From the NCBI RefSeq assembly GCF_047663525.1, contig NC_092600.1, forward strand, positions 6,777,501 to 6,841,500: a stretch of DNA of 64,000 bases, in the 5' to 3' direction. The stretch is from Anas platyrhynchos (Eukaryota > Chordata > Aves > Anseriformes > Anatidae). Numbering within the stretch: position 1 is the first letter of the stretch; each line of letters opens with the position of its first letter. The notes beneath the pieces were generated by a model. It was not told the DNA's origin. It saw only the letters and a list, made by a program, of their open reading frames with translations, and searched no databases. A program made the position numbers and the translations under genes. This document shows, in pieces, positions 1 to 64,000 of this stretch.

Positions 1-3000
1 CTTCTCACACCAACGGTGTCTTTTCATGTTGGGCAGCCTAACCCCTGGCTGGCCATGCATGTGCTCAGACCCTGCCCCTACAGACCCCTGACAGCACTTG
101 GACTCGATGGCCAGTGCTGTGTCCTTCACTGCTGAGCTTCAGATCTTGCCCCGCTAAAGGTGGCCTGGCGCTTGGTGTAGATGCTCACCGACCTCTGGAG
201 CTACCTGCTCTAAGGACAGACCTTCTGTGGAGACCACAACGGCTCATGGTGCCATCGCCTCGTGCTGCCAACGGGCTCTGGTGGGGCCGGGTAAAGGAAG
301 GGAGCAGCCCCAGTGTGAAACTGGGGAAATATGGCCTTCAGCCGAGGAGGATAAATAATGACAAAGAGGATGACGGACACAGTGCCACGTTTGAGAGGAA
401 CAGACGGGAAGGTGCCTGGTTGCTGTGGCAACAAGGCCGCTCTTTCGGAAAGCTGGGTTTTTCTTTCTCTTTTCACCTGCCAATCTTACCCCCACGTCAG
501 CGCTGTGCCGCTGCAGGAGACGAGCGGTGACATTTACACTCCCACTGACAAGCTGGCTTGGTGATGGGCAGCTCGACGGGAGAGCAGCTGGTGTCAGAGC
601 CCGAGCAGAGCGGAGGGGAGGGTCCATTCAGGCAGCTAGCAGCATTTGGGACCTCATGATTATGAATGCTATTAGGGCAGGAGCTTGCACAAAACAGGAG
701 ACAAAGCCTCGGTGTGGCGTGCACCATCTCCTACTCTTCACATGCCCCTGGTCAATGGAAGCGACGAGATGCTGCTCCCACCCAGAGAACCTCTCCGTAC
801 GTCCTGCTGGGAGAGGAGAGGAAGCAAACAAGAAAAGGAGAGGACAAGCAAAAAGTCAAGCAACACCACAGGAACAATTTCACTTCCTAGCCTCGCTCAT
901 ACCAGGCTGTGTCATCGTCGGTGTCCCCAAAGCGTTCCTCAGTGCCCTGCTGCAGCTGCCCATCTCCTTGGCTTCCTGCAACAGGGGCTCACGGGGAGAA
1001 ACCTGACTGTGATGCAGAGGTTAAATGCAACTGCTCTCCCCATCCCAGCAGGCTTGCTCACTGCTGTGCCTTGCTGTGCTTTCCTTGGCCTTCCCTGCTG
1101 CTGGAAGAGACAACTTTCAGTCCAGCCCCAATTGTCCAAAATAGCAATAATGGTAATAATAATGCCACAAAGCAAACAGAGGTGAACTACAGCAGGTCTA
1201 AAATTAGTTGTAGGAAACATTGGTGAAGTAAATTGCTTTGGGTCGTCTCCTTAAACTTCCCAGTCAGTTTGGTGCTGACTTTTCTTTGAGAAGAAACTGG
1301 ACAGGAAGAACCAGCAGCCTTTCCTGGCTGCCAGAAATCCCTGGCCTTGCAGCAGGCTGAAAAAGTTCCCTGTTGGACCATGGTCCCCAGACTGGGGGTG
1401 GAATTACAAAAATATCATGGCCAACAAAACTTTAAACTCATGTATTGCCACGAAGCCTGTTTTTTCAAGTATCTGTGGCTGCAATTCAAAGATCCATGTG
1501 GAGTTCCTGATGCCTACTTGCGTTGATACATTTATTTAAGTGTTAATAGGTTTTAGCTTCTCTGCAGCTTGGAGAGCCTTAGTATCTTGGAGATCTCCAC
1601 CCCTCTATCAAATCAAGCTGAAAGTATAAGCTGGAAATTATTAGTAAGACAGACAAATAGGCAGCTCTACCTCCTTCCTTGTCCCCATCCATCCCTTCAT
1701 ACATGAGCTAATCAGCCACTTTTCATTAAGGAGTCAGGCTTAAAGATTAGGATGTCAAGGAGGGCAGCCCACCTCCGGTGGCTTTGTCCATCCTTCATGC
1801 TGGTGCAGCCCCTTCAGACTGCCTTTGAAGAGGCAGAGTACATGAAGTGTAACCCAGTTTTCTCAGAGAAATTGATCTGTTTTTCTAAATCTTTGTTAAA
1901 AAAATATCCCTACATTTTTCAGCTGGTACTTATGAGTGTTTCCCAGTAATCTGCAAAGAGATAAGTGAACAAAGGTACAGTCAAGCCTGGAAATAAAAAA
2001 ATGTATGACAGCAGATAGTAAAAGACCAGATAAATTATCCTTCAAATATGGAAAGTGCAAAAATTAAGCCTATATTTGCAGAAATCTCTGACTACAGAGA
2101 GCACAAAGGAAGTATTGACAATATTACAAACTGACCAGCATGTGAAGGTTACACAAGAGAGGAACCAAAGCTCTCCACCAGTGGAGACCGTCACATCTGC
2201 AGCGGTGTAACACGCATAGTGACAGCAGTGAACCTCCTGGCAGCAACGCCAATCAGTGAAGCATGGTAAATGAGATCACTTACAGAGATTTTTACAGTGA
2301 CCAAAACTCTGCAAGGGAAACCCCTAACCAAACGTCAGAGGGTTCAGCTTGGAAAGTTTCTCCCCATGGCACTGGAACCCACAACACATGCTCCAGCTGG
2401 GCAGAAGGCTTCACAGCTCTGCACAGACAGTTGGACCAGATGAAGGAGAAGCATTAAAAAATATTTTTTAATCATTCTTGGCAGCAACACTCTTTTCTTC
2501 CTATTGAGAGAGAGAAAAAAAAAAGAAGGAAAGAAAGAGAAAATTCCAAGAAGTCAAGTTCTGTTATGGGAGCTTTATATTTTTAAAAACTGAAATGTTT
2601 TCATGTTTTGTAGGTCAACTTTTTTGCCAGCGGATCCTAGTTCTCCAAAGGACAGAATCCTTTGGCAAACTGTGCTTGCCTGAAAGACACTGTTGGTGCC
2701 TGATGTACTGCTCTTGACTCAAAATCCTCCACGTTCACATTGGTTTTGGACCTTTTTGACACTGTTCCAGTATAGTTTTCTGCTTTTCTAGTTTCTCCAT
2801 CCCAAAAAGATACTAAGGAAAGTGAGTGAATCAACTGTCCTAGAAGGGCAAGGAACAGGCTGTGCCACCCACCCATCCATGTGTCTACGGAGTAGCAGGA
2901 GACACCATGAACTACATAAAGGCTTCCTTCCCAACTGAAGATATGTCTACAGGGCATAAATATTGTTCTTTGTCTACATGGCTACATCTCAAATGAGCTT

Positions 3001-4098
3001 TATGCAGTTTTTATCCATCATCCAGTGAGCAGAGCTATCAGTGCTGGTCAAACCTTGGTCATGCCAACAAGGCCCGCCCTGGGGAAGCTGTGCTGGAAGT
3101 AGGTAGCAAGTTGATATTGCAAGGCAACAAGAAACATGGAGCAGGGCACCTCAGTCTGGTTGGACTATAAAGAGAAAGCCTGACCTAGAAAAAAAAAGCC
3201 TGGTACATGAAGATGAGCATTGGTCCTATCCCTGACCCAAAAAATCTACCTGGTCAGCATGGAGGATGGGGCTTGGAAAGTGGCACAGAGCTACATGGAG
3301 GTTGGATGTGGGGACTCAGTTTCCCTGATGGTGAAATGAGTCACTCCGAGACTCGTCTTCCCCAGAGATCCATGACCATTCATTAGGCATTGCAAAATCA
3401 GAACATAGATGCTGACTGTGAGTAGCAGTCCATTAATAGCCCTATTTAGTGCGAACCAAATAATTAGCCTAGACATGCATCAGCGGGTCTTGATTGCATA
3501 TGAAATAACTGTCTTATTACACTGAAATGAGATGTGTTTATGAGGACAGCTCAGGTGTCACCTCAACCTCAATATCGGAGAGGAAAGGAATTTAAAAAAA
3601 AAAAAAAAAAAAGAAAATCCAGTCATTTCGATGTGTTGCTCAGCAACAGAATTTGCGGGGGAAACAATCTAGGAAAGAAAGAATGAGCATTTCCAAGAGA
3701 GCGGGTTATTTCAGGCGAGACATCAGGGACAAGCAAATGTCACACAGGCGGAGAACATTTTTTTTTTCTTCTTTAATCAATAATTTAAACTAGGCATTTT
3801 GGGTAAATAAGCATTTTAAGTTAGATGATTGAAAAACGGCGATCCCAAACCTTTACAAAGTGTCACATTGCTGAAAAAATGTTTATTTGTTTGTGTGAGG
3901 GAAACATTAGATTTACTAGACACTAAATTAAAAATTGAAAATGCTCTTAGAAATGTCACATGTTCATTTAAAGAGCGAGATGATGTAATGCCAGCATTGC
4001 TATATTGTGCAATGTCTCTGCCGGAGCAATCTCATATTAATTTTGTTGTTCTCCTTCCCACATGCCCTCCCCTCCCTCCCTTCTCCTTTCTCTTCCAG
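1..4098 (+). other. GRIA1: GRIA1 intron upstream of the M4 exon
   Basis: Non-coding. It ends in a long pyrimidine tract (about 4046-4096) and the acceptor AG at 4097-4098. It contains an A-run at about 3594-3612 and otherwise no coding exon or element that I recognise. ORFs here are short and have no family resemblance. The AT-rich last 500 bases, from about 3600 to the exon, may hold conserved splicing or regulatory sequence; that is inference from composition only. Confidence 0.8.
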
Positions 4099-7000
4099 GA
4101 CAAGACGAGCGCTCTGAGTCTCAGCAATGTGGCGGGGGTTTTCTATATCCTCATCGGTGGGCTCGGACTAGCCATGCTGGTTGCCTTAATCGAGTTTTGT
4201 TACAAGTCCAGAAGTGAATCAAAGCGGATGAAGGTGGCAACCCATTCCCAGGCCTTTCACACCTTCTCTCTGATACCACCCCATCTCCAAAGCTGCCTTC
4301 AGAGATGGATGCAGCCCAGACCATGGGTGGAAAGCCAAGACATAGGGATAATGAAGTGACCTTATCACTTGACTTGCTAGAAAGGAATAGAAGCATCAGA
4401 GGATGCTAAAAGAGGCTCAAGTGGGCCATAGTGGGTAGCTGATGCAAGATCAGACGTGGCATAATGCTAGTTCAAAATCCAGATATAGAGCAAAATCATA
4501 GCACAAATGGTAACAGGAACACATTGCCATTCCTTAAAATCAAAGAAAGCAGACTATGGCAATGTGTGCAGCATGGATGAAGTGTGTTGGGGTTGGTGTG
4601 ATATAGCCTTTACTGCAATAAAAAAAAAAAAAAGTCAACAGCAAGATAAAACTGGGGTAGTGCAGTAATGAATCAGATCCTGTTGTTCCCTCTGCTGGCA
4701 TCCTGCTGGCACCATTTGCAGGTAGGCAGCAATGATAGATGCTCAGAGCATTTGCCAGATTTCCAGCCTTTAACCCCAGTTGGACAATGTTCTCCCAGGT
4801 ACATAAGTACATGCCCTGTAGTGGATGATGTGGGGTCTCCAAATTCAGATTTATGGATTCTTTTAGAGAGAAATCGGGCCCTGAGATCTCCTGAAATGTT
4901 TTATTTCTCCACTCTGTCATGTCCTTGCAGAAGTGTACTTCCTGTGACCCAGGAGATTCTTTTCAGCCCTAATTCTGGTCTGCCCAAATTCCAGTGTCAT
5001 GTCAAGAGGGATTAGATTTGAGAGCCTTGGGAATATACATTTAATGCAGGATCCATGGAACAAGTGTGTTTTGACTCAGATGACTAGCAGAGGTTATCCC
5101 TTACACAAACATCGTTTTGCACGAGGGTGCAGCAGGATCTGTGCTGTAACAGTAATGCATCCCATTTCTTCCTCATCTTGACCTCTCCCATGAGCATGGA
5201 TGTCAGTATAGTATACAAAATATGCAGCAAATTTCATAAAATTTAGAGAGATTTTCACTTCCCCCAGCACTGAAACATACCCAGAATCAAAGGAAAATAA
5301 GCAATCATTCCTCTGGGTTTAATGTCACCATTTCACAACATGCTTAACGTTTTGTCAGCAATAATAACATTTCTCATTCACTGAAAATGTGCAATAGCTC
5401 TTTTCCCATTGAAATTCAGAAAATTCTACAGGCTGTGAGAGGTACACTGAGCTCAGGGGTAAAATAAGGTATGCAATTAATGTCCCTGAGTATAAAAGAA
5501 GTAACTTGTAATTGCTGTCTACAATGTAAAGTGAGGTATGTCACAAACACACTGTGACAAGAGTATCACTATGCAATAGCTCCATAGCTTTAGTCCTAAG
5601 GAGATTTTGCCCTGGTGTTGGCTGCTCTGTTACCCAAAATGCCCCACTAGCTCATGTCAGTGTTGGCTTGCAGTGATTGTGCCATTTTATAACCAGCCAC
5701 CATGGGAATTACTTCTAATTGGTGTTATTTGGTCTCTTAGCCTGTCTCCTACCATCAGTGGTCCCACCCCAATGGCATTCTGTGGAGCCCAGTGCCCAGA
5801 AAGATGTCCCAAATCCCCTTCCACAGGGCCTCAAGCCTTCCTCTGCTCAGCCAGCCCAACAGACACCAGGGCGAGCTGCAGATCCCACCAGCACAGGAGG
5901 TGGCTGTGTGCCTGGCGAGCCACTAAGTGACAGTTTCAGCTGGAATAGCCCTTCCAGATTTAGCTGTTGTGGATGTTCTTCACCTGGGCATCTCAGATCA
6001 AAATGGACGGGAGTGCCCTTGAATGCAAAGAAACCAAAAGAACTTCATCTCTTAGTTTAGTTGTTCGAATCAACCAATTTCCATAGAACTCGTAAAGCAA
6101 ATGTTTTGGATGGTATCTGGAACAGGAAGATGAGATTTGGTTTCCTGAATTAGGTTTGCATTTCCTGGCTACCTCAGTTATCTCTGTAGACAAAAACAAA
6201 GGCTCATGCTCAGCTTCTCACACGAGGAAAGTTAAACATATGCTTACAGTGAGTCAGAGTCCACCACATGTAACAGAACAGGAGTAGTAATAGCATATCT
6301 ATGGGGGAAGTGTATAGAATGATCCACTGTGGCTGTTCTGATGTTGTAGGGTTTGAATAGTTTTTACATATGGCACATATGCTTTATACCCCAAAATACT
6401 GCTGTAACGTTTAATTTTTAATGTGGAAAATGTGAATTAACAGATCAGACGCAGTAGAGACATGCAGAAAGTGAGAGTGAATGGAGACAAGGAGGGAGAG
6501 AACAGTAACAAAGACAACACTGGTTTATATTGTAATTTCTCCAACATTGCTAAGGACAGGGGGAGACCCCCCCGTCCTTCCTAAAAAGGGTTTTTGTTTA
6601 ATCCCACAGCAATCAATCAACGAAGCCATACGGACATCAACCCTTCCCAGGCCGGCTGCAGCAGGAGGCAGTGGAGAAAACGGACGTGTGGTCAGCCACG
6701 ATTTCCCCAAATCCATGCAGACGATCCCGTGCATGAGCCACAGCACCGGCATGTCCCTGGGAGCTACGGGATTATAATTGGCCTTTTGACCCATTGCCTG
6801 GGTGAGAGCAGGGGCAGCCCAACTCCACCCCCTCCAGAGCCAAAACCAAACCCAACACCAACAAGACAAATGATGATGACAGAAGGGACAATTGGATGGA
6901 TCTTCTTGAGGAAATCAACTCTATTTCCCTTTTTCTTTTGCAAACAGATCCACCGGCAGGAGAACAGAAACAGGTCTGTACTGCAATAAGGAGAGCGTAA

Positions 7001-8490
7001 TGGGATTTAACAGACTCGTGAACCGTCCCTGATCAAAGAACCACTGGAACACTAATGAGGACTATGCCATTTTGTTTTAACTTGGTTGTTAATAAGTCTT
7101 AGTGTGTGCAATATATATATTTTTTCTTACTAATTCCTGTGGTGTCAGGGTAACATCAGCCCTTTCCCCTTTCCCTGCTCAGCCCTTTAATCTGGTTTAG
7201 TTCGGGATGCAAACTATAACGTCTGAGCTACTAACAGCAAAAACAAAATCCAACGAATGGCAAGTCGAACTCCCTGCAGGGCATCAGCACTGACCCCTTT
7301 TCTCCATCATGATTCTGCCTTCCGTTGTTCTGTTGTGAACTCAGGGTGTGGAGTTAATGCAACAAGGCAGACAGGGCTGCGAATGGCTCTCCCTGCAACA
7401 GGAAGGACTTGACACAAGGAGAACCTGAACAAAAAACATGAGGCTGTTTTACAGGGGCAAAGTCATGAGTGAGTTTGGAAACCCCAGGTAATCTGACAAC
7501 AAAGAGGTAATTCTTCCAGAGATGATGAGCGGCGGTTCAAGAGAAGGATCGTGTGCCTGGAGAGGAGAGCATCATGCATGGCATACTAGAGCAGATGGTT
7601 GGTCTAAGAGCATGGTAGGCTGCTGTTTATAGAAGAGAAAAGGTAAATGCAGTATTCCCCTCACATGCCACTCTCCTGCCTAGGTTATTGGGGGGCTAAT
7701 AAGCAATTGTGAACCATTTCTTCATTGCTTAGCTTCTGTGTGTGCTCCCTTTTTGGTGGTCACATAAGGGAACCACCCTGAACCGGGAATAGACCATCAC
7801 AAGACATCCAGTTCTAGATGGCTGCCTATTAACCAGTAAAACATGCTAGAAGTCACGGGGCTGCAATGGGACTATCCCAGACTTTTTGCTCTGAAATCCC
7901 TTTATGGCCATTTTTCTAATTACAAGGGACATTTTTTAGCTAGTTGGCCAGAATAGCTTCCTGGAAGAAACAGCTGAAGCAAACCAAGGAGGAGACCCTA
8001 CAAGAGCTTCATTCAAGCATCTGTGACATTGGATAGCATCAGGGCTGGCCAGACTCAGCCTTCCTGTCAAGTTGTGGCCTGTACTCTGGGTACAAAGCCA
8101 AAAGTAGCAGATTCCTGCTTGTGTATCCTTAGGGAGGGGAAAGCATCCACAAGCCAGGAGAGCAGGCTGCTGACACCAAATTCAGAATTGCAGAAACCCA
8201 CACTGCTGGGCAGAGAGATGGGAGTCCAGCTACAGGCACGGAGGTCAAAGGGGCAAGGATGGTTTTCCAGAACTGCACAAAAGACTCATTCTGTGAATCA
8301 TTGGCATGGACAGAAAAATGTTTCCCACCCTGGTGAGCCTGAGACACCTCCCCAGAAGTGAAGGATCCCCAGGGGAGCATCTAGTGAGAGAAGATCTGTA
8401 GGGCAGGGACCATGGGGAACCCACTCGGCCTTGTCCCATCTCACAAGTCCATCACTGATGGCAAATAAAGTTCAAAACTTCTCACAGGAC
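1..8490 (+). CDS. GRIA1: GRIA1 (AMPA receptor subunit GluA1), 3' end of the gene
   Basis: This is the last part of the gene for an AMPA-type glutamate receptor subunit, a glutamate-gated cation channel of excitatory synapses. Two coding exons are present: 4099-4233 (45 codons, M4 and membrane-proximal tail) and 6589-6777 (62 codons plus TAA). They join in frame after Lys-Met-Lys, followed by Gly-Phe-Cys-Leu-Ile-Pro. The tail text ([35 protein letters not shown]) identifies GluA1 rather than GluA2-4, whose tails differ and which do not end in ATGL. The flip/flop exons and everything upstream lie outside the window; I did not find them in 1-4098. The span given ends just past the first AATAAA in the 3' UTR. 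Convergent with the minus-strand LONRF gene. Confidence 0.97.
4099..4233 (+). CDS. GRIA1: GRIA1 exon: end of ligand-binding domain, M4 and juxtamembrane tail
   Basis: The exon encodes 45 residues starting [15 protein letters not shown]. The hydrophobic stretch from about Val-11 to Phe-33 is the fourth membrane segment. The following [12 protein letters not shown] is the basic juxtamembrane tail; its Cys corresponds to the palmitoylated Cys811 and its serines to Ser816/Ser818 of mammalian GluA1 (mature numbering, family knowledge). The acceptor is a classic pyrimidine tract plus CAG. The donor, AAG|GTGGCA, is weak. Ile and Leu in YILIGG and AMLVAL fit GluA1; GluA3, as I recall it, has Val and Met there. 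Confidence 0.97.
4234..6588 (+). other. GRIA1: GRIA1 last intron
   Basis: Intron of about 2.4 kb between the M4 exon and the terminal exon, with donor GTGGCA at 4234 and acceptor CCTAAAAAG ending at 6588. It contains an A-run at about 4620-4633. The reading frame of the upstream exon stays open into the intron for another 42 codons (stop at about 4357-4359). I see no additional exon. Confidence 0.85.
6589..6777 (+). CDS. GRIA1: GRIA1 terminal coding exon: cytoplasmic tail
   Basis: It encodes 62 residues and TAA. The region around QQSINEAIR holds the Ser831 equivalent (CaMKII/PKC), STLPR holds the Thr840 equivalent and RVVSHD holds the Ser863 equivalent. The tail ends in Ala-Thr-Gly-Leu, a class I PDZ ligand of the type bound by SAP97 (DLG1). 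After STLPR the sequence reads [11 protein letters not shown]: the Asn-Ser that follows this Arg in mammals, including PKA site Ser845, is missing, and the Gly/Ser-rich linker is about five residues shorter. Compared with the mammalian tail as I remember it, there are also Gln-to-His after VVS and Pro-to-Ser in the last ten residues. No frameshift or stop interrupts the exon. Confidence 0.97.
6778..8490 (+). other. GRIA1: GRIA1 3' untranslated region (proximal form)
   Basis: Non-coding sequence after the stop. The first canonical AATAAA is at 8464-8469, giving a 3' UTR of about 1.7 kb. Further candidates are an ATTAAA near 9525 and AATAAA at 9924-9929, so longer forms are possible. I cannot tell from sequence which are used. 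Confidence 0.55.
8464..8469 (+). terminator. GRIA1: Candidate GRIA1 polyadenylation signal
   Basis: First AATAAA hexamer downstream of the GRIA1 stop codon. A TC-rich and then T-rich stretch lies about 85-115 bases further on. Alternative site at 9924-9929. Confidence 0.4.
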
Positions 8491-9349
8491 TCAACAAATA
8501 TCTGTCCGGGGACTGATCTGCTAGTGGAGCATTCGGAACTCCTTTCTCACTCACTCTCTCTCTTTTTTTTTTTTTTTCTTTTTTCTTTATTTCTTTTTTT
8601 AATTTTCCTGCAACGTAGCAAGTGAGGAGCAGGAAAAGAAGGGATGCAAGTGAAGACAAAGTGATGCAGGCAAATGACTGGCACAGGTCTACAAGGAGGA
8701 CCTGTCTATACAGCTGTCCATAAATAGAGCTGGAAGCTGCCTGAATGCCAGTTTCCATTAGTGTACTGTGCAGAGCAATATGTTTACCACCTTTAACACC
8801 AGCCTGGTCCAAAGCATCTGTTCCATTTACCTGCTTGTCCTGCAACACTTTGGAGACCAGTGAGACAAAGAATCAAGGTCTGAAGCTCAGGCACAGCATG
8901 TCGTGTGCCAATGTGCTTTCCTCTCTCCACTACTGCAAGCCCTTGTGATCTCCATCTCTAATCACCCAACACGAGTTCTATCATCAGCTGCTCCAAACAC
9001 CTCTTCAGGTCACTTTGTGTTGGTTATCACTATTTTTAATCCACTTTTCTGTCCTTATTTTTAACTTCAGTTCTGTGTAAGTGCTAGCGCAGTGGGAACA
9101 TCCCTCAAGCTAGCCTGTTTCCGTGCCCAGAGCCCTCGGATGCATCCCTTGCCCCGGCTCTTGCCACATCCCGGACCTTACCACTGCACCCCTGGGTGCT
9201 GCACCCTGTCCTCCAGACATGGCCACCGTGGTGGCAGGGCATGGGGAGCCCAGCCGGGCAGGCAGACATCGAAGCGCCTGTGCTAGGACTGGCCGCCTGT
9301 GACGTGAAGATGTGAGATGGAGTCTTCAAAGGCTTTCCATCGGTGGTGG

Positions 9350-9353
<4 letters not shown>

Positions 9354-9380
<27 letters not shown>
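9354..9380 (+). repeat. Poly-A tract
   Basis: Uninterrupted run of about 27 A. It has no upstream AATAAA within 50 bases and no obvious flanking direct repeats, so I do not call it a retrocopy tail. Confidence 0.9.
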
Positions 9381-9383
<3 letters not shown>

Positions 9384-12300
9384 TAGGACAAAAGCGTGGA
9401 AAAATGTTAACTTGTAATATGTATTTTTACTACACTTTTCTTAAAAATAGAGTAACGGTAAAACTCTTAAAGACATTGACATTTTTTCTCAACAGGAATC
9501 CATATTTAACAGTTTTGGCTTTCATTAAATTTTGCTCTTTGGTACCTGGATCTTTTATTTAACATCTATATTTGTTTTAACTCTCTTTTTTCTTTTCTTT
9601 TCCTTTCTTTCTTTTTTCTTTTCCTTTTGGTGATACTGCAAAGGATTTTGCTTTATCAAACTCAACAGTGTTTTTATTTTCACATTCTCTTTTTTCAAGC
9701 AACATTTTTACTGGTAATTATTATTTACATAAAAATGAAACTATCAGCTGGAATTTTAGCACCAAGGATCCATGATGCATTTTTCATAGCTGTCCATGCC
9801 ATTTTGTGCCAGTGCTGGATGTGTGGAAGTGAAAATGATGTTATCCCTCAGGCAATATTACCCAACCTGAATCAAACAAGATTTCCTTGATTATTGCTGT
9901 GTCTGACTTGTGAACAGCAGCCAAATAAACTGCTTCAGGTTGAAATTGGGAATCTATCTAATATTTACCCAAGAGTCAAGGAAACTAAATATTCATTGGG
10001 TTCAAAGTTAAAGATTTTGCTTCTCGTTCTTGGTTACTTTTTGAGGAGGGCTATTCAAGGATTTTAGCTTGTTTTTACCCAGAGAGAAGACGTAGTCATC
10101 TCAGAGATTATTCAGAACCAGCACTGGTCCAAAAATCCACACCAGGATTGGCTTTCCTAGGAGTTGTCATGCTGCTTCAGAGGCTCAGTGGTTTAAGATA
10201 TTCCTCACTCAATTTTCACACAATTAACCTGATAAATTCCTCTTTCAAGAGTCTGTTGAAGTGGGAAAAAGAGTAGGATTTAAAGGACCATGGACATTTA
10301 TGTAGTTGCTGACAGCTACAAGGTCTAGCTATAATCATGACCGTCATGCTCTGATGTAGCCTTTGCTACCACAGACGTGGAAGACTTCCCTTCCCTGCGG
10401 CATCATTCCCATTTATTGGGTGGGGAAGCTGAGACACCAAAGTGCCTTCAGTCAGGCGTCTCAGCTCACCCCTCAGGGCTGTGGTTATAGACTCAAGGTC
10501 TCCAACATTCACAAGGGGGTTTGCCCACTGGTAAGTTTGAAAGGTAGGATCAGCAAGGGGCAGAATTAATGCTTTTTGAAATGGGCTGTGAACCCTCATA
10601 CTTCAAAGCACAAGAGACTCCAAATCAATGGGGCCTGAAGGAGAGGTTTCCCATGGGCAGACTATGCTGCATCAGCCTATCTTGGTCTTCCATGCCTGCT
10701 TGTACATCCAGTACTGTATTGTGGGTGTGCACTTTGTCTCAAAATGCACTTCTTGCTCACTCAGTGCTTCACTCTTGTTTCCCAATGAGGTTGCAAACAC
10801 ACACAAGTAATTTTCCTTTATATCTTGACAAAAGCAGGACAAAATTCCCTCCTAATGGCAAAATGAAATATCCCTTATGAGAAAGTTTCCAGCAAGAATA
10901 AAACCATTTTCAGCTACTGTCAAAGCAAAAAATGCTGAATACTGAAGTGCAGCAGGTGGGGAAAAACAGATGCGTCACCTAGGGACAGACATCTCTTTGC
11001 TATGGGATGAGAAACCCAACACCAGGGCACAGAGCTGGGATGCTCCAAAAAGATTTGGTTGGACTTATTTGGTCATGTACCTGCCTGCCAGCAAATGCAG
11101 CAAAAAAAATTCATTGTCCAAACTCAATGAAGGGACAGGACAGGCACATACAGCAATTGCTGTAACCCAGTGGGTACCTTTAACCTGTTTGGCTCCAGCA
11201 ACTCAGCCACAAATCTCCTTCAAAAGATTTGGGAGATGTGGGGATGTTTTCACTGTGAACTCAGGCTCATAATCATTTTTTAAGGGCATGGACAGTCACC
11301 CAAGTCTCATATATGGCTCTGGATCCCCAGGAGAACAATTTGGTGCGTGTTTCTAACAGAAAATTAATTAACAGAAACACAGGGCCATCACCATGCCACA
11401 CACAGCAGCCCACCAGTCTGCAGCAGGTCAAGGCTTTGGGGAAAAAATCCACATGCAAACCCCAGCACAGAAGAAGCTAGACAGTGCCAGCCCAAACTGC
11501 TTGGCTCCGTGGAAACTGCTGGTCACGTTGCTCCAGCGTCATTACCGAGGTAAAAGCACTTCCAGCTTTCTTCTTACATGCAGCCACTCTCTTCTTCTCC
11601 AGCTCCTGATGTCCTGAGTGTAGAAGAGGGATGAATTTAGTGTGCTAGGACCTGGAAAATGTTCTAAGCATGAAGGGCTGGTTTGTGGAGTAGCTTGAGA
11701 CTGATGTCTCCACCAGTATCTCAGCCATTCCCACTCTGGGATTCTCCCCTTGGCTCTGACCTGCAGCATCACCTCCTGTTTCTTTTCTGTCCATTCCCAT
11801 CTCTCCTTCCTTGGTCCATCAATCTCACCTCTAGCACTGCCAGCTACTCCTCTCCAGGGCCTGGAGTAGGCTCTGGCTACGTACCTGGTGGTTGTTTGAT
11901 TGCAGACAACTCTATACCACTATTTGTCTTTAGCCATCACATGAACTCACCTTCCTTTGGGATGGGAACAGAGAGAAGACTCCAGCTCTTCTGATCACTC
12001 TCAGAACAGATCCCATAGCCCAACACACTGCTCAGCAACAAGGAGTCTTCCGCAGAGAGGTGCTGACAGTCACAGCACACTGTAGGGTCCCAGCTGCACG
12101 CAGAGCCAAGGGGAAGGGGTGGCAGAAGAAGAGCTGTAACATGCAAATACCGCATGCTGCTTGGTGTCCTACTGCTGGGGTCTGCATTCTCAGAAACAAA
12201 AATCTGCTTGTAAAGAAAGAGTAAACTAGAAGAAAATACAATAGTGTTTACCAGCACAGGCAGGATGGTTTTACCCCCTTTTCCTGCAGGAACACATCTT

Positions 12301-13136
12301 CCAGGTCAGGTAAAGACAAGCAGAAGGACGTGGGCAGTGCGCAGTGGGGACGCCTTGCTCTGTGGCGGCTTACAGCATGCAGCGTGGTGCCTCCAGCCCC
12401 ATCCTGTGCAGAAAGCCAGGATCTCAGTCTGGGAAATGGGATGTTACATGGAACCACTGTCTTGCAAACCACTGGGTCACCTGGTTGTGCCCAGGCAGCT
12501 CGGCTGGGCTCCCTTTAGCTGGTGCACACTTTTCCGAGGAGGCATCGCTGCCTGGCTGCCCCAAGGTGTACCTGCCTCGGGGATGGAGAGATGCTGGGCA
12601 TCATCTCCACGGGGCTGGTACCCGAGTGAGCTCACAGTAGTGTGTAAAGGGAGACCTGTCTCCAGAGCAGTGAAACACAGCAATCCTCACCACAGAGAAG
12701 TTTAATTTGCCAATGTTTGCATTATCTCTTTCTCATGCACTACTTAGAAAGTACACACACACACATGTGCATACATAGATACTAAGAGAAGCTTTTGATG
12801 GCCCAAATTAGCTGTCAAGGTGCCTTTTTGTTCCTAAGGATCAATATTGTATAATGTAACAGCCACAAAGTATGTTCATTACTCTGCAGGGCTGGTTTAA
12901 CATGCTCTCTGGATCCCTTTGGCAGTATTTCCTCCTCTGTTTGAGCTGGCATCAGAATTAATGGCATGTCGTGTTCTATAAGTCCTGACTTTTTAGATGA
13001 AAGGTACATGGTGTTGTTCGCATCAGTATTACAGTGTAATAAATCAATGCTTTCCTGTTGGAAGGATTTCAGACAATTTCACAACTTGCTCTCAGGAACT
13101 CAAAAGACAACCTACCTGCCAGGCCACGGGCCAATG

Positions 13137-13182
13137 AAAAAAAAAATACACATACAAAAAAAAAAAAAAATAATAATAATAT
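13137..13182 (+). repeat. A-rich and (TAA)n microsatellite
   Basis: Two A-runs separated by a short CATAC-type spacer, then four TAA units. Confidence 0.85.
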
Positions 13183-13779
13183 CTGCATTATTGTTACCTG
13201 CTTTGTATAGGACTCTGGAGTCAAAGCAGCAATCCCAAAGCTCCATCAGGCCTCACTGCACAAGGTGGTGTGCAGCTCAAGGGAACAAATCCCCAGCACC
13301 AAGGAGGTTACAGGCAAAGCTGGCAGAGGCTGGGGAGACAGAGCCTGATCTCTCTTTACCAAACAAGAGCAGAGACAAAAGCAGGGTCCCAGGGCTTCCA
13401 ATTTTCAGAAAAACAGCAGGAAAGGGGAACAGGAGCAAAGACAGAACATATATACTGGGACAGAGCACCCTGAGGTGCCACAGTTATCCTTCCAGCTTCT
13501 GTGGCAGCTGCTGCCCAGAGTGCTGTGCACTTTCCTAACATCTTTATGAGTAAAACTTAAATTCCCCTGATCCCAGGAGCACACGTGCAAGACAGGGAGA
13601 GGCTGAGCTTGAAAGGGGAGCCGTTTTGCTGCCTCAGATTAGCTCAAACTATGTGATAAGCTTTCCCCTCTTCAAAACCAATGTTGTTAACCTTGAAATC
13701 TGCATTATTAATATTTCAACATGAGTTCCATCAGGAGCTGCTGAAAGATCTGTCCTGGACTCGTGACAGCTCGTCCTGT

Positions 13780-13925
13780 TTGATTCTAATCATATATGAA
13801 TGCATGAGCTAAGAAGACATCATTAAAAGTACATTAAGTTTAATTATGCTAGCAGCCACAGACAGTGGGAGCATCAGCTTAATGCAGAATGCATAATTAG
13901 ATCAGGCCCAATTCATTAGGTTCAT
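13780..13925. promoter_or_regulatory. Candidate cis-regulatory block with clustered TAAT/ATTA cores
   Basis: At least nine TAAT or ATTA homeodomain cores occur in about 145 bases, together with an octamer-like ATGCATAAT. There is no simple repeat and no coding frame. This is the composition often seen in conserved developmental enhancers; function is inference only. Confidence 0.3.
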
Positions 13926-14336
13926 ATTTGTTAAAGAAAATGCTCCTGGTCCGGAAGAGTCTCTCTGAAGGGACCCACAGTATTTGGGGGAACGGCTTTG
14001 GTTTGGTTTGGGGGGGCTACTCCCAGCCACCCCCTCCCCTGCAAGGCACCCTCGTGCAGCTCCTCGCACACGGTGTTTCACGAGAGCAGGGGCAAAGCCA
14101 GGCCTGGGGGAAAGGCCTCGCTCTGGTGGCCAGGCCTGGGCAGCTGCCACCATGTTTGTGGCACTGCCAGGGGCTGGCAGGGCCTGGGCAGGCCGCAGGC
14201 ACAGGAGCCCCCGGGTGGGTGCATGGCATCACGTCCCAGTCAGACCAGTGCAAACGGAAATTGAAATGGGTGCTCCCAGTGTGGCCTTTTGTGGAATCCA
14301 GCCACTGCAGGCTGCAGGGCAGGTTGGGACGACTTG

Positions 14337-14476
14337 CCAAACAAACAAACAACAAGGCAAACAAAAAACAAGGCAAACAAACAAGCAAAAAGGCAAACAA
14401 ACAAAGAAAAAGCCAACAAACAAATGAGAAAAAGAAAAAAGAAAGAAAAAAAAAAAAAGAAGAAAAAAAAAAAAGA
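14337..14476 (+). repeat. (CAAA)n / (GCAAA)n and A-rich simple repeat
   Basis: Imperfect CAAA and GGCAAA units followed by a GAAA/A-rich stretch. The long Lys/Gln/Thr/Asn-rich reading frames across it are repeat artefacts. Confidence 0.92.
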
Positions 14477-17400
14477 GTTTCAGATCCTCCCAGGGCCAAT
14501 GCAAATACCACAGCAGGGGCACTGGGAAGGCAGGGCTCCAGGGGCATGGCCTGTCCCCTCTCCCAGCAGCTTGGCAGCCTTACAGCTGTAAGCTTCTCCT
14601 CCAAACCCACACCTGCACTCCCAGCTCATTCCCTCAGGTTGCTGTGGCTCAGTGCTCCTCAGCTGGGCTGCAGAGACCCTATAGCCACCTGGAGCAGCAG
14701 CAGCAGATCCCAACCCAGACCCCACAGCGGTGGTCGCTGCCTCGTTGGGACATTTCCCAGCTCCTGGGGCAGCCCGGGGGTGATGCAGGAGCTGATTTGG
14801 TCCAGGAGGGATCCTGAGAGTCCCATGCCCACTGGCTCTCATCATGGCAGGAGCTGCTCGTGCTTAACAGCTCAATTGAGCCCTCTAACACCTGCCTAAG
14901 TTCTGAGTATTATTGCTGTTAAATTATAGTGGCCTCTTGGTGCCTCTCCTCTGTGCTGCCTGGTAAGGGCTGTGATTGGGAAGCCGCAGCACTGAGGTAC
15001 AGCCCCACAGGCAGGGCAGATGGGCAGGAGCAAAACCTCTCTGGAAAAACCCTTAGCAGCCAAGGGCCAGCTGCAAATGGACTGCAATTACTGGATATAA
15101 CATAACTGAGAAATCCAGGAAGTTTTCTGAATAAAGCATCCACTAACTTAGGGTGGGGGAGGCCTTTTTATTTTTATTGTTAGACAGAAAATCCCTACCA
15201 GTCAATTCATTTTACCCATATTTCATCTTCATCCTTGCCGCCTCCATCCCCTCACCGCCCTGCTCATGCAGCCTAGGGTGACACCAGCACTGGCACAGGG
15301 ACAGGTGAGGCTGTGCCTTGGGACAGGACAGGGTCAGCAGCCTGGGGTCCCCCTGCTGCCTCCAGCTTTGCAAGGCGGTGGGACACCAGCGCCATCCTGC
15401 CCGCTGGGTCTCACAGGGGGGGTCTGGAGGACCCCATGGTTTTTAGTTGCCACAGAGGTAGTTTCTGAGTTCTCCATTTTTCAGGGGTTTAAATTGACAA
15501 AAATGGTCATAAGCACTCTAATTTCAATCCAATAAACATGGGGAAAGACCGGATAAAGGCTGCTGTGATTTTCTTTCCCATTTTTGTGCTGAAATGTGGC
15601 TGTGGGCCAATGGCCATCATAACCCGGAGTCCTGGTTCAGCTGGAACCTAGGAAGAGATGTGGCAAAGACCCATTAAAACTTTCTTCCTCTTAAAGCAGT
15701 TGTGAATTTTAAGTGAATGTATATACTCTCACTTGTTTTTGGCTGTGGGAAGGAATATGTGGATATTGGGAGAGCCATTTGAAAGCAATCTAACATCATA
15801 AGGCCTTTTAAAGAAAGCATTGATCTTTCTCAATGGGCACCAATTGATACGTTCAAAGTGAGCTTTGTGTGCATGCGTGTCTGCACACATGTGAGCACAT
15901 GTGTCATCAAAAAAGAAAGCAACATCAATAAAACAAATCAAAGCCAAGCACAAAGAGCAGCTCTTTGGAGAGAGAAATGTCGGGACATTTACATCCTTAC
16001 TGTCAGTTCCCTTTGGTGTGGTAATCCCTATGATAAGATGAAAGAGCAAAGCATGATGCTGTTAATTGTGCTTTCTAAAGGCAGACAGCCAAACTATTAG
16101 GATTGTGCACACTGAAGGCTCATAGGGAATTAAAAATTAACCCTTCTGTGGCCAGCTTGCCCCCAGCTGGTGGTTATTACCCCTGGTGGGAGATGGGGTC
16201 ATCAACTGTAACACTAGCAGCTGCAAACATCTCTCCCCATGGACTCATGAGCAGGTGTTAGGCTCCAACAGCCATGAGGCCCCATTAGACATCCAGAAGA
16301 ATTCAGCAAGACATCAAAAGCTCTGTCTGTGCTTTGATAGGATCCTAGCACAGCAAACCCTCATCCTTTTATAAAAGGACTTTGTGATGCCGTAAGTCCG
16401 CACCAGGTCAGAGGAAGGGAACAGTCTGTGCTCTGATGCTATGAGGAGGAGGAGCTCCACATCACCTCCCTCTCCTTCTGTTGTGTTTTCTGAAGGGACT
16501 GAAAAGTTAATTCGGACAGATATTTTAAGGCGTAAGAAAAGCAAAGCCCACATGTGTGTCTTTGCAGAAAATGCTCTGCTGGATCCTGCAATGAGCTAGG
16601 CCATCCCAAAAGCAGTGGGGAGGCAGGCGGTTTGCTGCCCTAATGCAGAGAGGCTTTTGCAACCTGCCTGCATCCTCTCCTGGACCTACAGAGGAGAAGG
16701 GAGAAAAGGACTGGCTTGGTTTTAATGCCCCAAGTAGAAGGAAAAAGCCCTGTCCCCAGGATCCCTTACCCCAGCCTGTGAGACTTGCTGGTTAATCCCT
16801 CTGACAGCGAGAAGTTCTTCAGCTGTTGACTTAGAGCTGAGGCTGCTGTGCAGAAATAATGGGATGGTGATTAAAAAGGGTCAAAAGGTTTCCTGAAAAC
16901 TGCTGAGTAACGTGCCTGGGGCTTCATTAGAAACTGATGCAATGTGATGGGGGGCTGGAAGGATAACTTTTTGCTAACTATACTGCATCAGGTAGTGCTG
17001 TGTGCCAGGAAGAGCAAATCTAGCCCATCTCCAGGCCAGGGAGGAATATCCAGACTCGTGCCAACAGTCTGCAAACAAGAGAAAACGCACTCTGTGCTTT
17101 CCCAGAGTCAGACCATGACAGACTGCTGTGATTTGTTTTGTTTGTCTGTTTTTCTCCTGAAGATGCTTGTGTTTCTGAGGGAGGAAGGTGCGGTAGGTTT
17201 AATGGAAATGAGCTTCACGAAAACATTTGATTTTGTGGAGGAGCTCATTAGCTAAAATGAAGACTATAAAAGAAAAGTTGTCAAAGTGAGACATCTAAGG
17301 AAAAGATAATGAGTTGTGCTGCAAAGCAAAACTGGGTGGAAGGAAGGGTACATATAGTTTTTGCAGAGGATTTATCTTGCAATCACTGTTAATTCCTATG

Positions 17401-18199
17401 AAAAACTGAAAGAGTTCAAATCTGGGGGGAAGAAAAACAGGATGAAAGGCAGTGGCTCAACACCGTGATTTAGGTGCTGGCTGCAAGGCTGCTGGAAAAG
17501 AGCAGGTGAAGCTGTGGGTACTCTTGCTGGCCGATTCACAGATGCTTGCCAACAAAGGGACAACGTGCTACAATCATAAATAAATAAAAAAGCAAACACA
17601 TACAGGGGTCACAGCAAGAGACTTTGAATAGGGGAACCACAGTGTGTGGTACCATAAATGTCATGCATGGACCTGGCCAGACACCATGGGGAAAGCTCAC
17701 CTGAGACTGGAGTAACTGGGAAATCAGTGGTGCAAGAAATCCTTTCCAGCCTCATCCTGACTATCCTATCCATCCCTGCCTATCAGTGGCATGCTGGTCA
17801 CAGTTACCCAAATGACACCTGAGCATGAAATGCCCTCTCTGGGGTGTCCAGGGGTTTTAATCGTGCTCGTCAGGTTTACCAGAATGTGGGATTGCCAAGG
17901 GCAAGGACAAGAGGGCTCTGCAATCCCTGGGCTGGGCAGCCCCATGTCCTCTTTCTGAAAACAGCCTTCCAAGCTGCCAGTCAGCCTGGGAAACCTCTTC
18001 TGAAAGCCAAGCAGGAAAGCAGGACAGAGAAGGGGCCAAGGACAGTGAGCTGGGATATTGGGAGGACAACGAACCGGCCATCAGTGCATGAGGAGCCCTT
18101 GCTTTGAGCCCTGGCAGAGCCAGCCCCAGCCACTCTCCAGGGAGGAGCAGGAGGCAATGCTCTGCAGGTGCTGCGGTGCCGCTTTCCTCATTTCTTCAG

Positions 18200-18500
18200 C
18201 TTCAGCTGCTCCCTGTGAATGTGCCGGCTCCATAAGCGAAGCCGTGCCACGGCGGCCCCCGCTGTCGGCATTGCTCGAAGGTGAGAGAAGATCCGTACGA
18301 GCACCAGGTTGGCTGGCAGAGAAGAGCCCGCCGCAGAAATGCTCCCGAGCCGACACGTGGGGCTGCCCCCGCACTTGGCAGGGAGGCAGGGAAGGGAGGC
18401 TTACGAGCGTAAATTGTACAGGAATAAAAAAGCAGCGTCCTTGTGCCAGTTGGCTCGGCGGCAGCGAGGTGCAGCGGGAAAAAGATGATTTTGTTTGGTG
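18200..18500. promoter_or_regulatory. Locally CpG-rich block in intergenic DNA
   Basis: CpG dinucleotides are clearly more frequent here than in flanking sequence (for example GCCACGGCGGCC, TCCGTACGAG, CTCGGCGGCAGCG). It could be an unmethylated regulatory element or the start of a non-coding transcript; a GGTGAGAG donor-like sequence lies near 18280. No coding evidence. Confidence 0.3.
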
Positions 18501-18656
18501 GGTTTGTCATCTCGCCGGTAGAGCCTGGCTGGTAATTGCTGCTTTTTAGCACTTTGAGGTGGATTGTGCAGTAAGGAGTGGGCTGTTTCCTACGGTGCCC
18601 TGATCCATAGATTGAGGAGCAGTAGCATTTTGTGGGGTCTTTCTGAAGAGCTCCAG

Positions 18657-18690
18657 AAAAAAAAAAATAAAATAAAATAAAATAAAAAAT
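18657..18690 (+). repeat. (AAAAT)n microsatellite
   Basis: A-run followed by four to five TAAAA units. Confidence 0.9.
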
Positions 18691-19319
18691 CAGATAAGCC
18701 AAGGCTGTGGCTGGCCCCATGGAGCATCTTTCAAGCATTTGGGTCTGAACAGCATGGAGCAGCATTCTTACCATGGGATATTTCTCTCACTGGCTGAGTG
18801 CTTTGCCATCCTGCCCTTTGCTACCTGTCATCTGTAAACATATTTTAATGAAAAAGAAAATCCCGGAGGTTGCTGATCCAGCTGTATCTTCATAAACAGC
18901 ACTTCTGGGCAGCACTGCAAAGGGCAGGAGCTGGGTGGCTGGTGAATATTGCACAGGTCCTGCTTTCACCTTGCACACGACAGCAAAAACCCTACCAAAA
19001 GAGGAGAGGAACAAGGAGGAAGATCTTGCCATGTCCAACCACTTGCATTTGAAACCAAGGTTGGGTCCTGTCAGTGGCAAAGGCCCCAGAAACACCCTCC
19101 TGCTCTAATTTACAGTCACAGCCATGCAGAGCTTTCTCTCCTGAGATGAAGGTGAGATAAAAGCAGCCGAGAGAGGACCTGCAGGAAAGATCACAGCGAG
19201 TTTTTGCCTGGGCACTTGAGCAAAACCCAGCTGCAGAGCTGGCAGATGCTGCCTCCTCGCGTGGCAAGGGCCAAGTGATGGCGATAATTGCCCCCCCAGC
19301 AATAGACTGACTATGTACA

Positions 19320-19430
19320 TTTAGGTTTCAATTAATTTGCTGGCTCTAAATAAACTGCCTCCTATTGCTTTCAGCAATCACATCTTGTTAATTGAAAATA
19401 GCGTTTATCTTATCTCTAGGAGAAGGCTGG
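19320..19430. promoter_or_regulatory. Candidate conserved non-coding block, AT-rich
   Basis: AT-rich non-repetitive sequence with CAATTAATTTG, TTAATTGAAAA and a GATA-type TTATCTTATCTC pair. No coding frame. Regulatory role is inference from motif density. Confidence 0.25.
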
Positions 19431-22400
19431 ACAAAAGTAGGGCAACAAAATTCAGTGTGGAGGTAGCATAAAGTGAAAGGAGGGGAAGGGAAGCTGAGGA
19501 GCAAGGCAGCCAGAGTGGCTGAGGGAAAAATTTCAGGATTTTTTTTTAAATTATTATTATTATTTCTCAGTGGCTACGATGTTTTTAGGCTGTCCTGGCT
19601 CAGAACAGGGTATTCTTTTCACCTGACCTCATTCAGCCTTGCTCACCCTGCACTCCCCAAGCACACCCCAGAAGACACCATCCCTCCTACCTTCACAATC
19701 AAGCAAACCCAAAAGCACACCTCCTGCCCCATTTCTGAAGGGAAACCATTTAAAAAGAAGGTCCCTGGCTTTGCTATAATGTTCAAGAAATGATCCCAGT
19801 TTCTTATCTCTAAAGGAAGTTGCAGAGTAGGTCCCTAAGACAGGATAACTATCACAGGCTCAGGTTTCATTTTTTTTCTCTTTCTTGGTCTGATTACTCA
19901 AAACCCCTCGTGAGGTTCTCACCACCAAAACCTAACATTATCTCACACACAGTCATCCCCCTCATTAAAGAGAAATCAGAGAAACTGACTTTATTAAATT
20001 TTAACACCCTGTGTAAAAAATCCTGCAATTAAAGCTTCTTGCCCCTGGGCCTTTGAAAGCGACATGTGGCAAATCCCCTCCAGCTTTTCATGAGCGTTGT
20101 GGCCTGTGGGGCTGGGAGAGGAGGCAGGGGAAGGAAAGCAGTAGGAGCATTAAGGCTTAAAGATGCTGAGAAACAAAAGATGAACCTTGGATGGATTTCA
20201 TGGTGGATTTCATTACCGCTGTAGCTTGGCCAGAGGGAAGAAAGTTTGCTAACCAAGCATTTAACTTTCTCATAATCAGGTGGGAACCACTGAAGACAGC
20301 TTGGTCCTTCCAGCTCCTTCTGAAACCTTGGGCAGGTCTCCTGATGTCTCAAGCACCTGATATGTCTCTGATGTTTTTGTGATTCAGACTCTGACATCTC
20401 TTGATCTGGGGCTAAAAGATTTATTTTTTGTTTTCATTCTTCTTCTTTAATACCAGCTTCTTCCAGGATGGCAAGAGACAGGGAACAAAGAGAGCCGTAC
20501 CAGAGAAGTCCCTGGTTTTGTGCACAGCCAGGTGAAACACAAACAGTGACGAACTGATGATGGACTAGAGCTCATTAGCATGAAAATCCTCAGAGGCCTC
20601 GTAAGGTTTCTCCTGTGAGTCTGCTGAAGTGATAACACTACTGGAAGTGACTTTTCCAGGAAAGAAATAGCCAACCAGGGACTATTGGTTTGATTGGATT
20701 GCAGCAAAGCTTCACATCAGGCCTGAAATACAGTCTGTGGAGCCAACAGGAGGCTGCTAGCAGACAAGACCGAGGCAGGACTCTGTGGTGTGGCTTTGCT
20801 TTTGCCCAGCTCCAGAGCCAGGGGAGGTGGGATGGGAGCTGCAAGTGGGCAGTGCAGCAGGTGGAAAGGCTTAGGGAATTTGCTTTGTGCAGGCTGAGAA
20901 ACCGAAAATTATGCAAACTGGGGAAAAAATGGGGAGCTTAAAATAGGTCTTGAATGGGTAAGTGGGAGAGCATTTCCTGGCCCCCTTCAGGAGGAGGAAG
21001 AGCCTGTCAGCCTCCATGGGCAATGTTTGGTAGCCATGTGGAGGGGCATTGCTGCCTCTGTGTGCATCCACGGAGCACAGAAATGCCACAGAAAGACTTT
21101 CTTATCGAGGGTTGCTGATCCAGTCTTCTCAGAGCACCCAGACACCCCCTCCTGCCTTCCCTTGACCAATTCTTCCATCACTGTCTTTCCTGTTACCTGT
21201 TCCTCTGCCAGGACCCCTGATCTCAGTGGGGAGGCAGCACTCAGCTCCGTAAGGAGACGTCTCCTGCGATCCCCAGGGCTGTGGGCAAGCGGCCCTCTGA
21301 CAGCTTGCGGGGGCTGCCCATGGTGTTTCCTGCTGCATCTCTAGTTCTCTCCTTGCCACCTAGTGTCTGCTTGTGTTAAAGACTCTGGTTTCTGCCCAGG
21401 ATTAAAACAATGCTTGTGCCTCTTGCACTTTTTAGACAATAAATATACGTATTTTTCTGTTGGCCTTTGTTGACTCAGAGGTCGGAGAGGACAGAATATT
21501 TCTGCTGACACCAGCCCCTCGCATGCTTTAAGAAGCAAAGTGCTGTGCGTGCATCTTTGTGGTGGGGGCAAGAAGGCACATTTCTCCAGGGGCATCTTGA
21601 AGCCTTTACAAAACCAGAGGAGAATACAGTTGCCCTTCAGCCCAAAGTCACCCAAACCTTGTGCAAGCCATCCAGATGTCATGCCCCAGCCACCACCTTT
21701 GCGCAGGGGACATTCCTCCTGGCCGTCCCTGGGCAGCCTGCACACTTCCCTCCCAAGGGCCACTCAGAGGAGTAAGGAAGACCATCCAAATTTAAAAAAC
21801 ATGAGGGTAAATGGTCGTGTGCCACCAGCAAAGCCCATGAGAAGTGCCCACACAGGACAGCACAAGGCACTCTGTCCCCTCATGCCCCATTTGTGACCCC
21901 ATGGCTCTTCAGCCAGCGGTGCCCTGCAGTAACAACTCACCCAAGAAGGACCAAGCCAGGAGGGTCCCTGCTTGTCCTGCCCAGTTGGTGGCTGTCTATG
22001 GGTGCCCTGGGCCCTTTCTATTCCAGAAAAAGCTGTTTTAGGGAGAGCTTTTTTTCTGTCTTTGCAGTTTCATCAGTTATTCATCAGTAACTTCAGACCC
22101 AGCTGAGTGGTCCGAGCACTTCGTGCCTCCTGTCCTCCAGCCCTCCCTTGGTACAAGTCTCTCCTTATCAGGGAAAAATAGTCCGTGGGCTTTTTGTCAC
22201 ACCAACAGGCTTCGCTCCCACCCCCAGGACTGCAGTTCTTCTGTGACTCCAGCAGCTTTTAATTTCCAAGGCAATTTAGCTTCGGGCAAAAAGCAATCGC
22301 ATCACCCCGGCCAGTGCCTGCAGCATCCTGTGCGCCTCAGCAGCCGCTCTGCCTGTCAGCTGCTGGGGGGAGATGCTCTGGGAGCCCCAGGCAGGCACCA

Positions 22401-25303
22401 GGGCCAGGGGCTGGGGAAGTCGAGGTGTTTGATGTTTGCCTGTTTACGTATTTAGCAGCCTGTGTCTCTGTGCGAGTCCCTTTCTGCGGTTAAACGATAA
22501 GCCACGCTCAGCTCCTGTTTGCCCACCCCTGCTGGCTCCCATTTCCTGCCATCTCATCAGCATGCACCAAAAAGCCCCTGCATCCATCCCTGCCAGGCTG
22601 CCCTCGCTGCCCCGCTCCTGAGTGCTGCCCAAGGGCTCTGGAAACTGCACACAGAGCTGCCAAGCTCAGCGAGCCCAAATGTGCAAGGGAGAGGGGAGCA
22701 GGACGAGGGATGGCTCTGGAGGTACCCTGGGGACCCACAGGACAGGGATGCAGCTCCAGAATTAAAGCCTCACTTCATCACAGCTGGGCTGTGGCACGTC
22801 ATGCAAAGCAATTTCAAAATGTTTAATTAAGTCAGCTTGCTTGCAGGGCACTGTTTTGCAGCTAAGAGTCAACACAGCGTGTCTGGAGCTGCACGACGGG
22901 TGACCGAGGCTGTCCAGATGTGCAGGAGCAGGAGGCTGAGCCCAGCAGCTCCCATGCTGGACATCCTTCCCCCATGCCACCAGTGGGAGCACATCCCTCA
23001 GCATGGGAGCTGCGTGGGGCTTGCACCTCGCCAAGGTGTGTCCAGCTGCTCTGCACTGTGATGCCGACCCGTCCCAGCGAGCTGCAGCTGAGCAGTGTCA
23101 AGAGATGCACCCCTTGTGAGGATAGCTTCGAAAAAGCAAAAGGGTTTTGTAGTGCTTCCCATTAATGCAGCAGGCTCAGCGTGCCATGAGCCAAAGCGAG
23201 AAGGGGAAAGCTGCTTCTGCTGCGATACCTCCCAGGGCAGGAGCGATGCTGGTGCCCAGGCAACGATTTTGGTTTCCTCACCAAATATACTCGAGGCAAG
23301 TTGGCCAAGCCAACACCAAGGGGACATTTGTTAATGTCCACAGGCTAGACACTTGTGAGTGCTGAGCATGGGAGTGCTGAAGCTACAGAAGCATGGCTCC
23401 AGCCACTGAATCAACAAGATCCTCTGGCACACTCGGGTGCCTGTGGCTGCATGCAGCCACGTCAGGGTAGCTGGGTGCCCATCCCAGCTCAGCCATGGGT
23501 CTGCTGAGGCCCCTCGGCCAAGCTCCCTGCTTTGCAGTGCCAGGGAGTGGGTATTGAAAGGGCTGGGGAAGACACGGCTCCTCCTCAGAGGGCTATAATT
23601 AATATTTGGAAGCTGCTGGCTGCTCTGGCAATCCCAGGCTATCCACACTGTGTCTGTGCCACTCACGTCGCCTCTCTCCTCCTGCTTAGTGGAGGATACT
23701 TATTATTATCTTTATTAATTACATACTGCAGTGCGCTTAAAACAGGGAGGAGGGGGAAGGAATGGCTGGTGTTTTCCCACCATGGAAAAGCAAAATGTTA
23801 CATTTTGTACTTGTCAAAAGTAAAAATCCTTCACTTCAAGACGTGTGAGATGCATTACTAATTGCACAATTATTTTGTTCTGTGGCGCTTGCAAAAAAGA
23901 ACTTGGAGTGCTTTCAGCAAATTCTGGTGTTGAGGAAATAATGACTTGTTTAAAAAAAAAAAAGGTACTAAATTAAGTGCTCTTCCTTTATCAGAATTTT
24001 TTCTTGGGCTTCGAGGATATTTCTTCCGTGAGCCTTAAGATAAAAGAAGCAAAGCTTTGCTGCATTAGGAACACACCGAGGTCAGTGTGGCCCCTGAGAA
24101 AAGGCAGCGATGAGTGAACATGGCAGATGATTTCCTTTCTATAAGAGGCCAGCAATATTTCAATACTCCCAGGGAGGTGGATTTTGCAGCCCTTACACTT
24201 GGAGGTCCCAAAAGTCCTCCTGGGCTGCGAGGTGGGAGAGACAGAGCTGAGTGGTGCTGGGCTGCCCTGTGCAAGCCCACCCTGCAGCCTTCCTCTGCTA
24301 TGTCTTGGCTGGCAAAGGGTGACCCAAACTCCCTGTAATACAATTCTGAAAGCAATGACACTGAAAACAGCTCCATGAGCTTCTTTCTGCTGGCCCATCC
24401 ATTGCCACTCTCCCATCTCTCTCCCACCAGCACCACCAAAAATGCATAAAACCCCAGCAACAGGGCCAGACCCAGGTCTACCTCCCACCTGCACCCTGGG
24501 CTGTGGGGGCACCTGGTGGCACGCACAGCAGCCAGGATGAGTGAGAGCAGTGTTGCTTAGCTCAGCAGGTAACCACAGATGTTTGGAAAACTAACCTCTT
24601 CTGGAGCAGGGGAAAAACAAGTCTGTTTCTGCGAGATTGATCTGCGGGCACCAACAGAGTGATCAGCTGGACTTCCACGAGAGAGGCAACAAACAGCAAA
24701 TTAGAAGGTGTCAGCCTGCTGAGACTTGAGACAAATTAGAAAACAGCGGTGATGCTGCACTGTGCCTTTCAGCAGCTGCTGGCCAGGCTCAGCCACTCCT
24801 TGTTTCCCCAAAAACTGGCTTAAAAAGCTGTGGCTCTGCCGGGGTGGCCGGTGGCTGCGCCCTAAGGGAGGGACTCAGGGAGGAATCCACAGGGATGCCA
24901 TGAGCAGGGATGTGGCACTCACCTCCCAGAACAGTCCCTTCAGTGATCTCAATTGTTAAAGCAAGCTTGAAGCTCTTCTTGCTTATCTCAGAAGGCTTCA
25001 AAATACAGCTACAGAAATCAGCAATGCCAGGCCCTCAGTGCAGCGGGAGCACTGCGTGCACACTGGGTGCTCCAGTCTGTGTGAACACACCCGTGCTTCC
25101 CCCTTCTGCTACAGCCTGCTCTGAAAATTACATTTCTGCACCCACTGAGCAATGGCCCCAAGCAACATCCCTACTAAACGGGGCAACCCAGCAGTAGAGC
25201 AAGATTTTCTTTAATGTTTCCCAATCCCAAGGTGTGCTAAGGATAATTTAAGGGCTGGGCATGCACCCCACAAAAAGTATGCCTTTATACTCAAATCTTT
25301 ACT

Positions 25304-25350
25304 TAATATATAATACATGTATGTATACATGTATGTGTATATATATATTT
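25304..25350. repeat. TA/TG-rich microsatellite
   Basis: Alternating TATA, CATGTATG and TATATATA units. Confidence 0.85.
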
Positions 25351-28086
25351 TTCCCCCACATGCATCAGCATCTAATCTACTTCTAAGGGAGCAATGCTCC
25401 CAATGCTTTCATCCACCCAAATAGATACCACTCCTAACGTGATGGATAATTAAACATCTCTGCTGATCCTGGAGGCCTTCAGAATTAGAAGTCCATGGCC
25501 AAGACAGCACAGAAGCAGATCACTGAGTCATACAGGTGGCCAGACAAATTCTGCTCAGGTAGAAGCATTTACGCATGTGATTTTTGTCTTATATCCCCGG
25601 AGTCATAAAATTTTAAAGAAATTTTCGTCCTTGGTTCTAATGAGACCAAAGCTTCACCTTATGTTTTTGAATTTATATTAGCGAAGTCTGCTTTCACTCC
25701 TCCTCATATCCCCATTCCCCTTGAATAAAGGCAAAGAGTCATCAGTTTTTCTTGCCACTTTCTAGTAGAAATGAACGTTTCTTTTTGGCTGCAATGTCTG
25801 GAACAAGTTAAAGTACCCCTGAAAAATTATTGCAATAGCTGGATGTGCAAGACAGGCAGAAGGAAGAGTCTACAAATAAACTGGGGGAGGGAGAATGATT
25901 TCAAGTGTTTCATAATTACTTAGATTTGTTTAATCCTGTTTACATTTACCTTTGCATGTTAAATTCATAACCGTGGCATGCAACCAGGTGCAGTCGCAAT
26001 ATACAAAATCTTATTAAGAGGAGCAAATGAAGAAGACGGAAGGCTTTGGGATGGGAAAGGAGGGGCGTTGTGATGGAATTAACACCTGCTGATCTTCATC
26101 CTTTCTAAAAACAAATTGCTTGTCAAGAAACTCAATGGGGACCAACTAGCATCAGTTAACTATGCACTTGAGAAAAATAATTGGAATACAAACTGCAATG
26201 GCTCACAGCAATCTCCAAAAAAAAAACTGGCTCCTTGCGTTTGTATCCAGCAGGCTCTGCCTGGCTGCAGCTTGGCATTGCTCAAGGTCCTTTCCTCTTC
26301 CCTCTTTCCCTGGCTGATGCTAATTGCTGTGTCTTTTTACAAAATCTTGTTCAAACTTAAATACAAAGAAGTCGTGAGCAGTCTGCCTGGCTCGATCTAT
26401 TATGTTTGCATCTTTTCAGCCCTGCCAGTAATGTCTGAAATAAAAGAGTTAGATTTTAACCAGGTTTTCTATTAGAATGGAAACAAGGCTCAACAGATTT
26501 CTGGCCTTGCTTAGAGGCCAGAACATTGTTCTTGAGCCTGATGGGTCACTGCTCATTAATAGCTTTTGAAAGGGAAGTCAAGTGTTGTCATCCTTCATAC
26601 ACAGGCTCAAAGACCAGGTCCCAGAGAAGTGTCTTGTTAAGATTGCTCAGCAACTCAGTGCCAAACCAGACATTTAATCCCCTGGTCAATATTTAAAATT
26701 TTCATCGCTGCTGCAGAATGAGAGGGACCCATCCAGAGGAAATGAGGGAGAACCACGTTTGCTAAAGGATTTATATTTCTATTACTTTTCTATGGTCAAT
26801 AGCCAGACAACTGCCCTGTCTCTTCCTCCATGTCAGAATTTGAGAGAGCAGATGTATCAGGGGCAGCTGAATGCAGAAGGAAGGAGATTTCCCACTGCTG
26901 CCTGCTGGGCTGGCTGCTCCCAGACCTGCTCCTGTGGCTGGGCTGCATCTTTCCAAGGGTGCCACAAGAGCCCTCCTTGCATCCCACCACTATTCATCTT
27001 TACAAAGGAGGTAAGGTGGCAAATCCAGAGCTGAGCCCAGAGCTGAATCTGGGTTAAAATTCCTACCAGGGATGGAAGGAACCCCCTCAGACTCAGGCAG
27101 CTCTGGATAGCAGGCTGTTGGGCAGATAACATGTTCAGTCGAGTGAAGGATCCTGAAATCTCCACGACAAGCTCTGTTGAGCATCCCTGACTGAATGCAT
27201 CACCCCCTTCCTAGAAAAATCTGGGAGACCTCAGGCTGGGTGAGGGCACTGAAGCAGATAAGCCACCTTGGTCCCCTGCATCTATGTGGTGGTGGCACCC
27301 CAGGACCATAAGAACCCATGCCTGCAAACCAGTGGGTGAGCATTTCCCCATGCTGCCTTCAGCTCCGTGCTGTCGTGAAGCTGCCGGGGGAATCTGACCT
27401 TTATGGGAAATGTTAAGTCATTGTGGCTTTCATATTGTTTAATATTCTTCATTGATTAGTTTCCATCTCCCCGAAGGGAGGAGGATTTGGACGCGAGCCA
27501 GAGCTCAGCAGTACCCGGTGCTGTGGGTGGTGGTGAGCTTTTGAGAGAGAAAACTGGCAAAGCAAAATGCAGCCAGTGGCTTTCCAAACCGAAGACAAGA
27601 ATAGGAGTGACTTTCAGAACGGATGTGTCTCCTGCTGGGACTGAAATCCCACTGTCATTTCCACAGATCTTTAACTCCCAGAGACGAACAAAGGGTGACG
27701 GCTTATCTCAGCTCCAAATCCTGGATCTCATTTGCTGCAGCTACAGAAATATCAAGCGGGCCTGGTTTTGGTTTTCTCCCAAAATCTGGCTGCATAGAGC
27801 ATAGAACCAAAGAGCGGTCATCGCTTTTGTTGTGCTAAGTGTTTTGTGCTGTCCCATGCCAGCTTAGGCAAGGTAAATATAATAATAGCGGCAGATAGCG
27901 GAGAAATACCGGGTATTAAGAAGCAGCTGCAAATTAATCCCAGCTTTATTTATTTATTTTTAGGTACAGCAGCGCAGCTCCTGATGCCCTTATCTTTTTG
28001 GGTGCACCTGGAACTGTGAAAGATTTAGACTTGCAAATCCAAAGCTTAAACAGTGTAAATAGTTTTGCTTTAAACACTCCAGGATG

Positions 28087-28130
28087 AAAAAAAGAAAAAA
28101 AAAAAAAAAAAGAGAGAGAGAGAAAGAAAA
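28087..28130 (+). repeat. A-run and (GA)n simple repeat
   Basis: A-rich run of about 20 bases followed by AGAGAGAG and GAAAGAAA units. Confidence 0.9.
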
Positions 28131-29029
28131 TCATACTCTATATTTGGCTTTCGAATTTGTTACGTGTGCAGAAGAGGAAGGCTTGGGGGAGCTTATGGAT
28201 TTGCATGGGAGCTGAAAAGCTTGTGCCTGCTTGGCTGGGCACTCTGCATGGATTTCCCCAACTCTACCCAGTGCCCTTAAAATTTGCCTTTTAATGTCAT
28301 TTTCCCATCTCAGAATAAAATTCTGGCTCTTCAAGCATTAATTTTTTGGCCAGGGTCTTGCAGACTCTCTGGGGTTGTCCTTTACATCCCTGGAGATTTG
28401 TGCCACATGGGCCATTTTTTAGCTATTTGTAGCAAAATAGGAAACTGTATATAAGAAATAAATGAGCCACAGCAGCAAATCCCTGGCCCATGGATAAGAC
28501 ATGATTAGGAGACCCCTCAGTTCAGCGCTGGGCATTTTTCCCATTTATTCCACACTCCCCAAAGTGTCTGGAGGTTGGTCACAAACAGCGAGCAAACCTC
28601 CCCATGGGACAGAGCCCAGGAGCACTTGAGGCTGCTGTGAGTGAGGAACCCCCTGTCCTCACATGCCCGGTTTTAGGGTAGCTTTTGCAGGTCGAGAGCA
28701 GGTTAATCTGCCTGCAGGGTCAGCTCCGTTTCCCAGCTTTTCTCTGGGAAGGGTCCATGTGCTTTCTGCAGGCTCAAAAACCAAGAAGCCAGAGGAAGCT
28801 TCAAATCCATTTGTATTCATTCACCTTTTTTTTCCCTGTCTTAACTGTTACGGCACTCCCCAGTGTGAGCTCCTCGTTTTTCAGCGTTTGGAGCTGGCTG
28901 GCAGCTTTTCAGTTCCCATCAGTGGAATAAAGTGGACGAGCACCCCCAGGAGCCCGACAGCACCCAGGGAAAGTCAGGATGGGGCAGGGGGGACGAGGAG
29001 GGACGGCCGCACCCGCTGCTTTTCAGTAA

Positions 29030-29400
29030 TGACCCAATTTACTCAAGTTTTTGCCTCTCTCGCTTCTTTCGCTATTAAGATTTATGGGGAGGAAGGTGCC
29101 CAGCTGCATCTCAGCGCAATAAACCTCTCGTGGTTGGTAAAAACCGCGCCGCTATTCCTCCAGCTTGTTAGCAGCCAGGAAGATGGAAGGAAGTGGGAGG
29201 AATCCAGAGGGTGAGGGTTTCGAGTGCCTCACTCGTCACTGCTGAACCCGGCGCTATTTATGGTGCAATTATCACCGCAGACAGACTCCTTTATCATCCA
29301 GCCAATATTCTGGGTAGAAATCCTATTGCAGCTCAGCCACTCCATACATCATCCGGGCGCAGGCAGCAGCCAGGTGACGAGGTTCACGCGCGGCTCTGCC
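29030..29400. promoter_or_regulatory. Candidate regulatory block with CpGs in AT-rich context
   Basis: Non-repetitive sequence mixing CpGs (ACCGCGCCGC, CCGGCGC, CATCCGGGCGC) with motif-like elements such as CTATTTATGG (MEF2-like), GCCAATATT (CCAAT-like) and GCAATAAACC. No coding signature. Confidence 0.25.
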
Positions 29401-30219
29401 ACGAGGCAGGGAGGGGGAACCAAGCACCTTTTGCTCTCTGTATCTGAGAAGCAGGTTCCCCCTCAGCTCTGGTGCTTCCTACGCAGCTCCTGCACAGCCC
29501 TGTCCCCTCACTTCTTCCCCAAATTACTTTTTTTTTTTTAGGGAGGAACTTGCACTTTTCTCCTTCTTTTGTGCTGAATCCCCTCTGAAGTTCAGTTGCA
29601 CTTTAGCAGGGGCATGTTGGGCTTGTAGAAAAACCCCATGTAATCTGTTCCTCTGGCTGGTTGGGGCAAGTACAGAGCAGAATGGTCCATGAGCAGCACC
29701 AGGGAAGACAGTTTTCAGGAAAAAGTTTGTACAGTAGATTCTCTGGTGTCTAATAGGGGTTGAGCATCCCCATCCCCTCCCCTTGGCAAATGCATTTCTC
29801 TTCTCTATTTCACTGCCTGTTGTCAGAACTCGATATATCTGGAAGCCCCTTCCCCCCTGTCAAATACAGGTGCTATGGGGCAGCTGCCAGTGGGAACCAG
29901 CAAGGACAGATGCTGGCAGCTGGGTCACGGAGCCTGAGTTTCCTGCAGAACAGGACCAAGCTCCCACCCATCCCACTGCCCAGGTGTGGGACCCTGCTGC
30001 AGTGCAGATCACCTCAATCTGTCATGCTCATCAGCCCCATCACCTCCCCTTTATCTTTGGTTGCACAGAGCCAGGCTGCATTTATCCAGGATAAGCCTCA
30101 GTACTTACAAGGGGTGCTATACGGGAGCTACAACAACCATTGCTCACGATGCCTGCTACCTCCTAATTGCCACTGACTCCTGCCTTTTCACATTGCCGGT
30201 GCTTGAAAGGGGAAGAATA

Positions 30220-30480
30220 GATCTAGGAAATGTAATTTAACACCCCAAACATGCTCACGTAATTGCAATCCCCGTAAGCCAGCCACACAAAACTCTAAAC
30301 AAATTCGATTAATTTATTTCAATTTGCACAAGTCTCCCTCTCAGACTGTAATTAATGGAGGGAAACAATTAAGGTAAACACAGCACAGCTGAGAGAGCTG
30401 TCCTTGCTAGAAGTCACATTTTATTTTAATAACGTTGTATTTATATAAGTTCCACACTTTTAACAAATTTCCCATTACCT
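30220..30480. promoter_or_regulatory. Candidate conserved non-coding block with TAAT cores
   Basis: It contains CACGTAATTGCAATC, CGATTAATTTATTTCAATTTG, CTGTAATTAATGG and ACAATTAAGG within about 170 bases. Not a simple repeat. Enhancer role is inference. Confidence 0.3.
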
Positions 30481-31234
30481 CGATGTTTAATCAGTGCTGT
30501 AAATATTTTGCCTCGGCTGGAGCGGTTTTGTGAAATCAGAAAGCAACAGGGATGGTGTGGGGCAGGGGGGGACCGAGCCACTGATGGTTGCTCGGGGGGA
30601 CACGGGATGTGGCCAGAGGCTTGGGGAAGGGTCTGGGCACTGTGTATGTGTGTATATAGGGCCCTGCATGGCCCCCTTCTCTCTGCACACACTGAGCACT
30701 GGTGGAGGTTGCTTTGCTGTGGTTTGCCAGGCTTTGGTGGCAGTCCCTCGTTGTGTTCCCTAAGAGGACACCGGCTCTATGGGTATCCAGGGGGTGAGGG
30801 TGGCACTGGATCAGACAGTTTTTCTAGTGCAATGGGCCCCAGTGGGCTTTTAAAAGCCTTTATGAAGAGCCTGTCCCTGTAAATCAATTTACTGCAGGTA
30901 TAAATACCTGTGGTCACCCTGACATATCGGGCAGGTTCCTCCAAACTGCTCCAACACTGGCTTTGAATCCCTTTTTTCATCACCTGTCATTTTCTAGCTT
31001 TGAAGACATCCCGTGGGTGAGTTTTCTTGAAAGAGAAGGCACATCTATCTTCACTGTTTCCCTTTTTTTTTTTCCTATTTTGAGAAACAGGAACAATGTG
31101 ATCCATCTTTTATTGCACCAATTGGTCTTTGCTAAAGCACGGAAAAAAATTAGGTGCTGGCTTCCCCCCTTCTTCCCACTGTCATTAACCTTAATGTGTA
31201 ACATGCTTCTCTTCCAGTGCGAGCGTGGCCTTAC

Positions 31235-31420
31235 TAGAGAAGGAGATCTTAGTTTTAACAATCTCGTGTTGATTTTCTGCTATCTCGGGTACCGGCTGGT
31301 CTAATTACTTTGGAAATATGCCATTTGTTAAAGAAAGATGAGGCACAGCCTGACACCTGCTGTACTAATTACTTGCCTCTTTAGCTAATTGCTTGCCCAC
31401 ACTATTAGGTGAGGGAAGTT
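31235..31420. promoter_or_regulatory. Candidate conserved non-coding block with repeated CTAATTA elements
   Basis: Three CTAATTACTT/CTAATTACTTG/CTAATTGCTTG elements occur at about 31302, 31364 and 31384. Between the first two lies a GATGAGGCACAGCCTGACACC stretch. Spaced near-copies of one homeodomain-type motif are unlikely by composition alone; function is inference. Confidence 0.3.
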
Positions 31421-33099
31421 GTCACTGATAGTTCGAGTCAAAGATGCTGAACGGGAAGGAAATCGAGAGGAGGCTGGGGAGTTGGGATGGAGGAGAGGGG
31501 TCAGTGCCGATGCTGCTTTGCAGCTCTCCCAGGATGCAAACCCCCGGTGTAGGATATGCCCAGCAGCCACAAGTGGAGGCTGGGTGGGTGGGAAGAGTTT
31601 TTGGAGAGCCTTGTTGGGTGACCTTGGGCACCACGTTGCCTCTCCCCGTCCTCGGTTCTTGTCTGTAAAGCCGGAGAAGGAGACCGACTTCTGTGTGAAA
31701 AGCTGTGATGACGAGTGTTACATAAAGGCCAGAAATCATCACCAGTTATTGTTGGGATGAGCAGGGGAGGAGATGGAAAAACACAGGGGGAAAGAATTGC
31801 GAGCAGCAGCAAGCAGACCAGTGCTGCAGGTGGTGCGGAGCCCTCATGATATGGGTCCCAGCCCTCATCTCACCTCAGGGCAGGGGGACTGGAGGTGCCC
31901 AGAGCTCCAGCCTTGGCCATAGCAGGCAGTACCCAGTCTGGCTCGAGGAGAAGAAGGACTTGAAGCAGGAGCTTTCAGGGCTGGGGAGGGGGCAGTTCCC
32001 TGATGTCCTCTGCATCCCCACAGAGTCTCTCCAGAGCAGCCTGGCTCCAAAATCTGCCCCAAATGGCTCTTGAAGGGAAGAGCATCCCAGCAGGGAATCA
32101 CTGAAAAAAAACAGTGATGAGCCCCAGGGCCAGCTCACAGTCCCACCTGGTGATGGGGACACCGGGGCCGGGCTGGGAGGGTGCCCTGTCCTGGCTGCCA
32201 CACTGACTGCCCCCATCCCCATCCCCATCCTGCTCACCTCCCACCTATGAGCTGGCCAGAGGGACCCCCAGCACCAACCCCAGTCCTGGGGAACAGGAGG
32301 TGGCCTCAAGTCTTGCCCTGCTCCTGTCCCCAGCCCCACTTCCCTGCTGATGGAGATCTGGGGGCAGCCCGGCCCTACTCGTTGTGTGGGGCTGGAGGGG
32401 ACAAAAGCGTGGCCAAGGATCCGGCTGTGCGCCCCTAAAAGCGCTGTGCCTCCCCTGCTGGATGAGCTCAGCCTGCTCCTGACCCCTAGTGGCACGGCAC
32501 GGCTCGGCACGGGGACCCTCCGACACGCGTGGGCACCTCCACCCGGCGGATTTTGGAAGCCCTTTTCGGGGGGCAGAGGTCAGCAGGAGCTGTTCCAGCA
32601 GGGCATCCCCAAGGGGAGCGTCCCCTCGCCACCCAGGGCACCTCTCCCTTTGGGAACTCGTGCACGTCTCCCACACAGGACATGTCCCTGGTGCCAGCTG
32701 CCCCGTGCAAACCTGCTCCCAGCTGCAGCCCTCTGCCCAACACCACGAGGAGGGGACAGGGACAGGTGCTCTCCGCAGCACTGGAGGGACAGACACCCAC
32801 CAGGGTCATCCCACACTGGTCACCATCCCTCCCAGACCTCTGTCCTGGGTTCCCATCCTTCCCCAAAGCTTCCCCAAAGCCCTTAGCTGCAACGATGGGC
32901 AGGAACCAGTCCTGGTGTGTTTCCACGTGCTCTTTGTCCTCTCTGAAACAATTTCTCCCTTCCCCTTGCTGTTATCTACCCTGTGTGCACGGTGCCCACC
33001 TAACCTGCCACCAGCAGTGCATCGCCTCTTCACATCTCCCCAGGATGCTCCAACTTTCATCAAGGAGCGGCTAAAAGGCAAACACGAGCAACAAAACAA

Positions 33100-34653
33100 C
33101 AAAACAACAACAAAGTTCTTTATTTCAGTGACCAAGAAGAAAAAAGAATTCAAAGAGAGAAGGTACTAACACAGACCCCAAAGGTGCTCCAAACAAACTG
33201 GAGCGATTTGCACGAGTCCCTTCCCGCAGCAAGCCAGGTTCCAGCATGAACATGGCCCAGACCCATGGAGAGACCCAGGGAGCTCCCACGCCCAGTAATC
33301 AGGCAGCTTGTGGGGCTGGGGGGTCACAGGGGTGCTCACATCCACCCTGCAGAAAAGAAAGGCACTTCCCAAAATCCAGTGGTACCCTGCAGAAGGACAC
33401 GGAGTGGAACGATGGGCAGGAAGGGGCCCTGTGGCTCTGACCCCACCGCCTCTCCCCCTCCCCAGGTAACAGCCCCAGACAGAGCGAAAGCAGGGACACG
33501 ATTCTGGAATTAACGTTAATCCAACAACTCACTAAGTCAATATTACTCCTAAATTTCAACCCAAAGTCACTGAAATTATGGATGGGAGGCAAAAATCCCA
33601 AAGTTTTAGGATCTCCATGGAGTAAAGCCTTGCCTGTGCAGGCAGAGGGGGGGCAGTAACTTTTTCCCTCTCTCTGGAGAGGAGCAGCAGCCAGGCACTT
33701 GCAGACAGGCACTTGCTCCCCTGCATGGGGTTCACAGCATTGGCCACCGGGTATTGTGCCCTCCCAAGCCCCTCCGGAGATTCCCTTTGACTTCAATCCA
33801 TGCTGGTTTGGGGGCCCTGAACTGTCCTGGGTCCCAAATTCAAGGGTCACAAGAAACACTGATCATAGGGAAATTGCACTGCTCAAGGGGCAGAAAGTCT
33901 CAACAAGCACTGCCAGCCTTAATTCCCCTATCAGCCCCTTCAAGCCCACCGGTGGGTCAGGTCTGACCCCAGAGCCCAACCTGACCCAGGTCATGAGCAG
34001 CCTTGGGCAGCTGGGGACTCATCCCCACAGCCACACGGAGGCAGTGGCCCCGCTCTGACCGGTGCCTCCTTCTCTGCCTGGCCAAGGAGGTGGCTAGAAG
34101 CAGGCCCGTGGATATCAGATCATTTAATTGAACCTTCCTTCTAGCTCAAATGGAAATTAAGGCAAACTCACAACTAGAGCCTGAGCCTTCAGCTCCTGCA
34201 GGTGGAGGAAGCCACCTGGGACCTCTCTGCCTCCTGGTGCCACATCTCCCAAACCTTTAAATCCTCCCCTGCTGCATGGAGCGGGGCCATCTACCAAAAC
34301 CCCAACGTTGTCCTTCGGACAGGAAGAGCCAAAACCCAAGCAGCCCTGGCACTCGGTCCTCTGCCCTGAGGAGAGTCCTCCTTAGCACTGAAGCACCTCA
34401 AAACCGGGGGATTTTGGCTCCCAAGACACCTCCCAGCTTTCTGGCTTGGTCCCTCCTGGTGCAGCTCATGGGGACAGCACGAACAGCGTCAAGTCACCGC
34501 CGGGCCCCGCCGAGCTGAGCAGAGAGAGCCCAGCTCCTCGCTGAGGTCCCTTCCTTGGGGTTCAAACCATGAAGAAATGCACGAAGAAACCCAAGGAAGG
34601 AGGAGCGGGGGGTCTCCCGTGTGAACAGAGAGGGGGCTGCCGGGGCGGGGGGC
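33100..34653 (-). other. LONRF: 3' untranslated region of the LONRF gene
   Basis: Non-coding stretch between the TGA at 34654-34656 and the polyadenylation signal at 33119. I see no further exon in it. Confidence 0.55.
33119..33124 (-). terminator. LONRF: Polyadenylation signal of the LONRF gene
   Basis: AATAAA on the minus strand, followed after about 10 bases by a long TTG/GTTTT-rich stretch (minus strand, about 33108 down to 33085), a classic hexamer plus GU-rich downstream element. It predicts a 3' UTR of about 1.5 kb. An ATTAAA near 34123-34130 could give a shorter form. Confidence 0.6.
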
Positions 34654-45191
<10,538 letters not shown>

Positions 45192-45640
45192 CGCTGCTGC
45201 CCTTCAAAAGGAGCCGGGGAGCTGCTCCCAGGGCCGGCGGTGCGCGCACATCCCGGGAGCCGCCGCCGCCGGCCCCCCCCAGTGCCACCGGGCTCAGCCC
45301 ATCCTCCCCACCGGGGGGGCTGCAAAGGGCTGCGGAGCCCGGGCACGGCACGGTAGGGCACGGTAGGGCACGGCACGGCCGGGACACGGCTCCTACCGTG
45401 TGTCCCCCCCCCGTAACCGGCGGGGGCACCATTGGCTGCAGCCGCCGCTGCGCTGCGCCCGCCCCGCCCCGCCCCGGGCGCGTTTCGTAACGGGGAACGG
45501 GGCGGGGGACGGGGGGGAAAACGGGGTGCTAGGGGGCACCGGGCACCGAGGTGAGACCCGGGAGGGATGGGGGGATGAGGGGAGGATGGGGGATGCGGGG
45601 CCGGTTCCCGGTGTGGGGTGCTGGGGGGCTCTGGAGCAAG
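45192..45640 (-). promoter_or_regulatory. LONRF: GC-rich promoter/CpG island of the LONRF gene
   Basis: Very high G+C with many CpGs immediately upstream of the LONRF ATG, including consecutive GC-box-like CCCCGCCCCGCCCCG elements at about 45461-45475 (Sp1-type) and no TATA box that I can see. An ATTGG (CCAAT on the minus strand) lies near 45431-45435. The start site is not determinable from sequence. Confidence 0.65.
45341..45390 (-). repeat. Short tandem repeat in the LONRF 5' region
   Basis: Imperfect tandem copies of a GGGCACGGTA/GGCACGGCAC unit, all containing CpG, between the GC boxes and the start codon, so probably in the 5' UTR. Confidence 0.8.
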
Positions 45641-48600
45641 AGGGGTGAGGGGTTTGTTGGGGTGCTGGAGAGCCCCGTGGGTCGGATGGGGTGCAAGGTG
45701 CCCGGGAGGTTGGTGAGGTTGGGGGACCCCAAGTGTGCCCCTGCAGCCCCTGCCATGCAGCCACCTCGCTGCAGGGTGCATGGGACAATGTAGGGTCCCT
45801 CCAGGGCAGGTGGGACACTGCGTCTTCCCCAGGTGAACCAGCAGAGACCTGGGTGGGGAGGTCCCCTTCCTGCTCACAGCCCCCCGGGACAGGGGGGAAG
45901 CATCCCCCTGCCACACATCCCAGCAGCAAGGCGATGGCAGCTCTCGGAGAGCTGGTGCTGGGAAAAACAGCTTAGTAGTTCAGACTTTATGTAAGGATGA
46001 TGCACAGCAATCCACAGGCTCTTTTGCATGTCCCTAAAAGCCAAACAAAGACGGGAGCACGCTGGCAGGGATGCTCAGGGAGGGAGATCACCGGTGAGCC
46101 AGCAGTGCTGGTGCAACTCCTGTCCCACTGAGGGAGTGGCTGGCAGAGGCTGGGGCTGTGGAGCAGGTTTTGTTTCAAAACCTACTGTGATTTCATTAAA
46201 CAGCTCACGAGTGGTTTTAAAAGTTCAAAACCTAATTATTTTCTGCGGGCTCTGCAGACGGGTGGAACCCTTGGCCCTGCTCAGCAGCACAGCCCCAAGC
46301 ACCTCCTTCCCCAGCCCTCCATCCCGCAGACACCCTTGGAGTACCATGGGGCTGCCTAGAACCCCATTGGGGACAGCCTCTGTGTTCCCATCTACTTTGG
46401 GTAGGGTCGAAGCCACCTCCATCAGTCATCCCTGGGGGGTCCCACCAGGCCTCCTGCCAGAAGCACTCCCGGACCTTTCTCAGATGCACGAGGCTCACTT
46501 ACAACCAACGCTGTCGCCTCATGTTTTAGTTCCCCAGTGGCTAGTTTTTCCACCAAAACCTGGATAATGACTAAAACACAACATTGTCACCAAGAAGCCT
46601 GACCACCCAGCTTACCCTCCAGCAGGACGCATTGCTGAGCCGTGACCCGAGGGCGATTTCAGCCACCACATCCAAGTGGCCGAGCGCTCCCAAAATCTGC
46701 TGCTGTGGCTCAGCCGGGAGCAGCAGCCCTCTGGGAGCCAGCAGCAGGTGGGGGGCAGCCTTTACCACCCCAATGTGCCCCTCCAGGCGATGCTGGGCTG
46801 CTCCTGTGCCCTGCCTGCTCTGCTGCTCACCTCCTGATTCACTCCACAGGCATCCTCGCGCGTGCGGGCCCAGCGCCTCGCCAGCAGCGAGGCCGTGCTG
46901 CTGCCTTTGCGTAATGCATTCAGAAATCAATCAGCCACAACATGTACATGTGCTGGAAACGGGGCTTTGCTGGCACCAGCGTGAGAGCAGTGTGTTTTCT
47001 TCTGTCTACAGAGAGCTGAGCTGGTGGTGAAGTCCAAATGCTTTTGCTTGTCACTGGTGTGCTTGTGCCGAATCAGTATGTGCTGAAATAAAATTAAAAT
47101 AAAATAAAATAAAATAATTAAACATTAAATTAAATTAAATTAAATTTAAAATAAATACCTAATGTTAACTATTCCGCTGACCAGATGAGGACTCAGTGTT
47201 TTGCAGAACAACTCACGCTGTGCTCAGGTGCAATTTGCAGAGCACTATTGGATTTTTCTCTTTCCACTTTAAAGGTGAGGCCCAGCCAGGCTGGGGAGCT
47301 GCAGGGGGTGTCCCAGGGACAAGCAGCCCCTGGTTCCCCCCTCTCCTTGCCATCATGCCGCCAGTGCCCTGGCTTTGGCACAGGCTCGTGGATGTGGTGC
47401 AGACAACTGAGCTGCAACATGGGACTCGGTGCCTTCACTCCGGGTGGTTGTGTGTGTGGTTCCAGCACTTAAATATTTGCTGCCAGTGTTGACATTGGGT
47501 TTTGACAAGTTAGACAGGAAGGAGTGGCACAGAGGTGACAGCACCTACCTGTGGTGCCTTCACAGTGCTGGCAGGGGAGACCGGGGTGCCCCTCGGGGTG
47601 TCTGCGGAGGCACCACCGGCAGCTGCTGGGCAGGGATGTGCCCCATATGTGCCATGGCCCCGTCACACACCTACCCTGCTCTTCCCTCTTGTGTGGATGG
47701 GGTTGTCACCATCAGACCTGCAAGTCCTGTTGTGCAGAGGTAAAACAAGTTTTTCTCTTTCAAAAACACCCAAAAGAGGAAAGAGTTGGCACCCAGCCGA
47801 GGAGAAGCAGCACAGGGGCTGTGGCACTGCCACAGCAGGAGACGGGCTGGGCTGGAGGCAGCGGGGATGTGCAGGAGTCAGCGGGCACAGGATAAGGCTC
47901 CGAGCTTTATTCCTGCTTGGGCAAAGGGCCAGGACCAGGCTGAGCACCTGTGCAGCCCCGCTCCTGCCCCTCTGGTTCCCAGCTGGGGCTGGAGCCCAGC
48001 CCCGTGTCCTTGGGGTTGGCACAAGGAGTTGTTTTTACACCTCGGTACGTGCAAATAGCACGCGGGGAGTCGCTTGCATCATACGCCTCCCAGCGTGTCT
48101 ACAAGCACATCAGCTTCCTGGCATTTTTGCTTTCTTTGCCTCACAGTATTTCTGTATCCAGGATATCGTTCAGCTGCCGGGTTTCTCCGTTTGCCACACG
48201 CAGTTCAAAGCCGGTCCTGGGAAATGGAGCAAGAGGAAGTGGAAGCAGGTGGTGCGGGAGGCTCCTGCCTGCAGTCCCCGCCTGCCTTTTGTAACAAGCA
48301 CCTTTTTTAACAAGCACCTTTTCCTCCAGGTCCCTGCGTCCAACCAGGGCAGCTGCTCCGTGCCTGGTTTTCTCTCTGGCAGACGCAGCCGATTGCCACA
48401 CTGCTGCTCCTTGATGTCTGGTATTCGAGGTCTGAGCTGTGCTGACTGGGCACTGGGCAGGGAGCAACCACACAAATTACATGGTGCTGTTCCCTCAATC
48501 CCGAAACTCAGCTGGCTGAGAGCTCCGAGAGGCCCCAACTCTCAGTAAGGAGGATCGGAGGTAAACAGGGCAGGCGATTTCAGAAAACTTCAATATTTTC

Positions 48601-51600
48601 CTTTCAAGAAAACATCAGTATTTTCCCTTCTGAGTCACGCAGGCTTTGCCCAAGGCATCCTCATTCCTAGAGAAAGGCGCTGAGTGTCACATGGACCGGC
48701 CAGACACACTGCAGCGATGTGAGGCTATCGCAGTGCTCACGTAACCCTGCTTCTGCCTCCAGTCCTGGAAACCCGAGAGGCGAGTGGGGAGGGCCCCAGT
48801 CCCCGTCTGGCTCATTTTACTCTCTTGGGCCAAACGTCTTGGCAAAGAGGTTGATGGAATATTCTCACTCGGCCTTGGAGCACGTCCCACATTAAAAACG
48901 TGGAGAAAACCATGGGCATGTATGAGCCATGCTGGGTAAAAGCAAGGTCAGAATTGTCCCCGTTACCCTAGGACGGTCTGCAGGGCAGGATGCTGGGAGC
49001 TCGCAGTGATTCTCTGCAATCTCCACCCCCCCCCCACCAGCCTGATACCTCGGTGTCCTTCTCTAGCAAGGACAAAGAGCTCTTGTGAAGCCAGTGGGCC
49101 AAATTCCAGCTAAGCCCTGTATGTGAACACGACGGAGAAAGAAGCACCTCAAAGACTCGGAGCCGTGCAGAGGGCTTCAGGAAGATGCTGAGCAGCCCCC
49201 ATCCCCACACCCAGCGGTGGGGAGTATTAAACACATGGACAGTGCTAGATTTTGGGCAGGGCGAGCTGGGATACGCACGCCACAATTATAGCCCATTGCC
49301 TGGGGGCTTGCTGCAGCGCCGGTGGCCTGGGCAGAGCTTCTGCTTCCCCCACATCTGCAACCCTTTGCTCTGGGAGCAGCATTTCTGGCCATGCCATCTT
49401 CCTGTGTTGGTTTGCTTCCTCTCCCTGAAATTCAGACCTCAGGTGAACGGCCTTTGGGTACAGGAGCTGTGGACCCTTCCTCAGGGTCCAGCTGCTATTG
49501 CTCCACAGCTCTGTCACCCAGAAACTCATCCCAGCGGATCTGCTGGAGCAAACCACAGGTGTTCCTTCACAATGAGCCTGGTGCTGCTTCTTTGTGGATG
49601 TTATGAATGTGTCACAGTCAGGTTTTGTGAACAAATTCCCCTCTCTGCTCTTCTGAAGGAGCCAATGCAGGACTCTCAGAAGAAAGCATTTGCAGGGTTT
49701 GTCCACTTAGAGACATTTTTATGAAAAGGAATCCCAAGCACCACAGTGAATAAAGCTCTGGTATAACTTCCAGCTTTTAATTAACATGGCAGGAAGCCTT
49801 TAATTTCCAGATATTGAGAATGAGAGGACAAATTGCAGAAGGACTCAGCACGGGGAGTCTCCAGGGAGCAGGGGTGGGAGGAGAGATTTGACCTCCCAAA
49901 GCACCCTCCACTTGTGAGACACGTGTTCTGCTCTGGTTTTGCTTTTCTTATTATTCAGCACAAAAATAGAAGAGTTGGTTTGTAGGAAACCTCTGCCTGG
50001 CGCCCTGCAGAGATTAGTAGATCGTAAGCAGGGCTGCAGGAATCAGCTTTGCCGGGAAAGTCGGGATTTCTTACTGTTCCCACTTTTTGGTGGAATGAAA
50101 AAACAGCTTTGAAATTTTCCACGAAGAAGGCCACTTGGGAACAAAGGAAAGATCTCTGTTTGATCTCTACCTTAAGAGAGGCTTGTTTCCCTAACAGGAC
50201 ACGTTACATAACAAAACACCCATGTTTACTCAATGCAGCCCCTAAGTGCAAGATGGAAAATTTCAGAGCAAAATAAAGGTCTGACCTTACTGTCCTGAAA
50301 TTATCAATATTTAGAGAAAAATGCCTTAATTCGGGGCCATCTCTGCATGGAGTGGCATGGCAATCACTTCTTTCTCCATGCCCAGGGTCTCCTGGCACCT
50401 GTATCTCTGCAAGGCCCTGGGTGGCTATATGCCGTGCAGGGTCCCTGCAGCCACCCCTGGTGTGAGCAGGGGCAGCACAACCCTTCCTGCTGCCTCTGGG
50501 TGATTATATAAAGAGGATTAAACGTGTGTAAACAAGGCTTGCTTAAGTAACTTCACGGCTGCCAGTTTCTCTTGCTGGTCTTCTTTTCCTACTCCACCCC
50601 TCCACGAGCTGGACGTGACGGATGCTCAGCATGGCCCTGTCCATGCTCCACTCCCAGCTGGCCAAAGACACGTCCAGGGAGACCCAGGCTGAACTATGAG
50701 GGTGTTTCAAGCACGTTTGGTGGTTAAGCACCCCAGTGGAGCTAGATTTCATGTCCAGCAGTGCTAGGGAAGCTCTTGAGGCTGTGGGCAAGCACCAAGG
50801 TCACGCTGGGGGATACCCAGCTGTCCCCAGCCATGTCCCCCAGGACACCACTGTCCCCCACGGTGCTGCAGGGCTCGTCCTCAGCATCTCCAAAAGCCAA
50901 ATGTTTGGCCTACTTTGTGTCCCCTCCAATGAGGATTTTTAAAGCCCTAATCCAGGTAGCTGTCACGGATGCTCATGCTGTAAGTCCATTCATGTCACCT
51001 GGATTCAAGCCAGGGCTGAGACACAATGAGGAATTAGGGACTGCAGATAATTGGCGAAACCTCATCAGTTCAAATCAAGGCATCACTTGGGAACAGAGAG
51101 GAAGCACCCTGTATTTGCACAGAGCTTTGTGCAGTGGCCCAGAGCAGTGAACAAAACCCACAAACAGCAAGGCTGTCCCTGTCTTGGTGATCATCATCAC
51201 CCAGCAGTGTGGGGTTTATGTACACGTGCTGGCTCTGAGGACACGAAGCAATGGGATTTGGGGCAGTGTGAGGACGTGGCAAGCTCATTTGCAGACAGTT
51301 GCTTATAAAATTCAATGCTGGGAGCTGTGGCACAAGGTGCAGAGGCAGTTTTAGAGCTTTGAATCTCTTTAGCCCATCCCAGGGCAAGAAATCCACCATC
51401 AGGTGTAAAGAGATGCAGCACTGATCAGTTCCAACAGGGCACTGACAGGCACATTTGACCTCAGAAAAATGGCCTGGCACAGCACACTTGGGAAATTCCC
51501 AAAGTTAAAAAGCAAAGGTAGAGCCATCCCTTTCATGTTCAGGCACATTGAACTTATTCCCAGAGCTTCCCAACCTGCAAGAGTGTGGCCTGAGGGGAAT

Positions 51601-52565
51601 GCAAACTGCTCTGTGTGCTGTTTGGGAGTAGGCTGTGTCTTGTGCAAGGTTCTCGCATACTTGTGCACAAAGCAATGGAAGCCACAGGGGCCCCATGGCA
51701 CTATTTTACATCGGGGTGTCCCCGTTCATGTGAAACGTGGCACTTAAACTCAGCCTTCTGACAGCCAGTTTAGCTTTTGGCATTGGCTGTTTGTTTGCTC
51801 TACGTGTTTTCCCTTTAATCTCGGCGCTGGGTCACTAAGAAAACATTCCTCAGCATCGCTGCTGCTGCTTGCTGGGGTTGTACAGGAACCGGCTGCGTTC
51901 GCTCCCTGTCCTGCGGTTCTATGTAAAATCCTCCCCGGCGCTGACTGCTAACCCCAGTTTCTCTGAACTCTGCATTACCCGAGGAATAACGCCCTTCTGA
52001 GGAAGCCTTACCAAACAGCCGAGCGGTTACGAAACCCTGGCCCCTGCTGCCACACGTCCCAGCCCCGGTAGATGGCGGTGACAGCCCATTTTTCCCATTT
52101 TTTCCCCTTTTTCCTGGCGCTGCGCCCTCTCCCAGCCGCAGGCGGGTGTAGGGCAGGGGCATCCTCAGCCCCCCCTCTGCCGGCAGCCTGGCAGAAAGCG
52201 GGGTTTGGGGCTTTTCTCCCCCTATTCTGACTGCTTTTCGTATGGTTTGGGTTCCGTAGAAAATCACAGCAGGTTGTACCAGCTCAGCACAGCCTCGGGC
52301 AGCTGAAGCCGCCTGCTGCACAGCCCCGGAGCGAGAGGCACGGAGAGGACAGGGAGGGGGTTTCTTCATTTCAGGGGCCACCCAGAGCCAGGCAGCCAGG
52401 GCTGCTGGATTTCTCTCCATTCCCTTTCATGATCTTGAACAAAACCTGCTTGTGCTCCCCCAGATGCCAGCTCCCCATCACCTGCTTTTCCTTGGCCACG
52501 CAGCTCTGGGGAGGCAGCCAGCCAGCACGAATAAATAGCATCTCTCTTTGGAGCCCGCAAACTCT
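45641..52565. other. Intergenic region between the LONRF gene and the small acidic gene
   Basis: I see no coding exon that I can support. It contains the AAAAT/TTAAA repeat at 47086-47157 and an isolated minus-strand open frame at 46616-46930 (see findings). ORFs over 47.5-48.5 kb and 51.8-52.4 kb have no family features. Confidence 0.6.
47086..47157 (+). repeat. (AAAAT)n and (TTAAA)n microsatellite
   Basis: Units of TAAAA followed by units of TTAAA, about 70 bases in total. Confidence 0.93.
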
Positions 52566-52571
52566 TTTATT
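52566..52571 (-). terminator. Polyadenylation signal of the small acidic-protein gene
   Basis: AATAAA on the minus strand, 75 bases after the stop codon of the 69-residue frame. This short, well-placed 3' UTR supports the gene model. Confidence 0.6.
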
Positions 52572-52645
52572 TGGCTAAAAGCAGCCAGTCCCCCCTCCGA
52601 AGTGCTGCCACCAGCATCCCCACCTCCCGGGGGTGCACAGCAAGG

Positions 52646-53797
52646 CTAATCTGCGGCTTCCTTCTCATCGTCCTTGTCGCTGCTGTGCTCCTGGGGCTGG
52701 AGAAGAAAAGCAACACCAGGTGAGCGGAGTGCTGGGCGCCCCGTCCCCTGGTACCTCTAGATACCGAATGCCACCCTAAAACAGCACCCACATGGGGGCT
52801 GGGGGTGTTGGTGAGCAGTTTTGGGGATTACCTCCTCTGAGACGCTTTGGGAGCTGCTGCTACTCCTGTCGCCACCTTCTTCATCTCCCTGCAGGGGCAG
52901 AAGGAAGGATAAATGTCACCAGGGCCCCGACACCCCATTTGCCCCCCTTGGGATAGAGAGGTGGAAGGTTGCATGGAGAGCCAGGCTCTGTCCCCACAGT
53001 GCCACTGTGGATCCACGAGTGGACATCACCCTCTGCAGAGGCCTCCAGAGCTGAGAGCAAAGATTCAGTGGCCACCACGGTGTCTTGTCTGGGTTTAAAT
53101 GGGAGGAAAAAGAGGGAGAACTAACCAGGAACAGCAGGATCAAAGAGAGAACTGCCTCCCAGTGGAAAAGCCATGCACACGATGTGATTTCCAGGCTGCG
53201 GATGGCACAGCACCATCCACCAGAGGTGTGTGGATGCCATGAGTCACTGCAGCCAGGATGTAAATCAGGCAGGGCAGGTGGTTTCTAACAACCTACAAGC
53301 CCTGGCTGCCTCCCATGCCCTCTTGTACCATTTTTGGTACTCAGTGGGAAGCAGGGAGCTCTGCCCTGCGCACATCCCTGCTGTGCCCCTGTTCCCTGCA
53401 GCGCAGTGCTCAGGGTGCTGGGTGCCCCACAGGTGCTGCACAGCCATGGACATGGAGGTTCCCCAACACGGCTGGTTTGGGAAGTGCTGGGCTCACCCTG
53501 AGCACCGTGCTGGAGACTTTGGGGCTGGAAATCCTCTGGGAAATGGTTCAGCAGCCAATCTGTGAAAAGCTCCATCATTCTCCTACCTTTTCCTCCTCTT
53601 TCTCCTCCTCCTTTTCTTTCTCTTCTTCAGCGCCCTTCTCCTCTCTCTCCTTATCTTCCCGTCCAAACCCTACAACAGACACAGGTTGAGGGTCATTACC
53701 AGCAGCACCCAGTACACGCGCACCCATCGGAGGGGGCTGCAGGTCCCCTTCCCACCCCAGCTCCCACTGGACACTCACATTTCAGGATTGTCGACAT
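52646..53797 (-). CDS. Small acidic protein, 69 aa, four coding exons, unrecognised
   Basis: Coding exons (minus strand): 53797-53779, 53669-53587, 52888-52832 and 52696-52646. Each junction is GT-AG (donors GTGAGT, GTAGGA, GTAATC; acceptors TAG, CAG, CAG), and phases match (1, 0, 0). The ATG sits 42 bases into an exon whose acceptor is at 53840-53842; an in-frame TGA lies 13 codons upstream and G is at -3. The product starts MSTILKWFGRED, continues with a Glu/Lys block (residues 11-34), a Ser run (43-47) and an acidic C-terminus ending EAAD. Composition: 21 Glu, 7 Asp, 9 Lys, 3 Arg, 10 Ser. It should be disordered and strongly acidic, with CK2-type serines (SVSEE, SSDKDDE). There is no signal peptide or membrane segment. 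I do not recognise a family and assign no function. Confidence 0.72.
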
Positions 53798-53839
53798 TTC
53801 ACCGCAGCCAAAGGGCTCTGGGGCACGAGGTGCTCACAC
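53779..53839 (-). other. Exon carrying the start codon of the small acidic-protein gene
   Basis: The acceptor CTCTCTGTGCCACAG precedes 53839 and the donor GTGAGT follows 53779. The 42 bases before the ATG contain an in-frame TGA, which rules out an N-terminal extension in this frame through this exon. Confidence 0.6.
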
Positions 53840-55172
53840 CTGTGGCACAGAGAGGAGCGACCGGAGGGGAAATAACGTGGGCTTTTCAGGGATGAAGATA
53901 CCTTCCTGGTCCCCACCGTTTGGTTTTCTCTTCAAATATGCAGAGAGATGCCTTAAGACCACTTCCAAACCCACCTAGGAGCAAGTGAAAATTAAAGAAA
54001 TATTTAAAACATTTAAAAATGAGAGTAAAGACCACTATTTTGAGCTCTTGGGAAACCACAGCGGAGAGGAGACCTTCCCCAGGGATGGGACAGTAGCAGG
54101 GAGGGAGACAGAGACAGCAGTGAGCAACAGTGAGAAAACTCCAAGCATTGATTAATGCTTGAAAGGTGACAGATGGCAAAGAAAGCAGATCAAAAGAAAG
54201 CCAACAGCTTTCTTTAAAAATAGCAAAAACAAACAAAATCCAAGAAATAGCACAGGCAGGTCAAACCCTCTCTGTCACACACAAAGAGCAAAATTGCCAC
54301 TTGTGGCAGAGGGAAGGAGCAGGGATGAGGGAATGGGTTCCTTCTGCTGGCAGGGAAAAACAGGGTCATTGTTTGGGCTCAGCACACAATTAGGGCACAG
54401 TTTCTGCCCCGGCCACCGATGGGGGGAGGCAGGATATTAATGCTTTCAATTAATGTTTTTAAGCCCACAAAATGACACCATCTTGTGATCGGGATTTGCA
54501 CCCTTGAAGGAAGCAGACAGCCTCCGGGATGATAACACTGATGTGTATTTTGTAAGCAGTTGTAAAAGCCACGGGATGCTGCGGGGCTGGGGTAGCTTTG
54601 GGGCAGAGGCAGGCGGGATGGGCAGAAAGCAGATAGGGACAGATAAAAGGTTCTATCAGCGCCGAGTTAAAATCTAATTAATAATGAATAGCCACCTAAT
54701 TCATCTCCGTAATTAAGAAGTGCAACTCCTAATTGAAAATAATTACTTTTTAATCTAAAATCATTAAAAATAATCAAACATTAGCAAAAAGAAGAAAGGC
54801 AGCCCCTAGGAAGGTGTATGAGACGGTGCAGCTGATTCCCTGCTGTGGGATCCTGCACCAAAGCTCCTCCGTGCCCCACATCTCGTGCCCAGCCCCATAT
54901 CCATGGGGTGCCCCCACATCGTGCCTCGGGCATCCTCTTGGAGGAGTTTGCCTGCTCCTCTCAGCGGGGAGGACCGAAGCCCTTCCTAGCGAGGATGAGG
55001 CACCACATCCCATCTCCATCCCTCAGACCACCCAAGAGCTGTCCTGGGGATGCTCCTGCCACAACCCCCTGCTTCAGCCCACGTTTCCCCTCCTCTTCCC
55101 CAGCCCCTAAAATCGATAAGGCAATCTGTAAGCCCCCCCCAGTGTACATGGAGGAGCAGGGAAGTGCCTTAC
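53840..55172 (-). other. Putative 5' UTR intron of the small acidic-protein gene, with a TAAT cluster
   Basis: About 1.3 kb without coding sequence. It includes the dense TAAT block at 54661-54780 listed separately. Confidence 0.35.
54661..54780. promoter_or_regulatory. Dense TAAT/ATTA cluster, candidate homeodomain-responsive element
   Basis: Nine TAAT and about four ATTA cores lie in 120 bases, set in non-repetitive AT-rich sequence (CTAATTAATAATG, CCTAATTC, CGTAATTAAG, CCTAATTG, AATAATTAC, TTTAATC). Function is inference. Confidence 0.35.
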
Positions 55173-55320
55173 CCACAGCAGGGACGGGCGAGCGGCCTCC
55201 TCCACGCCTGGCTGGCAGCGCGCAGGGCCCCGGCTATTTGAGTGTCGCCGTCTCCTCCCCAGCCCCACTTTCGGGGCAGTAAAACTGGCTCTGCCGCCCT
55301 CCCCGGCCACCACCCGACGC
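55173..55320 (-). promoter_or_regulatory. Possible 5' non-coding exon and promoter of the small acidic-protein gene
   Basis: A CpG-containing stretch on the minus strand ends in a strong donor CTGTGG|GTAAGG at 55172. It could splice to the acceptor at 53840. No TATA box is evident. The link is inferred from position and splice sites only. Confidence 0.35.
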
Positions 55321-58235
55321 CCAGAACGTGACCGGTGCTCTTCACACCCGTGAGAGCCTCGCAGACATCTCTGCCTCCAGCGTGGGCAGGAGCACCCAGC
55401 ACCTTCACCCTCTGCCAGCAAGCCAGGGCGGCTCCGCTGGCCGCAGGGGACCTGCCCCAGGGTCCTGCTGCAGTCAGGACCATGTTTGATGTAAAATGGA
55501 CTGGATTTGGGGGTGTCCTAAAAGCCGTGGTGGCAGGAACCTCCACCAGGTCCTTTCTCTCCCCTCCATGGGGAGGTGGCAGGAGTATCGGGCCCAGGCA
55601 TGGCTGCTCGGTGCGAGGCAGGGCTCAGCACTCCCAGCTCCTTCTGGTGCTCGTCCTTGCCGCTGGCTTTCGCCCCGACACATCATTAAGCAAGTGTCTG
55701 TCAGCAGAGAGCAGTTACCAGCAGGTCTTAACACTTGCATAATGTGCTTCCCCTCTAACGCAATGCCCTCGTTCCTAATAGCACCAATATGGGATAATAA
55801 CAGGAACAATAATGGCAAGAAGGGCTTGTGTACCTGAAAGCTAATTTGTTTTCTCCACCTAATAAAAGGCATTACCTCTCCCACAAGATTTGCTCCATTT
55901 AAACCCTTCAACTCCACAGCAAAGTTGCTCCCGCTGTAATTTTACAGCTGAAATTGCTGCGCACGTGGTGTCCCCAACTCTGAGCGAGACTGACCCCGGT
56001 ACTGCAGAGGGGCAGGCACACAGGTCATCCACCCCAAAACCTGCACAGCTCTGCCCCAAATACAGCTAGGTTAGATCAGGACCTAGCTGTCCTAAAGGAG
56101 GGTTTTTTGAGGGAAAGGGTGGATAAAACCTTTGAGGACTCCTCTTGAGTGGAGGAGTTTAGGAAGGCTGGTGGCAGAGTCCTCACTCCTGCAAGTTTCA
56201 GGAGCAGTAGCGGTTGTGTTTGCTAGCAGAGATGCTGCAGTTGATGCACAAATCATTCATGGAAATGTTTGGGAATGAGCGACCACAGTAATCCTGCCCA
56301 GATCTAGGCACCTTGGGCAAGGATGGGGACAGAGAACACAGCACTGGGTCCCCAGCAGCACTGGGGAGGATTTTTGGTGTCAGGAATGGCTGGAATCCAA
56401 TCCTGCTCATCCCAACAGCTCCTGCCACCTCCTTAGGAGGATCCACCCCTCCAAGCACTGCACTTGACCTTGTTTTTAAACGCTGACCCCAATGCAGCAG
56501 CTGCTGCTCCTTGCCAGCCCCAACCAGGCGCTCAAAAACCACTCAGCATCCTCCAGCCAGAGCAGCCCAGGGCCCAGGGACACGAAGCATCACCCTAGGG
56601 AAAGCTCTAGAGACCTCCCCAGCCAGCAGCACCTCACAGCACGGTGCTGGTTGCCACCACCACCAGGACACGGGACGGGGGCAGTCACTTCCATGTCCAA
56701 GCCCCAGCCCACACGCGAGCTCAGCTCTCACCCAGCAGCAGGCACAAATCTGCCCTCAAAGAATAGAAGGGAACCTCGCAGCCAGCACCCAAAACACCAG
56801 CACAAGGCTGCGGCTGAGCTGCTGTCAAAGTGTAGAGCTGCGAGGGCCTAGCAACACCCCCAGAAAACGTTAATTAGCACAGTACTGGGCATTTACGCCC
56901 TCCCACGCTAGATCTTTTATCTGTGCCAAGGAGCCCTTGGCTACAGAAGACCAATCTTTCTGCTTAAATCACATCGCTGTCGACAGCTGCTTATTTATGA
57001 TCTGGTGTGCACACCTGGGAAAGAAATGCCAAGGCTTTCCTCCTCCTCCTGCCCTGAGCTCTCCCCTTCCTGCCTCTGAGTCAGAGCGTTTAATTCGTAC
57101 TGCGGGTGACCTGGGATAGCTGTCCCCTTGCTCACAGCCACCAGCACTCCTGGCAGCGTAGCTCCTGCTTCTTCCACAGGAGCAGGACAACTGCTCATCG
57201 TGCCTGTGTCAGAGGTTTTGCTGCTGCTGAACGTGTGTGTTTTCCTAATGAAAAAAATGAGTCCCGGGGAAGCTGGCTGGGAGCACATCCCTCAGCCCAC
57301 CGGGAGGACCGAGCCTTTTTTATGTTTTAAAGCTTTCCACGGCAGCTGCCAGGAAGCAGCTTTTACAGCTGCAAGTAACGGGCTCTCTCTCCTAAGGAAA
57401 GAAAATAATTGTGGCTTTTTTCTCCTCCCAGTCACTGCCAGCATCTTAGCTAACTCTTATCTATTCTCAGCCACCTCTCACCTCCCCAAACACAACCAGA
57501 AGTGCTCAAATTACTGCCAGCTCTCATTAGGTTCATGAGCAAGGCGAGGCCAAGCAATAAGACCTCCAGACAGTTGGATGCTGAGTTCTGATGAATCCTT
57601 TGGGTAGGAAGATTTCAACTGTATGACTGTTCTTGCTGGCAGACTACTGCAGTCTCTGCACTGGCACCCACGCGAAGCCGGTTCACGCTTCGTTACTGGC
57701 TGCTATAACAAAATCCAGGTGAGCATATGACTGAAAGAATTACCATCTGCATCAAAAAAAAAAAAAAATCACCTCCTTGCCTTTAATTATTAAACTACTC
57801 TACACTTAAGCACTGCAGGTCAACTTGGGTTGACAATTTATCTGGGGAAAAAAAAAGCAGCTGCTGCTTCAGAAAACTCTGTTATCATTATTCTTTCTCT
57901 TCTGACATTTCTGTAAAATGTGGCTTTGTGGCAGGAGCCAAGCTGAGATTTTGCACTGATGCAGGAATTCAGAGCTCAGCTGTGGACGCTCTCACTCCCC
58001 AGCCAGGGTTTAGAACTCTTTTCTATGAAAGGATACCCTGCCATGAGAGAGACCCCAGTTGTCTCTGCCCCACAGCAGCACCACGCCCTGCCTCAGAAAC
58101 TGGTCAGGGGTGTGAAGAAAGCACACACAGTTCTTTCCTCCTGCTTGGTTAGTGCCCCACACTACCTTGATAGCTCTTACCTGAAACAGTTGTCAAAACA
58201 AATCTTTTTTAAATGTTATCAGTGTAAATAAAAAG
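55321..58235. other. Intergenic region between the small acidic gene and FAM114A2
   Basis: No coding exon I can support; short A-runs at about 57754-57767 and 57846-57855. It ends at the most distal plausible polyadenylation signal of FAM114A2. Confidence 0.6.
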
Positions 58236-58242
58236 TATATAG

Positions 58243-59649
58243 TTTATTTAGTGAGATTTTTTCCCATCCTATCACACTCCTTTCAAGTCCAGTTTTCTTT
58301 AAAAATTAAAATAAATACTTTACATTTAGAGACCTTATCAGTCTAACAAGGACTAAGGCAAGGGTTTTTCCATATATGTATAAAATTGGAGAAGCATTAG
58401 CCAAAAAGTGTTCTAATATTAAGGACATTTCTACTGCACAACAGAGCAGAGGAATGCTAAGCCTTCAGTACTGCAGAAATTTGCAAGACCCGCTAAAACC
58501 AACACTCAGTCACCTCTGGTTTGCTGTTCTGGACTTAAGCTGCATTTAATCTGTGTTTCTGCTCTTGTGATTCCATCAGAGGCTGCTCCCTCAGAATGGT
58601 TAAGCTCAAAAGATAGGAATTGTAAAAAGGAACAGAATAGGGAACTTTCACAGCACAAAAAAAAGATAGATTATGTGAAGCAGCTTCTGAGACAAATTAG
58701 GACTCCTGCTAACAGAACCAAATTGCTTCTTCTCCCCCTGCTTTCATATATCTTCCAAAAAGGAGCATTACATTATAGTGTTTTTGCAAAGAAATGGAAA
58801 AGAGTGGTATCTGAATCTGAACAGTCTGTGGCTGACATGTCAAATTGCATTAAAAAAAAAAAAAAAAAAAGAGAATCCTCCCACTCCATTCTTGCATTGG
58901 ATTGCCCAAAGAAGAATCAATCCTTTTTAGCCAGTTCTCATTTATTGCTATAAAGCAAAGTACCCACATTCTTAGGGCCAGATCAGCATTTTTCCAGCTC
59001 ATGCTGAAGCAAGCATTCTGCAAGAGGATGAGTAACAGCACCCTAGTGAGAGTCCCAGTCCCACATCCCTGAGTCATTAGCAGACACCTTTAGGAAGCTG
59101 GGGCTTCTCTTCAGCAACAACAGCTCCATAAGGCATCCTCTCCGTTCTATTCTTTCCAGCCTGGAAATTGCAAGGGTGATAATCATAAACTTTAGCCTTT
59201 TCTTGCATCTCCAATCCAAAGTTCACTTCAACGCAGAGCTTTCAGGAGCCTAATTATGTCTGACTTAAAAATCACACCATGACTTTAGCTAACTCTTTAA
59301 CTAGCCAGCTGCTGCTCTTTTCTCCAGCATTGTCTCCACAGTCCAGAGAGCTTCTCCAAAGAGCTTGTTAACACATACAGCACAGGGATTTCAGTGAAAA
59401 GATACAGTCTATGAAAACAGGGAAGCAGTCTGCATTGTAAAGTCTGTCACGTTGTCCACCAGCCTGGACTATGCTAATCACATTTCTCAACGAGCTCTAA
59501 GAGCTGTCATTGCCAGACTGCACTTAATCACTGTTCTTGCAGTAGCAGTGATCAGTTAATCTTTTTCCCTTTAATATCAGCCATTACATCATTCTCCAGC
59601 ATGGAAAATACGAAGTGGGAAGGTCGAAAGTTCTTAATTAGAAGGATTT
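58243..59649 (-). other. FAM114A2: FAM114A2 3' untranslated region with several polyadenylation candidates
   Basis: AATAAA on the minus strand occurs at 59654-59649 (overlapping the stop codon), 58946-58941 and 58248-58243. The distal ones would give 3' UTRs of about 0.7 and 1.4 kb and are more plausible than the one in the stop codon. A-runs of about 20 lie at 58852-58870. Confidence 0.5.
58852..58870 (+). repeat. Poly-A tract
   Basis: Run of about 19 A on the + strand, within the predicted FAM114A2 3' UTR (poly-T in the transcript sense). Confidence 0.9.

Positions 59650-64000
<4,351 letters not shown>

Follow-up and report, generated by a model that had tools for sequence, protein, structure and literature searches.

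The window analyzed here is a 64,000-nucleotide stretch of DNA (C14:6777501-6841500) from a source genome of 1.26 Gb in 42 contigs, and coordinates are given as positions within it. The candidate gene described below sits between a LONRF-type gene and FAM114A2, with all three on the minus strand. A probable GRIA1-type exon, recognized in the list of open reading frames (ORFs), is located near 4.2 kb on the plus strand; Pfam returned no match on the GRIA1 piece of the window.

The LONRF-type gene occupies approximately 35700 to 45210 on the minus strand, and Pfam identifies in it two pieces of RING domain and two of LON domain. One of its LON exons matches four places in the genome, on C14, C4, C10, and C1. 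Mammals have three LONRF genes, and the copy located between GRIA1 and FAM114A2 may be a fourth paralog that mammals have lost.

The exons from 63.1 to 59.65 kb on the minus strand, named by eye, are presumably the C-terminal exons of FAM114A2. The Pfam match to this C-terminus is sub-threshold only; the FAM114 assignment is backed by DUF719 exons just beyond the window on the same strand (C14:6842429-6844799), which have a paralog on C4. LONRF-type and FAM114-type genes are present both on C14 (near 6.84 Mb) and on C4 (51.0-56.3 Mb, approximately 5 Mb apart), an arrangement that resembles an old duplicate block.

Exon Structure and Processing Signals

The candidate consists of four coding exons on the minus strand, joined through GT-AG introns into a frame of 69 codons with no internal stops. 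The predicted product is MSTILKWFGRED...EKEAAD. An earlier note on this DNA had described four exons joining without a frame break into 69 residues, 28 of them acidic and 12 basic, and this assembly was reproduced. The coding introns (53778-53670, 53586-52889, and 52831-52697) and an optional upstream junction (55172/53840) agree to the base with the junctions it had given. Splice sites were scored with matrices of textbook-type frequencies rather than ones trained on this genome, and the scores below are in bits on that scale.

A possible non-coding exon 1 (55173..55212) ends at the donor GTAAGG at 55172, which scores 7.8 bits. Its 5’ end is a guess placed near 55212. The region at this exon (55201-55400) has a GC content of 0.69 and an observed/expected CpG ratio of 0.71, and a weak TATA-like sequence, CAAATAG, can be seen by eye upstream.

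The possible first intron (53840..55172) includes an AT-rich stretch at 54560-54820. This stretch contains homeodomain-type motifs (TAATTA and CAATTA) and by eye is like a conserved regulatory element. It has no second copy, as a genome search returned the self-match alone.

The exon carrying the end of the 5’ UTR and the start codon (53779..53839) has an acceptor of 10.1 bits and a donor, AAT/GTGAGT, of 8.9 bits. The start codon is at 53797-53795, and the exon supplies the first 19 coding bases. An in-frame TGA (53836-53834) lies 13 codons upstream of the ATG, and the assumed 5’ UTR, counted from the guessed start near 55212, contains no earlier ATG.

Coding exon 2 (53587..53669) is 83 nucleotides in length and is a purine run encoding a Glu/Lys-rich segment. 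It has a weak acceptor of 5.3 bits and a donor of 8.5 bits. Coding exon 3 (52832..52888) is 57 nucleotides in length and encodes GDEEGGDRSSSSSQSVSEE, with an acceptor of 13.1 bits and a donor, GTAATC, of 6.2 bits. The last exon (52566..52696) has an acceptor of 12.3 bits and contains 48 coding nucleotides and a short 3’ UTR. The stop codon TAG (52648-52646) and the poly(A) signal AATAAA (52571-52566) are separated by 74 bases. Both the upstream in-frame stop and the AATAAA past the stop codon had been claimed before and are present as described. The frame is shorter than 100 codons and has a start, a stop, and splice signals, as would a small-ORF (microprotein) gene of a vertebrate. The candidate may already be annotated as an uncharacterized LOC entry.

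Another reading is that these exons belong to the upstream FAM114A2, either as 3’ exons used alternatively or as a tail reached by read-through. The strand is the same, the FAM114A2 coding end (approximately 59650, by eye) falls approximately 4.4 kb upstream of the candidate’s first possible exon, and the DUF719 exons are just outside the window. FAM114A2, however, has its own terminal exon and stop, while the candidate has a GC-rich, raised-CpG stretch at its own possible first exon and an in-frame TGA ahead of its ATG. An origin as part of FAM114A2 is therefore considered highly improbable.

Predicted Protein and Searches for Relatives

The predicted protein has a mass of 7.9 kDa, a pI of 4.33, a net charge of −16, and no Cys. 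Its acidic residues are 7 Asp and 21 Glu (together 41% of the sequence), and its basic residues are 9 Lys and 3 Arg. A sequence this rich in Lys and Glu would yield few tryptic peptides suitable for mass spectrometry. It begins with a hydrophobic and aromatic patch, ILKWF (residues 4-8), continues through a Glu/Lys-rich middle, and ends in a Ser/Asp/Glu tail. Two CK2-type sites are found, at S49 and S59. From its composition, the protein is probably disordered. A single alpha-helix was considered and rejected. Opposite charges spaced i,i+4 across residues 11-34 were matched by 17,473 of 20,000 shuffles; these pairs are no better than shuffled, so a designed single helix is unsupported.

In the mode of action that seems likeliest, the aromatic N-terminus would dock on a partner or a membrane, and the charged, phosphorylatable tail would present a polyanion to cations or basic partners. 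A specific docking mechanism of this kind is doubtful at best.

A Pfam search with the 69-residue protein returned nothing above noise, the matches being far below threshold (Paf1, E 1.4; Atrophin-1, E 4.6; CobT, E 7.9). No match was found in the PDB at E up to 10. A search of the same genome, also at E up to 10, returned only three of the candidate’s own exons, and therefore no close paralog or processed copy was seen. The earlier note knew of no family with this beginning, and this is borne out as far as Pfam, the PDB, and this genome go.

Rfam gave nothing at gathering scores for positions 51800-56000. When positions 49200-64000 were scanned in six frames against Pfam, with stops written as X, no family was flagged at E of at most 0.1; the scan says little, since the FAM114A2 C-terminal exons within it also went unflagged. 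Literature searches with the candidate’s peptide strings found no paper in the library searched. One SNP row of PMC12649552, which places chicken GRIA1 on chromosome 13, lists FAM114A2, GRIA1, and MFAP3, with no entry for a small gene.

Splice-Site Strength and Competing Sites

The exons of FAM114A2 served as a reference, with five donors scoring 7.2-10.0 bits and six acceptors scoring 6.6-12.7 bits. Six of the eight candidate splice sites are within or above these ranges. The two exceptions, the acceptor at 53669 and the donor at 52831, are below every FAM114A2 acceptor and donor scored.

Three competing sites were identified. A donor at 52791 scores 6.4 bits, against 6.2 bits for 52831, and is preferred by the chain search described below. 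Its use shifts the frame and replaces everything after SVSEE with another tail of 23 residues, for a total of 76 residues. A donor at 53974 scores 8.1 bits, against 7.8 bits for 55172, and is also preferred by the chain search; it alters the 5’ exon. A tandem acceptor at 52690 (11.6 bits) results in the in-frame loss of two residues. The first exon and one donor of the candidate are ambiguous. The form using donor 52831, as given in the earlier note, is kept as the main model because the acidic frame continues through it.

Comparison of the Exon Chain with Chance

A chain search was used to find, in each segment, the best combination of a UTR intron and four coding exons with an open frame, a purine at −3 of the ATG, and a poly(A) signal no more than 250 bases away. 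The candidate chain scores 72.1 bits, and its coding introns alone score 54.2 bits. Among 600 dinucleotide shuffles of positions 52001-56000, none reached 72.1 bits and two reached 54.2 bits for the coding introns alone. The same counts (0/600 and 2/600) were obtained when the purine interior of coding exon 2 was held fixed.

Real DNA was compared in the same manner, using segments that overlap one another. When the window was cut into 4-kb segments at 1-kb steps on both strands, 10 of 122 scored at least 72.1 bits. Each of these 10 overlaps at least one of the LONRF-type gene, FAM114A2, and the candidate, although some of their chains draw on sites outside known exons. None of the window segments clear of these three genes reached 72.1 bits. 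The best chain lying in neither a known gene nor the candidate (17418-19922, minus strand) scores 70.4 bits and is probably a chance assembly.

Control segments of 4 kb were taken from 20 stretches of the same chromosome, which include some real genes. Six of 160 scored at least 72.1 bits. Two of these are recognizable as genes (RPS14-like and DDX46-like), and the other four were not recognized as genes. With six controls at this score and two of them recognizable, the false-positive rate for structure alone is a few percent per segment. Chains of this kind are commoner in real DNA than after shuffling, and therefore the exon structure alone is suggestive and is not proof.

The candidate could accordingly be read as non-genic DNA in which splice-like, start, and poly(A) signals happen to line up. 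This reading draws on the four control segments (4/160) that equal the score without a nameable gene, and on the two shuffles in 600 that match the coding-intron score. It is opposed by the lack of any segment at 72.1 bits elsewhere in the window clear of known genes, by an acidic frame that is coherent across exons, and by C followed by G being more common in the coding exons than in the introns (the last two are described in the next section). A chance chain is judged unlikely. The earlier note had held that a chance assembly with all of these properties is improbable; for the splice signals alone this was overstated, given the 4/160 control segments with equally good chains and no recognized gene. 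The candidate is probably more than chance on the basis of its frame composition and, less firmly, its CpG contrast, and not on the basis of its splice scores.

Frame Acidity and CpG Content

The spliced frame is acidic in every coding exon past the first. In coding exon 2, 75 of 83 bases are purine; purine runs give an open, Glu/Lys-rich frame regardless, so the composition of this exon weakens the case. Coding exons 3 and 4 contain 6 acidic residues of 19 and 7 of 16, respectively, while the other two frames of each contain 0 or 1.

The comparison set consisted of stop-free frames matched for purine content, taken from the 20 control stretches together with three regions of the window. Frames equally acidic were found in 30 of 2347 cases for coding exon 3 and 7 of 4174 cases for coding exon 4, in overlapping samples and with the last coding interval running two bases too far. 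Across the distinct best chains at least 40 residues long, 253 in all, the acidic share has a median of 6% and a 99th percentile of 16%. The highest share, 28%, belongs to the candidate itself with its alternative tail, compared with 41% for the main form.

Within the candidate’s coding exons, 8 of 31 C bases are followed by G, compared with 16 of 275 in the intervening introns (p = 0.001). Counted per base, again with the last coding interval two bases too long, the CpG difference between coding exons and introns has p = 0.064. The non-coding 3’ flank has a fairly high observed/expected CpG ratio of 0.46. FAM114A2 has a C-then-G contrast in the same direction (8/117 and 20/527) that is non-significant (p = 0.21). 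Both the acidity and CpG contrasts measure composition within one genome, not conservation. Such compositional features are better evidence for the candidate than its exon structure.

The acidity also bears on whether the locus produces a spliced, polyadenylated non-coding transcript, in which the open frame would be a by-product of purine-rich exons. On the transcript strand, purines make up 69-90% of each of coding exons 2-4, a composition that favors open Glu/Lys/Arg/Gly frames, and the rival donor at 52791 breaks the acidic frame. Acidity at the level of exons 3 and 4 is uncommon, however, even among the purine-matched frames, and no ATG precedes the proposed one in the assumed mRNA. A non-coding transcript is an improbable explanation, on a par with a chance chain.

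Discussion

The candidate is rather likely to be a real small protein-coding gene. It would be a gene of the host chromosome, on the minus strand, with a non-coding exon 1 followed by four short coding exons. The earlier note had read it as a small spliced gene, and this is still the likeliest reading: the chain scores level with segments that overlap known genes and the exons share an acidic frame, set against two weak splice sites. A more extended reading, in which birds or sauropsids at large have retained the gene between LONRF and FAM114A2, mammals lack it, and its tiny polyanionic product with ILKWF as an N-terminal docking motif founds a new protein family, is tentative and rather unlikely.

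Genes with tiny exons whose products are very short, disordered, and low in complexity tend to be overlooked by annotation pipelines. If the candidate is confirmed, a protein without recognized relatives would join a well-studied gene block. Confirmation would also suggest that, when a single genome is available, exons that agree in composition are a more useful clue than splice scores. The general picture would be unchanged.

One comparison is with chicken MPD-74aa (PMC13220464), a 74-residue frame in a transcript first called non-coding that has support from Ribo-seq, western blot, and mass spectrometry. The candidate is likewise a bird open frame of similar length, predicted from the DNA sequence. 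MPD-74aa comes from a different transcript, and the main text of PMC13220464 contains no mention of GRIA1, FAM114A2, or chromosome 13; the two are likened by description.

Among its neighbors, the candidate shares a strand and gene block with FAM114A2 and the LONRF-type gene, and its splice sites are mostly similar in strength to those of FAM114A2. Unlike a relative of either gene, it has no sequence in common with them that was found in the genome search at E up to 10.

Prothymosin alpha and parathymosin are small, acidic, disordered nuclear proteins that are Glu/Lys-rich and encoded by several small exons. The candidate differs from them in its aromatic N-terminus (ILKWF) and its Ser-rich stretch, and no thymosin-type family profile was listed for it in Pfam at E up to 10. 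Like these proteins, the candidate product is short, very acidic, low in complexity, Glu/Lys-rich, free of Cys, and encoded by several small exons, which is a resemblance rather than membership.
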